DNA of 64,000 bases from Deltaproteobacteria bacterium (lineage in GTDB: Bacteria > Desulfobacterota > Desulfobulbia > Desulfobulbales > Desulfurivibrionaceae), in NCBI GenBank assembly GCA_021802645.1, contig JAJZRO010000009.1, positions 1 to 64,000 on the forward strand, written 5' to 3'. The notes beneath the pieces were generated by a model that made no database searches, was not told the origin of the DNA, and saw only the letters and a list, made by a program, of their open reading frames with translations. Both the position numbers and the translations under genes were made by a program. Below, in pieces: positions 1-64,000 of this stretch (position 1 is the stretch's first letter; every line of letters starts with the position of its first letter).

Positions 1-410
1 CGGCGCTGCTCTCCATTGTCAAAAACTTCCCTGAAACCTACAAAAATATCGTCTTCGTCTCGGTGGCGGTGATCGATTCCGGCTCCTTCAAAGGGGCGGA
101 CGAGCTTGCTGCTCTGGAGGAATCGACCAAGGCGACCCTCAAGAAATACGTGACCCTCGCCCGCCGCCTCGGCTTTGCCGCCGATTACCGGCTAGCAGTG
201 GCCACCGACGTGGTGGAGGGCGCCTCTGCGCTCTGCAAGGAGATCGCCCAGGAATTCCCGCACTCCACGGTCTTTACCGGCCAACTCACCTTCCGGCTGG
301 AAAAATTCTATCACCGGCTGCTGCACAACGAGACCGCCTTTGCCATCCAGCGCCATCTCCAGTGGGAAGGGATCACCACCGTCATTCTGCCGGTGCGCCT
401 GCCGCTCTAA
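1..410 (+). CDS. APC-type amino-acid permease, C-terminal part (5' end outside window)
   Basis: The open frame runs in from the window edge (codons from position 3) and stops at 408-410, so only the last ~136 residues are visible. They hold no membrane segments: this is a soluble tail of alternating strands and helices ending in HNETAFAIQRHLQWEG and VILPVRLPL. That ending resembles the cytoplasmic, universal-stress-protein-like tail of APC-family permeases in deltaproteobacteria. The GTG at 63 is inside the frame and is probably not the start. The substrate cannot be inferred. It converges on the purine gene to its right, separated by a two-way terminator. The family call rests on recalled similarity of the tail only. 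Confidence 0.55.
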   Translation, partial: ALLSIVKNFPETYKNIVFVSVAVIDSGSFKGADELAALEESTKATLKKYVTLARRLGFAADYRLAVATDVVEGASALCKEIAQEFPHSTVFTGQLTFRLEKFYHRLLHNETAFAIQRHLQWEGITTVILPVRLPL

Positions 411-437
411 GGTCATGCACACATCAAAGCCATAAAA

Positions 438-469
438 AAAGGCGCAAGGGATTGCTCCCCTGCGCCTTT
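438..469. terminator. Bidirectional intrinsic terminator
   Basis: A hairpin with arms AAAGGCGCA-GGG and CCC-TGCGCCTTT around a six-base loop sits between two converging genes. The plus-strand A run before it becomes a U run on the minus transcript, and CCTTTGGTGT follows on the plus side, so it can serve both genes. Confidence 0.75.
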
Positions 470-495
470 GGTGTCGTCCGGAAACGCTTCTTCGC

Positions 496-1785
496 TCAGT
501 GCTTGAACGAGCGCTGGCCGGTATATTTCATCGCCACCTTGGGGTTGGCCTCGTTGCACGCCTCGATGGTCTCGAAGTCGCGCATGGAGCCGCCAGCCTG
601 GAGAATGGCCGAAACCCCTTGGCGGATGCCGACGTCGGCCCCGTCGCGGTAGGGGAAGAAGGCGTCGGAGATCATCACCGAGCCGGGCAGCCCGGCCTTG
701 TCCGCCTTGGTCTTGGCGTCGATGGCTTCACGGTCGGCCGCCTTGCGCTTGCCCTGCTCGATCTGGAGCACCAGATCGGCATAGGGAAGCCCAAAGGTGT
801 CGAAGCAGACGATGTCGGCATACTTGGTGTAGGCCTTGTAGACTGCGATGTCGGCCACGCCCACCCGATCCTGCTCGCCGGTGCCGATGCCCACGGTGCA
901 GCCGTCCTTGACGTAGATGACCGAGTTGGAGGTTACCCCGTGCTCCACGGCCCAGCCGAAGAGCATGTCGTCGATCTCGCGCTGGGTGGGCTCGCGCTCC
1001 ACCTTGTACTCCTTGCCCTGGAAGGTGGTGGCCGCGGGTTTCAAATCGGCGGCGGAGCGGATGGAGTTCATGGCCGACTGCTGCACGATGAGACCGCCGT
1101 CGATGAGGCTCTTGAAATCCACGAAACGGAACTTCTCGAATTCGGCCAAGCGGTCGATGCGGCTGATCTTGATCACCCGCAGGTTCTTGCGCTTGCTGAG
1201 GATCTCCAAGGTGCCGGTCTCGAACTCCGGCGCGCAGACCACCTCCAGGTAGTTCTGGCTCAGGAGCTCGGCGCTCGCCTGGTCGCAGGGCCGGTTGAAG
1301 ATCACCGCCCCGCCGAAGGCAGCGATACGGTCGGCCCGGTTGGCGCGGTTGTAGGCGTCGGCAATGGAGGCGCCGTAGGCGGCGCCGCAGGGGTTGTTGT
1401 GCTTCAAGATCACCGCGGCCGGCCGGTCCATCAGGTACTTGATGATATTGAGACCGTTGTCGATGTCGGTGAGGTTGATCTTGCCCGGGTGCTTGCCGAC
1501 CTGGAGCATGTCCCCGGCGTTGATGCCGCTCACCAGGCCGTGGCCCGGCCCGATGAACTGGCAGCCCCCCAGGGTCAGATTGCCATTCGTGAGCTCATAG
1601 AGGGCGGCCTCCTGGTCCGGGTTCTCGCCATAGCGGATGCCGCGTTCTTCCACCGAGCCGTCGTCCTGGGTCAGCTTCCAGGTCTTCTTCTGGTAGACCA
1701 GCTTCTGGTCGCCAAAGGTGATGGTCATCTCCATGGGGAAATGGTCCCCTAGGATGGTGGAATACATCTTCTTCAGATCAGCCAT
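496..1785 (-). CDS. Stand-alone AICAR formyltransferase (PurH C-terminal half)
   Basis: This 429-residue protein matches the formyltransferase half of PurH, which transfers formyl from 10-formyl-THF to AICAR to give FAICAR, the penultimate step of IMP synthesis. YGENPDQEAALY (residues 52-63) and KHNNPCG (128-134, with the catalytic Lys-His pair) are the family hallmarks. The N-terminal MGS-like IMP cyclohydrolase domain of the usual ~520-residue bifunctional enzyme is absent: the first ~45 residues do not resemble it and the frame starts at a clean ATG with an AGGAGGG-like site upstream. IMP cyclohydrolase must come from another gene. It lies 57 bases after thiH and is likely co-transcribed. 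Confidence 0.85.
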   Translation of the reverse strand: MADLKKMYSTILGDHFPMEMTITFGDQKLVYQKKTWKLTQDDGSVEERGIRYGENPDQEAALYELTNGNLTLGGCQFIGPGHGLVSGINAGDMLQVGKHPGKINLTDIDNGLNIIKYLMDRPAAVILKHNNPCGAAYGASIADAYNRANRADRIAAFGGAVIFNRPCDQASAELLSQNYLEVVCAPEFETGTLEILSKRKNLRVIKISRIDRLAEFEKFRFVDFKSLIDGGLIVQQSAMNSIRSAADLKPAATTFQGKEYKVEREPTQREIDDMLFGWAVEHGVTSNSVIYVKDGCTVGIGTGEQDRVGVADIAVYKAYTKYADIVCFDTFGLPYADLVLQIEQGKRKAADREAIDAKTKADKAGLPGSVMISDAFFPYRDGADVGIRQGVSAILQAGGSMRDFETIEACNEANPKVAMKYTGQRSFKH

Positions 1786-1842
1786 GGATACCCTCCTTTT
1801 ATTCCGTCGTTGCCCAAACGCAGTGTGTCGATTCGATACTCA

Positions 1843-2967
1843 TCAGGCCGCTCGCCGGCGACCCTGGTCCTGTTGCTGGAAAACGGCATCCCAGTCCTTG
1901 CGCACCGGGTCAAGCCCCTTGGCCCTGATCGCCTCGCTCACCTCGTCGAGGCTGCGCTGGTCGCCGATCTCGAACTGGGCCCCGGTGGCCGCCGTGTCAC
2001 CGTAGCCACCAGGCACCGTGCAGGAACCGGCAGAATAGCGGGTGGGGCCGAGGCCCAACATGCCGTCGCGGTACCGCGCCTCCTCCCGGGTGGAGAGATA
2101 GAGGCCGAGGTCCGGGTCAAAGAGCCGCAGGGCGAAGATGAGTTGAGTGAGATCGCGCTCCGACACCGGCATCAGCGGCGCAAACTCGCCCTTGGCCGGC
2201 CGGATGCGCGGGAAGGAGACGGTGAGTCCGGTGCGCCAGAATGCCTTGCGAAGATAGCTGAGATGGTGGCCCATGGCCAACCCCTCGGCCCGCCAGTCGG
2301 AGAGGCCAAGCAGCGCGCCGATCCCCACCTCGCGCAGTCCGGCGGTTGCCGCCCGTTCCGGGGTGGCAAGCCGGTAATCGAAATCGCGCTTCTTGCCGGC
2401 CAGATGCACCTGGTCGTACACCGTCCGATCGTAGGTTTCCTGATAGACCGCCACCGAGGTGATGCCAGCCGCGAAGAGCCGGGCGTATTCGTCGGTCTCA
2501 AGCGGCTGCACCTCGATGGCGATGGCGGCAAACTTGTCCCGCAGCCGCAGCGCCACGGTTTCCAGGTATTCCACCCCGACCTTGGCCGGTGCCTCGCCGG
2601 AGACCAGCAGGATATGGCTGAATCCGCGGTCATGGAGAATCATCGCCTCGGCCTCGGCCTCCTCGAAGGAGAGAACCCGCCGGGGCATAGCGTTGCCGGC
2701 GGAAAAACCGCAATAGGCGCAGCGGTTGGTGCAGAAGCTCGAGAGATAGAGCGGCGCGTAGAGTTGGATGACGTTGCCGAAACGCTGGCGGGTAAGCTGG
2801 GCGGAACGTTGCGCCATTACGGCAAGAGAGGACTCGGCGGCCGGCGAGAGCAGGGCCGCCAGATCGTCAAGCTCGAGCCGGCCCTTGGCCAGCGCCCGCT
2901 CCACCGCCTCCGGCCCAGAGGCCGCGATCCGCGCACGCAGTTGCTGAAAATCCGGGGCGACAAACAT
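1843..2967 (-). CDS. thiH: 2-iminoacetate synthase ThiH (radical SAM tyrosine lyase)
   Basis: ThiH cleaves tyrosine to dehydroglycine (2-iminoacetate) and p-cresol, supplying the C2-N unit of the thiamine thiazole in anaerobes. The 374-residue protein has the radical SAM CxxxCxxC site as CTNRCAYC, followed by GFSAGNAMPRRVLS as is typical of ThiH. The later stretch around SFPRIRPAKG fits the C-terminal part of the family. It starts two bases after the thiG stop, so the two are translationally close. Use of ThiH rather than the oxygen-dependent glycine oxidase ThiO fits an anaerobe. Confidence 0.93.
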   Translation of the reverse strand: MFVAPDFQQLRARIAASGPEAVERALAKGRLELDDLAALLSPAAESSLAVMAQRSAQLTRQRFGNVIQLYAPLYLSSFCTNRCAYCGFSAGNAMPRRVLSFEEAEAEAMILHDRGFSHILLVSGEAPAKVGVEYLETVALRLRDKFAAIAIEVQPLETDEYARLFAAGITSVAVYQETYDRTVYDQVHLAGKKRDFDYRLATPERAATAGLREVGIGALLGLSDWRAEGLAMGHHLSYLRKAFWRTGLTVSFPRIRPAKGEFAPLMPVSERDLTQLIFALRLFDPDLGLYLSTREEARYRDGMLGLGPTRYSAGSCTVPGGYGDTAATGAQFEIGDQRSLDEVSEAIRAKGLDPVRKDWDAVFQQQDQGRRRAA

Positions 2968-2969
2968 GG

Positions 2970-3740
2970 TTATTCCCTGAGAAAATCGAGCCCGCCTTGG
3001 GGCGAAGAGGCCTCGGCCTCGGTACGCCGGGCGCCCAGGCCGGCCTCGTAGGCCTCGCGGCCGGCCTCCACTGCCTTGGCAAAGGCCTGCGCCATGCGCA
3101 CCGGATCACCGGCCACGGCGATGGCGGTGTTGACCAATACCGCGTCGGCCCCCATCTCCATGGCCTCGGCCGCGTGCGACGGCGCGCCGATCCCGGCATC
3201 GACCACCACCGGCACCCGCGCCTGCTCGATGATGATCGCCACCTGAAAGCGGGTAAGCACCCCCTGATTGGTGCCGATCGGCGACCCGAGCGGCATCACC
3301 GCCGCGGCCCCGGCATCCTGCAATCGCAGGGCCAGGATCGGGTCGGCATTCATGTAGGGCAACACCACAAAACCCGCCTTGACCAGTTCCTCGGTGGCAA
3401 TGAGGGTCTCCACCGGATCGGGCAGCAGGGTGCGCGGGTCCGGCGTCACTTCCAGCTTCACCCAGTTACCGCCGCCCGAGGCCTGGGCCAGCTTGGCCAG
3501 GCGTACCGCCTCGGCCGCATTACGGGCGCCGGCGGTATTGGGCAGAAAGAAAAAGTGGTCGCGGTCGAGCACCCTCATAATATCGTCCGCCGGGTTGGCG
3601 AGGTCGACCCGGCGCAGGGCCACGGTCACCATCTCGCTGCCGGAGGCGAGGAGCGCCTCCTGCATGACCTCGGGCGAGGAAAATTTGCCGGTACCGGTGA
3701 AGAGGCGCGACCGGAAGGTTTTGCCTGCAATGGTCAACAT
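2970..3740 (-). CDS. thiG: Thiazole synthase ThiG
   Basis: ThiG condenses deoxyxylulose 5-phosphate, 2-iminoacetate and the sulfur carried on ThiS thiocarboxylate into thiazole phosphate. At 256 residues it has the family length. The Schiff-base lysine is Lys95 in NWVKLEV. The phosphate-binding GSPIGTNQG and the [20 protein letters not shown] segment near the C-terminus are plain. The ATG shares one base with the thiS stop (TGATG), which implies coupled translation of carrier and synthase. Confidence 0.95.
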
Positions 3741-3943
3741 CAGCCGCCTCCCACAAAGCGGATCAATTCGAGGGTGGCCCCCTCGGTAAGCTTGGTCACG
3801 GCATAGTCCGGCCGACTGAGGATGCGGCCATCCAATTCAACCACCACGGTCTCCGGGTTGAGTCCCAAGGAGGCCAACAACTCCTCCACGCTCATCTCCC
3901 GCTCAAGCCGCCGCGACTCGCCGTTGCAGAGAATGGTGATCAT
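3740..3943 (-). CDS. thiS: Sulfur carrier protein ThiS
   Basis: This 67-residue ubiquitin-like carrier ends in Gly-Gly-Gly. The terminal glycine is adenylated by ThiF and then thiocarboxylated to deliver sulfur to ThiG. The [13 protein letters not shown] and [10 protein letters not shown] segments follow the beta-grasp pattern. Most ThiS proteins end in two glycines, so the third is a minor variation. The start codon overlaps the thiF stop by four bases (ATGA). Confidence 0.92.
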
Positions 3944-4746
3944 GCGTCCTCGTCCACCCCAAGCAGCAGGCGGATCACCTGATTGGCCTGATGGTGGGCG
4001 GCGATCCCCACCCGGGAAGCCATGAGTCCTTGCCCCGGCTGCGCTGCGGATTCGCCATCGCCGACGAGATAGACCCGGGCCCGGAGTCGTTGGGTGCGGA
4101 TGGCGTTATTATCGCCATAGCCTGCCACCCCGGAGGAACCGACATAGCCGACACGGGGCAGTTCACGTAGGGCGACCCGCAGGGCCGCCGCCTTCATCCC
4201 CGGGTCGTCGAAGCATTCGGCCAGCACATCCACCCCCGCAAAACAGGCGGGGATATCCGCTTCGGTCAGCCGCCGATCGATGCATTCCACCGCCACATAG
4301 GGGTTAATCCGGGCCAGGGTGGCTCGCAGCGCTGCGGTCTTGGGCTGGCCGAGCTGATCGATGAAATAGTGCTGCCGATTGAGGTTGGAGGGCTCCACCA
4401 CATCGTAGTCCGCCAGCCGCAAGTGGCCGACTCCCATGCGAGCCAGGGCTACGGCCAGGGGAGAACCAAGCCCCCCGAGCCCCATGATCCCCACGGTCGC
4501 CTGCTGGAGCACCGCCTGCACTCCCGGGGTGTGGCGGGCATAAAGCAGATGGGCCAGCTCGGCGGCCGAAGGCACTTCGCCGCGTTGGATCAGCCAACAG
4601 CGGTCGCCATCGGCCAGCAGGGTTGTTGGCGGCGCCGGGAAGCCATTGACAATAACCACATCGGCCCCGGGCTTCACGCGCGACACCACGTCGGCAACCC
4701 GCATCCCCGGTTCGTAGGGGAGCGACAGGTCATTCACGGAGATCAA
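3940..4746 (-). CDS. thiF: ThiS adenylyltransferase ThiF with an N-terminal ThiS-like domain
   Basis: The E1-like enzyme activates the C-terminus of ThiS with ATP. Residues ~1-60 (ISVNDLSLPYEP to GDRCWLIQRGE) look like a ThiS/MoaD beta-grasp domain. The Rossmann part begins at GIMGLGGLGSPLAVALARMG and contains the NLNRQ segment that follows the ATP site. The paired CxxC zinc ligands and the catalytic cysteine region of E. coli ThiF are not present, placing it with the shorter ThiF family 2. I chose the TTG at 4746 (268 residues) because AAGGAGGG lies six bases upstream; the frame also opens at a TTG at 4767 that would put this site inside the gene. First gene of the thi group. Confidence 0.88.
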   Translation of the reverse strand: MISVNDLSLPYEPGMRVADVVSRVKPGADVVIVNGFPAPPTTLLADGDRCWLIQRGEVPSAAELAHLLYARHTPGVQAVLQQATVGIMGLGGLGSPLAVALARMGVGHLRLADYDVVEPSNLNRQHYFIDQLGQPKTAALRATLARINPYVAVECIDRRLTEADIPACFAGVDVLAECFDDPGMKAAALRVALRELPRVGYVGSSGVAGYGDNNAIRTQRLRARVYLVGDGESAAQPGQGLMASRVGIAAHHQANQVIRLLLGVDEDA

Positions 4747-4785
4747 CGGGCGCCCTCCTTGTCCCAACGGCTCTCCAAGCCCTGA

Positions 4786-4791
4786 ATAGTA
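4786..4791 (-). promoter_or_regulatory. Weak -10-like box upstream of thiF
   Basis: TACTAT on the minus strand lies about 40 bases before the thiF start, in the only gap where a thi promoter could be. I see no convincing -35 partner and no thi-box (TPP riboswitch) core in this 100-base gap. Tentative. Confidence 0.2.
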
Positions 4792-4849
4792 CCCTACCTC
4801 CGGGGCTGATGGTAGTCTTTTTTCGCCGGCCAGCGCCGCGGGCGACCAG

Positions 4850-4886
4850 GCAAAAAAAAAGCTGACATGAGGAGCTCATGTCAGCT
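4850..4886 (-). terminator. Intrinsic terminator of the ribosomal protein super-cluster
   Basis: A perfect 12-base-pair stem (AGCTGACATGAG / CTCATGTCAGCT) with a three-base loop is followed on the minus transcript by a run of eight or nine U. It lies 26 bases after the rplQ stop and marks the end of the alpha operon. Confidence 0.92.
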
Positions 4887-4912
4887 TCTGGACCCGGACG
4901 AAGCCGGATAAA

Positions 4913-5302
4913 TCAGGATTCAGCCTTGGCGGCCTCGACCGGTGCGGTGTAGTTGACCAACTCGAGGATTGCCATCTCCGCCGCATCGCCCAGCCGATTG
5001 CCGGTGCGGATGATGCGGGTGTAGCCGCCGTTGCGGTCCATGTAGTCGCTACGGAGTTTATCGAACAGCTTGGCCACCACATCCTTGTCGCGCACCACCG
5101 CCAACGCCTGCCGACGGGCATGAAGGTCGCCGCGCTTGGCCAGGGTGATCATCTGATCCGCCACCTTGCGCACTTCCTTGGCCTTGGCTGCGGTGGTAAC
5201 GATCCGCTCATGGGCGAGCAGCGAGGTTACCATATTGCGGACCATCGCCTCGCGATGGGAGCCATTCCGACCCAGTCTGTTTCCTGCCTTCTTGTGTCGC
5301 AT
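4913..5302 (-). CDS. rplQ: 50S ribosomal protein L17
   Basis: L17 is a large-subunit protein near the exit tunnel. The 129-residue sequence opens with [20 protein letters not shown], the highly conserved N-terminus, and ends in a short acidic tail after the conserved ILELVNY. It follows rpoA by 23 bases and is the last gene of the alpha block, as in most bacteria. Confidence 0.97.
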
Positions 5303-5325
5303 ATCAAAACCTCTAACGAGCTCGA

Positions 5326-6357
5326 TTATTCTTCAGTCTGCTTGGCGTTCGCCTGGGGAGGCTCCCAGCCATCGATCTTCATGCCCAGGGAGAGATCCAT
5401 TTCCGAGAGCAACTGCTTGATTTCATTAAGCGACTTGCGGCCAAAGTTCTTGGTCTTGAGCATCTCCGCCTCGCTCTTCTGCACCAATTCGCCGATATAA
5501 CGAATTTCCGCGTTGCGGAGGCAGTTGGCGGAACGCACCGACAACTCCAGGTCCTCGACACTGCGGTAAAGATTGTCGTTCAGCCGCGGCCGCTCGTCGC
5601 GGCCCTCATCGGCATAGGCCGGTTCCACCGTGGCTTCGTCAAAGTTGATGAAGACCTGCATCTGCTCCTTGAGGATCTTGGCGGCATAGGCCAAGGCATC
5701 CTCAGGCTTCACGCTGCCGTCCGTGGTGATCTCCAAAGTCAGCTTGTCGTAATCGGTCTGCTGACCGACCCGGGCCTGACTGGTCAGAACCTTCACATTG
5801 ACAATGGGGGTGAAGATGGCATCGATGGGAATAACCCCGATGATCTGTTCCTCCGGCAGATGCTGCTCAGCCGGAGAATACCCTTTGCCCCACCGCACCT
5901 CCAGCTCGGCGATGAACTTCCCGTCGCCGGTGATGGTGCAGATATGCTTCTCGGGGTTCATCACCTCGACTTTGCCGCCACCCTGGATATCGGCTGCGGT
6001 CACTACGCCCTTGGCCTTCTTCTCGATCCGCACCTTCTGGGGAGTCGGACTGTTGAGACGCAGGCGAACCTCCTTCAGGTTCAGGATAATCTCAGTAATA
6101 TCTTCCTTGATGCCGGGAAGGGTCGACAATTCATGCAATGCCCCGTCGATCTTGATCGAGGTGATCGCTGCCCCCTGGATCGAAGAAAGCAGGATACGCC
6201 GCAGGGAATTGCCGATGGTAGTGGCAAAGCCATGTTCCAGCGGTTGGCAGACGAACTTGCCGTACCGCTCGGTGTGGGTATCCTGATCCACTTCCAGACG
6301 GTCAGGAACGATCAACTCGTGCCAGTTACGGTAAAAGGGATCCGTTTCGATTGCCAT
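5326..6357 (-). CDS. rpoA: RNA polymerase alpha subunit
   Basis: The subunit dimerises to nucleate polymerase assembly and its C-terminal domain contacts UP elements and activators. The 343 residues include the N-terminal domain with [17 protein letters not shown] and [10 protein letters not shown], a charged linker (~235-265), and a C-terminal domain with [14 protein letters not shown] and [10 protein letters not shown]. Position between rpsD and rplQ is canonical. The start is ATG. Confidence 0.97.
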
Positions 6358-6382
6358 GTCGTCCTTGTCTTCCTACGCTGTG

Positions 6383-7012
6383 TTATTTGGAGTAGAGCTC
6401 TACGACCAGCTGTTCCTGAATCGGCATGGTGATCGCCTGCCGATCCGGCAGCGCCTTCACTGTTCCCTTGAAATTGGCCTGATCCATCTCCAACCAGCCG
6501 GGCACGCCACGGCGGGCGACAGCCTGAAGACTGTCGGTGATCGCGGCTACGGCCCGACTCTTCTCCTTTACCGTGATCACATCATTGACCCGGATCTGGA
6601 AAGAAGGGATATTGACCTTCTTGCCGTTCACCAAAAAATGGTTGTGACGCACCATCTGCCGCGCTTGATTGCGGGAATTGGCAAAACCGAGACGATAGAT
6701 CACGTTGTCCAGCCGACATTCCAACAGGCGCAAAAGGCTCTCGCCAGTGACACCCTTGATGCGCTCAGCATGGAAGAAATAGTTCCGGAACTGGCCTTCC
6801 AGCATGCCGTACATACGCTTTACCTTCTGCTTCTCGCGCAACTGGACGGCGTAGTCAGAAACCTTGCGCATCCGGGCCTGGCCATGCTGGCCCGGGGCGT
6901 AGCCGCGGCGTTCGAAGGCACACTTATCGGAATAGCAACGGTCCCCTTTCAGGAACAGTTTGAGTTTCTCACGCCGGCACTGGCGGCAGGCTGCTTCGGT
7001 ATATCTGGCCAA
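6383..7012 (-). CDS. rpsD: 30S ribosomal protein S4, zinc-binding form
   Basis: S4 is a primary 16S rRNA binder that nucleates 30S assembly and in many bacteria represses the alpha operon. The 209-residue protein has the four-cysteine N-terminus C-x2-C ... C-x5-C (AACRQC, then DRCYSDKC), so it is the zinc-containing type. The S4 domain ([20 protein letters not shown]) follows. The start is TTG, supported by AGGAGG six bases upstream and no alternative ATG in the conserved N-terminus. Confidence 0.96.
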
Positions 7013-7062
7013 GTTGGACCTCCTAAGACTACAAAAAAGATTATTCGCCTGAATCGGTCAGT

Positions 7063-7449
7063 TCACACACGGCGCCGTTTGGGCGGCTTGCAACCGTTGT
7101 GCGGTACCGGGGTGATGTCACGGATCACGCTCACCTCGAGCCCCGCCACCTGCAGAGCCCGGATCGCTGATTCCCGGCCGGGACCAGGACCAATGACCCG
7201 AACCTCAACCCGACGCAGGCCGTGCTCCTGAGCCTTCTTGGCGGCGGTGTCCACCGCGTTCTGTGCCGCGAACGGCGTGCTCTTGCGGGAGCCCTTGAAC
7301 CCGAGACAGCCGGCGCTGCACCAGGAAAGCAAATTGCCCTGGGGGTCCGTGAAGGACACCAAGGTATTGTTGAAGGTGGACTGAATAAAACAGATCCCCT
7401 CCGGCACATTCTTCTTCTCTTTCTTACGAGGACGCGCTACCTTCGCCAT
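7063..7449 (-). CDS. rpsK: 30S ribosomal protein S11
   Basis: S11 forms part of the platform near the mRNA exit. The 128-residue protein shows [19 protein letters not shown] and the conserved end [17 protein letters not shown]. It lies between rpsM and rpsD in the standard alpha-operon order, with an ATG start. Confidence 0.97.
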
Positions 7450-7486
7450 CTCCGCTCCTGATACCCGTCAAAGGTTGACTTCGTTG

Positions 7487-7852
7487 TTATTTCTTCTTCA
7501 CCACGCCACGCCGCGGCCCCTTGCGGGTACGCGCATTGGTGTGAGTCCGCTGACCACGGCAGGGCAAGCCCTTACGGTGCCTGAGGCCGCGGTAGCTACC
7601 GAGATCCATGAGCCGCTTGATATCCATGCCCACCTCGCGGCGCCGATCACCCTCCACGACGAAGTTGTCATCGATGATCTTCCGGATCGCGGCCACATCG
7701 TTGTCGGTCAGATCGTCGCTGCTCTTGTTGTAAGGCAGGTTGGCCAAATCAAGAATCTTACGCGCCGAGGTACGCCCAATGCCATGGATGTACGTGAGCG
7801 CAATCTCCATATGCTTGCCGCGCGGCAAGTCAACACCAGCTAAACGTGCCAA
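7487..7852 (-). CDS. rpsM: 30S ribosomal protein S13
   Basis: S13 sits in the 30S head and contacts the P-site tRNA and the large subunit. The 121 residues contain [27 protein letters not shown] and the basic tail [13 protein letters not shown]. The only start compatible with the conserved N-terminus is TTG, preceded by GGGAGG at a six-base spacing. Confidence 0.96.
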
Positions 7853-7883
7853 GGTGTTCCTCCCTTGTAACTGAACGCGTTAA

Positions 7884-7997
7884 TTAACCTTGGCGCTGCT
7901 TGTGCTTCTTGGTCTTGCACGAAACACGCACCACGCCTTTCCGCTTGAATATGCGGCACTCACTGCAGATCTTTTTTACCGAAGCCCGTACCTTCAT
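7884..7997 (-). CDS. rpmJ: 50S ribosomal protein L36, zinc-binding form
   Basis: A 37-residue frame beginning [14 protein letters not shown] and ending [10 protein letters not shown] is L36, a small protein that binds 23S rRNA. Cys11, Cys14, Cys27 and His32 give the zinc ribbon of the C+ form. It sits between infA and rpsM, its usual place. Confidence 0.96.
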
Positions 7998-8013
7998 AAC
8001 TATTCCCTTCTCA

Positions 8014-8235
8014 CTATTTTTTCGCCCGGAAAGTCACCCGACCGCGGGTCAGGTCATAGGGCGAGAGTTCCACCGTTACCCGGTCACCAGGAAGAATCTT
8101 GATGAAATGCATGCGCATCTTCCCGGAGATGTGCGCCAACACCCGATGGCCATTGTCCAATTCAACGCGAAACATCGCGTTGGGCAATGGCTCCACAATG
8201 GTTCCCTCAACGGTAATCGGCTCTTCCTTTGCCAT
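8014..8235 (-). CDS. infA: Translation initiation factor IF-1
   Basis: IF-1 occupies the 30S A site during initiation. The protein is 73 residues from [11 protein letters not shown], with [22 protein letters not shown] and the end [12 protein letters not shown] that define the S1-like OB fold of this family. The frame is open further upstream, but the extra 22 residues are not conserved and read into an A/T-rich spacer, so the ATG at 8235 is preferred. Confidence 0.96.
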
Positions 8236-8279
8236 AAGCCAGCAAAAAACCCCTTTGCGGTTGCCTCTGGAGGAGCAGC

Positions 8280-8345
8280 ACCGCAAATCGAAAATTGGCA
8301 ATATTACTCTATTTTATTTTTTTTGCCGCTATTTTTTTGCACTAG
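8280..8345 (-). promoter_or_regulatory. A/T-rich spacer between map and infA, possible internal promoter
   Basis: This ~65-base stretch is far richer in A and T than anything nearby. On the minus strand it reads A-tracts followed by TAAAATAGAG and TAATAT about 45 bases before infA. It could be an internal promoter with UP-like tracts, but a clear -35 is not visible. Confidence 0.3.
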
Positions 8346-8356
8346 CGTCAAAAACT

Positions 8357-9121
8357 CTACCGCGGCCAAGCACTCAACACCAATGGCCCATCCTCCGTCA
8401 CCGCCACCGAATGCTCAAAATGGGCGGACAGCGACCGATCGCTCGTCACCACGGTCCAACCGTCGGCCAACACCTGCACATCGGGACCGCCGATATTGAC
8501 CATGGGCTCAATGGCAAGCACCATCCCGGCCAGCAGCTTCGGGGTGCGCTCCGACCGGTGGTAGTTCGGAATCTCGGGCGCCTCATGCAGCTGACTCCCA
8601 ATCCCATGGCCGACGAACTGCCGCACCACGGAAAAGCCGTGCTGCTCAACATGGTCCTGCACGGCCCGCGAGATATCATCGATGCGGTTACCGATCTGGA
8701 CTTGGGCGATAGCCTTGTCCAAGGACTCCCTCGTCACCCGCACCAGTTCAGCCTGGCGCTCGCCGATCTCGCCCACCGCCACGGTGATGGCGGCATCGCC
8801 GTAAAACCCCTTATACTTCACGCCAAAATCGATACTGACAATATCCCCTGGCTGCACCACCACCTTCTTCGAGGGGATACCGTGCACCACCTGATCATTG
8901 AGCGAAACGCACAGACTGGCCGGATAGCCGCGATAACCCTTGAAGGCCGGCGCCGCACCATGCTTGATCGCGTATTTCTCAGCCCAGTGATCCAGTTGCC
9001 AGGTGGTAACTCCTGGCGCCATCTTCTCTTCCAGCAGGGCCAGGGTTCCGGCCACGATCTGATTCGCCTCCCGCATGATCGCAATCTCGGCGGGGGTTTT
9101 CAGGATGACGGCCCGACCCAT
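8357..9121 (-). CDS. map: Methionine aminopeptidase, type I
   Basis: The enzyme removes the initiator methionine from nascent proteins. The 254 residues keep the metal ligands of the family: two aspartates in VSIDFGVKYKGFYGDAA, the histidine of GHGIGSQLHEAPEIPN, and glutamates in MVLAIEPMVNIG and HFEHSVAVTEDG. It lies directly between secY and infA; adenylate kinase, which often sits between secY and map, is missing from this spot. Confidence 0.96.
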   Translation of the reverse strand: MGRAVILKTPAEIAIMREANQIVAGTLALLEEKMAPGVTTWQLDHWAEKYAIKHGAAPAFKGYRGYPASLCVSLNDQVVHGIPSKKVVVQPGDIVSIDFGVKYKGFYGDAAITVAVGEIGERQAELVRVTRESLDKAIAQVQIGNRIDDISRAVQDHVEQHGFSVVRQFVGHGIGSQLHEAPEIPNYHRSERTPKLLAGMVLAIEPMVNIGGPDVQVLADGWTVVTSDRSLSAHFEHSVAVTEDGPLVLSAWPR

Positions 9122-9133
9122 CCGGTACTACCG

Positions 9134-10441
9134 TTACCGGCGCCCTTTGAAACGGCCAGACTTCATGAAGCCGTCGTAATTCCGCATGATCGTATGGGAC
9201 TCGATCTGTGCCATGGTGTCGATGGCAACGCCAACCACGATCAGAAGCGCGGTGCCGCCAAAATAAAAGGGCACGTTGAATTGCTTGACCAGCACGGTGG
9301 GCAACACGCAGACGGCACTGATATAGATCGCGCCGATCACGGTGAGCCGCACGATAATCTTGTCGATGAACTCCGCCGTCTTCTTGCCGGGCCGCACGCC
9401 GGGGATGAAACCGCCATGTTTCTTAAGATTCTCGGCCACGTCCGTCGGATTAAAGGTCACCGCCGTATAGAAAAAGCAGAAGAAAACGATAAAGCCCACA
9501 TAAATCACGGTATGAGGCAGACTGCCCCAACTGAGCGCCGCGCTCGCCCGCTGTACCCAGTCCACTTTGATGAAATTGCCAATGGTCTGGGGAAACATCA
9601 TGATCGACGAGGCAAAGATCGGCGGAATAACGCCGGACATGTTGATCTTAAGCGGCAGGTGAGACTGCTGGCCACCGTACATCTGCCGCCCGACGATGCG
9701 TTTGGCGTACTGGATTGGAATCCGACGCTGGCCGGTTTCGCAAAAGATGATGAGCCCTACCACCACCGCCACCATGACCAGCATGAGTGGCAGCAGGATG
9801 ACGGCAAGCTCGCCGGCCGTCACCATGCGGAAGGTGTTGGCCAAGGCGGCGGGCATCCGCGCCACGATGCCGGCGAAGATGATCATCGAAATGCCGTTGC
9901 CAATGCCGCGTTCGGTCATCTGCTCGCCGAGCCACATGATGAAGGCGGTGCCAGAGGTGAGCGTCAGCATGGTCAGCAACCGGAAGCCCCAGCCGGCGGC
10001 AATGACGATCGTCTCCCCGGTGGGCGCGGTCATGCTTTCCAAGCCGATGCTGATGAACAGCCCCTGCAACAGGCTGAGCGCCACGGTGGCATAGCGGGTG
10101 TACTGGGTGATTTTATGCCGCCCGGCTTCCCCTTCCTTGGAAAGGGCCTCCAGTTGCGGCACCACCACGGTGAGCAACTGAAAGATAATGGAGGCGCTGA
10201 TGTAGGGCATGATGCCCAGGGAGAAAATCGAAAATTTCTCCAAGGCGCCACCGGAAAACATATTGAACATGTCAAACAGGGTGCCGGCCTTCTGGGCAAA
10301 AAAATTGGCGAGCGCCTCGCCATTGATGCCCGGGGTCGGGATCTGCACGCCGGCCCGATAAACCGCGAGCATCCCCAAGGTAAAGAAGATACGCCGACGT
10401 AGCTCGGGAATATTGGCCGCGTTCTGAACCCCTGCCTTCAT
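9134..10441 (-). CDS. secY: Protein translocase channel subunit SecY
   Basis: SecY is the ten-helix membrane pore through which the Sec system exports or inserts proteins. The 435-residue protein starts MKAGVQNAANIPELRRRI and shows hydrophobic helices separated by the cytoplasmic loops AKRIVGRQMYGGQQSHLPLK and RPGKKTAEFIDKI. The open frame extends 45 codons upstream into rplO, but the ATG at 10441 fits the family N-terminus. It follows rplO by 11 bases as in the spc operon. Confidence 0.97.
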   Translation of the reverse strand: MKAGVQNAANIPELRRRIFFTLGMLAVYRAGVQIPTPGINGEALANFFAQKAGTLFDMFNMFSGGALEKFSIFSLGIMPYISASIIFQLLTVVVPQLEALSKEGEAGRHKITQYTRYATVALSLLQGLFISIGLESMTAPTGETIVIAAGWGFRLLTMLTLTSGTAFIMWLGEQMTERGIGNGISMIIFAGIVARMPAALANTFRMVTAGELAVILLPLMLVMVAVVVGLIIFCETGQRRIPIQYAKRIVGRQMYGGQQSHLPLKINMSGVIPPIFASSIMMFPQTIGNFIKVDWVQRASAALSWGSLPHTVIYVGFIVFFCFFYTAVTFNPTDVAENLKKHGGFIPGVRPGKKTAEFIDKIIVRLTVIGAIYISAVCVLPTVLVKQFNVPFYFGGTALLIVVGVAIDTMAQIESHTIMRNYDGFMKSGRFKGRR

Positions 10442-10452
10442 GGACGACTTTC

Positions 10453-10893
10453 CTATGCCTCGACCTTGCCGCCGGCCGCTTCGATCTTCTGCCGGGCAGC
10501 ATCGCTCACTTTGTCGAGTGCCACGGTCAGGGCGTTTTTGATTTCGCCATTGCCGAGCAACTTGACCAGTTCGCACTTCTTGGACACCAGACCCGCCTCA
10601 AGCAACGCCTGACGATCCACTTTGGTGCCGGCGGCGAAGCGCTCCAGATCCTCGACATTGACAATGGCGTATTGTTTGCGGAAGGGATTAGTGAAACCGC
10701 GCTTCGGCAACCGCCGCTGGAGCGGCATCTGTCCGCCCTCAAAGCCCACCTTGATGCCGCTGCCGGAACGGGACTTGTAGCCCTTCATGCCGCGACCGGC
10801 CTGTTTGCCCTGGCCGGTGCCCTGGCCACGGCCGACCCGCTTCTTCTGCTTCTTGGCGCCGGGATGCGGCGAGAGATTGCTCAGTGTCAGCAT
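10453..10893 (-). CDS. rplO: 50S ribosomal protein L15
   Basis: L15 is a late-assembly large-subunit protein. It has 146 residues, starting with LTLSNLSPHPGAKKQKKRVG and a glycine-rich basic segment GRGMKGYKSRSG. The FEGGQMPLQRRLPKRGF motif is typical. The start lies two bases after the rpmD stop. Confidence 0.97.
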   Translation of the reverse strand: MLTLSNLSPHPGAKKQKKRVGRGQGTGQGKQAGRGMKGYKSRSGSGIKVGFEGGQMPLQRRLPKRGFTNPFRKQYAIVNVEDLERFAAGTKVDRQALLEAGLVSKKCELVKLLGNGEIKNALTVALDKVSDAARQKIEAAGGKVEA

Positions 10894-10895
10894 AG

Positions 10896-11078
10896 TTATT
10901 CCTCCACCACCACCAGGTGCCGGACTTTCTCGATCATGCCCCGGATGGCCGGGGTGTCCTTACGAATAATCGTCTTGTTGGTTCTGGTCAGGCCGAGGCC
11001 CACCAGGGTATCTCGTACCGGCTTCGGACTGCCGATCACGCTTTTCTTCAGGGTCAACTTGAGCTCTTTTGTTGCCAT
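10896..11078 (-). CDS. rpmD: 50S ribosomal protein L30
   Basis: This 60-residue protein contains LKLTLKKSVIGSPKPVRDTL and VGLGLTRTNKTIIRKDTPAI, the signature of bacterial L30. It is placed between rpsE and rplO in the spc operon order. Confidence 0.96.
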   Translation of the reverse strand: MATKELKLTLKKSVIGSPKPVRDTLVGLGLTRTNKTIIRKDTPAIRGMIEKVRHLVVVEE

Positions 11079-11158
11079 TGCTCTTCCTCAAGTGCGTCTA
11101 CATTCAGTGGTCTGCCCGTAGCCAGACCGTTCGGATGCCGCCCGTTGCCGGGTCGGCG

Positions 11159-11665
11159 TTATGCCATGATTTCCTGCAGCTTGCGGCCCCGACGGGCGGC
11201 AATCTGCTCGGGGGTCCGCAGCCGGCGCAAGGCATCCAGCGTTGCCTTCACCATGTTGTGGGGATTATGCGAGCCGAGGCACTTGGTCAGGATGTTGTGC
11301 ACCCCTGCGGCCTCCAGCACCGCCCGCACCGGACCACCGGCGATGACACCGGTACCGGCAGTGGCCGGCTTCAACAGAACCTGGCCGGCGCCAAACTTGC
11401 CCATGATCTCATGGGGGATGCTGACTTCGGTAATGGCCACCGTCTTCATGTCCTTGCGGGCCTTTTCTACCCCTTTGCGGATCGCTTCGGGCACCTGGTT
11501 GGCCTTGCCGAGGCCGTAGCCCACCCGGCCTTTGCCATCGCCAACCACCACGATGGCACTGAAGTTGAAACGACGACCGCCTTTGACTACTTTGGCCGTC
11601 CGGTTGATGAAGACGATCTTTTCGATCAATTGATCATCGGTGCTGCTGCTCTTGAAGTCTGCCAA
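11159..11665 (-). CDS. rpsE: 30S ribosomal protein S5
   Basis: S5 helps form the mRNA entry site and affects decoding accuracy. The 168 residues include [36 protein letters not shown] and [11 protein letters not shown], all standard. The start appears to be TTG at 11665, with GGGTG about six bases upstream; no ATG or GTG fits the conserved N-terminus better. Confidence 0.95.
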
Positions 11666-11714
11666 GGTTACACCCCTGAAGTACGTATTTCAGTCTGTTG
11701 CGCGCTGCGGCCGT

Positions 11715-12080
11715 TTAGAAATCCAGCCCGCCTTCGCGGGCGCCATCGGACAGGGCCTTCACCCGACCGTGGTAGATATAGCCCCCGCGGTCAAACACCA
11801 CCTTCTGCACACCCTTGGCCTTGGCCAATTCGGCGAGTTTCAGGCCCACCTGCTTAGCCACCGCCGTCTTGCCCTTGGCGTCGCCGCGGTCGAAGTTCTT
11901 GCTGACCGTGGACAACGCGACAATGGTCCGGCCGGCGGCATCGTCAATGATCTGGCCGTAGATATGCTTGGCGCTCTTAAAAACGCGCAACCGCGGCCGT
12001 TCAGGGGTCCCGGCGATCTTCTTCCGGATTCGCTTCACCCGCTTCTGCCGTGCCAAAAGTGTCGGATCTGTCTTGCTCAT
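11715..12080 (-). CDS. rplR: 50S ribosomal protein L18
   Basis: L18 binds 5S rRNA with L5. The protein has 121 residues with [35 protein letters not shown] and the C-terminal [20 protein letters not shown]. The ATG start fits the family. Positioned between rplF and rpsE. Confidence 0.96.
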
Positions 12081-12119
12081 TGCTCGTGCCTATTTCGTCA
12101 AGCGTTATTCAAGCCGCGA

Positions 12120-12659
12120 CTACTTCTTCGAAGCCGCCTTGCCAGCCTTACGGGCGATGTACTCGCCTTCGTAACGGATGCCTTTGCCCTTGTAAGGCTC
12201 CGGCATGCGGATCGACCGGATCTTCGCGGCGGTCAGGCCGAGAATCTCCTTGTCGATGGACTGTAGCGTGATATTGGTCTTATCCACTACGGCAGCCACC
12301 CCTTGCGGCAGCGGGAAATCCACCGGGTTGGAGTAACCGACGTTCAGCGAAAGGGCCTTGCCTTTCAGCTCGGCGCGATACCCGACGCCCTCGATGACCA
12401 GTTTCTTCTCAAAACCCTTCACCACCCCAACGATCATGTTATTGATCAGGGTACGGGTCAGACCGGTGAACGCCCGGCTGCGCTGGCTGTTATCCTTGGC
12501 CGAAACCCGAATAACGCCGTCCGCCTGCTCCAGAGCGATTTCCGGACGCACCACACGCTCCAAGCTGCCCTTGGGGCCGGTCACCTTGACCTGGGTCCCC
12601 TTGATATCGACCTTCACACCATTCGGGACGGTGATCGGTTGTTTGCCAATTCTCGACAT
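12120..12659 (-). CDS. rplF: 50S ribosomal protein L6
   Basis: L6 lies near the factor-binding site of the large subunit. The protein is 179 residues from MSRIGKQPITVPNGVKVDI, with the second repeat and the terminal motif PEPYKGKGIRYEGE. A longer open frame exists, but the extra 25 residues overlap rpsH and are not conserved. Confidence 0.96.
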   Translation of the reverse strand: MSRIGKQPITVPNGVKVDIKGTQVKVTGPKGSLERVVRPEIALEQADGVIRVSAKDNSQRSRAFTGLTRTLINNMIVGVVKGFEKKLVIEGVGYRAELKGKALSLNVGYSNPVDFPLPQGVAAVVDKTNITLQSIDKEILGLTAAKIRSIRMPEPYKGKGIRYEGEYIARKAGKAASKK

Positions 12660-12690
12660 GACCTTACTCCACTTCTCGCTCGGTTCGTAA

Positions 12691-13089
12691 TTACCACACT
12701 TCACACAGCAGCTCGCCGCCGAGCCGCTGTTCACGGGCTTCCCGATCGGTCAGGATACCCTTGGAAGTGGAAATGATCGCAATACCCAGACCGCTCATCA
12801 CCTTCGGAATCTGGTCGTGCTTCACATAGATCCGGCGGCCCGGCTTGCTGATCCGACGCAACCCGTTGATGACCGGCTCGCGCCGGCTGTCATATCGCAT
12901 CGCGATACGCAAAACACCTTGCGCATCGTCCTTGACGACCTCATAGTCAGTAATAAAGCCCTCACGTTTCAGGATCGCCACCACACCGGATTTGATCTTG
13001 GAAAGCGGCACCTCGACGCTCTCGTGCTTGACCATGCCGGCATTGCGAATCCTGGTCAACAGATCGGCCAAAGGATCACTCATCGCCAT
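12691..13089 (-). CDS. rpsH: 30S ribosomal protein S8
   Basis: S8 binds the central domain of 16S rRNA and in several bacteria represses the spc operon. The 132-residue protein contains [14 protein letters not shown] near the start and [20 protein letters not shown] at the end. Of two neighbouring ATGs, the one at 13089 has AAGGAG eight bases upstream and is chosen; the next is two codons later. Confidence 0.96.
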
Positions 13090-13148
13090 TGTTGTTGCTC
13101 CTTACTCGTTGAATACGATGTGATATCCGTTCGTTTGCCAAGCCCGGC

Positions 13149-13334
13149 TTACCAGCTGGACTTGGTCACCCCGGCGATCTCGCCCTTCGATGCCAGGTTT
13201 CTGAAGCAGATACGGCATACGCCGAATTTGCGGAAATAGGCCCGTGGCCGGCCACAGAGCCCGCAACGGTTATAGCCGCGCACCGAAAATTTCGGTTTCC
13301 GATTACACTTTGCGATCATCGACTTCTTAGCCAA
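13149..13334 (-). CDS. rpsN: 30S ribosomal protein S14, type Z (zinc-binding)
   Basis: The short 61-residue S14 has two CxxC pairs, CGLC and CRIC, that bind zinc in the 30S head. The sequence [18 protein letters not shown] and the end GVTKSSW are typical. The start is TTG at 13334, with GGAGG five bases upstream and no other candidate. It follows rplE as in the spc operon. Confidence 0.96.
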
Positions 13335-13355
13335 GACGTCCTCCCTGCCCTTGTA

Positions 13356-13895
13356 TTACTTACGGAAGGGCATGCCCATTGCCCGCAAGAGAAACCGGCC
13401 TTCCTCATCGGTCTTGGCCGTGGTGGTGATGGCAATGTTCAATCCCTTAATCTTGTCGATCTTGTCGTAGTCAATCTCCGGGAAGATGATGTGTTCCTTG
13501 ATCCCCAGAGAGTAATTGCCGCGGCCGTCGAAGGCCTTGAGCGAAATCCCGCGGAAGTCGCGCACTCGCGGCAGCGCGATGTGCACCAGCTTGGCGAGGA
13601 AATCGTACATCCGGTCGCCGCGCAGGGTCACCCGGCAGCCGATGGGCATGCCTTCGCGCAGTTTGAAGGTAGCGATGGACTTCTTCGCCCGGGTCACCAC
13701 CGACTTCTGGCCGGCAATGAGGGTCAGTTCAGTGTTGGCGGAATCGACGATCTTCGGATTCTGCACCGCCTCGCCCAACCCCATGTTGAGCACGATCTTT
13801 TCAATCTTTGGAACCTCCATGATGTTCTTATAGCCGAACTCCTTCATGAGTTGCGGCACACATTCATTGAGGTACTGTTCTTTCATCCCAGCCAT
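13356..13895 (-). CDS. rplE: 50S ribosomal protein L5
   Basis: L5 binds 5S rRNA and contacts P-site tRNA. The 179-residue sequence has [20 protein letters not shown], the [18 protein letters not shown] loop and the C-terminal [18 protein letters not shown]. Two ATGs (13895 and 13886) could start it; the first is used here. Confidence 0.96.
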
Positions 13896-13913
13896 ATCGC
13901 CTCCAAACCAGCA

Positions 13914-14255
13914 CTAGGCCTTGGCTTCCACGGATTCGTTGCACTTCTTGCACACGCGAACCCTGGTGCCGTCTTCCAATGTCTTGTTGCCCACCCTGAC
14001 CGTCTTCGAACACTTCGGGCAGATCAGCATCAGGTTGGAAAGATCCACCGACGCCTCCTTCTCGATGATGCCGCCCTGCTGATTGAGCGCACTCGGCTTA
14101 GTGTGGCGCTTGATGATGTTGATCTTCTCCACCACCGCCCGGTTGTGCGCCCGATCAATCTTAATGATCTTGCCGACCCGACCCTTGTCCTTGCCGGTGG
14201 TCACCTCGACCCGATCGTTCAGTTTCAGATGACACGTTTGCTTCTGCATGGCCAT
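13914..14255 (-). CDS. rplX: 50S ribosomal protein L24 with a CxxC/CxxC tail
   Basis: L24 starts 50S assembly. The KOW segment NDRVEVTTGKDKGRVGKI is near the N-terminus of this 113-residue protein. The C-terminal third adds Cys79-x2-Cys82 and Cys102-x2-Cys105, a likely zinc knuckle absent from E. coli L24 but common in many other bacteria. It lies between rplN and rplE. Confidence 0.95.
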   Translation of the reverse strand: MAMQKQTCHLKLNDRVEVTTGKDKGRVGKIIKIDRAHNRAVVEKINIIKRHTKPSALNQQGGIIEKEASVDLSNLMLICPKCSKTVRVGNKTLEDGTRVRVCKKCNESVEAKA

Positions 14256-14276
14256 AGCCTCTTTCTGCTCGAAACC

Positions 14277-14645
14277 CTACAGCACTTCGGGTGCGAGGGA
14301 GATTATCTTCATGTAGCCTTTGGGCCGCAACTCGCGGGCCACCGGCCCGAAGATACGAGTGCCGATGGGCTCACCGGCATTGTTAATCAAGACGGCGGAG
14401 TTGTCATCGAAACGGACCGAGGTCGCATCCGAACGATGGAGTTCCTTGGTGGTCCGGACTACCACGGCCTTGACCACGTCGCCCTTCTTGACCTTGGCGT
14501 TGGGGATCGCCTCCTTGACGGAGACCACGATCACATCGCCAATGCGCGCATAGCGCCGTCTGGTGCCACCAAGCACCCGAATACACATCACCTTTCTGGC
14601 GCCAGAATTGTCGGCCACATTCAATACGGTTTCAGTCTGTATCAT
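14277..14645 (-). CDS. rplN: 50S ribosomal protein L14
   Basis: L14 sits at the subunit interface. The 122-residue protein matches the family throughout: [20 protein letters not shown] at the start, [13 protein letters not shown] in the middle, and [20 protein letters not shown] at the end. It is the first gene of the spc block. Confidence 0.97.
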
Positions 14646-14700
14646 TGCCTCACCCGCTGACTAAGCAACTCGCTCATTAAAGAGAGCGAAAACCCTCTCG

Positions 14701-14961
14701 TTAAACCGCCTTTTCGATGATCTCGCGCACCCGCCACCGCTTCTGCTTGCTGAGCGGACGGCACTCCTCGATCAACACCCGGTCGCCGATGTTGCAGATG
14801 TTTTCCGGATCATGGGCCATATATTTCACCCGGCGGCGGATATATTTGCCGTACAAACCATGCTTGATCAGCAGGTCGGTCTGGACCACGGCACTCTTGT
14901 CCATCTTGTTGCTGATTACCAGACCAATCCTGGTCTTCTTGGACTTCTTTGTCTCGCTCAT
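14701..14961 (-). CDS. rpsQ: 30S ribosomal protein S17
   Basis: S17 binds 16S rRNA early in assembly. The 86-residue form starts [20 protein letters not shown] and includes [19 protein letters not shown] and [13 protein letters not shown]. The ATG at 14961 has AGGA eight bases upstream; a GTG-type start five codons earlier is possible but less likely. Last gene of the S10 block. Confidence 0.95.
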
Positions 14962-15010
14962 CTGCGTTCCTACCAAGTTGGGGATAGATCTTCACTCATT
15001 GGTTGGCGAA

Positions 15011-15202
15011 CTACTGCTCGCGCGCGGCGTGCAGCAGAGTCTTGATGCGGGCAATGTCCTTGCGCAGGGCCCGCATCTTGGCCGTATTTTCCAAGGGTCT
15101 GATGCTGTGCTGAAACTTGAGCTTGAACAGCTCCTCGGACAGGGCCTTGGCCTTGGCCGCCAGCTCCTCATTGCCCATTGCGCGGATTTCTTTCATTTTC
15201 AT
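15011..15202 (-). CDS. rpmC: 50S ribosomal protein L29
   Basis: L29 lies near the exit tunnel, beside L23. The 63-residue helical protein has the core [20 protein letters not shown] and the end [15 protein letters not shown]. Its ATG overlaps the rplP stop by four bases (ATGA), implying translational coupling. A second ATG two codons in may be the true start. Confidence 0.94.
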
Positions 15203-15615
15203 AACGTGCTACCCAACTCGACGATTTTAGTCGGAAACGGAAGCTTGTTGCCAGCCAGCCGCAGAGCCTCCTTGGCGACCTCGGGTTCGACTCCCGCCAG
15301 CTCGTAAAGAATCCGGCCGGGCTTGATAACGGCCACCCAGCCTTCCGGCGCACCCTTGCCGCTACCCATCCGGGTTTCCGCCGGCTTCTTGGTGAAGGGC
15401 TTATCGGGGAAGATGCGGATCCACATCTGGCCGCCGCGCTTGACGGTCCGGCTGATGGTGATACGCGCGGCCTCGATCTGCTGAGCGGTCATCTTGCCGC
15501 AGCTCAGCGCCTTCAGGCCGTATTCGCCAAAGGCGATGGAGGAGCCACGATGGGCTGCGCCACGCATCCGGCCTTTCATTACCTTTCTATACTTTACCTT
15601 CTTGGGACTCAGCAT
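15199..15615 (-). CDS. rplP: 50S ribosomal protein L16
   Basis: L16 helps position A-site tRNA. The 138-residue sequence begins [19 protein letters not shown] and includes [20 protein letters not shown] and [20 protein letters not shown], all canonical. It lies between rpsC and rpmC. Confidence 0.97.
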
Positions 15616-15688
15616 ATCGCTACCTAATCCGTCTCGATTATCTCCGGCGCGGCCTCAGAAAGTGCGACCTGCCGGCGTTGTTCCTCGT

Positions 15689-16339
15689 TTATTCCGCAGC
15701 GACCAGATCCTGATCGCTCAGTACCTCGCCCTTGAATACCCACACCTTCACACCGATGATGCCATAGGTGGTCTTGGCCTCGGCAAAACCGTAATCGATG
15801 TCTGCCCGGAGGGTGTGCAGGGGGACGCGACCCTCGCGATACCATTCGCGACGGGACATCTCGGCCCCACCAAGCCGACCGGAACAGGCGATTTTAATGC
15901 CCTGGGCGCCAAATTTCAAAGCCATGTTCACCGATTTCTTCATGGCACGGCGGAAGGCGACGCGGCGCTCAAGTTGTTGGGCCACGCTCTCGGCCACCAG
16001 CTGCGCATCGGCCTCGGGACGACGAACCTCCTGGATGTCGAGCAGACACTCACGGCCGGTGCGGCGTTCGAGATCACCCTTCAATACCTCGATTTCGGAA
16101 CCCTTCTTGCCGATGATGATGCCCGGCCGGGCGGTATGCAGCTTGACGCGGATCTTCTCGCCGGTGCGGGCGATCTGGATCTTCGACACGCCGGCATGGT
16201 AGAGCCGCTCTTTCAGGTACTTGCGAAGCGCTTGATCCTCGAGGAAATACTTGGCGTATTCCTTGTCCGCATACCACACCGAATCCCAGGTGCGGATAAC
16301 GTTCAGCCGTAAACCAACTGGATTGACTTTCTGGCCCAA
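15689..16339 (-). CDS. rpsC: 30S ribosomal protein S3
   Basis: S3 lines the mRNA entry tunnel. The 216-residue protein starts [19 protein letters not shown] after a TTG codon. It contains the KH-domain [18 protein letters not shown] and the C-terminal [25 protein letters not shown] sits six bases before the TTG; there is no ATG alternative. Confidence 0.96.
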
Positions 16340-16395
16340 AATCTTCCTCCATTCACAAAATAGTGTGGCCTCGCCGCCACCGTCGAACGTTGTCT

Positions 16396-16728
16396 TTATT
16401 GTTCGTCCAGGATCACAGTGATGTGACTGGTCCGTTTCAAAATCCGACCGGCACGGCCCATGGGCATCGGCCGAATCCGCTTGAGCATCGCGCCGCCATC
16501 CACGTAAATCGTCTTCACATAGAGCGTATCCACGTCAATGGTCTCGTTCCGGCTGGCATTGGCCACCGCCGATTCGATGATCTTCTTGAGGATACGCGCA
16601 CCCTTCTTCGGCATGAACCGCAGGGTATTGAGGGCGTCCTCGACCCGCTTCCCCCGCACCATGTCGGCGACCAATCGGGCCTTCTGGGGAGAGATCCTAA
16701 TCTGTCGCGCAAGCGCTTTTGCTTCCAT
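16396..16728 (-). CDS. rplV: 50S ribosomal protein L22
   Basis: L22 lines the nascent-peptide exit tunnel and its beta-hairpin reaches the macrolide site. The 110 residues contain [20 protein letters not shown] and the hairpin region [20 protein letters not shown]. It has no insertion in the hairpin of the kind known to give macrolide resistance. Confidence 0.96.
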
Positions 16729-16772
16729 CGCTCAGCTACTCCTTATGCCGTAATCACACCACAACGGGCTGA

Positions 16773-17042
16773 CTATTTTTTCTTGTCGGTCCCGTGACCA
16801 TGGTAGGTCCGGGTGGGGGAGAACTCGCCCAGCTTGTGGCCCACCATATTCTCGGTGACGTAGACCGGGATGAATTTCTTGCCGTTATGGACAGCAAAGG
16901 TCAGACCAATCATCTCCGGCACGATGTCGGAGCGGCGGGACCAGGTCTGGATGACCTTGCGTGACCCTTCTTCCTTGGCCTTCAAGACCTTCTGCATCAG
17001 ATGGTCATCAACAAAAGGCCCTTTCTTGATCGAGCGTGCCAT
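16773..17042 (-). CDS. rpsS: 30S ribosomal protein S19
   Basis: S19 is in the 30S head and pairs with S13. The 89-residue protein begins [19 protein letters not shown] and holds [20 protein letters not shown] and [20 protein letters not shown]. It sits between rplB and rplV. Confidence 0.97.
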
Positions 17043-17058
17043 GTGTACTATCCCCTAC

Positions 17059-17880
17059 TTAGGATCTCTTTTTAACAATATCTTTGTCCGAGCTCTTGCG
17101 GCCACGGGTCTTGAAACCCTTGGTCGGCATACCCCACGGTGAACAGGGGTGACGCCCACCGGAACTGCGGCCCTCACCACCACCCATCGGATGGTCAAGG
17201 GGGTTCATGGCAACACCGCGAACCTTGGGGCGACGTCCCTTCCAGCGGTTACGGCCAGCCTTGCCGATGCTCTCGCTCTCGTGCTCGAGGTTGCCGACCT
17301 GGCCGATGCTCGCGCGGCAGCTCTTGTGGAAGCGGCGCACCTCGCCGGAGGGGAGCTTCACCAGCACATGGTCCCCTTCCTTGGCCATCAGCTGGGCCGA
17401 ACCGCCGGCGCTCCGCACCAGTTGGCCACCCTTGCCGATCTTCATCTCGACATTGTGGATAATGCTGCCAAGCGGCATGTTGCCCATGGGCAGGCAATTA
17501 CCCGGCTTGATATCGACCTGCTCACCAGCCACGACCGTGTCCCCCACCTTGATGCCGTTCGGCGAGAGGATATACCGCTTCTCGCCATCCACGTAGTGGA
17601 GCAGGGCGATATTGGCGGTACGGTTCGGATCGTATTCAATCGCCGCGACCGTGGCGGGAATGTCCACCTTGTCGCGCTTGAAATCGATCATACGGTACTT
17701 CTGCTTGTGGCCGCCGCCCAGATGACGGGAAGTCACCCGGCCAAGATTGTTGCGGCCGCCCGACTTGTTCAGTATCCGGACCAGACCCTTAACCGGTCTC
17801 TCCTTGGAAAGATCGTCGCGGACGATGGTCACCAGCGTCCGCTGTCCCGGTGATGTTGGCTTATAGGTTTTTAATGCCAT
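17059..17880 (-). CDS. rplB: 50S ribosomal protein L2
   Basis: L2 is a primary 23S rRNA binder needed for peptidyl transfer. It has the standard length of 273 residues. The C-terminal [20 protein letters not shown] carries the conserved histidine region, and [14 protein letters not shown] marks the N-terminal OB fold. Confidence 0.97.
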
Positions 17881-17946
17881 TTGGAACCCCGATTGCTATG
17901 TTGCAGAATATTTCCGACAGAATGGTCGCGCCGATCAACGAGCCGA

Positions 17947-18234
17947 TTACAGCTCACCGACAAAATCAACCTTGCTGCCTTCTGCCAAGGTTACAATTGC
18001 CTTCTTCCAGTCTGAGGCCTGCCCGACATGGAGGCCCATCCGCTTATCCTTGCCGAGCACGTTGGCGGTCCGCACCTTTGCAACTTTCACGTTGAAAAGA
18101 CCTTCCACCGCCAACTTGATCTCGTTCTTATTGGCACGGGGGTCAACCCGCAGCACAATCTGGTTGTGTGCCTCCTGCAGACCCATGCCCTTCTCGGTGA
18201 GGCGCGGCTTCTTGATTACCTCATAGATGTTCAT
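17947..18234 (-). CDS. rplW: 50S ribosomal protein L23
   Basis: L23 at the tunnel exit is the docking site for trigger factor and SRP. The 95 residues start MNIYEVIKKPRLTEKGMGLQ and include FRVDPRANKNEIK-like RVDPRANKNEIKLAVEGLF. The ATG overlaps the rplD stop (ATGA). Confidence 0.95.
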   Translation of the reverse strand: MNIYEVIKKPRLTEKGMGLQEAHNQIVLRVDPRANKNEIKLAVEGLFNVKVAKVRTANVLGKDKRMGLHVGQASDWKKAIVTLAEGSKVDFVGEL

Positions 18235-18854
18235 GACAATAACCTCTTTTCCAGTTGGCCAATGGAGGGCTGCAGCAGGACGATATGCTTGTGCAGAAGG
18301 ATGTCATAGACATTGAGTCCGGCCGCCGGCAATACCTTGAAGCCCGGCACATTGCGGGAGGAGCGCTCCAGCGCATCGATCCGTTCCGGGGTGACAATCA
18401 GGGCGTTGTCGATGGCAAAGGCATCCATCACGCTCAGGAATTTCTTGGTTTTGATCTCATCCAAGGTGAAATTGTCGAGCACCACCATGAGGTTGTCGCT
18501 GAAGCGGGAGCTCAAGGCCATGCGCAGACCAAGCTGCCGGACCTTGCGCGGCATCTTGTAGCTATAGCTGCGCGGGGTCGGCCCAAACACCGTGCCACCG
18601 CCACGCCACAGGGGCGAACGGCGGTTACCGGAGCGAGCCCGGCCGGTGCCCTTCTGCTTCCACGGCTTCTTGCCACTGCCGCTCACGTCGGAACGGGTCT
18701 TGGTGCAGGCATTGCCGGAGCGCCGATTCGCGCGCTGCATCTGGACAATATCATGGAGGAGGTGCGCATTCACCTCAACCCCGAAGAGGGCGTCATTCAA
18801 CTCGACGTCGCCCACCTTCTCTTTGTTGATGTTATAGACTTGCGTTACGGCCAT
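18231..18854 (-). CDS. rplD: 50S ribosomal protein L4
   Basis: L4 lines the exit tunnel and in gammaproteobacteria represses the S10 operon; whether it does so here is unknown. The 207-residue protein has the long tunnel loop with GSGKKPWKQKGTGRARSGN and WRGGGTVFGPTPRSYSYKMP. It follows rplC by 42 bases. Confidence 0.96.
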   Translation of the reverse strand: MAVTQVYNINKEKVGDVELNDALFGVEVNAHLLHDIVQMQRANRRSGNACTKTRSDVSGSGKKPWKQKGTGRARSGNRRSPLWRGGGTVFGPTPRSYSYKMPRKVRQLGLRMALSSRFSDNLMVVLDNFTLDEIKTKKFLSVMDAFAIDNALIVTPERIDALERSSRNVPGFKVLPAAGLNVYDILLHKHIVLLQPSIGQLEKRLLS

Positions 18855-18896
18855 GAGAGGGTACCCCCAAGTGCAAAAGCGAATTCTCTTCGTTCG

Positions 18897-19526
18897 CTAC
18901 TTTGTGAAAATCTGGATCAGGCCCTGATTGGCGCCGGGCACGCCGCCCTTGACGATCACGACATTCTGCTCGGGACGCACATCGATGACCATGCAGTTCT
19001 TCTTGGTCACCAGATTGGTGCCCATGTGACCAGGCAGACGCTTGCCCTTGATAACCCGGCTCGGCCAAGCACTACAACCGATGGAACCCGGCGCCCGGTG
19101 GAACATGGAACCGTGGGTGGCGCGACCGCCCTTGAAGCCGTGCCGACGCACAACACCCTGGAAACCGCGGCCCTTGGTGGCGGCCTGGATATCCACCAGA
19201 TCGCCGGCCTTGAAGAGGTCGGTCACCATAATTTCCTGACCCACTTCGTACTGGCTCGGATCGGCCACCCGGAACTCCCGGATATGCTGGAAGCCGCCCT
19301 TGGCAGCCGCCTTGACATGACCGGCCATCGGCTTGGTCAGCCGGGACTCCTTGCGGGCCCCGAAGCCGAGCTGGATGGCATTGTACCCTTCCTTGTCAAC
19401 GGTCTTTTTCTGGAGAACCACGCAGGGACCGGTTTCGATCACCGTGACCGGAACCATATCACCGCGTTCCGTGTACACGCGGCTCATGCCGACCTTTTTC
19501 CCCATCAAACCCATTGTTTTAGGCAT
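18897..19526 (-). CDS. rplC: 50S ribosomal protein L3
   Basis: L3 starts 50S assembly and lies near the peptidyl-transferase centre. The 209-residue sequence has MGLMGKKVGMSRVYTERGDM and the central extension GFQGVVRRHGFKGGRATHGS, with the conserved GSIGCSAWPSRVIKGKRLPG that follows. Confidence 0.97.
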   Translation of the reverse strand: MPKTMGLMGKKVGMSRVYTERGDMVPVTVIETGPCVVLQKKTVDKEGYNAIQLGFGARKESRLTKPMAGHVKAAAKGGFQHIREFRVADPSQYEVGQEIMVTDLFKAGDLVDIQAATKGRGFQGVVRRHGFKGGRATHGSMFHRAPGSIGCSAWPSRVIKGKRLPGHMGTNLVTKKNCMVIDVRPEQNVVIVKGGVPGANQGLIQIFTK

Positions 19527-19612
19527 TTTTGTACCTATACCTTTCTCGTTTCCTGATCTGTCGCGCCCTCAAAAAAAGGGGCACGCTATCCTCAACGTCG
19601 CCGCAGCAACGG

Positions 19613-19924
19613 TTACAGCTTGATCTCGACATCCACGCCGGCGGACAGCTCAAGCTTCATCAACGCATCAATGGTCTGCTGCGTCGGCTCCAGAATATCC
19701 AGCAGGCGGCGGTGGGTCCGCATCTCGAACTGCTCGCGGCTCTTCTTGTCCACATGCGGCCCGCGCAGAACACAATACTTGTTGATCGAGGTCGGCAGCG
19801 GGATCGGGCCGGCCACCGTGGCACCAGTCCGCTTCGCGGTTTCAACGATCTCTGCCGTGGACTGATCAATCAGCTTGTGATCGTAGCCCTTCAGCCGTAT
19901 ACGGATCTTCTGCGTGTTAATCAT
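19613..19924 (-). CDS. rpsJ: 30S ribosomal protein S10
   Basis: S10 works in the 30S head and, as NusE, in antitermination complexes with NusB. The 103-residue protein has [20 protein letters not shown] and the loop [20 protein letters not shown]. It begins the S10 block only 14 bases after tuf1, so str and S10 blocks are probably read together. Confidence 0.97.
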
Positions 19925-19938
19925 GATCGTGCCACCAA

Positions 19939-21129
19939 TTACGCAATGATTTTATTGACAACACCGGCGCCGACTGTGCGGCCGCCTTCGCGGATCGCAA
20001 AGCGCAGACCCTCGTCCATCGCGATCGGCGTGATCAGCGTCGCTTCCACCGTCACGTTGTCGCCCGGCATGACCATCTCCACTCCCTCCGGCAACTGCAC
20101 CACCCCGGTCACGTCCGTCGTCCGGAAGTAGAACTGCGGACGGTAGCCGTTGAAGAACGGCGTATGGCGACCACCTTCCTCCTTGGTCAGGATGTAGCAC
20201 TCCGCCATGAACTTGGTGTGCGGGGTGATGGAGCCCGGCTTGGCCAATACCTGCCCACGCTCGATCTCCTCCCGCTTGGTGCCGCGCAAGAGCACGCCCA
20301 CGTTGTCGCCGGCGATACCCTCGTCCAGAAGCTTCCGGAACATCTCCACACCGGTCACCGTGGTCTTCTGCGTCTCGCGGATGCCGACGATCTCGATTTC
20401 GTCGCCCACCTTCACCTTGCCGCGCTCAATACGGCCGGTGGCTACCGTGCCACGGCCGGAGATCGAGAAAACATCCTCCACCGGCATCAGGAACGGACGA
20501 TCAATGTCGCGCTTCGGCTCCGGAATGAAGCTGTCGCAGGCAGCCATCAGGTCCCAGATCGGTTTGGCATACGCCTCGTTCTCCGGCTCATTGAGCGCGT
20601 TCAGCGCGCTGCCCTGGATGATCGGGGTGTCGTCGCCAGGAAATTCGTACTTGGAGAGCAACTCGCGCAGCTCCATCTCAACGAGCTCGATGAGCTCGGG
20701 ATCGTCAACCATGTCGCACTTGTTGAGGAACACCACGATGGCCGGGACGCCAACCTGACGCGCGAGCAGGATGTGCTCACGGGTCTGCGGCATCGGCCCG
20801 TCGGTGGCCGCCACCACCAGAATGGCGCCGTCCATCTGCGCCGCACCGGTGATCATGTTCTTGATGTAGTCGGCGTGGCCAGGGCAGTCCACGTGCGCAT
20901 AGTGACGCTTCTCGCTCTCGTACTCCACGTGCGCCGTCGCAATGGTGATGCCGCGCTCCTTCTCCTCCGGAGCCTTGTCGATCTCGTCAAACGCCGTTGC
21001 CTTGGCAAAACCCTTCGTCGACAACACCCGCGTGATCGCTGAGGTCAGCGTCGTCTTGCCATGGTCGATGTGACCGATCGTCCCAATATTCACATGCGGC
21101 TTCTTGCGTTCAAATTTCTCTTTTGCCAT
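19939..21129 (-). CDS. tuf: Elongation factor Tu (copy 1)
   Basis: EF-Tu-GTP carries aminoacyl-tRNA to the ribosome. The 396 residues have GHIDHGKT (19-26), DCPGH and NKCD nucleotide motifs, then the two beta-barrel domains. It is placed after fusA in the str block. The coding sequence is the same base for base, as far as I can read, as the second copy at 36643-37833, while the flanks differ. Confidence 0.98.
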
Positions 21130-21162
21130 CGCTCAACCTCATTTTCTCGTTTGCACTGTGCC

Positions 21163-23259
21163 TTATATCAATCCCCGGACACGCTGAATGATCTTCTCGG
21201 CGATATGGTCCGGCACTCTTTCGTACTGCAAAAACTGCATCGTAAAGCTCGCCCGGCCCTGGGTCGCGGACCTCAGATCCGTCGAGTAGCCGAACATCTC
21301 CGCCAACGGCACATGGGCCTTGACGATCTGCAAGCCGCCCTCCCGGCTGTCGGTGCCCATGATCTTGGCCCGGCGGCTGTTGCAGTCGGAGATCACCTCG
21401 CCGAGATATGCATCGGGCAAGGTAACCTCCAAGCTCATGACCGGCTCCAGCAGCACCGGTTTCGCGGCCAACGCTGCCTGGCGGAAGGCCATGTTGGCCG
21501 CCACCCCGAAGGCCTGCTCGGTGGACTCCTCTTCGTGGTAGGAACCGCCCACCAGATTCACCCGGATGTCAGCTACCGGGAAACCAAGCAGCGGTCCCGA
21601 CGAAAGGCCGTCGCGCACCGTCTTCTCGATGGCCGGTACAATCGCCGCCGGAATCACCTCATCGGCGATGCGGCTCTCGAAGAGTATCCCGCCGCCGACC
21701 GCCAACGGCTCGACCTCCAGAACGACATGACCGTACTGGCTCTTACCGCCGGCAGTGGGCATCTCGAACTTACCCTCGCCCTTCGCCCTGGCGGTGATGG
21801 TCTCCTTATAGGCGACCTGCGGCTTGCCGACATTGGCGCCGACCTTGAACTCCCGCACCAGGCGATCGACGATGATCTCGAGGTGCAGTTCGCCCATCCC
21901 GGAAATAATGGTCTGGCCGGTATCGGGGTCTGTTTTCACCCGGAAGGAAGGATCCTCCAGGGCGATCTTCGTCAAACTTTCAGAGAGCTTGGCTTCGTCA
22001 GCCTTCCCCTTGGGCTCAATGGCCACCCCGATAACCGGGTCAGGGAACTCCATCGTTTCGAGCCGCAGATCATCCCCCAGCTCGCAAAGGGTATCGCCGG
22101 TGGTGGTGAACTTGAGCCCAACCACCGCCCCGATATCGCCCGCATGCAACTCGGCGATCTCCTCGCGCTTGTTGGCATGCATGTGCATGATCCGGCCGAT
22201 CTTTTCCTGCTTGCGCTTGACCGGATTGAAGACCTTGCTGCCGACCTTGAGCACCCCGGCGTAGACCCGCACATAGGCAAGGTTGTCCACAAAGGGGTCC
22301 GAGGCGAGCTTGAAGGCCAGGGCGCACAATTTTTCCTTGTCGCTCGCCTTCCGCTGCTCGGCCGCGCCATCCGCCTTCACCCCTTCCACCGGGGGAACGT
22401 CGAGCGGCGACGGCAAAAAATCAACAACCGCGTCCAGCAGTGGCTGTACTCCTTTGTTCTTGAAGGAGCTGCCACAGAGTACCGGTACCAATTGCAGCTT
22501 GAGAGTTGCAGTCCTGATTGCCCGATTCAATTCCTCAGCGGAGAGCGGTTGCTCTTCCAGGAATTTCTCCATGACCCGGTCATCGAAGTCGGCCAACTTC
22601 TCGACCAAGGCCGTGCGTGCGGCCGCAGACTCTTCTTTGAATTCCGCCGGGATCGGTTCTACGAGAACCTCTGCTCCCTGCGATTCCTCGTTGAAGCGGA
22701 TCATCTTCTCGCGAACGAGGTCGATGACACCTTCAAACGACTCTTCACTGCCGACCGGAATCTGGATGGGCAGCGGCACCGTATGCAGCCGCTCGACCAT
22801 CATCCCGACACAGCGCCAGAAGTCGGCGCCAACCCGGTCCATCTTATTGACGTAGGCGATGCGGGGTACGTGGTACTTATCCGCCTGTCGCCAGACCGTC
22901 TCCGATTGGGGCTCGACGCCACCAACCGCACAAAAAATCGCTATCGCGCCATCGAGGACCCGCAGGCACCGCTCCACCTCGATGGTGAAATCCACATGCC
23001 CAGGGGTGTCGATGATGTTGATCTTGTGGTTTTGCCACTCGCAGGTGGTGGCGGCGGCGGTAATGGTGATGCCCCGCTCCTGCTCCTGCTCCATCCAGTC
23101 CATGATGGCGTTGCCGTCATGGACCTCACCCATTCTATGTGACCGGCCCGTATAGTAAAGGATGCGTTCCGTCGTGGTCGTCTTGCCCGCATCGATATGG
23201 GCCATTATGCCTATGTTGCGCAGTCGCGCCAGACTCTCGCTGGCTGTCACGGTCGCCAT
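21163..23259 (-). CDS. fusA: Elongation factor G
   Basis: EF-G drives translocation and, with RRF, ribosome recycling. The 698-residue protein begins with the [21 protein letters not shown]-loop segment and has DTPGH and NKMD. Domain IV shows [20 protein letters not shown]. It sits between rpsG and tuf1 with no second fusA in the window. Length and motifs are standard. Confidence 0.97.
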
Positions 23260-23403
23260 TTTCCTTCTTCGGCCTCAGTTTCCGTCTGGCGCCGAATCAG
23301 CGACCATAAGCACTCGCCATGCCTTGTCGACAAGGAGTGCGGTATTTACACCGCCATCACCCTTTTGTCAACAAAGGAAATCGAAGCCGTTCGGCTTGAA
23401 TTC

Positions 23404-23877
23404 CTACCACCGATAGTGGGCGAACGCCTTGTTGGCGTCGGCCATGCGGTGCGTATCCTCGCGCTTCTTGACCGCCGCCCCGCGATTATTGAAGGCGTCC
23501 TGCAGTTCACCCGCCAGCTTTTCGGCCATGGTCTTGCCGGAACGCTGCTTGGCATAGCTGACCAGCCAGCGGATGGCCAAGGCATTGCGCCGCTCGGGGC
23601 GCACCTCAACCGGCACCTGGTAGGTGGCGCCACCTACCCGGCGGGATTTCACCTCCACCTTGGGCCGCACCTTGTCCATGGCCTGCTCGAAGATCTCCAT
23701 GGGGGCCGCTTCCTTGACCCGGCTCTCCAACAGATCCATGGCGTCGTAGAAGATGCCGCGGGCGGTATTCTTCTTGCCATCATCCATCAGACCATTGATA
23801 AACTTGGAAACCAACACGCTGTTAAAACGCGGATCGGCGTCAACCGGCCGCCGCGCTACAAGTCTTTTCCTAGGCAT
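23404..23877 (-). CDS. rpsG: 30S ribosomal protein S7
   Basis: S7 nucleates assembly of the 30S head and contacts E-site tRNA. The 157-residue protein has [20 protein letters not shown] at the start and the conserved FAHYRW C-terminus. It follows rpsL by 35 bases. About 140 bases separate it from fusA, with no other gene in the gap. Confidence 0.97.
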
Positions 23878-23912
23878 CTCGCTTACTCCCTTTCACAAAC
23901 CGACGCAGCGCC

Positions 23913-24284
23913 TTATTTGGGCCGCTTGGCCCCGTACTTGGAGCGTCCTTGCTTCCGATTGGCCACCCCGAGGGTATCCAACGTGCCACGGATTATATGA
24001 TACCGTACACCAGGAAGGTCTTTCACACGACCACCCCGGATGAGCACCACCGAGTGCTCTTGGAGGTTGTGACCGATACCAGGGATATACGAAGTCACCT
24101 CGATCCCGTTGGTAAGGCGCACCCTGGCAACCTTCCGCAACGCGGAGTTCGGTTTCTTCGGGGTCGTGGTATACACACGGACGCACACGCCGCGCTTCTG
24201 CGGGCACGCCTTCATGGCAGGCGTATTGGTCTTCTTGACCTTCTGCTTTCTGCCGTGCCGGACCAGTTGGTTAATGGTGGGCAT
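23913..24284 (-). CDS. rpsL: 30S ribosomal protein S12
   Basis: S12 monitors codon-anticodon pairing in the A site. The 123 residues start [20 protein letters not shown]. The streptomycin-relevant lysines in [12 protein letters not shown] and [13 protein letters not shown] are both present, so the wild-type (sensitive) form is expected. A longer open frame upstream overlaps the promoter region and is rejected. First gene of the str block. Confidence 0.97.
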
Positions 24285-24370
24285 TGAGTCTAACTCCTGC
24301 ACATTGTTCGATTTATCGCCTTTCGTCCTTCCCGACCCGCCAGCTGGCGGCGCTGGCCGGGAAAACGGCA

Positions 24371-24399
24371 TATATACTCGAAGCACCCCTGCTTGTCAA
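24371..24399 (-). promoter_or_regulatory. Strong sigma70-type promoter for rpsL-rpsG-fusA-tuf
   Basis: On the minus strand a perfect -35 TTGACA (24394-24399) is followed after exactly 17 bases by -10 TATATA (24371-24376), about 85 bases upstream of rpsL. It is the best promoter-like site in the window. The rest of the 250-base rpoC-rpsL gap is GC-rich and I see no U-tailed terminator in it. Confidence 0.75.
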
Positions 24400-24534
24400 A
24401 CAAATCTTTACACCTTGGTTGACCGGCAGCGCGGCCGGGTTCCCTCCAGCACCGGCCCCCAACCGCTATCCCACGTCTGCCCGGACAAGGCAACGGCCGG
24501 CATGGCCACTGCTCCGTCCGGCGGCCATCGCCGA

Positions 24535-28602
<4,068 letters not shown>

Positions 28603-28666
28603 GGCAACTCCCTTTTCGAATATGGGTCCTTAACCTGCCTGTTGCACCAGCACGACGCGGTCTCGG

Positions 28667-32773
<4,107 letters not shown>

Positions 32774-32893
32774 GCAGCAATACCCTCGTTAACGGTAGCG
32801 GATGGATAAGATGGCCCTGTCCGGGCATGATAAGGAGTGCGAAACTGCCGGCAACCGAATGGCCAACCTGACCTCTCCTCACGAAAACGCAAC

Positions 32894-32924
32894 AACGCTA
32901 CGGAGGAAATTCCTCCGTAGCGTT
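32894..32924 (-). terminator. Attenuator-like hairpin between rplL and rpoB
   Basis: A perfect 13-14-base-pair stem (AACGCTACGGAGG / CCTCCGTAGCGTT) stands alone in the 249-base rplL-rpoB gap. On the minus transcript it is followed by GTTGCGTTTTCG, a poor U run, so partial termination or RNase III processing is more likely than a full stop. E. coli has an attenuator and a processing site at this same place. Confidence 0.65.
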
Positions 32925-33022
32925 CCTGCCGTATATAAGGACCTCCCGGCAAACACCAGGCGGTTGCAGTTCGTCCCAAGGCCATCCGGCCCTGAACTGC
33001 GGCGACTCCCCGTTGGGGGAAA

Positions 33023-33406
33023 TTACTTGATCTCGACTTTCCCGCCTGCTGCCTCGATCTTCTTCTTGATTTCCTCGGCCTCGGCCTTGGAAACGCCTTC
33101 CTTCAAGGTCTTCGGCGCACCTTCCACCAGATCCTTGGCCTCCTTCAGGCCAAGCGAGGTCAGGGCGCGGACTTCCTTGATGACGTTGATCTTGGTGGCG
33201 CCGGCGTCGGCCAGGATGACGGTGAACTCGGTCTGGGCCTCGGCCGCCGGAGCCGCCTCGCCACCAGCCGGAGCCGCGGCAGCGACCGCCACCGGGGCCG
33301 CGGCGGAGACACCAAACTTCTCCTCCAACTCCTTGATCAGGTTGGAAAGCTCAAGCACGCTCATATTGGAGATGAATTCAACAACATCGTCTTTGGTTAC
33401 AGCCAT
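33023..33406 (-). CDS. rplL: 50S ribosomal protein L7/L12
   Basis: Multiple copies form the flexible stalk that recruits translation GTPases. The 127-residue protein has an N-terminal dimerisation segment ([17 protein letters not shown]), an Ala/Pro-rich hinge (~35-57), and the C-terminal domain with [20 protein letters not shown]. It lies 36 bases after rplJ. Confidence 0.97.
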
Positions 33407-33442
33407 GGGAAATACCTCCTCACAAAAGTGTGGTTACTCGTC

Positions 33443-33967
33443 TTAGTTGTTCTGCGCTTTCTGGTCCTTGATCGCCTGCAACAGGTAGACCGCCTTCTGC
33501 GGCACACCGTTCAGGACGCGGACGAAGCTGGTGGGTACCGCCAGCATCAGGCCAAGCAACTGCGCACGCAGTTCGTTGATGCCGGGCAGCTTCGACAACG
33601 CTGTCAGATCGTCCGACGTGAGCACCTTACCATCCAGGATGGCGCTCTTGACCGACAACGCGGGATTATCCTTCATGAACTTGACCAGCACTTTGGCCGG
33701 AGCAACAGGATCCGCATCGGTGAGCGCCAGCGCCGTGTTCCCCTGCAGATGCGACTCGAACGCCGCAAAGGACGTGCCCTGGATTGCCCGCTTGATCAGC
33801 GTGTTCTTGGCAACCCGGACCTCAGCCTTGCTGGTGCGGAGTTCGCGACGCAGCGTCTGCAGGTTGTGCACCGTCAGACCACGATAGTCGGCAATCACCG
33901 CGAGCTTCGCCTTGGCGAGCTTCTCGCTCAGTTCCTGCACTATCGCTGCCTTTTCGTCACGTTCCAA
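33443..33967 (-). CDS. rplJ: 50S ribosomal protein L10
   Basis: L10 anchors the L7/L12 stalk and, in many bacteria, represses its own mRNA. The protein contains AVIADYRGLTVHNLQTLRRE and VAKNTLIKRAI. I place the start at TTG 33967 (174 residues, reading ERDEKAAIVQEL) because AAGGAGG lies nine bases upstream. The earlier TTG at 33976 directly abuts that site and is too close to use it. Confidence 0.93.
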   Translation of the reverse strand: MERDEKAAIVQELSEKLAKAKLAVIADYRGLTVHNLQTLRRELRTSKAEVRVAKNTLIKRAIQGTSFAAFESHLQGNTALALTDADPVAPAKVLVKFMKDNPALSVKSAILDGKVLTSDDLTALSKLPGINELRAQLLGLMLAVPTSFVRVLNGVPQKAVYLLQAIKDQKAQNN

Positions 33968-33976
33968 TGTCCTCAA

Positions 33977-34222
33977 CCTCCTTTTTACCGTTAATGTTCC
34001 ACCTCATCGGTGTGCAAAAGCAGCCGAGGCCGATACGGACAGACGAGCAACCCACGATGCAAACCATGCAGCCGTGGAGTGTGCCTTATTCATTGCCGCA
34101 GCAATGAATTTCATCGTCTCGGCAGGCCGACGCCACCTTCACGCCGATTAAACCCAAGGTACCCGCTGTCTTCGACGGCTGAACTGCTCAACCAAACGGA
34201 GGCGCCTTCCGGACAGGCCCCG
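33977..34222 (-). promoter_or_regulatory. rplJ leader, probable L10(L12)4 autoregulatory mRNA site
   Basis: The 282-base gap before rplJ has no gene but several stem-loops, including ATTCATTG/CAATGAAT (34088-34109) and a CCACG/CGTGG arm (34052-34076). GGCCTGCCGAGA just upstream of the first stem resembles the purine-rich motif of known L10 leaders. The position and the motif support an L10 leader; the fold is not proven. Confidence 0.6.
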
Positions 34223-34225
34223 CCG

Positions 34226-34251
34226 TAAAAAAAACCGTTTATGGGCCGGTT
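34226..34251 (-). terminator. Short hairpin with U run after rplA
   Basis: The minus transcript reads AACCG, a nine-base loop, CGGTT, then eight U in all, overlapping the rplA stop codon. The stem is only five pairs, so it should be a weak, leaky terminator separating rplKA from rplJL. Confidence 0.45.
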
Positions 34252-34960
34252 ACGCGCCCTTGATCATCCCCCGCACCTCGACGGGATCAAGCTTGAGTCC
34301 TGGTCCCATGGTGGTGGAGATGCTGACGCTGCGCAAATAAACGCCCTTGCTGGAAGAGGGCTTCAGATGGATGATCTTCTCAATAAAGGCAAGGATATTC
34401 TCCCGGAGCTTCTGCGAACCGAAAGAGGCCCTCCCCATCATCGCATGCAGGACACCGGCCTTGTCAACCTTGAAATCGATCTTGCCGGCCTTCATGTCCT
34501 GCACCACCTTGGCCACCTCAAAGGTAACGGTGCCGAGCTTGGCATTGGGCATCAGGTTACGGGGACCGAGGATCTTGCCGATCTTGCCCACCGTCCCCAT
34601 CATATCGGGGGTGGCGATGGTCTTGTCGAACTCCAGCCAGCCGCCCTGAATCTTGGCGACGTATTCGTCGCTGCCGGCATAGTCGGCGCCTGCGTCCAAG
34701 GCCTCCTGCACCTTCTCGCCCTTGGCAAAAACCAGCACCCGCTGGGTCTTGCCGGTGCCGTTCGGCAGCACCATGCTGCTGCGGATCATCTGGTCGGCAT
34801 GGCGGGGATCGACCCCCAACCGCATGGCGATGTCCACCGACTCGTCGAACTTGGCATATTTACCCTTGAGGGCCAGTTCCAGGGCCTCATCCAGGGTGTA
34901 CAACTTGGTCACGTCGCGCAGGGCGGCGCTGTTGGTATATTTTTTTCCTCTCTGTGCCAT
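34250..34960 (-). CDS. rplA: 50S ribosomal protein L1
   Basis: L1 forms the mobile stalk on the E-site side and often represses the L11 operon. The 236-residue sequence contains YTLDEALELALKGKYAKFDE, GLDPRHADQMIR-like LGVDPRHADQMIRSSMVLPN and GKIDFKVDKAGVLHAMMGRA. It follows rplK by 50 bases. Confidence 0.97.
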   Translation of the reverse strand: MAQRGKKYTNSAALRDVTKLYTLDEALELALKGKYAKFDESVDIAMRLGVDPRHADQMIRSSMVLPNGTGKTQRVLVFAKGEKVQEALDAGADYAGSDEYVAKIQGGWLEFDKTIATPDMMGTVGKIGKILGPRNLMPNAKLGTVTFEVAKVVQDMKAGKIDFKVDKAGVLHAMMGRASFGSQKLRENILAFIEKIIHLKPSSSKGVYLRSVSISTTMGPGLKLDPVEVRGMIKGA

Positions 34961-35010
34961 GGCCTTACTCCATGCTCCTCGCTCTAGGTTAGTCCGGTTC
35001 GGGTCGCGTC

Positions 35011-35436
35011 TTAGTCAACTACGGTGATGCCGCAGCTGCGGGCCGTGCCTTCGATAATCCGCATGGCCTGCTCCACGTCATAGCAGTTGAGGTCGGGCAG
35101 CTTCTTTTCCGCGATCTCCCGCACCTTGTCCCGGGTGATCTTGGCAACACGATCGCGCTTCGGGTGGCTGGAGCCTTTCGACAGGCCGAGGGCCTTGAAC
35201 AACAGGGTTGACGCCGGCGGCGTCTTGGTCACGAAGGTGAACGACTTGTCACTGTACACGGTGATGACCACCGGGATAATGGTGTCGCCCTCGTTCTGGG
35301 TCTTGGCGTTGAACGCCTTGCAGAACTCCATAATGTTGACACCGCGCTGACCGAGCGCCGGGCCAACCGGGGGCGAGGGATTGGCCTTGCCCGCGGGAAT
35401 CTGCAATTTGATGTAACCATCGATCTTCTTAGCCAT
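35011..35436 (-). CDS. rplK: 50S ribosomal protein L11
   Basis: L11 at the GTPase centre is needed for RelA activation and is the thiostrepton site. The 141 residues begin [20 protein letters not shown] with the conserved [20 protein letters not shown]. The start at 35436 matches the family; five extra codons upstream are open but not conserved. Confidence 0.97.
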
Positions 35437-35512
35437 TACTTCACTCCACAATATAAATGGTGGGTCTCAGCGCTCCCGCGCACTGGCGGAAGCTCCCCTT
35501 GAACAACCGCAA

Positions 35513-36043
35513 TTAGCCTTTGGTGACCTGGATGAATTCCAATTCCACCGGGGTTTCACGGCCAAAAATGGAGACCATGACCCGCACCCGGCCCTTGTCC
35601 GGGTAGACCGCATCGACCACGCCCTGGAAGTTGGCAAAGGGTCCGTCGACAACTCGCACTGCATCGCCCTCCTCGTAGGAAACCTTGGGCTTGGGCTTCA
35701 AGGCGCCATCCTTGATCCGGCCGATGATCTTCATGGCATCATCGTCGGAGAGCGGCTCCGGATGGAGATCGTTGCCGACAAAGGCGGTCACCTTGGGGGT
35801 GTCGCGCACCGTGTGCCACGTCTCCTCGTTAAGGTCGACATTCACCAGAATGTACCCGGGAAAGAACTTGCGGGAAGAGGTCTTCTTGGTGCCTTTGACC
35901 ATCTCCACCACCTGCTCGGTCGGCACCAGCACCTCGCCGAAGAGCTCTTCCTGGCCGGCATTCTTGATGCGCTCCAGCAGGCTCGCCTTCACCTGCTCCT
36001 CGAAACCCGAATAGGTATGGACAATATACCAGCGTCGTGCCAT
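35513..36043 (-). CDS. nusG: Transcription termination/antitermination factor NusG
   Basis: NusG binds the polymerase clamp, promotes processivity, and links to Rho or to S10. The 176-residue protein has the NGN domain opening RRWYIVHTYSGFEEQVKASL with FPGYILVNVDL, and the KOW domain VRVVDGPFANFQGVVDAV. It starts four bases after the secE stop. Confidence 0.97.
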   Translation of the reverse strand: MARRWYIVHTYSGFEEQVKASLLERIKNAGQEELFGEVLVPTEQVVEMVKGTKKTSSRKFFPGYILVNVDLNEETWHTVRDTPKVTAFVGNDLHPEPLSDDDAMKIIGRIKDGALKPKPKVSYEEGDAVRVVDGPFANFQGVVDAVYPDKGRVRVMVSIFGRETPVELEFIQVTKG

Positions 36044-36047
36044 GCGA

Positions 36048-36296
36048 TTACCGTAGGATCAGCCGAATAAGTTTGCCAAGGACCAGGTCCACCGCGCCCA
36101 GATAGAGGGACACCAGCATCACCAGCACCACCACCACGACGGTGGAGAGCATGGTCTGCTTTTTGGCGGGCCATACGATCTTGCCGAATTCGGCCTTGAC
36201 CTCGGCGGCAAACTCGTTGATCCGGTTCAATCGGAATGAGGAGGATTTCTCCTCATTCTCAGCGCCCTGTTTTTTGGTGCGTTCTTCCTTTGTCAT
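36048..36296 (-). CDS. secE: Preprotein translocase subunit SecE
   Basis: SecE clamps the SecY channel. The 82-residue protein is a single-helix form: charged N-terminus, the amphipathic EVKAEFGKIVWPAKKQTMLS signature, then one membrane segment VVVVVLVMLVSLYLGAVDLV. The ATG at 36296 fits the family. A longer open frame reaches towards tRNA-Trp and is rejected. Its ribosome-binding site is weak. Confidence 0.94.
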   Translation of the reverse strand: MTKEERTKKQGAENEEKSSSFRLNRINEFAAEVKAEFGKIVWPAKKQTMLSTVVVVVLVMLVSLYLGAVDLVLGKLIRLILR

Positions 36297-36392
36297 CCAA
36301 TGCAACCGGCAGCGTCTACAGACGATTTTAACCGCGTTCTCCCAAAAGTGAACTTCGCCCCAAAGGGGGCGAAGCACACAATCACGCTAAAT

Positions 36393-36468
36393 TGGCAGGC
36401 CAGGAGGGACTCGAACCCCCAGCCCTCGGATTTGGAGTCCGATGCTCTACCATTAGAGCTACTGGCCT
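36393..36468 (-). tRNA. tRNA-Trp (CCA)
   Basis: The cloverleaf has acceptor arms AGGCCAG and CTGGCCT, the loop GGTTCGAGTCC for the T arm, and anticodon CCA in CTCCAAA. The 3' CCA is encoded. It sits between rpmG and secE, a placement seen in many bacteria. Confidence 0.97.
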
Positions 36469-36474
36469 ACACGC

Positions 36475-36624
36475 TCACTTGGTTTCCTTATGCGGGGTAT
36501 GGCTCCGGCAGAAGGGGCAGAACTTCTTGAACTCCAGCTTGTTCGGCGTCTTCCGCTTGTTCTTGGTGGTCGTATAGTTACGACGTTTGCAGGTCTCACA
36601 CCCCAGGGTCACGATATCGCGCAT
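36475..36624 (-). CDS. rpmG: 50S ribosomal protein L33, zinc-binding form
   Basis: A 49-residue frame starting [20 protein letters not shown] and continuing to [19 protein letters not shown] is L33. Two CxxC pairs (CETC and CPFC) mark the zinc-carrying form. It lies 18 bases after tuf2 and just before tRNA-Trp, as is common in deltaproteobacteria. Confidence 0.96.
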
Positions 36625-36642
36625 CGTTGCAACTCCCGCGTC

Positions 36643-37833
36643 TTACGCAATGATTTTATTGACAACACCGGCGCCGACTGTGCGGCCGCCTTCGCGGATC
36701 GCAAAGCGCAGACCCTCGTCCATCGCGATCGGCGTGATCAGCGTCGCTTCCACCGTCACGTTGTCGCCCGGCATGACCATCTCCACTCCCTCCGGCAACT
36801 GCACCACCCCGGTCACGTCCGTCGTCCGGAAGTAGAACTGCGGACGGTAGCCGTTGAAGAACGGCGTATGGCGACCACCTTCCTCCTTGGTCAGGATGTA
36901 GCACTCCGCCATGAACTTGGTGTGCGGGGTGATGGAGCCCGGCTTGGCCAATACCTGCCCACGCTCGATCTCCTCCCGCTTGGTGCCGCGCAAGAGCACG
37001 CCCACGTTGTCGCCGGCGATACCCTCGTCCAGAAGCTTCCGGAACATCTCCACACCGGTCACCGTGGTCTTCTGCGTCTCGCGGATGCCGACGATCTCGA
37101 TTTCGTCGCCCACCTTCACCTTGCCGCGCTCAATACGGCCGGTGGCTACCGTGCCACGGCCGGAGATCGAGAAAACATCCTCCACCGGCATCAGGAACGG
37201 ACGATCAATGTCGCGCTTCGGCTCCGGAATGAAGCTGTCGCAGGCAGCCATCAGGTCCCAGATCGGTTTGGCATACGCCTCGTTCTCCGGCTCATTGAGC
37301 GCGTTCAGCGCGCTGCCCTGGATGATCGGGGTGTCGTCGCCAGGAAATTCGTACTTGGAGAGCAACTCGCGCAGCTCCATCTCAACGAGCTCGATGAGCT
37401 CGGGATCGTCAACCATGTCGCACTTGTTGAGGAACACCACGATGGCCGGGACGCCAACCTGACGCGCGAGCAGGATGTGCTCACGGGTCTGCGGCATCGG
37501 CCCGTCGGTGGCCGCCACCACCAGAATGGCGCCGTCCATCTGCGCCGCACCGGTGATCATGTTCTTGATGTAGTCGGCGTGGCCAGGGCAGTCCACGTGC
37601 GCATAGTGACGCTTCTCGCTCTCGTACTCCACGTGCGCCGTCGCAATGGTGATGCCGCGCTCCTTCTCCTCCGGAGCCTTGTCGATCTCGTCAAACGCCG
37701 TTGCCTTGGCAAAACCCTTCGTCGACAACACCCGCGTGATCGCTGAGGTCAGCGTCGTCTTGCCATGGTCGATGTGACCGATCGTCCCAATATTCACATG
37801 CGGCTTCTTGCGTTCAAATTTCTCTTTTGCCAT
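36643..37833 (-). CDS. tuf: Elongation factor Tu (copy 2)
   Basis: The second EF-Tu gene encodes a protein identical to the first and carries the same [13 protein letters not shown] and NKCD motifs. DNA identity runs from the stop codon to the six bases CGCTCA just before the ATG, then ends abruptly. It lies downstream of four tRNA genes, matching the thrU-tyrU-glyT-thrT-tufB layout of E. coli. Recent gene conversion with copy 1 is the likely reason for identity. Confidence 0.98.
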
Positions 37834-37917
37834 CGCTCATCTCCTCAGCGCACTGTTGGGTTGCCTGCTTTGTCTCAGCCAAGTGCCGATGTTGAGTACA
37901 CGCCTTTCAATAACCAC

Positions 37918-37993
37918 TGGAGCCCACGACCGGATTCGAACCGGTGACTTCTTCCTTACCAAGGAAGTACTCTACCTACTGAGTTACGTGGGC
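37918..37993 (-). tRNA. tRNA-Thr (GGT)
   Basis: Acceptor arms GCCCACG/CGTGGGC pair fully. The anticodon loop TTGGTAA gives GGT, read by threonine codons ACC and ACT. The T arm contains GGTTCGAATCC and CCA is encoded. It is the last of the four tRNAs before tuf2. Confidence 0.97.
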
Positions 37994-38053
37994 CCCGACT
38001 CTATTGTTCGTCCTGCGCCTTCCATATCTGTCAGGCGCCGACAACCATCTGCC

Positions 38054-38129
38054 TGGAGCGGGAAACGGGTCTCGAACCCGCAACCCTCAGCTTGGAAGGC
38101 TGATGCTCTACCAATTGAGCTATTCCCGC
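38054..38129 (-). tRNA. tRNA-Gly (TCC)
   Basis: Acceptor arms GCGGGAA/TTCCCGC pair fully. The loop CTTCCAA gives anticodon TCC for GGA and GGG codons. The T arm has GGTTCGAGACC, and the 3' CCA is encoded. Confidence 0.97.
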
Positions 38130-38190
38130 CACAACCGTATTCGCATCAAGCCGGCAATCCAAGAGGCCGGCTCGGGGCCGTTTTGTTCCG

Positions 38191-38275
38191 TGGTGGAGGG
38201 GGGAGGATTCGAACCTCCGAAGGCGTCGCCGACAGATTTACAGTCTGTTCCCTTTGACCGCTCGGGAACCCCTCC
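38191..38275 (-). tRNA. tRNA-Tyr (GTA)
   Basis: This 85-base class II tRNA has arms GGAGGGG/CCCCTCC, anticodon GTA in TGTAAAT, and a long variable arm (GTCGGCGACGCCTTCG). The 3' CCA is encoded. Confidence 0.97.
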
Positions 38276-38280
38276 ATGTA

Positions 38281-38311
38281 TAAAAAAGGCCTCTTGTTCT
38301 CCCAAGGCCTT
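38281..38311 (-). terminator. Terminator-like hairpin between two tRNA genes
   Basis: On the minus transcript AAGGCCT and AGGCCTT pair around a 12-base loop and are followed by TTTTTTATAC, just before the tRNA-Tyr 5' end. It has the form of an intrinsic terminator but lies inside the tRNA array. It may attenuate or guide processing. Confidence 0.5.
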
Positions 38312-38360
38312 ACCCACCTTTATGACTCACTCGCCCAATCGTCCAGCGTTGTTGCCTGCA

Positions 38361-38436
38361 TGGAGCTGGCGATGGGACTTGAACCCGCAACCGGCTGATT
38401 ACAAATCAGCTGCTCTGCCAATTGAGCTACGCCAGC
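38361..38436 (-). tRNA. tRNA-Thr (TGT)
   Basis: Acceptor arms GCTGGCG/CGCCAGC pair fully. The loop TTTGTAA gives anticodon TGT for ACA and ACG codons. The T arm has GGTTCAAGTCC, and the 3' CCA is encoded. First gene of the tRNA-tuf-secE-nusG run. Confidence 0.97.
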
Positions 38437-38451
38437 CTTGTGAGACAGGGG

Positions 38452-38480
38452 ATACTACTCCCTTCGCCCACAAACAGCAA
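38452..38480 (-). promoter_or_regulatory. Promoter of the tRNA-tuf2 run
   Basis: Minus strand: -35-like TTGCTG (38475-38480), a 17-base spacer, -10-like TAGTAT (38452-38457), then 15 bases to the tRNA-Thr 5' end. An A-rich tract lies just upstream of the -35, as in UP elements. The remaining ~100 bases to qmoC contain only the qmo terminator. Confidence 0.6.
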
Positions 38481-38534
38481 CCTTTTTTTCTCCAACAGCC
38501 TTATTTTGTTACAAAAGGCGGGTGGCGAAAGGAA

Positions 38535-38562
38535 GTGCCGACCCGGGACTCCGGGTCGGCAC
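38535..38562 (-). terminator. Terminator after qmoC
   Basis: An 11-base-pair GC-rich stem (GTGCCGACCCG / CGGGTCGGCAC) lies 37 bases beyond the qmoC stop. On the minus transcript it is followed by TTCCTTTCG, so the U run is imperfect, but it separates the qmo genes from the tRNA promoter. Confidence 0.7.
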
Positions 38563-38599
38563 CTTATTATCTCCTGAATAAATCGAAAAGAAACGCGTA

Positions 38600-39808
38600 C
38601 TACTCTGCCTTGACGAAACTGCTCTCGCGGTACTTCTCGAAAGCCATGGCAAAGGTCCGGTACACCATATGGGCGAACTTGGTGTAAGGCATGTACAGGA
38701 AGAGCATGAAGATCGATACCAGATGCAGGAAATAGAACAGATAGGCCAAGACCGGGATGCCGAGCAGACGGGTGATCTCGGCACCCATGCCGGTCACGCC
38801 GACCGCCATGATTTCACCGATCAGGAACCAGTCGTAGAAGGTCGGGGTGGTGTTGTTCTCCTCCTCCATCCGCGAACGGTTCATCCACAGGATACCGATG
38901 CCGACCACCAGGGCGATGCCGCTGATGTTGGCAAGCAACTTGAAGGGGTCGGCCATCGACAGCGGCCCATGAAGACCTTCCACGAAACTGCCGATGACGT
39001 CCTTGCGGACCAAACTATATCCGGTCACGATGAAAAGGCCGATGAAGGCGAGCAGCAAGGGCAGGTGGCCGTTGACCCGGTTGCGGTTGGCGCCGCACTG
39101 GCGGAAACGGTTGTGGGCCAGAATCTCCTTCACGGCCGGAACCAGGAAGTCGACGACAAACTGTTTCACCGACGGCCGGAAATTGCCAGCAGCCGGCAGT
39201 TTGGCCGCCATGTCACGCCACATGGCGGAAACGCCTTTGTAGGCCGAGAAAACGGCAAAGGTAAAGGCCGGCACAAAGATGGCGTCAATGAGCACCACGT
39301 TGAGGGTCAGGACGCCGACAAGAGTGGGATGGTCCTTATGGGCGTCAAAGAACATGCCGAAATCAATGGTCTCCGGCGTCGGCAGGGACATGCCGCCAGC
39401 CAGATACCATACCGCCAGGATCAACAGCGCCGGAATAGCCATCATCACCGGCAGATTCTTGCCCTGGCTGCACAGCTTGGCCAGCCCCTGCGGAAAACCG
39501 TAATGGGTATAGGCGTAGGCACGAATGGCACCAAGCACATCGCCCGGTTTGGCGCCACGCGGACAGTAGGCGGTACAGTCACCGCACTGGTGACACAACA
39601 TGACATCCGGGTTGCCCACCAGCTTGTCCTTGAGACCCCACTGCGCCCAGATCATCTCCTTGCGGGGAAACGGTTTCTTGTCGGCGGACAACGGGCAGAC
39701 CACGGAGCAGGTCGCACATTGGTAGCACTTCTTCAGGGTGTCGCCGCCAGCGCTCTTCAGATACTTGATAAACTCCAGATCAGGTTGAACCCTCATTCCT
39801 TCAGCCAT
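38600..39808 (-). CDS. qmoC: Quinone-interacting membrane-bound oxidoreductase subunit C
   Basis: QmoC is the membrane anchor that takes electrons from menaquinol and passes them to QmoAB. The first ~110 of 402 residues are HdrC-like with two [4Fe-4S] sites, CYQCATCSVVCP and CHQCGDCTAYCP. The rest is hydrophobic with about six membrane helices of the cytochrome-b-like HdrE type. It is separated from qmoB by 127 bases containing a hairpin. Confidence 0.95.
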   Translation of the reverse strand: MAEGMRVQPDLEFIKYLKSAGGDTLKKCYQCATCSVVCPLSADKKPFPRKEMIWAQWGLKDKLVGNPDVMLCHQCGDCTAYCPRGAKPGDVLGAIRAYAYTHYGFPQGLAKLCSQGKNLPVMMAIPALLILAVWYLAGGMSLPTPETIDFGMFFDAHKDHPTLVGVLTLNVVLIDAIFVPAFTFAVFSAYKGVSAMWRDMAAKLPAAGNFRPSVKQFVVDFLVPAVKEILAHNRFRQCGANRNRVNGHLPLLLAFIGLFIVTGYSLVRKDVIGSFVEGLHGPLSMADPFKLLANISGIALVVGIGILWMNRSRMEEENNTTPTFYDWFLIGEIMAVGVTGMGAEITRLLGIPVLAYLFYFLHLVSIFMLFLYMPYTKFAHMVYRTFAMAFEKYRESSFVKAE

Positions 39809-39882
39809 GGTATGCCTCCAGTTATCTCCCTCTTAAGCCGCCGGGACGAGATCTTGCGATGCCGCCCGACAGTCAACCTTGT

Positions 39883-39924
39883 AAAAAACGAAGCCAGTGG
39901 ACGGACAACGCCCATCCACTGGCT
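39883..39924 (-). terminator. Terminator-like hairpin between qmoB and qmoC
   Basis: A 13-base stem with one mismatch (AGCCAGTGGATGG / CGGTCCACTGGCT-type arms, 39892-39924) is followed on the minus transcript by TTCGTTTTTTAC. It lies 11 bases after the qmoB stop, where it could reduce qmoC transcription or stabilise qmoAB mRNA. Confidence 0.6.
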
Positions 39925-39935
39925 GTAAAATTTAA

Positions 39936-42194
39936 TTAAAAGCCCTTGAACGGGTTCGGGCCCATTCCTTTGATCTCCTCAACGAACTCGTTGATGATCG
40001 CCGGCACCTTGTCCCACTCGCTGATGGCCACCTGACGTACACCGCAACGCTCCGGCTCGAGACCCAGGCTGCTAAGGGTCTCGCCGATGTTGCCCATACG
40101 CTTGTCGGCAAGCTCGCTACCCTTGACAAAGTGGCACTGGTAGTCGTCACCGAACTTGCAGCCCAGAAGCAGGGCGCCGTCCATACCGGAGGAGAGGGCA
40201 TCCTTGATCCAGACCATGTTCACCGAGCCCAGACAGCGGACCGGAATCACGCGGACCAGATTGTTCAGGCCCAGCTTGCGCATGGCGGCCATGTCGAGGG
40301 CCGGGTAGGCGTCGTTCTCGCAGACAAAGGCGATGATCCGCAGCTTGTCCTCGTCGTCGTCCGGAACCTCGACCGACTTGACCATGGAGCCGATCATGTC
40401 GATGCTGTAGTTCTTGAAGCTGATGATACGCTCCGGACAGGCACCCATACAGGTACCGCAGCGACGGCAGCGGGTCGGATTCGGCTTCGGGGTGCCCTTG
40501 GCGTCGTCATCCAGGGCGCCAAAGGGACATTCCTCCGTGCAGCGCTTGCACTGGGTGCAGCGCTGGAAGAAGAACTCCGGATAGGAACCGTCACCGGAAC
40601 GCGGATGCACCGCCACGCCGCGGTCGGCGGACTCGATGCACTGGATCGCCTTGAGCGCGGCGCCGCAGGCATCGTCAATGGTCTCGACCATGTCGGTGGC
40701 CTTGCGTACGCCGCCACAGGCGTAGACGCCGGTCCGGCGGGTCTCGTAGGGGAAACAGATGAAGTTGGAGTCGGCATAGCCGTCAAACAACTCCAGATCG
40801 AGGAAGGAGGGGCCCTGGCGATAGGAAAGGTTGATGGTCGGCGCACCGGAAGTGGTGGGCACCATGCCGGCGGCCAGCACCACCATGTCCACCTTCAGCT
40901 CCAGGTTCTCCTGCAGCAGGGTGTCCTTGGCCTGCACCACCAGCGAGCCACCCTCCTCGGCCACCCCAGTCACGGTCGCCTTGGTGAGGAAAATGCCGTC
41001 GTTGTTCTGGGCACCCTTATAGAACATCTCCATGTTGCCCGGCGTACGCATGTGCTGGTAGAGGATGTACGCCTTGCCGTCGGCATTGTCCTGCCGCACG
41101 TACTGGGCCTGCTTCAGAGCCACCATGGAGGTGACCGAGTTGCAGTACGGGAAGTCTTTGTCGTGCTGCTCGCCACCCGGACTCATGATGAAGGCGACGT
41201 TGGCGGGCACCTTGCCCTCCTTGGCCAGCTTCTCGAACTGGGCGTTGGTCACCACGTTGGCGAGCTTGCCGAAGCCGAGGTGCTCGAACTCGGAGACATC
41301 GGCCGGATTCCAGCCGGTGGCCAGGACCACCGCGCCGACCTTCTCCGCTGCCGGGTCGGCTTCCATATAGTTCTTGAGACCGGCATTGGGGTCTTCCATC
41401 TGGCCCTTGGCGATCTTGTCCTGCTCGTCCACACCGACCTTGGCCGGGGCATCCCACTCGCTCTTGGTGCCGGCTGCCTTCAGGGTCACGCTGAAATCGC
41501 CAGGGGCCCCGGCAATACGGGCCACCTCGGTGGCGGTCTTGACGGTGATCTTCGGATCGGAGGTCACGGCGCTGACCAGGGCCTGGATGGAATTCTCCTC
41601 CAGATCGGTCCACGGTGCCTTGGTCGGCATCTGCTTACGCCAACCCAAAGCCTTACCGCCGAGTTGATCGGCCTTTTCGACCAGCATGACCTCGCAACCG
41701 GCCTTGGCCGCCTCTTTCGCCGCGGTCAAACCAGCAATACCGCCGCCCATGACCAGGATGCGCCTGTTGATGGTCTCGAGTTTATAGGGCTCGGGCAGCT
41801 CCATCTTCTGGGCTTGGACGCAGGCCATACGAATGTAGTCCTGGGCCAGTTCGTTGGTATATTCGGCAATGGTCTCGGCAGTGCGGCCCTCGCTGGGCTG
41901 CTCGGCCGACCAAACCACACCCTCGCGCAGGTTGGCGCGCACGGTGAGCTTATCGTCGCCGAAGGCGAACTCCTCCTTCCACACCCGCGGCGAACAGGCG
42001 CAGATCAGGGCGGTGTTGACGCCGTCGTTGGCCATATCGTCCTTGATCATCTGGCGACCGGCCTCGCTGCACATCGCCGCATGGGTCTTGGCGGGCATGC
42101 TGTAGCTGCCGGCCACACCCGTCAGTCCTTCGATGTCGAGGGCGTCGCCGATGCCACACCCGGTACAGATATATACTCCGTATTTCTTGCTCAT
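39936..42194 (-). CDS. qmoB: Quinone-interacting membrane-bound oxidoreductase subunit B
   Basis: QmoB is a cytoplasmic HdrA-like flavoprotein fused to an electron-transfer module. The FAD site is GGGIAG (150-155). Near residue 590 there are two [4Fe-4S] motifs, CTQCKRCTEECP and CRRCGTCMGACP. The C-terminal ~110 residues resemble MvhD (AFVCENDAYPALD, RVIPVRCLGSVN, LLLGCKFGDDYQCHF). The total of 752 residues fits QmoB. Four bases separate it from qmoA. Confidence 0.95.
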   Translation of the reverse strand: MSKKYGVYICTGCGIGDALDIEGLTGVAGSYSMPAKTHAAMCSEAGRQMIKDDMANDGVNTALICACSPRVWKEEFAFGDDKLTVRANLREGVVWSAEQPSEGRTAETIAEYTNELAQDYIRMACVQAQKMELPEPYKLETINRRILVMGGGIAGLTAAKEAAKAGCEVMLVEKADQLGGKALGWRKQMPTKAPWTDLEENSIQALVSAVTSDPKITVKTATEVARIAGAPGDFSVTLKAAGTKSEWDAPAKVGVDEQDKIAKGQMEDPNAGLKNYMEADPAAEKVGAVVLATGWNPADVSEFEHLGFGKLANVVTNAQFEKLAKEGKVPANVAFIMSPGGEQHDKDFPYCNSVTSMVALKQAQYVRQDNADGKAYILYQHMRTPGNMEMFYKGAQNNDGIFLTKATVTGVAEEGGSLVVQAKDTLLQENLELKVDMVVLAAGMVPTTSGAPTINLSYRQGPSFLDLELFDGYADSNFICFPYETRRTGVYACGGVRKATDMVETIDDACGAALKAIQCIESADRGVAVHPRSGDGSYPEFFFQRCTQCKRCTEECPFGALDDDAKGTPKPNPTRCRRCGTCMGACPERIISFKNYSIDMIGSMVKSVEVPDDDEDKLRIIAFVCENDAYPALDMAAMRKLGLNNLVRVIPVRCLGSVNMVWIKDALSSGMDGALLLGCKFGDDYQCHFVKGSELADKRMGNIGETLSSLGLEPERCGVRQVAISEWDKVPAIINEFVEEIKGMGPNPFKGF

Positions 42195-42198
42195 TATC

Positions 42199-43458
42199 TT
42201 ACCTCCTCGACGCCTGGATCGCTTTCATTGCTGCTGCGGTTGCACTCTGGGCACAGGTCACGACGTCAGCCGCCTTTTTCGCGCAGCCGCAGGAAGCCAT
42301 GCCCTCGCCATCGGACACGACAAAGCCGTTGTTGTCCGTGGCCACACCAAGCGCCGCGGCCTGAGCCTTGCCCGCCGGCTCCATGCCGGTGGCGAGGATG
42401 GCCAGATCAACCTTCTCATGCACCTTGTCGCCGGTCACCGCGTTCTCGGCCACCACGGTCACGCCGCCGTCGGCCTCGGCCACGATGTCGGCCACCTTGC
42501 CCTTGACGAACTTGACCTTGGGATCGGCCATGATCCGATCACGGAACTTCTCATACTTGCCCGGCGTGCGGAGGTCGATGTAGAAAACCGTCACCGTGGC
42601 ATCGGGGTATTGCTCGCGGATATAGGTGATCTGCTTCATGGTCGCCATGCAGCAGATATAGGAGCAGTACTCCAGGTGATTCTCGTCGCGGCTTCCTGCG
42701 CATTGCACGAAGGCGAAGCTAGCCGGCTCCTTGTTGTCGCCGGGCCGGAGAATCTTGCCGCCGGTGGGACCGCTCGTGGAGGCGAGGCGTTCCATCATCA
42801 TGTTGGTGATGATCGCCGGGCTGGAGCCAAACTTCAGATTGGTCATCTTGGTCGGCTCGTAGGGATTCCAGCCGGTGGCCCAGATCACGGAGCTCACGTC
42901 GAGGGTAAACTCCTTGGCCTGCATGTCGAGGTCGACCGCGTCGTACTTGCAGGCGGCCTTGATCGCCTGGAGGCTCGCCGGGCTACAGGCGTCCTTGTCC
43001 AGCACGTAGCGCATCGGGAAGGCATGGTCATGCGGCTTGCGTACGGCCTTGACCTTGTCCATCCCAAAGTTGAAGGGGTTGGCGATCTCGTCGGTACAAG
43101 CCTCGGCGCAGGCGCCACAGGCGGTGCAGTTGCTGTTGATGTAGCGGGGCTTGGTCACCAGGGTCACCTGGTAGTTGCCCGGTCCGCCGGCCACGCCCTT
43201 CACCTCGGTCATGGTGTAGACCCGCACCCGGCGGTTGTTTTTGATCCGCTGGTAGTTGATCTCCAGACCGCAGGAGGGGGGGCAGAGCTTCGGGAAGTAC
43301 TGATTGAGTTGGGCGACCCGGCCACCCAGGTAGGGATTCTTTTCAATCACGAACACGTCGTTGCCGACTTCGGCGGCTTCCAAGGCAGCCGTAAGTCCGC
43401 TGATGCCACCGCCAACGACTAGTACAGCACCTGCGGGTGCGCTGCGATCGTCTGTCAT
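42199..43458 (-). CDS. qmoA: Quinone-interacting membrane-bound oxidoreductase subunit A
   Basis: QmoA is the smaller HdrA-like FAD subunit thought to contact APS reductase. GGGISG (16-21) binds FAD. The cysteine-rich segments LCPPSCGLEINYQR, NCTACGACAEAC and QCAGSRDENHLEYCSYICC are typical of HdrA/QmoA. It has 419 residues, and begins 182 bases after aprA, across a strong terminator. Confidence 0.95.
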   Translation of the reverse strand: MTDDRSAPAGAVLVVGGGISGLTAALEAAEVGNDVFVIEKNPYLGGRVAQLNQYFPKLCPPSCGLEINYQRIKNNRRVRVYTMTEVKGVAGGPGNYQVTLVTKPRYINSNCTACGACAEACTDEIANPFNFGMDKVKAVRKPHDHAFPMRYVLDKDACSPASLQAIKAACKYDAVDLDMQAKEFTLDVSSVIWATGWNPYEPTKMTNLKFGSSPAIITNMMMERLASTSGPTGGKILRPGDNKEPASFAFVQCAGSRDENHLEYCSYICCMATMKQITYIREQYPDATVTVFYIDLRTPGKYEKFRDRIMADPKVKFVKGKVADIVAEADGGVTVVAENAVTGDKVHEKVDLAILATGMEPAGKAQAAALGVATDNNGFVVSDGEGMASCGCAKKAADVVTCAQSATAAAMKAIQASRR

Positions 43459-43572
43459 GCCTCTCCTCCATTCATGGGATTAATGTAAAAATATTCTGAT
43501 TGCTTTGATTCAGCCGGCTTGCCGGAAAGCCGCCTCAATCAACCCAACCCGACTGCCCGTTGTGTATAGAAA

Positions 43573-43607
43573 AATCTCCAGGCGCCGCAGCGCGGCGCCT
43601 GGAGATT
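43573..43607 (-). terminator. Strong terminator between aprA and qmoA
   Basis: A perfect 16-base-pair stem (arms 43573-43588 and 43592-43607) with a three-base loop is followed on the minus transcript by TTTTCTATAC. It lies 33 bases after the aprA stop and should end most apr transcripts before qmoA. Confidence 0.85.
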
Positions 43608-43640
43608 CACTTCGCATCACTGCAAATCAGCCGAGGCTGA

Positions 43641-45656
43641 TTAGAGCCACGGGGTGGTCTCAACGATGTTGATGCAGTTAACCTTCTCGCACTTCCACTC
43701 CTGGGTGGCCGGGTCGAAGGTGGAGTTAACGAACGCCTTCCAGTTGGCATCGTCACAGGTCGGGAAGTCGGAACGATAGTAGAAGCCCGGGTAACGGGAT
43801 TCCTTCCGGAACTCGATGTGACGGATGTGGGTCTCTACACACCAAATGCGATGGTAGTTCTCCCAAGCGCGCATCAACTCGTGCAGGTCGCCGGCAGCCA
43901 TCAGCTCGGCGTCTTCGCGCAGCATGCGGAGAAGGTCGAGGCAGATGTTCAGCAGCTTGCCAGAGGTCATGTAGTAGGTGGCAACACCGCCGCCGTACTC
44001 GTCGGTGGCCTTCATCAGGCGCATCATGAGGCCGGCCGGCTTGCAGTAGTTGGGGTTCACATCGGCAGCGGTGGTGGCGCCAACGTGCTGCAGGTAGCGC
44101 TTAACCGGAGCGTAGATCTCGTCGGCCAGCTCCTGAGCGGACTGCTTCAGCTCGGGCTTGAAGGAGGCGTTGTCGCGGCAGAACTTCACCATCTGCTTGG
44201 CAACGATACGACCCTCGGCGTGGGAGCCGGAGGAGAACTTGTGACCGGAAGCACCAACGCCGTCACCAGCGGTGAAGAGGCCGTCAACGGTGGTCATGCG
44301 GTTGTAGCCCCACTTGTACTGATGGCTACGCGGACCGTCCACGGTCGGGACCCAGTCTTCCATCGGACCGGAGGTCCAGATGCCGCAGCAACCGGAGTGA
44401 GAACCGAGCATGTACGGTTCGGTCGGCATGATCTCGGAACCGACCTTCTCCGGCTCGATGTTGGCACCGGCCCACAGGCCAGCCTGACCAACGGACATGT
44501 CGAGGAAGTCTTCCCAAGCCTCAGACTCGAGGTGCTTCCAGAACTTGGCCACGTCCTTGTCGTTCATGCCGGAGGCCTTCTTGGCGTCGAGGAAGGCGTT
44601 CAGCGCAACGTCGGTAGCCATGTAGATCGGGCCACGACCAGCCTTCAGCTCGTTCAGCATCAGGTGGTTACGCAGACAGGTCGGGGTAACCGGGGACTGG
44701 CCGTACGGCATGAACTTGGAGAGTTCTTCCTTGACCGCGTCGCTGTTGGCGTAGAACTCGCCGAGGCCGTTCTGTACTTTGGCCTTGAACAGGAGGAACC
44801 ATGCACCTACCGGGCCGTAACCGTCTTTGAAACGAGCCGGGGTGAAGCGGTTTTCCATCATGGTCAGGGTGGCGCCAACCTGAGCGCACATGGTGTAGGT
44901 GGAACCAGCGTTCCATACCGGGTACCAGGCGCGGCCCTTGCCCTCACCAGTGGAGCGCGGACGGAAGATGTTTACCGCACCGCCGCAGGCGCAGAGAGCG
45001 GTCTTGCAACGGAAGACGTGAACCTTGTTCTCGCGGGTGGAGAAACCAACGGCACCGGCGATCTGGTTGGCCTTGTTCTTGTCAAGCAGCAGCTTAACGA
45101 TGAACACGCGCTCCATGATGTTCTCTTCGCCCAGGGCCTTCTTGGCAGCCTCGGCAACGACGCACTTGTAAGACTCGCCGTTGATCATGATCTGCCACTT
45201 GCCGGTACGAACCGGCTGGCCGCCTTCGGTCAGCTTCGGAGCCGGCTTGGAGCCGTCGAGGTTGTCGCCGTTGGCATCCTTCTTCCAAACCGGCAGGCCC
45301 CACTCCTCGAACAGATGAACGGAGTCGTCTACGTGACGGCCCAGGTCATAGATGAGGTCTTCGCGAACAACGCCCATCAGGTCGTTGCGGACCATCTTGA
45401 CGTAGTTCTCGATCGGGTTCTCACCGATGTAGGTGTTGATGGCGGACAAACCCTGAGCAACGGCGCCGGAACGCTCCATGGCAGCCTTGTCGACCAGCTT
45501 GATCTTCATGTCGGCCGGGGCCCACTTCTTGATCTCGAAAGCGGTACCGCAAGCGGCCATACCACCACCAATGATCAGAACGTCAACGTCATGCTCGACA
45601 ACTTCCGGGTTGGCAACGGCAGGCAGTTCGCCCAGCGGCTTATTAGGTAACGCCAT
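43641..45656 (-). CDS. aprA: Adenylylsulfate (APS) reductase alpha subunit
   Basis: AprA reduces APS to sulfite and AMP on its FAD, the second step of dissimilatory sulfate reduction, in the cytoplasm. The 671 residues begin with the FAD-binding VLIIGGGMAACGTAF (27-41) and include ARPAGLMMR-type PAGLMMRLMKATDEYGGG and the conserved C-terminal YPGFYYRSDFP. It pairs with AprB upstream. Synteny with qmoABC marks it as the form used in sulfate respiration or sulfur disproportionation, not the usual sulfur-oxidiser arrangement. Confidence 0.97.
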   Translation of the reverse strand: MALPNKPLGELPAVANPEVVEHDVDVLIIGGGMAACGTAFEIKKWAPADMKIKLVDKAAMERSGAVAQGLSAINTYIGENPIENYVKMVRNDLMGVVREDLIYDLGRHVDDSVHLFEEWGLPVWKKDANGDNLDGSKPAPKLTEGGQPVRTGKWQIMINGESYKCVVAEAAKKALGEENIMERVFIVKLLLDKNKANQIAGAVGFSTRENKVHVFRCKTALCACGGAVNIFRPRSTGEGKGRAWYPVWNAGSTYTMCAQVGATLTMMENRFTPARFKDGYGPVGAWFLLFKAKVQNGLGEFYANSDAVKEELSKFMPYGQSPVTPTCLRNHLMLNELKAGRGPIYMATDVALNAFLDAKKASGMNDKDVAKFWKHLESEAWEDFLDMSVGQAGLWAGANIEPEKVGSEIMPTEPYMLGSHSGCCGIWTSGPMEDWVPTVDGPRSHQYKWGYNRMTTVDGLFTAGDGVGASGHKFSSGSHAEGRIVAKQMVKFCRDNASFKPELKQSAQELADEIYAPVKRYLQHVGATTAADVNPNYCKPAGLMMRLMKATDEYGGGVATYYMTSGKLLNICLDLLRMLREDAELMAAGDLHELMRAWENYHRIWCVETHIRHIEFRKESRYPGFYYRSDFPTCDDANWKAFVNSTFDPATQEWKCEKVNCINIVETTPWL

Positions 45657-45708
45657 AATCTAATCTCCTTATAGTAGGTAGTTGGATTCTCGTTTTGTTG
45701 TCGGCAAC

Positions 45709-46137
45709 TTACTTCGCCAGCATGGTCGGGGTCTTGAGCGCCTTCTCGGTGGAGAGCAGCTCGTCGTCCAGGTTGGCACCCTTCAGGTCGGCGTAGGCGT
45801 TGGCCGCACCCTCAGCGGTGGTCCGGATCGGGAACTTGAAGCGCTTCGTGTTGCCGTTGCGGAACTTGACGGTCCACATGATGGAGTCGGAGCTGCGCAT
45901 CGGATGAACCATGCCGCCCATGGGGACAAAGTCGTTGTAGCCGCGGACCGCGATGGCGCCCTGCGGGCAGATTTTGACGCAGGAGTAGCACTCCCAGCAT
46001 GCATCCGGCTCCTGATTGTATGCCCTCATTTCCTCCTTGTTGAGGACCATGAGGTCATTGGGGCAGATGTACATGCAGGCGGTCTTATCGCCGCCTTTGC
46101 AACCGTCACATTTTGAAGGATCTACGTAACTTGGCAT
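45709..46137 (-). CDS. aprB: Adenylylsulfate (APS) reductase beta subunit
   Basis: AprB is the electron-transfer subunit with two [4Fe-4S] clusters. The 142-residue protein has its ligands in CDGCKGGDKTACMYICP and CWECYSCVKICP, then a beta-rich tail that wraps AprA. The ATG has AGGAGG seven bases upstream. It is the first gene of the apr unit; no sat or dsr gene is adjacent in this window. Confidence 0.97.
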   Translation of the reverse strand: MPSYVDPSKCDGCKGGDKTACMYICPNDLMVLNKEEMRAYNQEPDACWECYSCVKICPQGAIAVRGYNDFVPMGGMVHPMRSSDSIMWTVKFRNGNTKRFKFPIRTTAEGAANAYADLKGANLDDELLSTEKALKTPTMLAK

Positions 46138-46406
46138 TCACTAACCTCCTCACTTGGGATGGATTGAATTTTTCGGACCCGCCGGAACGGTATCCGAGCT
46201 ACCATATACCTGTCTCGTGCGCCTGTCATCGCCGATAGCGGAGAGGTGCCTCCGTTGTCCGGCGTCGCTTTAGGAAAAACGCGAACCTGGCAGCATGATG
46301 GCCGCCACCGTCACGCCCGTTGCGGGCGGAATGATCGTGCTGAACGGCCCGCTGTAACGTACTTTGCACAAAACTGAGGGGCCACTCAGTTTTTGGAACA
46401 TTGGTC

Positions 46407-46435
46407 TGTTTAATTTTTCTCCTGGCAAAAGTCAA
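46407..46435 (-). promoter_or_regulatory. Candidate promoter of aprBA with a long leader
   Basis: Minus strand: -35 TTGACT (46430-46435), 17-base spacer, -10-like TAAACA (46407-46412). This would give a leader of about 260 bases before aprB, holding small stems such as GCCCG/CGGGC but no riboswitch I recognise. The -10 match is only moderate. Confidence 0.4.
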
Positions 46436-46532
46436 GAAAAAAACTTGCCGCGGACCGGAAGGCAATCCGCCCCCTTTTTTTGCCGGTATCCGCCTTGCCC
46501 TCCCCCTGGAACCTGCCGTTTCAGAAATAGGT

Positions 46533-46561
46533 TTGACACCCGCCCAGGAGATGGTTACTTT
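46533..46561 (+). promoter_or_regulatory. Candidate promoter of the YkgJ-type gene
   Basis: Plus strand: perfect -35 TTGACA (46533-46538), 17-base spacer, -10-like TACTTT (46556-46561). It lies about 85 bases before the preferred start at 46648. Confidence 0.5.
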
Positions 46562-46647
46562 GTGGCCACCCTGAAACCATGAACTTTCCTGGCATGCCCG
46601 GCCACGCCGGACGATGCCTCAATATCGTTAGTTTTAAGGAAAAGCCC

Positions 46648-47631
46648 ATGAGTGATGCCAAGAAAAACACACCGGCCGCCGGAAAGAGCCTGCCGGGTTT
46701 CGAGACCAACCCCAGCCATATCATGCCCCAGAAGCTGACCCTGGAGAGCAAGCTCAAATTCCGCTGCCACCCGGGAGTTTCCTGCTTCACCGCCTGCTGC
46801 GGACCGGTCAACATCATCCTCACCCCCTACGACATCCTCCGCCTCCGCCGCGGCCTCAATCTGTCGGCGGACGAGTTCCTGCTCCGCTTCACCACCCCGA
46901 CCTATCTGGAAAAGACGGATCTGCCGGGGGTCAAGCTGCACATGGACGAAAACGGCCGCTGTCCCTTCGTCACCCCGGAGGGCTGCACCATCTATCCCTA
47001 CCGCCCCACCACCTGCCGGTATTATCCGGTGGGCATGTCTTACTTCCACGCGGCCGGCAGCGAGGGAAGCGGGGCGGAGGAATTCTACTTCCTGGTCAAG
47101 GAGCCCCACTGCAAGGGGCATGACGAGGAGAAGGTACAGACCATCCGGGAATGGCGGATCGATCAGGGTATCGATGAGTCGGACGAGATGAACCGCGACT
47201 GGATGGAGATCGTCATGCGCCGCAAGTCCTTCGGGCTCCAGGCGACCTTAAGCGAACCGGCCAAGAAGATGTTCTTCATGGCCAGCACCGACTTGGACAA
47301 ATTCCGCTCCTTTGTGTTGAGCCCCTCTTTTCTCGACACCTATGAGGTGGACGAGGAGACTCTCGCCAAGATCAAGGAAGACGATATCGCCCTGATGCAC
47401 TTTGCCAACAAGTACCTGGCCTCCTCCCTCTTTGGCACCCAGACGCTCAAAATCAAGGCGGAGAAGATCAGGGAACGGGCCGAGCGGATCAAGCAGGATC
47501 AGGCCAACGTCGAACAGCGCGCCGAAGCGGCATACAAGGAACTGCTCAACGACCACGAAGCGCTCAAAAAACAGGTGGCCGAGAAACAAGAGCGCGACAA
47601 GGAGCGAATCAAAAAGGAAAAGAAGAAGTAA
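46648..47631 (+). CDS. YkgJ-family cysteine-cluster protein
   Basis: The 327-residue protein carries the YkgJ pattern of conserved cysteines: Cys40, Cys46, Cys50 and Cys51 in RCHPGVSCFTACCGP, then Cys105, Cys113 and Cys123 in GCTIYPYRPTTCRYYP. Such clusters probably bind zinc or an Fe-S centre; the function is not established. The last ~60 residues are a highly charged, Lys/Glu-rich coiled coil that I do not associate with the family core. The ATG at 46648 has AAGGA eight bases upstream; an in-frame ATG at 46579 has no such site. It is divergent from aprBA. Confidence 0.85.
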   Translation: MSDAKKNTPAAGKSLPGFETNPSHIMPQKLTLESKLKFRCHPGVSCFTACCGPVNIILTPYDILRLRRGLNLSADEFLLRFTTPTYLEKTDLPGVKLHMDENGRCPFVTPEGCTIYPYRPTTCRYYPVGMSYFHAAGSEGSGAEEFYFLVKEPHCKGHDEEKVQTIREWRIDQGIDESDEMNRDWMEIVMRRKSFGLQATLSEPAKKMFFMASTDLDKFRSFVLSPSFLDTYEVDEETLAKIKEDDIALMHFANKYLASSLFGTQTLKIKAEKIRERAERIKQDQANVEQRAEAAYKELLNDHEALKKQVAEKQERDKERIKKEKKK

Positions 47632-47647
47632 ATCCTCCCTCGGGCCA

Positions 47648-47675
47648 GCAGCGGAGATCATAGGTTCTCCGCTGC
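47648..47675. terminator. Hairpin between converging genes
   Basis: A 10-base-pair stem (GCAGCGGAGA / TCTCCGCTGC) with an eight-base loop lies between the YkgJ-type gene and the sensor kinase, which end towards each other. There is no clear U run on either side, so its efficiency is uncertain. Confidence 0.5.
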
Positions 47676-47690
47676 AACCGTGCCTCCCTG

Positions 47691-49142
47691 CTAACGGCGG
47701 GGGAGGGTGACCCGAAAGAGCGTGCCCCGCCCTTCCTCGCTCTCCACCTCGATCTGCCCGCCGTGGCCCTCGATGATGTTCTGCACGATGGCCAGCCCCA
47801 GCCCAGTGCCCCGGTTCTTGTCGGTGTAGAAGGGGGTAAAAATCCGGGCCACCTTGTCGGGCGCGATGCCGACGCCGGTATCCGCCACCTCGACCACCAC
47901 ACCTCCCTGTCCCCCCTTCTGCCGCCGACTCCGTAGCGTGAGCGTTCCGCCCTCCGGCATCGCCTGCCGACCGTTCATCAGAATATTCAAGAAGGCGCGG
48001 TAGAGCTGCTCCCGGTCGATGGAGAGCGGATCGAGCGCGCTGTCCAACTCGCGCACCAGGGTAATGTGGTGAGTCTCCAGATCGGACTCGAGGAACTGGC
48101 TCACCTTCTGGAGGACGTCATTGACCGAGGCCAGGGCGAATTTCGGCACCTGCGGCCGAGCAAAATCGAGGAATTCCCGGACGATGCCGTCGAGCCGCCC
48201 GGTCTCCTCGACAATGATGGCCGCCAGATGTTCGTTACCCGGCGCCACGCTCCGAAGACGTTTGCCCAGAATCTCGGCGGTGCTGCGGACAATGCCGAGC
48301 GGATTTTTGATCTCGTGGGAAACCGAGGCCACCATCTTGCCTAGGGTGGCCAGCCTTTCATTCTGGTGGAGCTGCTCCTCCAGCCGGCGCCGCTCTTCGG
48401 CACGGTTCTCGATGATCCGCTCCGCCTTGGCCACGATGAAACGCAGCACCGCAAAAAGCCCCGACATGATGACCATGAGGATGGCGCTCACATAGACCTG
48501 AAAGCGGATAATCTCCTCGGCATCCTCGGAAAGATCCTGCACCACCTCGATAACGCCCATAATCGGGCTGGGGCGGTCACCGAAAGTCGTACGCTGGACA
48601 AAGGGAATAAAGGTATGCAGTTCCGAAAAGATCTTGGGCGCGCCGGGCAGGAGGTTGAGCACAGTCCCCCGCGAATTGAGACGGGAGGAGCTTTGCCGCT
48701 CAAGCGCCCGCTGGTACTCGATGCCGCCCAGACCGGTCCGGCCGATCCGCTCCTTGATGGTGCTGTAGGAGACGATGTTCTGGCGGGAATCAAAGATGGT
48801 GACCGACTGGATCCGCAGGCCATGGGTGGCGTCGCGCACCACCTTGTCGAGGGCTTGCTGCTGCTCGGGTTTCCGTAAGGCGATCTTGCCATACCGCAGC
48901 ACCGTGGGCACCACGAACTGCTGGAACACCTGGTGGCCAAGATTTTCGGCCACCACCAGGGAATACGCCTCACTCCGCTCCAGCAGCACCCGCTTGGCGT
49001 GGTTGGTGATCAACCACGAAAGCGCCAAGGTGCAGACGAGAAAGACCGCCAGGCCGGTAAAGGAAAAAAACTTCACCAGCCGGAAGGGCCGGAAAGGGGG
49101 CGGGGTTGTCGTATCCGCAATCTTCGTCTCGGTCGGGGTCAT
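47691..49142 (-). CDS. Membrane sensor histidine kinase
   Basis: This 483-residue protein has a first membrane helix at ~24-45, a periplasmic sensor region, a second helix at ~217-237, a short linker helix, then a HisKA domain with the phospho-acceptor His276 in ASVSHEIKNPLG. The ATPase domain has an N-box (FLNILMNGRQAMPEGG), VADTGVGIAPD and TGLGLAIVQNIIEGHGG. It resembles NtrB/AtoS-like kinases that pair with sigma54 activators. No response regulator is next to it. The ATG at 49142 overlaps the stop of the radical SAM gene (ATGA), suggesting coupled translation. Signal unknown. Confidence 0.88.
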   Translation of the reverse strand: MTPTETKIADTTTPPPFRPFRLVKFFSFTGLAVFLVCTLALSWLITNHAKRVLLERSEAYSLVVAENLGHQVFQQFVVPTVLRYGKIALRKPEQQQALDKVVRDATHGLRIQSVTIFDSRQNIVSYSTIKERIGRTGLGGIEYQRALERQSSSRLNSRGTVLNLLPGAPKIFSELHTFIPFVQRTTFGDRPSPIMGVIEVVQDLSEDAEEIIRFQVYVSAILMVIMSGLFAVLRFIVAKAERIIENRAEERRRLEEQLHQNERLATLGKMVASVSHEIKNPLGIVRSTAEILGKRLRSVAPGNEHLAAIIVEETGRLDGIVREFLDFARPQVPKFALASVNDVLQKVSQFLESDLETHHITLVRELDSALDPLSIDREQLYRAFLNILMNGRQAMPEGGTLTLRSRRQKGGQGGVVVEVADTGVGIAPDKVARIFTPFYTDKNRGTGLGLAIVQNIIEGHGGQIEVESEEGRGTLFRVTLPRR

Positions 49143-50845
49143 TGACACACTCCGCAACGCCGGCATCGCGTTACCTCGCAGCGAGGAGTCGCCTTGGCCG
49201 CCAGCGCCCGCTGATATTCCGCCCACAGATAATCGCGCCGGATGCCGTGATCGATAGTCTCCCAAGGGAACAACTCGTCCCGCGGCCGTTGGCGGGAGGC
49301 ATAGAACTCCGGCGTGAGGCCTCTGGCCGCCAGCGCCTGTTGCCAGGAACGACCGCTTACCAGGGCATCGCCAAACGCAAGCCCCAATCGCCGATCACCT
49401 CGGGCCAGCACTGCCTGCAAAAGGGCGCTGGCCGGCGGGTCGGCGGCCAGACGCACGTTGGGTTCGCGGCCCAAATCCCTGCGCAGGAATTGTAGACCAT
49501 TTTTGAGCGCTGTCAATGCGGCAAAGGGGTGGTACTGAAAAGGGGTCCAGGGTTTGGGCACGAAGCTGCTGACACTCACGGTGATATTGGCGAGCCGCCC
49601 CTTGGGCCGGCCCACGGCGAGAAGCTCTGCCTTGACCTCCCTGACCAGAGCCGCCATCTCGGCCAGATCATCGGCGGTTTCAGTCGGCAGGCCGAGCATG
49701 AAATAAAGCTTGAGCTGGCTGATGTTCTGCTCGGCCAAGGTACGCGCCGCCGTCAGGACCTCTTCCCGGGTAATCCCCTTGTTGATCACCCGGCGCAGCC
49801 GCTCCGATGGGCCGTCCGGGGCAATGGTCGCGGTCTTGATGCCGCTCTTGCCGAGCAGGGTCACCAATTCCGGACCCAGGGCGTCGGCCCGCAGCGAGGA
49901 AAAGGAGAGGGCGCACCCCTCGGCATCCAGTTGCCCACTGATCCTGGCCAGGTCCGCCGGACGCGCCATCTCCATGCCCAGGAGCCCGACCCGGCAGATG
50001 TCGGCGGGCCGTTCCCGCAGGGCGGCCAGGATCGCCTCCGCATTCCACAGCCGCGGCGGCCGGTAGACAAACCCGGCGGCGCAGAAGCGGCAGCCACGGC
50101 TGCATCCCCGTCCCAGCTCGGTAAGGAAGAGGTCGGCAAACTCCGCCTGCGGCGACAAAAGCCGCGAATGCCCGGCCACGACCGCCTCCGACAGCACCAC
50201 CTTGCGTACCCGCTTCGGCAATCCTTCGGCTACCTTTACCTCCGCCAGGGTGCCGTCGGGATGATACGCAGGGGCATAAAAGCGGGGGGCATAGCAGCCC
50301 GCGACGGTGGTGGCGAGATCGCGCAGCAGACCGGCGCGGTCGGGGCGTGGGCGTTGCTCGACCAGGGCATCGAGAATCGTCGGCAGGACCGGTTCCGCCT
50401 CGCCCACCACAAAAAGATCGGTGAAGGGCGCAAGCGGCTCGGGATTCATGAAGGCGAGTACCCCGCCGCCGATGACCAGCGGGGCAGCCTCGCCGCGTTC
50501 GGCGGCCAACAATGGCGCTCCGCTCTCGGCCAGCATGGCGAGCAGGTTGAGGAAATCCGCCTCGAAAGAAGCGGTATAGAGGATGACGGGAAAATCCCGC
50601 AGGGGGCGGCGGGATTCACAGGAAAGGAGCGGGAGGCCGAGTGGGGGCAGGAAGAAACGTTCGCAGACAATGCCGGGGTGCTGGTTGGCGAGGTGGTAAA
50701 CGAGCTGAAAGCCGAGGTTCGAGGCGCCGATCCCGTAACGGTTTGGGAAGAGCAGCGCCACCGGCAGCCGACCGGCCCATTTTTTGCGAATGGTGCCGCG
50801 CTCCTGGGCGAGAAGGTCCTGGCTGGCCGCCGGTTTATGTCGCAT
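49139..50845 (-). CDS. B12-binding-like radical SAM protein, function unknown
   Basis: The 568-residue protein has an N-terminal cobalamin-binding-like domain (PVALLFPNRYGIGASNLGFQ, VIGGGVLAFMNPEPLAPF) and a radical SAM core with CxxxCxxC as CSRGCRFC (Cys248, 252, 255). A C-terminal CRRCGVC adds cysteines. This is the layout of a widespread uncharacterised radical SAM family, distantly like YgiQ and MiaB-type enzymes. The substrate is unknown. The frame opens at a TTG at 50908; I prefer the ATG at 50845, though neither has a good ribosome-binding site. It follows ftsZ closely. Confidence 0.8.
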   Translation of the reverse strand: MRHKPAASQDLLAQERGTIRKKWAGRLPVALLFPNRYGIGASNLGFQLVYHLANQHPGIVCERFFLPPLGLPLLSCESRRPLRDFPVILYTASFEADFLNLLAMLAESGAPLLAAERGEAAPLVIGGGVLAFMNPEPLAPFTDLFVVGEAEPVLPTILDALVEQRPRPDRAGLLRDLATTVAGCYAPRFYAPAYHPDGTLAEVKVAEGLPKRVRKVVLSEAVVAGHSRLLSPQAEFADLFLTELGRGCSRGCRFCAAGFVYRPPRLWNAEAILAALRERPADICRVGLLGMEMARPADLARISGQLDAEGCALSFSSLRADALGPELVTLLGKSGIKTATIAPDGPSERLRRVINKGITREEVLTAARTLAEQNISQLKLYFMLGLPTETADDLAEMAALVREVKAELLAVGRPKGRLANITVSVSSFVPKPWTPFQYHPFAALTALKNGLQFLRRDLGREPNVRLAADPPASALLQAVLARGDRRLGLAFGDALVSGRSWQQALAARGLTPEFYASRQRPRDELFPWETIDHGIRRDYLWAEYQRALAAKATPRCEVTRCRRCGVCQ

Positions 50846-50917
50846 GGGGCGTGCCGTGGCCGCGACGAACGGTGGGGCGACCCCATCCGCCGCGGCCAAC
50901 AGCCTCAATCGGGAAGA

Positions 50918-52084
50918 TTAACTCTCGTTCTTGCGCAGAAAGGTCGGCCGGTCAAAGTCATCCTCGTTGAGGATGGCGCTCGGCATCCGGCGCTGGCAGC
51001 CAGCCGCCACGCCGCCGTTGGCCGCCACCGCCTCCCGCCCTTTGAAGGGCAGATTCTGGGCCTTGACCTCGCGTTTGGGGATGAGCATCGGCCGCACCTT
51101 TTCGGTCGCCTCCTCCAGTCCCTCCACGGTGCGGATGCCGGTCGCGATCACGGTCACCCGCAGCTCCTCGCCCAGGTTGTCGTCGAAGATGACGCCGAGG
51201 ATGATGTTGGCGTCCTCGTGGACCTCTTCGTAAATCTTGGTGGTTGCCTGGGTTACCTCGGCCATGGTCAGGGTGTCCTGGCGGGCCGAGATATTCACCA
51301 GCACGCCGCGGGCGCCGTCGATGCTGATGTCCTGGAGTAAGGGGCTGGCAATGGCCATGGTCACCGCCTCCACCGCCCGGTTGTCGCCCACGCCCTGACC
51401 GGCACCCATGAGGGCCGGCCCCATCTCGTTCATGACGGTGCGGACGTCGGCAAAGTCGGGGTTGATGTAACCGGGGAGGTTGATGAGGTCGGTAATGCCC
51501 TTGACCGCCTGGACCAGCACGTCGTCGGCCATCTTCATGCCGTCGATGAAGCGGGTGCCCTTCTGGGCGAGCGAGATGAGACGATCGTTCGGGATGGTGA
51601 TGATGGTGTCCACATGCTCGCTCAATTCCTTCCAGCCCGCCTCGGCGTTCTTCATCCGGGTGCGGCCCTCGAAGGCAAAGGGCTTGGTGACGACACCCAC
51701 GGTGAGCGCCCCCAGCTCCTTGGCCACCCGCGCCACCACCGGGGCAGCGCCGGTACCGGTGCCGCCGCCCATGCCGGCGGTGACAAAGACCATGTCGCTG
51801 TCTTGCAACAGCTTCTTGATCTCCTCGATGGATTCCTCCGCCGCCGCCCGACCCACGTCGGGATTGGCGCCAGCACCGAGTCCCTTCGACACTACCGGCC
51901 CGAGCTGCAGCCGGATATCGGCCTTGGATTGCTCCAGGGCCTGCATGTCGGTGTTACCGGCGATGAACTCCACGCCGAGGAGATTGCTCTCCACCATGGT
52001 GTTGACCGCGTTGCCGCCGCCGCCACCGACCCCGAACACCTTGATCTTTGCCCGCGATTGTGATTCTGCCAGTTTGAACGACAT
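50918..52084 (-). CDS. ftsZ: Cell division GTPase FtsZ
   Basis: FtsZ polymerises into the division ring. The tubulin signature GMGGGTGTGAAPVV and the T7 loop PGYINPDFADVRTVM for GTP hydrolysis are intact in the 388-residue protein. The conserved C-terminal peptide is present as FDRPTFLRKNES, the docking site for FtsA and other partners. A variable linker precedes it. It ends the dcw cluster proper. Confidence 0.97.
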   Translation of the reverse strand: MSFKLAESQSRAKIKVFGVGGGGGNAVNTMVESNLLGVEFIAGNTDMQALEQSKADIRLQLGPVVSKGLGAGANPDVGRAAAEESIEEIKKLLQDSDMVFVTAGMGGGTGTGAAPVVARVAKELGALTVGVVTKPFAFEGRTRMKNAEAGWKELSEHVDTIITIPNDRLISLAQKGTRFIDGMKMADDVLVQAVKGITDLINLPGYINPDFADVRTVMNEMGPALMGAGQGVGDNRAVEAVTMAIASPLLQDISIDGARGVLVNISARQDTLTMAEVTQATTKIYEEVHEDANIILGVIFDDNLGEELRVTVIATGIRTVEGLEEATEKVRPMLIPKREVKAQNLPFKGREAVAANGGVAAGCQRRMPSAILNEDDFDRPTFLRKNES

Positions 52085-52158
52085 AATGCTTGCTCCCCGT
52101 TATGTTCCTGCCACCCGGCACCCGACTGCCGGTATCGCCCCGTTGCCTCAGTAAATTG

Positions 52159-53391
52159 CTAAATCATGTTTTTAAACCAGTCCTTCATACGGCCGGCCAC
52201 CCGGCCGACGACGCCACTGCCCTTGCTTCTGAGTCCCATCGTTGGTTCGTGCCGCATGCCGTAAATCACCAACCCCACCCCGGTGGCCCATTGCGGCGAG
52301 TTGACCACATCCGCCACCCCGCCAATGTTCTCGGGATAGCCGACCCGCACCGGCAGGTCGAAAATCTGCTCGGCCAGATCCTCCATGTTGGCCAGCAGCG
52401 AGGTGCCGCCGGTCAAGACCATGCCGGAGTTGGCCACCTCCTTGAAACGGGATTCCACCAGTTCCTGGTTGACGAGGGTCAGCATCTCCTCGACCCGCGG
52501 TTCCAGGATCTCGCCCATCACCCGACGCGAAAGCTTGCGCGACTTGCGGCCGCCCACACTCGGCACCTCGATGATCTGGTCCTTGTCGATCATCGAGGCG
52601 AGCGCGCAACCGTATTCCTCCTTGAGCCGCTCCGCCTCCTTCACCGGGGTGCGCAGTCCGACCGACAGATCGTTGGTCAGGTTGTGGCCGCCCAACCCCA
52701 GCACAAAGGTGTGCTTGATGGTGCCGCCGGAAAAGACCGCCAGGTCCGAGGTGCCGCCGCCGATGTCGAGCAACCCCACGCCCAGTTCCATCTCCTCCCT
52801 GGTCAGCACCGCCTCGGCCGAGGCCAGCGGTTCGAGCACCACATCGGCAACCTCGAGGCCGGCGCGATTGCAGCACTTGATGATGTTGTGCACCGCGGTG
52901 ACCGAACCGGTGACGATGTGCACGTCCGCCTCCAACCGCACCCCGGTCATGCCGATGGGGTCCTGGATGTCGGGCTGGCCGTCCACCATGAACTCCTGCG
53001 GCAGCACATGGATGATCTCCTGATCCGGCGGGATCGGCACCGCCCGCGCGGCATCCACCACCCGCTCGATGTCGTCCTGGCGGATCTCCGGGTGCTTGAT
53101 GGCGATGAGGCCATGGCTGTTGAAGCCCTTGATGTGGCTGCCGGCGATGCCGACATAGACCGTGCCGATCTCGCAGCCAGCCATGCGTTCCGCCTCCTCC
53201 ACCGCCTGGCGGATGGACTCCACCGTGCTTTCGATGTTCACCACCACCCCACGCCGCAGCCCCACCGAAGGATGCCGGCCGATGCCGATGACATCGACCC
53301 GGCCCTCATGAATCTCGCCCACCACCGCGCAGATCTTGGTGGTACCGATATCGAGACCGACAATCAATTCGCCCCGTTCACCGCTTGCCAT
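52159..53391 (-). CDS. ftsA: Cell division protein FtsA
   Basis: FtsA is the actin-like protein that tethers FtsZ to the membrane. The 410 residues include VGLDIGTTKICAVVGEI, the SHIKGFNSHGLIAIK 1C-domain segment, and GGGTSDLAVFSGG in the ATP site. The C-terminal RMKDWFKNMI is an amphipathic helix for membrane binding. It lies between ftsQ and ftsZ. Confidence 0.96.
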   Translation of the reverse strand: MASGERGELIVGLDIGTTKICAVVGEIHEGRVDVIGIGRHPSVGLRRGVVVNIESTVESIRQAVEEAERMAGCEIGTVYVGIAGSHIKGFNSHGLIAIKHPEIRQDDIERVVDAARAVPIPPDQEIIHVLPQEFMVDGQPDIQDPIGMTGVRLEADVHIVTGSVTAVHNIIKCCNRAGLEVADVVLEPLASAEAVLTREEMELGVGLLDIGGGTSDLAVFSGGTIKHTFVLGLGGHNLTNDLSVGLRTPVKEAERLKEEYGCALASMIDKDQIIEVPSVGGRKSRKLSRRVMGEILEPRVEEMLTLVNQELVESRFKEVANSGMVLTGGTSLLANMEDLAEQIFDLPVRVGYPENIGGVADVVNSPQWATGVGLVIYGMRHEPTMGLRSKGSGVVGRVAGRMKDWFKNMI

Positions 53392-53416
53392 TGCCCACTC
53401 TACCTCGTAAAAAACG

Positions 53417-54238
53417 TTACACTGCGTGCGTCAAGCCGACCAGCACCTTATCCGGCAGGTAGTCCATGCGGATATAGGCGGTGGCGGCAAACTCGTTTTC
53501 CTTGTACAGCCGACCCAATACCCGGGCCAGCCGGCTATACTTGGTCGCCATCTCGCCCTTGCCCAGAAAGATAGGGAAAGGCCGGTCCACCAGGAAGAGG
53601 ACCAACGACCCGGTCGGCTCCAGGTGGATCTCCGAAATGCTCTGGCCCGGCAGCATGGTATTGCCAAGGCCGGCCAGCCGAATGAATTGCAGCGCCTCGC
53701 CCAGCGGCGTGCCTTTGCCTCCCTGCGGTGACGGTTCGCGACTGAACCCCGTAATCACCGGATAATCCATATCCTCGGGGGGCAGCACCTTGGCAAAGGC
53801 CACCCCGTTCCGGTCGAGATAAAAGAGGCCCTCTTTGAGGCTGGTCAATGCCACCGGCACCCGTTCCCGGATGGTGATCTGCAGCCGGTTGGGCCAGCTG
53901 CGATCGACCTCGGCCGCCTCGACCCACTCCAGACTCTCGATCCGGCTCTTCACCTCGTCCAGGTCCAGGGCGAGCAGGTTGGTATGAACATCCACCCCGC
54001 TCTGTTCCAGTACCTGATTCTTGGTCACCCGCTGCCCGCCCTGGATGCGGATCGCGGTCACCTGGAAGAACTCCGAGCGTTCCAGCGCCTTGAACATGAG
54101 AAAACTGCCGACCCCAATGGCGGCCAGCACCAGGCAGAAGCCGAGGCCGAGGATGATCAGCTTGTGACGCAGTCCCATCCCCGCCGAATTCTTCGGCGAC
54201 TGCCCGAGGCGTTGCTTGACCGGTTTCTTCTTACCCAC
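53417..54238 (-). CDS. ftsQ: Cell division protein FtsQ
   Basis: FtsQ links the cytoplasmic ring to FtsL/FtsB in the divisome. The 273-residue protein has a basic N-terminus, one membrane helix at ~26-48, then a POTRA domain (FQVTAIRIQGGQRVTKNQVL) and the beta domain with SLEWVEAAEVDRSWPNRLQI. The start is GTG at 54238, with GGAG seven bases upstream, overlapping the murB end by eight bases. Confidence 0.93.
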   Translation of the reverse strand: MGKKKPVKQRLGQSPKNSAGMGLRHKLIILGLGFCLVLAAIGVGSFLMFKALERSEFFQVTAIRIQGGQRVTKNQVLEQSGVDVHTNLLALDLDEVKSRIESLEWVEAAEVDRSWPNRLQITIRERVPVALTSLKEGLFYLDRNGVAFAKVLPPEDMDYPVITGFSREPSPQGGKGTPLGEALQFIRLAGLGNTMLPGQSISEIHLEPTGSLVLFLVDRPFPIFLGKGEMATKYSRLARVLGRLYKENEFAATAYIRMDYLPDKVLVGLTHAV

Positions 54239-55235
54239 GGCGCCGCTCCTCAGGATTTACGGCAAAATCGCCCAGCAGATGGACCTCGGGTTCAAGGCGC
54301 ACGCCGAAGCGGGCCGCCACCTCGTCCTGCACCAACCGCATCAACGCCACCAGCTCGGCAGCGGTGGCGTTGCCGGTGTTGACCAGAAAGTTGGCATGCA
54401 CCGGCGAGACCATGGCCCCCCCGACGGTGGTGCCCTTGAGGCCCGCCTGTTCGATCAGGCGGCCGGCGGCATCGCCCGGCGGGTTCTTAAAGAAAGAACC
54501 GGCATTAGCCACGCCCTTTGGCTGCTTGGCCTTGCGGGCCGCGACATGGGCGGCCATCTTTTCTTCGATCTCGCGGCCGCTCCCGGTCGGCAGGGCAAAG
54601 AGACCGGCCACGATGACGGTCTCCGGCGCCAACTCGAAATGCCGGTATGAAAAACGCAACTCCTGACGCGGAACCCGACGCAGAACGCCGCCAGCATCGA
54701 GCAGTTCCACGGCGCTGAGCCGCCCCGCGACTTCTTCGCCCCAGGCGCCGGCATTCATCGCCAGAGCCCCACCGACGCTGCCAGGGATGCCGGCCAGAAA
54801 TTCCAGGCCCGCCAGCCCTTGGGCTGCGCACCACTGGAGCAGAGGGGCAAGGCCGCAGCCGGCCTCGACCCGTACAATGCTCTTCCCTTCGTCGTTAGCC
54901 TCGCGGCCGATGGCGCCGAAACGGCGGTCGAGCACGATCACCATCCCTTCATAGCCGCGGTCGGAGGCCAGCAGGTTGCTGCCGCGCCCGATCACCCGCC
55001 AGGGCACGTCGTGGCTGCGGAGCAGGGCGAGAAGCGAAACCAACTCGGCGGTGCTGGCCGGCATGGCCACCGCGGCAGCGGGGCCGCCGACCTTGAGCGT
55101 GGTGAAGCCGGCCAAAGGCGCGTCCCAGAGGAGCGCTCCCGGCCATTGCTTGGCCACTGCCTGTCGCCAACCACTTTGCTCAGCCAACGGCCACTCCGTC
55201 AGGTTGGATTCGTATGCCCGGCATGCAAGCCCCAT
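54231..55235 (-). CDS. murB: UDP-N-acetylenolpyruvylglucosamine reductase MurB
   Basis: MurB reduces UDP-GlcNAc-enolpyruvate to UDP-MurNAc with FAD and NADPH. The 334-residue form has TTLKVGGPAA, VIGRGSNLL and GIPGSVGGALAMNAGAWG in the FAD domain. The catalytic serine motif is GSFFKNP and the late glutamate lies in LEPEVHLLG. The frame is open for another 210 codons upstream inside murC, but the ATG at 55235 gives the family length. There are 23 bases between it and murC. Confidence 0.94.
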   Translation of the reverse strand: MGLACRAYESNLTEWPLAEQSGWRQAVAKQWPGALLWDAPLAGFTTLKVGGPAAAVAMPASTAELVSLLALLRSHDVPWRVIGRGSNLLASDRGYEGMVIVLDRRFGAIGREANDEGKSIVRVEAGCGLAPLLQWCAAQGLAGLEFLAGIPGSVGGALAMNAGAWGEEVAGRLSAVELLDAGGVLRRVPRQELRFSYRHFELAPETVIVAGLFALPTGSGREIEEKMAAHVAARKAKQPKGVANAGSFFKNPPGDAAGRLIEQAGLKGTTVGGAMVSPVHANFLVNTGNATAAELVALMRLVQDEVAARFGVRLEPEVHLLGDFAVNPEERRRG

Positions 55236-55258
55236 GGATTCGTCCCGCCAGCCGCTCC

Positions 55259-56650
55259 TTACGCGGCCGCATCCTGGCGTTCCAGTTCCACCAGCAACTC
55301 TTCGCCGACCCGGTAGATACTGCCGGCCCCCAGGGTCAACACCACGTCGCCGCGCTTCAACAGCGGCTGCACCGCCGTCGCCATCCCTCCCAAGGTCGGC
55401 ACATACTCGACAAACTTCTGGCCATGCTGCTTGATCCCGTCCCGGAGCGACTCGGCCGTCACCCCTTCGATGGGCGCCTCGCTGGCGGCGTAGATCTCGG
55501 TGAGCAGCAAGAGGTCCGCATCGTGGAAGGCGGTGCAGAACTCCTTGAACAACCCGGCGGTCCGGGTGTAACGATGCGGCTGGAAAAGCACCACCAACCG
55601 GCGCTTGGGCCAGGCGCTCCGCAGGGCGGCCAAGGTGGCGCGAATCTCGGTGGGGTGATGGCCGTAGTCGTCCATCACCGTGATGCCGTGCGACTCGCCC
55701 TTCACCTGCAACCGCCGCTGCACGCCGGTGAAGCTGCCCAGCGCCCTGCTGATGGTGGCGAAAGGTATTTCCAATTCCAAGCCCAGGGCAATGGCGGCCA
55801 AGGCGTTGTAAACGTTGTGCTGGCCCGGCACCAGCAGCGAGACCTTGCCGAGCAGGATGCCATGTTGCCACACCTCGAAGCGGTTGATGAAACCCTGGCC
55901 CTTGACGTCACGAGCCTGAATGTCCGCCTGACTGGTGAAGCCGTAGGTCAGGGTGCGTTTCTTGATCTCCGGCAGCAGCGAGGCGACGTGTGGGTCGTCG
56001 AGGCAGAGGATGGCGGCGCCGTAAAAAGGAATCTTGTTGATGAACTCGAGGAAGGCGGCCTTCACCGCCTCGATGTCGGCGTAATGGTCCACATGCTCGA
56101 AGTCGATGTTGGTGACGATCTCCAGCACCGGCGACAGTTTGATGAAGGAGCCGTCCGACTCGTCCGCCTCGGCCACCAGAAAATCCCCGGCCCCCAACTT
56201 GGCGTTGGTGCCCAGGCTGTTGACCTTGCCGCCGATCACCACCGTCGGGTCGAGCCCGGCCTCGGCCAGCAGCCAGCCCACCATCGAGGTGGTGGTGGTC
56301 TTGCCGTGGCTGCCCGCCACCGCGATGCCATAGGCCTGGAGCCGCATGAGCTCGGCCAGCATCTCGGCGCGTGGGATGATCGGCACGTGGGCCTCACGGG
56401 CCGCGAGTACCTCGGGGTTGTCGCGCTTCACCGCCGAGGAGGTGACCACCACGTCGGCGCCCTCGACCCAGGCGGCATCATGGCCGAGATGGATGGTGCC
56501 GCCCAGGCCGGCAAGGCGCCGGGTGATCTCCGACTCGCGCAGGTCCGAACCGCTGACCCGGTAGCCCAGGTTGAGGAGCAGCTCGGCGATGCCGCTCATG
56601 CCGATGCCGCCGATGCCGACGAAGTGGATGCGCTGGTTCTTGCGGTACAT
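55259..56650 (-). CDS. murC: UDP-N-acetylmuramate--L-alanine ligase MurC
   Basis: MurC adds the first amino acid of the stem peptide. The 463-residue protein begins [20 protein letters not shown], the UDP-binding loop, and contains [20 protein letters not shown] for ATP and [16 protein letters not shown] in the C-terminal domain. The ATG at 56650 fits the family; 46 more open codons upstream belong to murG in another frame. Confidence 0.96.
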
Positions 56651-56669
56651 GTTCCGTTGGTTCCTTCGT

Positions 56670-57746
56670 TCAGGCGCCTGCCAGCGCCAGACATTCGTTG
56701 ATGATGGTCTCGGTGGCCGCCGGTCGGCCCAGTTCCTTGGCCCGCGCCGCCATCTCCTGCCGACGCGCCTCCTTGGCCAGCAAATCACCCAGCAGGACGG
56801 CGAGTTTCGTGCTGTCCAGGTTGATCTCGTCCGCCATCAGGGCCGCCCCGTGATCCACGAGATAGCGGGCATTATGGCGCTGGTGGTCGTCCGCCGCGTA
56901 GGGGTACGGGATCAGCAGAGACGGCCGGCCGAAGACCGTGATCTCGGCAAGCGTCGTGGCCCCGGCCCGCGACACGATCAGGTCCGCCTCGGCATAGACC
57001 GTTGCCATGTCGCTGATAAACGGCTCCACCCGGGCGGCCACGGCCGCCGCATTATACCCTGCCTGCACCCATTCGGCATCATGGATACCGGTCTGATGGA
57101 TGATAGTGAGGCGGTTTTTTTCACTGAGCTGCTCCACTGCCGCCACCATCAATCGGTTCACTGCCCGGGCGCCTTGGCTGCCGCCGAGCACCAGCACGGT
57201 GAGCCGCTCATGCGGTGCGGCTCCCGTCGCTGCCCGCGCCAGCAATTCCCGGCGCACCGGGTTGCCGGTGAGCCGCACCTTGCCGGCCGGGAAATACCGC
57301 TCGCTGCCGGGCAGCGAGACAAAAACCCGATCGACAATCCGTCCCAACAGCCGGTTGGCCAAGCCGGGAATGGAATTCTGCTCGTGGATCGCGGTCCGGA
57401 CGCCCAAAAGCCGCGCCGCCAGCAGGACCGGCCCGGTGACGTAGCCGCCGACCCCGAACACCAGATCGGGCTTGAATTGCCGCAGCAGTTGCATGGCCCG
57501 CCAGACGCTGACCGGGACCTGCAAGAGGGCGCCGAACTGCCGCAGCAGGGTTTTCCCCTTGAGCGCCCGGCTGGCCAGCGCCACCACCGCAAACGGCTTC
57601 TTGGCCAAAGCCTGGTTGTCGAGATGCCGATCGGTCCCGATGAACATCACCTTGCCCTGCGGAAAACGTTGCAGCATCCCTTCGGCCAGGGCAATCCCCG
57701 GAAAGAGATGGCCGCCGGTGCCGCCGCCTGTGATCACCAATCGCAT
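56670..57746 (-). CDS. murG: Lipid II synthase MurG
   Basis: MurG transfers GlcNAc onto lipid I at the inner face of the membrane, making lipid II. The 358-residue glycosyltransferase starts [20 protein letters not shown] and has the second glycine loop [12 protein letters not shown] and donor-site [15 protein letters not shown] four codons earlier (57758) is an alternative start; the ATG has GGTG nine bases upstream. Confidence 0.95.
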
Positions 57747-57773
57747 ACGGTGCCGCACCTAGTTGACTGCCGT

Positions 57774-57950
57774 TTATTCCACCAGGCGGATACCCTGCTC
57801 CAGCCGGTCGAGCTGGAACCGCGCCATGGTCGCCTGATAACAGGTAGGACAATAGCCATGGGACAACCGCTCTTCATCCTTCGCCTGCCGCCTCTTGATC
57901 CACCCCTTCCCGCTCTTGGTCCTGTGGCACACGCAGCACACCGTGGTCAT
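57774..57950 (-). CDS. Small CxxC/CxxC zinc-ribbon-like protein in the ftsW position
   Basis: A 58-residue frame begins MTTVCCVCHRTKSGKGWIKR and later reads LSHGYCPTCYQATMARFQ. Cys5-x2-Cys8 and Cys34-x2-Cys37 would bind one zinc. The SHGxCPxC pattern recalls short zinc-binding segments found after some response-regulator domains in deltaproteobacteria, but I do not know a function. The start has GGGGGAAGG just upstream. It fills most of the 234-base gap between murD and murG, where ftsW is usually found. Coding status is inferred from motif conservation, not shown. Confidence 0.65.
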   Translation of the reverse strand: MTTVCCVCHRTKSGKGWIKRRQAKDEERLSHGYCPTCYQATMARFQLDRLEQGIRLVE

Positions 57951-57980
57951 GATCCTTCCCCCTCATGCTCGCATGACATC

Positions 57981-59465
57981 TCAGGCAACCAGTGCCTCCA
58001 CGATCGGGCATGGGCTGCCGCCCCCCCGCACTTGCCGTGGCGTGGAACGAAGCGCCTGCACCGCCTCCCGGAACACCTCGCCCCGGTGGCCGTAATTCTC
58101 GAACATATCGAAGCTGGCGCAGGCCGGCGACAAAAGCACCACGTCGCCCTGGCGCGCCAGATCCCTCGCCTTGTCGACCGCCTCGGCCATGCTCTCGGCG
58201 AAGACGATCGGGATCAGATCCTCGAAGGCCGCCGCCATCAGCTGGCGCGCGCTGCCGATGAGCACCATGGCCTTGACCTTCTGTTGCACGATATCGCGCA
58301 TGATGCGGTAATCGCCCCCCTTGTCGAGACCGCCGGCAATGAGCACCACCGGCTGCCGCATCCCTTCGAGGGCCGAAACCACGGCGCCGATGTTGGTGGC
58401 CTTGGAGTCGTCGTAGTAGCCGACCCCCGCTACTTCGGCCACCAAGGCCAGACGGTGCGGCAACGGCTTGAAGGCAGCCAGCCCCCGTTGCACCGCCTTG
58501 GGAGAACAACCGCAGCAACGGGCCGCGATGATGGCAGTCATCGCGTTATGGCTGTTGGGGGCCATGGCCAAGGGCGTACCGGCCAGCTCATATTCTTCCA
58601 CCGCCGCGCCGGGGACCACCTCTCGAATCGCCGCCACCGTCCCGTTGAGGCTGGCGCCGATCCCGACGGTCCGCTCGCCCACGATAGCGCGCCGGCTGCG
58701 AATCGCAAAGGGCGAGGCCGGATCAGTGGCGGCCTCGGCCAACAACCGGGCAATCTCCGGGTCGTCGCCATCGAGGATCGCGGTATCCTCGGACTGCTGG
58801 TGACGGAAGATCGACCATTTCGACGCGGCATAGGCACCATAGGAGGGATAGCGATCAAGATGGTCCGGAGTGATATTCAGGAGAATCGCCACCCGCGGCC
58901 GGAAATTGCCGGCGGTATCGAGCTGGAAGCTCGACACCTCCAGCACCACCCACTCCGCCTCCTGGGGGCCGGCAAGATACTCGCAAAGCGGGGTGCCGAG
59001 GTTACCGCCGACAAAGACCTTCTTGCCCGCAGCCGCCAGCAGGTCGCCCACCAGGGTGGTGACGGTGCTCTTGCCGTTGGTGCCGGTGATCGCCACCACC
59101 GGCGCCTTGAGGAAGTCCTGGGCCAGGGCCAGCTCGCCGAAAACCGGAATCCCCTTGGCCCGCGCCGCCGCCAGGGCCGGCAGCGTGAGCGGCACCCCCG
59201 GGCTGAGCAGGATGGCATTCACCTTGCTGAACAGTTCAGAGGAGTGGCCGCCGATCTCGCAGTAGACTCCTTTCTCCTGGAGCCACTGAATCTTCTCCGC
59301 GTCCAACTGCGGCGCGCGGCCACCCTCTGAAACCGAAACCCGCATCCCCTGGGCGAGCAAGAATCGCACTGCCGCATAGCCGGATTTGCCGAGGCCGACC
59401 ACCAGGACATGATCGCCCTGTTGCAGGATCGGCGTCGGCAGTATGGGGCTGGTAGCGTTGTGCAT
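57981..59465 (-). CDS. murD: UDP-N-acetylmuramoyl-L-alanine--D-glutamate ligase MurD
   Basis: MurD adds D-glutamate. The 494-residue protein has the N-terminal GLGKSGYAAVRFLLAQG loop, the ATP site TGTNGKSTVTTLVGDLLA, NITPDHLDRY and the C-terminal DDSKATNIGAVVSALEG and LLSPACASFDMFENYGHRG. It is longer than the ~450 residues common in the family because of a C-terminal tail of ~15 residues and small insertions. It follows mraY by five bases. Confidence 0.95.
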   Translation of the reverse strand: MHNATSPILPTPILQQGDHVLVVGLGKSGYAAVRFLLAQGMRVSVSEGGRAPQLDAEKIQWLQEKGVYCEIGGHSSELFSKVNAILLSPGVPLTLPALAAARAKGIPVFGELALAQDFLKAPVVAITGTNGKSTVTTLVGDLLAAAGKKVFVGGNLGTPLCEYLAGPQEAEWVVLEVSSFQLDTAGNFRPRVAILLNITPDHLDRYPSYGAYAASKWSIFRHQQSEDTAILDGDDPEIARLLAEAATDPASPFAIRSRRAIVGERTVGIGASLNGTVAAIREVVPGAAVEEYELAGTPLAMAPNSHNAMTAIIAARCCGCSPKAVQRGLAAFKPLPHRLALVAEVAGVGYYDDSKATNIGAVVSALEGMRQPVVLIAGGLDKGGDYRIMRDIVQQKVKAMVLIGSARQLMAAAFEDLIPIVFAESMAEAVDKARDLARQGDVVLLSPACASFDMFENYGHRGEVFREAVQALRSTPRQVRGGGSPCPIVEALVA

Positions 59466-59470
59466 ACGTT

Positions 59471-60547
59471 TTACCGCAGCTTCAAGGTAGCGATGGCCAT
59501 GAGGCCGAGCACGATGGAGACGATCCAGAAGCGGACCACCACCTTGGGCTCGGGCCAGCCTTTCTTTTCGAAATGATGATGGAACGGCGCCATCAGGAAG
59601 ATCCGCTTGCCGCCGGAGAGCTTGTAGTAGCCGACCTGCAGCATGACCGACAGCGCCTCCATGACAAAGATGCCGCCCACCAGGGCGAGCAGGAACTCCT
59701 GCTTGATGATGATGGCCACCAACCCCAGGGCGGCGCCCAGGGCCAGGGCGCCGACATCGCCCATGAAGACCCGGGCCGGATAGCAGTTGAACCAGAGGAA
59801 ACCGAGACTGGCGCCCACCAGGGTGGCGCAGAAGACGGCCACCTCGCCGGCGCCGGGGACAAAGGGCAGTTGCAGATAGGCGGAAAGCACGGCATGGCCG
59901 GCAAGATAGGAAAAAAGCAGATAGACGGTGCCGGTCACCACGGTGGGGCCGGCCACCAGGCCATCGAGGCCGTCGGTGAGATTGACCGCGTTGGAGGCGC
60001 CGACCACCACCAGCATGGCGAAGATCACATAGTACCAGCCGAGGTCAGGCCGGGCGGCTTTGAAGAAGGGCAGACTCAGATGGCCGTCGAAACCGGGCAG
60101 CTGGTAGAGAACCAGCCCGGCCAGGCCCGCGCCCAGGAACTGGGAAATGAGCTTGCCCCGGGCCGAGAGTCCCCGGCTGTCCTTCTTCTTGATCTTGCGG
60201 TAGTCGTCGTAGGCACCGATCATGCCGAACCAGATCGTTACCAGGAGCAGCAACCAGACATAGGGATTGATGAGATCGACCCACAGCAGGGTCGCCACGG
60301 TGATCGCGCTCAAAATGAGGATGCCGCCCATGGTCGGCACCCCCCGCTTACTGAAGTGGGTCTCCGGGCCGTCGTCCCGCACCACTTGGCCGATGAGGTT
60401 CCGTTGCAGCATGCGAATGAAGGCTGGACCGGCGAGCAGCATGATAAGAAAGGCGGTGAGCGCCGCGCCGATACAGCGGAAGGTGATGTAGCGGAAAACA
60501 TTCAGGACGCTGAGATAGGAATGGAGCAGATAAAGCTGATAGAGCAT
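59471..60547 (-). CDS. mraY: Phospho-N-acetylmuramoyl-pentapeptide transferase MraY
   Basis: MraY moves phospho-MurNAc-pentapeptide to undecaprenyl phosphate, forming lipid I. The 358-residue membrane protein has about ten helices and the catalytic aspartate segments GAYDDYRKIKKK and NAVNLTDGLDGL. The metal-binding MAPFHHHFEKKGWPE motif is near the C-terminus. It starts four bases after murF. Confidence 0.97.
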   Translation of the reverse strand: MLYQLYLLHSYLSVLNVFRYITFRCIGAALTAFLIMLLAGPAFIRMLQRNLIGQVVRDDGPETHFSKRGVPTMGGILILSAITVATLLWVDLINPYVWLLLLVTIWFGMIGAYDDYRKIKKKDSRGLSARGKLISQFLGAGLAGLVLYQLPGFDGHLSLPFFKAARPDLGWYYVIFAMLVVVGASNAVNLTDGLDGLVAGPTVVTGTVYLLFSYLAGHAVLSAYLQLPFVPGAGEVAVFCATLVGASLGFLWFNCYPARVFMGDVGALALGAALGLVAIIIKQEFLLALVGGIFVMEALSVMLQVGYYKLSGGKRIFLMAPFHHHFEKKGWPEPKVVVRFWIVSIVLGLMAIATLKLR

Positions 60548-60551
60548 CGGC

Positions 60552-62048
60552 TTACCTCGTCTCCGTTGCCGTCAGTGCATTGGCGATGGTTTCCATCCGC
60601 ATCCCTCGTGATCCCTTGAGCAGGAGGATGTCGCCAGCTTGAAGCGTCCGTTCCTTGACCGCCTGGTCGAGCCAGGCGACAATGGCCTCCTTGTCGGCGA
60701 ACCGCTGCGCCTGCCTGCCGGTCATCCCGGCCTTGCGGGCACCAGCCACCAACTCGCCGGCAAATGTACCCACCGCCAGCAGGTAATCGAATTTGAGCCG
60801 GGCCACATGCTCGCCTACCAGCCGATGCGCCGCCACACTGTGGCTCCCAAGCTCCAGCATGTCGCCCAGCACCGCGACGATGCGCTGCCGGGTCTTGAGA
60901 TTGCGCACCGCCTCCAAGGCCGCCAGCATCGAGGAAGGATTGGCGTTGTAGGTGTCGTTGACGAGCTTGAGGCCGCTCGGCAGCACGCTGATCTGCATGC
61001 GCTTGTCGTAGGGGCGATGGCGGCTTAGCCCCGCCACGATCTCGGCCGGCGGGAGTCCCACCGCATGCGCCATCGCCGCGGCGGCCAGCGCATTCATGAC
61101 GTTGTGGGCACCGAGGCTGACGATGGTCAACCGGCCACGCCAGTCGCCAATATGCAGGGTAAAACGCATCCCCTCCTCACCCAGGCTCACGATGCGGGTA
61201 GCCCGCACGGTGGCCATGGCGCTGCGGCCGAAAGTGATCTTGCGATGCCGTAACCGGCGGGCCAACTTGCGTATCCGCACGTCGTCGACATTCACCACCA
61301 GCGTGCCCCACGCCTTCATGCCGACGAAAAGTTCGCCCTTGGCCCTTGCCACCCCCTCGATGGTCGACAGCCCGGCCAGGTGCGCCCCTTGGACATTGGT
61401 GATGCAAGCGACATCCGGTTCGGCGATCTCGGCCAGGCGGGCGATCTCGCCCGGCCGATTCATCCCCATCTCCAGCACCGCGAAGGCATGCTCCTCGTTT
61501 ACCGGCAACAGCGATTGGGGCAGGCCGATGAGGTTGTTCAGATTGCCCTTGGTCTTGAGCACGCTGTGGTGCTGGGCCAGAATGGCGCTGGTCATCTCCT
61601 TGACCGTGGTTTTGCCGGAACTGCCGGTCACCGCCAGCACCGTGAGATTGGGCATCTGCCGGCGCCGATAGTGGGCCAGATCGCCCAAGGCCTGCAGGGT
61701 GTCGTTCACCAGGATGACGGCGACAGCGCAGGGTCTGGCCGGCATCCTGGCCAGTACCAACCCGGCGGCCCCCCGTGCCAGGGCCTGCTCGATGAAGTCG
61801 TGGCCGTCAAACTTCTCGCCGATGAGGGCGACAAAGAGGTCCCCCGGCTCGACGGTACGGCTGTCGGTGGAAACCCGCTGAAAGGTCGCCCCGGTCGGAC
61901 GGCCAAGGAGACGGCCGCCGGTGGCAAAGAGCACCTGGGCCAGGGTCCAAACCGGCTGTCGCCATCCACTCCCCACGCGGCTGTTCTCCTGCTGCCGCTT
62001 CTGATGCGGCGCCTTATCTCGCGCCTCGCTTCGTGCCATACTCTCCAT
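60552..62048 (-). CDS. murF: UDP-MurNAc-tripeptide--D-Ala-D-Ala ligase MurF
   Basis: MurF adds D-Ala-D-Ala. The 498 residues contain the ATP site TGSSGKTTVKEMTSAIL, EMGMNRPGEIARLAEIAEPD and NDTYNANPSSMLAALE. A basic, poorly conserved ~30-residue N-terminal stretch precedes the family start, so the true start may be slightly downstream. It lies 32 bases after murE. Confidence 0.95.
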   Translation of the reverse strand: MESMARSEARDKAPHQKRQQENSRVGSGWRQPVWTLAQVLFATGGRLLGRPTGATFQRVSTDSRTVEPGDLFVALIGEKFDGHDFIEQALARGAAGLVLARMPARPCAVAVILVNDTLQALGDLAHYRRRQMPNLTVLAVTGSSGKTTVKEMTSAILAQHHSVLKTKGNLNNLIGLPQSLLPVNEEHAFAVLEMGMNRPGEIARLAEIAEPDVACITNVQGAHLAGLSTIEGVARAKGELFVGMKAWGTLVVNVDDVRIRKLARRLRHRKITFGRSAMATVRATRIVSLGEEGMRFTLHIGDWRGRLTIVSLGAHNVMNALAAAAMAHAVGLPPAEIVAGLSRHRPYDKRMQISVLPSGLKLVNDTYNANPSSMLAALEAVRNLKTRQRIVAVLGDMLELGSHSVAAHRLVGEHVARLKFDYLLAVGTFAGELVAGARKAGMTGRQAQRFADKEAIVAWLDQAVKERTLQAGDILLLKGSRGMRMETIANALTATETR

Positions 62049-62080
62049 TTTCCCCTCGCTTCCCCTGTTCCCCGTTTTTC

Positions 62081-63661
62081 CTACCAGCGGATCATCGCCA
62101 GCATCTCCCGCGCCACCAGGCGGTCATCGAAAAAGAGCCTGGTCTTGCCGATAAGCTGGTAGTCCTCATGCCCCTTGCCGCAGATCGCCACGATATCGCC
62201 CGGGTTGGCATGCCAGATTGCCTCCCGGATCGCCGCCTTGCGGCCGGGGATTACCTCGTATCCCTGCCTGGCCGGCTGGGAGTGCAGCATAGCCAGCGGC
62301 AACCGCGCCATCCCCGTGGCGCGGAGCCCCTCTTCGATGGCGGCGATGATTGCCCCAGGTCCCTCGCTGCGCGGATTGTCGGAGGTGATCACCGCCACAT
62401 CGGCGAGTCGTCCGGCAATGGCGCCCATCTGCGGCCGTTTGCCCTGGTCGCGGTCCCCACCGCAACCAAAGACCACGATCAACCGCCCCCTGCTGAGCCG
62501 CCGCAGGGTGTGCAGGATGTTTTCCAAGGCATCCGGCGTGTGGGCATAATCCACGAACACCTCGATGCCGGTGGCGGATGCCACCCGCTCCAGCCGACCC
62601 GGCGCCCCCGACGCCTCGTTCAAGCCCGCGGCAATCACTGCCGGCGCATAGCCAAGGGCACTGCCGACCGCCGCCACCCCCAGCAGGTTGCGGATATTGA
62701 ACTCGCCGACCAGCGGCGAATGAATCTCCATGGTGCCGCCCGCCACCGCCACCTCGAGGGTGAGGCCGGTCAGCTCCTCGCGGGCGGCGGTGAGCGCCAC
62801 CTCGCCCTGGCCGACGGCGCAACGAAGAAGCGTGGGCGCCTTTTCCCCCTTGCGGCCGGCCAGTTCGGCCAACAACCGGCCAGCCCACGGATCGCCGACA
62901 ATGGCATCGACCACCACGCCGATCCCGCCAGGCTTCAGGTACTCCCGAAAGAGCCGCTTCTTGCTGGCGAAGTAGGACTCCATATCGCCATGGAAGTCGA
63001 GATGGTCGCGGCTCAGGTTGGTAAAGAGCGCCACGTCGAAGGTGATCCCCGCCACCCGCTTCTGCTCCAGGGCATGGGAGGAAACCTCCATGATGACGTG
63101 GGTCACCCCGCTGTCGGCCATCTCCCGCAGCAGGCGCTGCAAGATCTCGGGCGGCGGGGTGGTATGGGCGGCCGGCAGCACCTTGCCGCCATAGCGGTAG
63201 TTGACGGTGCCGATCACCCCCGGCTCGCCGCCGGCCTTGCGGATCATGGTCTCCAGCAGATAGGCGCTGGTGGTTTTGCCGTTGGTGCCGGTGATGCCGA
63301 TCATGGTCATGCGGCGCGCCGGCTCCTGCCAGAAGGCGGCGGCAATAAGCCCCAACGCCTCCCGGCTGTCCGCCACCTCGATGCAGACCGGCAGCGTTTT
63401 TGCCTTCGGCCCGCGACGGCGCCCCTTTTCCAGCACCACCCCGGTGCAGCCCCGGCGCACCGCATCGTCGATAAAATCATGACCATCCACCGCGGTGCCG
63501 GCCACCGCGACAAAAAGCGTGCCTGCTTTCACCGCCCGGGAATCGGAGGTGACCGCAGTGATCGGCAGTCCGGCTATCGCTTGCGTGGCACGGTACGACA
63601 CGTTCTTCAGCAGCTCCTGTAAGGGAATACCCTCTGTTTCGTTTCGTGGTCCATTCGTCAT
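62081..63661 (-). CDS. murE: UDP-MurNAc-L-Ala-D-Glu--meso-diaminopimelate ligase MurE
   Basis: MurE adds the third residue of the stem peptide. The DNPR motif in TSDNPRSE indicates meso-diaminopimelate rather than lysine as substrate, in keeping with a Gram-negative wall. The ATP site GITGTNGKTTSAYLLE and VDYAHTPDALENIL are present in the 526 residues. It starts eight bases after the ftsI stop. Confidence 0.96.
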   Translation of the reverse strand: MTNGPRNETEGIPLQELLKNVSYRATQAIAGLPITAVTSDSRAVKAGTLFVAVAGTAVDGHDFIDDAVRRGCTGVVLEKGRRRGPKAKTLPVCIEVADSREALGLIAAAFWQEPARRMTMIGITGTNGKTTSAYLLETMIRKAGGEPGVIGTVNYRYGGKVLPAAHTTPPPEILQRLLREMADSGVTHVIMEVSSHALEQKRVAGITFDVALFTNLSRDHLDFHGDMESYFASKKRLFREYLKPGGIGVVVDAIVGDPWAGRLLAELAGRKGEKAPTLLRCAVGQGEVALTAAREELTGLTLEVAVAGGTMEIHSPLVGEFNIRNLLGVAAVGSALGYAPAVIAAGLNEASGAPGRLERVASATGIEVFVDYAHTPDALENILHTLRRLSRGRLIVVFGCGGDRDQGKRPQMGAIAGRLADVAVITSDNPRSEGPGAIIAAIEEGLRATGMARLPLAMLHSQPARQGYEVIPGRKAAIREAIWHANPGDIVAICGKGHEDYQLIGKTRLFFDDRLVAREMLAMIRW

Positions 63662-63669
63662 CCCGCTGC

Positions 63670-64000
63670 CTATTGCATCTGCCCCGCGCGCAACTCCAAC
63701 ATCCCCTGGTCAAGACCCTTGAGAGGGGTCGCGGGGGCCGGCTGCTGCCCCACCACCTGGCCGCTGCCCACCACCTTGAAACGCAAACCGGCCTGTTGCA
63801 ACACCTGGAGCGCCTTGCGCAGACTGAGGCCCTTCACATCCGGCATGGCCCCACCGGTGGAGGTCATGGCGGCCATCGGCTGATACGCCGGCTCCCGATG
63901 CAGCGCCAACCACTTCTTGTAATCAGCGGCCTCCTGGGCGGCCAGGGTGGACCATGCCGGCAGGGTGGTCTTTTCCGCTGCGTAATGGAGCGCCTGGCCG
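63670..64000 (-). CDS. ftsI: FtsI-type penicillin-binding protein, C-terminal end with a PASTA domain (5' end outside window)
   Basis: The frame is open to the window edge and shows ~109 residues. The last ~60 (AMPDVKGLSLRKALQVLQQA to MLELRAGQMQ) form one PASTA domain, which can bind peptidoglycan or beta-lactams. The preceding residues are the end of the transpeptidase domain region. FtsI before murE is the standard dcw order, and PASTA tails on this protein are known in deltaproteobacteria. No catalytic motif is visible in this part, so the assignment rests on the tail and on synteny. Confidence 0.82.
   Translation of the reverse strand, partial: GQALHYAAEKTTLPAWSTLAAQEAADYKKWLALHREPAYQPMAAMTSTGGAMPDVKGLSLRKALQVLQQAGLRFKVVGSGQVVGQQPAPATPLKGLDQGMLELRAGQMQ

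Follow-up and report, generated by a model that had tools for sequence, protein, structure and literature searches.

Sequence evidence for the loss of FtsW and of the FtsI active site in Desulfobulbia

The dcw cluster and the murD-murG interval

The window analyzed here is a stretch of 64,000 nucleotides from a member of the Desulfurivibrionaceae, class Desulfobulbia (assembly GCA_021802645.1, contig JAJZRO010000009.1). Its minus strand encodes murE, murF, mraY, murD, a 58-amino acid frame, murG, murC, ftsQ, ftsA, and ftsZ. The murF (60552..62048), mraY (59471..60547), and murC (55259..56788) genes were recognized by both Pfam and phmmer, and murE (62081..63661), ftsA (52159..53391), and ftsZ (50918..52084) by phmmer. 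MurD (57981..59465) has the Pfam Mur ligase domains and a phmmer match to E. coli MurD. MurG (56670..57758) has Glyco_transf_28 and Glyco_tran_28_C domains and a phmmer match to E. coli MurG. The ftsQ gene (53417..54238) was matched to E. coli FtsQ by phmmer (E 4.9e-7), and recognition of FtsQ is weak in the regions read, at 19-26 bits. At the edge of the window is the 3' end of the dcw ftsI gene (63670..64000), again on the minus strand. The gene runs off the window; read as a whole, it has PBP_dimer and PASTA matches and is predicted to encode a catalytically dead protein.

FtsZ, FtsA, FtsQ, an FtsL-like gene, and the elongation genes are retained in the regions read. The FtsL-like frame is short, lies between rsmH and ftsI (L252, about 3700-4000, minus strand), and combines a single membrane-like segment with a charged region. 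The available parts of a division-gene inventory list ftsL as absent from many Desulfobulbaceae (PMC7873302). Approximately 5 kb past ftsI on the window's contig, a transpeptidase match (G000:C23:71094-71813, plus strand) is found in a 790-amino acid frame, the size of a class A PBP.

In most bacteria, ftsW is located between murD and murG. Here, the end of murD is at 57981, and murG has two candidate starts, a GTG at 57758 and the ATG of MRLVITGGG at 57746. The murD-murG interval (57759..57980, minus strand) is 222 bases long with the GTG start; the 234 bases of the original prediction correspond to the ATG start. No SEDS gene is present in this gap, and ftsW is indeed missing from its usual place.

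What the interval does contain is a frame (57774..57950, minus strand) encoding a stand-alone, probably zinc-binding protein of 58 residues with two CxxC pairs, C5xxC8 and C34xxC37, and an SHGYCPTC context. This frame is real, and both homologues in relatives and selection on the protein were found. Of the 79 readable murD-murG gaps in the source's order, 38 carry a homologue in the corresponding position (36 by motif, G086 and G094 by profile). An alignment of 30 members shows no variation at C5, C6, C8, G32, C34, P35, and C37, and in 617 of 630 pairs of the family pN is lower than pS, in keeping with purifying selection. The homologues, the invariant cysteines, and the pN and pS values rule out a random frame. 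One gap of 637 bases (L213, genome G082) carries two small CxxC/CxxC frames in tandem.

Translated family members are 54-74 amino acids long and stand alone. The model of the 58-residue protein (pLDDT 83) consists of short strands and, at residues 35-57, a single helix. Comparisons with the PDB gave a best Foldseek E of 1.4, a best VIA Z of 2.1, and a best sequence profile E of 0.21, none of them significant. Pfam returned a sub-cut-off match to L34 only, NCBIfam returned sub-cut-off matches only, and PHROGs returned nothing below E 0.008. There was no plasmid match, and the literal motif strings had no matches in open-access papers.

The family occurs in one to several copies per genome, and three of its settings are stable: the murD-murG interval, the neighborhood of dnaA, and that of an AIR-synthase-related gene, which we take to be thiL-like. 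In the source genome, a second paralogue lies directly after dnaA (L293:7700-8035, minus strand, G000:C9). The dnaA-side paralogue is also found in L294, L029, and L020; the genomes with this setting are the source, its genus neighbor G001, and two others. The third setting mostly includes an ECF sigma factor (L296, L295, L297, L009, L012, L013, L025, and others), and in L295-L297 the small family is also near a 290-amino acid Transgly gene.

Some match to the family is present in at least 117 of the 246 genomes of a phylum sample. Among the matches listed, all seven above 60 bits are in Desulfobulbia genomes, and those outside the class reach at most 43 bits and are mostly in long frames, with a few of 70-106 amino acids. 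Cysteine-rich, zinc-type tails of the form CxxC...SHGxCPxC occur on signaling proteins in this phylum. The small protein has the same motif pattern, and differs in standing alone at 54-74 amino acids. The predicted likeness to zinc-type segments in other members of the phylum is weakly supported by profile matches of about 28-43 bits in other orders, which lie mostly inside longer frames.

A cell wall role for the small protein had also been suggested and is unsupported. The protein was not found at 41 of the 79 FtsW-less loci, the gap of G005 included, and is therefore not tied to FtsW loss and is no FtsW substitute. Its place between murD and murG and its conservation would fit a cell wall or division factor that replaces FtsW, but its paralogues adjoin dnaA and the AIR-synthase-related gene, and its modeled fold, a few strands and one helix with two CxxC pairs, is not that of a membrane polymerase. 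We regard such a replacement as very improbable. The 58-residue protein probably has a regulatory or accessory function.

SEDS genes in Desulfobulbia and their relatives

The source genome is 99.4% complete and in 38 contigs. The search of the whole genome for SEDS genes returned one PF01098 match (G000:C11:25091-26122), on another contig than the window. Its neighbors are mrdA, mreC, and mreB, which identifies it as RodA. The protein scored 291.2 bits against the ftsW model, below the FtsW cut-off of 337.5 bits, a strict threshold that 3 of 10 controls pass. In the SEDS tree described below, it lies on the RodA side. The original prediction had allowed that ftsW has moved; this is refuted by the finding that the sole SEDS gene is RodA beside PBP2. 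By gene content, ftsW is not relocated but gone from the source genome.

This state is common to the class. Exactly one SEDS match was found in 101 of 105 Desulfobulbia genomes with a completeness of at least 95%. Four genomes depart from this: no match was obtained in G062, G036 has two adjacent pieces, G099 has a 43-amino acid fragment in addition to its one match, and G119 has two matches. Both matches in G119, a genome with 8% contamination, are below the FtsW cut-off. In G062, which is 99% complete, five candidates were scored without yielding a SEDS match. G036 is a single-contig genome in which rodA is in two adjacent pieces (G036:C1:137697-138757), through a frameshift or sequencing error. 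A wider search of relatives found a SEDS match in 94 of 97 genomes, with none in G015, G025, and G062, and pieces in G036, G066, and G093.

The 31 Desulfobulbia SEDS loci that were read (the source and the 30 best of the relatives search) have E. coli MrdB as their best match, and all are beside mrdA. In a SEDS tree of 76 rows, 25 dcw-encoded FtsW proteins fall on one side, and 50 single SEDS proteins and E. coli RodA fall on the other, with a support of 100/99. This tree took 14 hand-picked loci of other groups, and ten dcw SEDS genes best matched by MrdB were left out. E. coli RodA is the only RodA from an FtsW-bearing genome, and the tree therefore cannot count FtsW losses. The converse reading, that RodA was lost instead of FtsW, is rejected by the gene neighbors and by the tree.

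In none of the 79 readable genomes of the source's order does the interval between murD and murG exceed 637 bases, which is too short for ftsW (80 loci were taken, and that of G054 is cut by a contig end). At loci of other groups that have a SEDS gene in this gap, the gap is 1.06-1.44 kb; the gap-borne genes are best matched by FtsW in most cases and by MrdB in ten. Four comparison loci of other groups (L092, L093, L096, and L097) have murD and no gap of 1.06-1.44 kb. At L096 and L097, both from Thermodesulfobacteriota MAGs, murD abuts murG and no SEDS gene was recognized between them.

An artefact, in which ftsW is missing from the source genome through an assembly error or a local deletion, would be in line with the division of that genome into 38 contigs. 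However, a single SEDS gene and no ftsW are also found in single-contig genomes, G005 of the same family among them, and in the 101 Desulfobulbia genomes above. The chance of an artefact is next to nil.

FtsW loss extends beyond the class. Among 233 genomes of the phylum outside Desulfobulbia, 48 have one SEDS gene by table count, and the rest have two or three. The strict cut-off of the ftsW model is passed by 7 of these 48 and failed by 41. G313, G317, and G349 have no murG over the model cut-off, so that the dcw region seems to be missing from their assemblies, and they were removed; G313 and G349 have an FtsI with full-length PBP_dimer matches. The FtsW-less set outside Desulfobulbia is thus composed of 38 genomes in 13 families. 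The 19 single SEDS loci that were read outside Desulfobulbia, two of them from the dropped genomes, are all RodA beside mrdA. In G341, whose family otherwise has one SEDS gene, two matches were found, and both fall short of the FtsW cut-off.

The FtsI active site

The whole ftsI gene of the source genome (G000:C23:63670-65688; L252:1674-3689 plus stop) is located between rsmH and murE. These three genes are adjacent in 38 of 40 further regions, as well as in L252, L254, and L300-L303. The remaining two regions, L378 and L379, are too short for ftsI because of contig ends.

The source FtsI was matched by PBP_dimer and PASTA and not by Transpeptidase at E 0.001. In the alignment, its SxxK position reads GLRS (PGGLRS, where relatives have PGSTFK), and neither SxN nor KTG was found in the protein. 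Across the aligned proteins, SxxK is intact in 0/47 Desulfobulbia FtsI proteins, whereas SxxK, SxN, and KTG are all intact in the FtsI of 15/15 relatives with FtsW or two SEDS genes, a comparison that does not amount to 62 independent cases because FtsW loss and FtsI death are perhaps few events each. The 15 relatives (7 with FtsW over the model cut-off, 8 counted as FtsW-bearing solely through their two SEDS genes, which were not typed singly) are those whose ftsI place was located and are not a random draw. The comparison suggests that the dcw protein of Desulfobulbia is derived from FtsI and is not an FtsI enzyme. A loose, ordered S..K/S.N/K[STA]G pattern occurs in two Desulfobulbia FtsI proteins, away from the aligned active site.

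The loss of motifs is specific to FtsI, since PBP2 keeps SxxK and KTG in 31/31 Desulfobulbia loci, with SxD matched in 30. In 20 Desulfobulbia genomes searched with PF00905, each has one strong class B match, PBP2, at 212-240 bits. Where the dcw FtsI is among the matches listed, its single stretches score 19-34 bits, and their combined score does not exceed 53. Exactly two PBP_dimer proteins are present in each of the nine Desulfobulbia genomes searched.

The domains of the protein are still recognizable. In Desulfobulbia FtsI, PBP_dimer is matched in 38/38, PASTA in 37/38, and the Transpeptidase model in 28/38, which indicates that the catalytic domain has decayed and was not deleted. PASTA is present in 8 of 10 scanned relatives with an intact FtsI. 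The stop-to-stop frames of Desulfobulbia FtsI are 610-787 amino acids long. The closest solved relative of the FtsI profile is P. aeruginosa FtsI (E 5.2e-68). The model of the source protein (pLDDT 82) has a helix at residues 7-37 as membrane anchor and an FtsI fold when compared with 8bh1_B (Z 33.7, rmsd 5.0 over 413 residues).

For the dead FtsI, the pair from the source genus gives a dN/dS of 0.17, and four further pairs give 0.14-0.20. The mean pairwise identity of Desulfobulbia FtsI is 0.37 in the pedestal and 0.30 and 0.20 in the two transpeptidase halves. In the FtsI of the 15 relatives, it is 0.37 in the pedestal and 0.48 and 0.43 in the transpeptidase halves, which are the best kept parts. 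The protein predicted to be dead is kept under purifying selection, but not as an enzyme.

In the FtsW-less genomes outside Desulfobulbia, SxxK is present in 0/10 FtsI proteins or remnants, with three weak matches of 24-43 bits. The PBP_dimer match ends at about profile position 124-161 in FtsW-less genomes versus about 173-178, and a short match is also seen in G152, G305, and G326, which bear FtsW or two SEDS genes. Several families outside the class have only a frame of 340-453 amino acids at the ftsI place, and the pedestal is recognizable in L320, L325, L335, and L336. The presumed FtsI remnant shrinks from about 640 to about 340 residues outside Desulfobulbia as the transpeptidase domain vanishes.

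At L320, L325, L326, L328-L330, L334, L336, and L338, all from FtsW-less families outside Desulfobulbia, a frame of 248-440 amino acids lies between rsmH and murE, with the pedestal in three. The frames of the other six (L326, L328, L329, L330, L334, and L338) were not recognized as FtsI remnants.

As read from sequence, both catalytic halves of the septal synthase FtsW-FtsI are gone in Desulfobulbia. That FtsW is lost and FtsI is dead in this lineage is, on the SEDS counts and the aligned motifs, nearly certain. A search of the open-access literature, with most subscription papers outside it, returned no report of a catalytically dead FtsI or of a class-wide state in Desulfobulbia.

Candidates for septal synthesis and known systems

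Desulfobulbia are Gram-negative and non-sporulating. Among the enzymes that could build their septum are the Transgly proteins, which are class A PBPs or monofunctional enzymes. At least one is present in all 246 genomes of the phylum sample, with 2-6 in each of its 13 Desulfobulbia genomes. Moreover, PF00905 matches besides PBP2 are found in each of the 20 Desulfobulbia genomes; the frames that hold them range from about 200 to 1150 amino acids. Transgly genes are not raised in the 38 FtsW-less genomes outside Desulfobulbia (1-4 each, mean about 1.7), and an expansion of Transgly genes as a signal of compensation is absent there. RodA and PBP2 are as widely kept as the Transgly proteins, so that retention does not choose between the two models considered below.

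In the first, a class A PBP brought to the FtsZ ring would both polymerize and cross-link the septal glycan strands. The dead FtsI, with FtsQ and FtsL, would serve as a non-catalytic recruiter or activator, like C. difficile PBP3. The precedent comes from C. difficile, which in the portions of PMC10693644 available is described as having no vegetative FtsW-FtsI pair; its class A PBP1 makes the septum and RodA-PBP2 elongates the cell. C. difficile PBP3, a class B enzyme, promotes septum synthesis independently of its own activity and forms complexes with PBP1, according to parts of a second study (PMC12539705). In E. coli, PBP1b, FtsW, and PBP3 are reported to co-purify (PMC5324115, in part). 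By analogy with these systems, a class A PBP could well be the main septal polymerase, and we hold this with roughly even confidence. It is favored over RodA-PBP2 because of the C. difficile PBP1/PBP3 precedent and the E. coli PBP1b co-purification. We lean towards a more general statement, that in Desulfobulbia and about ten other families of the phylum the septum is built, after the loss of FtsW, by a non-canonical synthase that the dead FtsI scaffolds or activates allosterically.

In the second, RodA-PBP2 would work both with the MreB filaments and at the FtsZ ring; its recruitment or activation at the septum would fall to the dead FtsI together with FtsQ and FtsL. No SEDS-bPBP pair other than RodA and the intact PBP2 was found, and FtsQ and the FtsL-like gene, whose counterparts control the SEDS-bPBP pair in E. 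coli, are kept. However, RodA lies within the mreB-mreC-mrdA-mrdB cluster in all four regions read, an elongation setting. We consider sharing of RodA-PBP2 somewhat less likely than the class A PBP model. The idea in the original prediction that another SEDS protein does the job of FtsW survives to this extent: it could do so as RodA, and this is not the sole option.

The searches covered known families only, which leaves room for an unrecognized polymerase, neither SEDS nor class A, that took over septal synthesis. RodA and the Transgly proteins of all 246 genomes suffice, with no sign of an extra polymerase, and this explanation is improbable.

Septal wall synthesis has been presented as universally dependent on FtsW-FtsI, and C. 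difficile is the exception that has been worked out (parts of PMC10693644 and PMC12539705). The class Desulfobulbia, which includes the cable bacteria and Desulfobulbus (PMC7873302, in part), appears to be a larger, natural exception that keeps FtsZ and the shell of FtsI and has no FtsW and no FtsI active site in the genomes examined. It offers a natural experiment in which the structural role of FtsI is separated from its catalysis. Genes annotated as ftsI in Desulfobulbia genomes probably encode no enzyme, and FtsI-directed beta-lactams would be predicted to reach these bacteria via other PBPs. FtsW/FtsI-independent division and the absence of FtsW from four Desulfobulbaceae were known before; the putative natural pseudoenzyme FtsI and the class-wide state are new.

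The P. aeruginosa FtsI/PBP3 of FtsWIQBL (8bh1) has its gene order, membrane anchor, pedestal, and transpeptidase-like fold in common with Desulfobulbia FtsI. In contrast to P. aeruginosa FtsI, the Desulfobulbia protein is without SxxK, SxN, and KTG, and its partner FtsW is absent.

For the class itself, the inventory of cable bacteria and Desulfobulbus by Geerlings et al. (2021) has already reported, in the parts available, that ftsW, zipA, and ftsN are absent in four Desulfobulbaceae genomes (PMC7873302). FtsI is listed there as recruited, and its activity is described as what synthesizes the septum in the E. coli model, whereas the active site appears lost here. What is added here to the available parts of that inventory is the loss of the active site, its reach across class and phylum, and the presence of a single SEDS gene.

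The closest functional parallel is C. difficile division by PBP1/PBP3. As in Desulfobulbia, the available text of PMC10693644 and PMC12539705 describes no functional FtsW-FtsI pair for vegetative division. Both have RodA-PBP2 beside mre genes (PMC10693644, in part). At least one class A PBP is present in C. difficile, in the same partial sources; in Desulfobulbia, this is read from Transgly genes, which include monofunctional enzymes. A class B PBP that acts without catalysis is shown in C. difficile (PMC12539705, in part) and proposed for Desulfobulbia. Unlike Desulfobulbia, C. difficile keeps SpoVE/SpoVD in the dcw cluster for sporulation, going by the parts of these papers available. Its PBP3 also has an SxxK motif, described in those parts as mutated for the test, whereas the dcw class B PBP of Desulfobulbia would be a natural pseudoenzyme. 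Finally, compared with C. difficile, the loss of FtsW and of FtsI activity in Desulfobulbia appears to span a class of Gram-negative bacteria.
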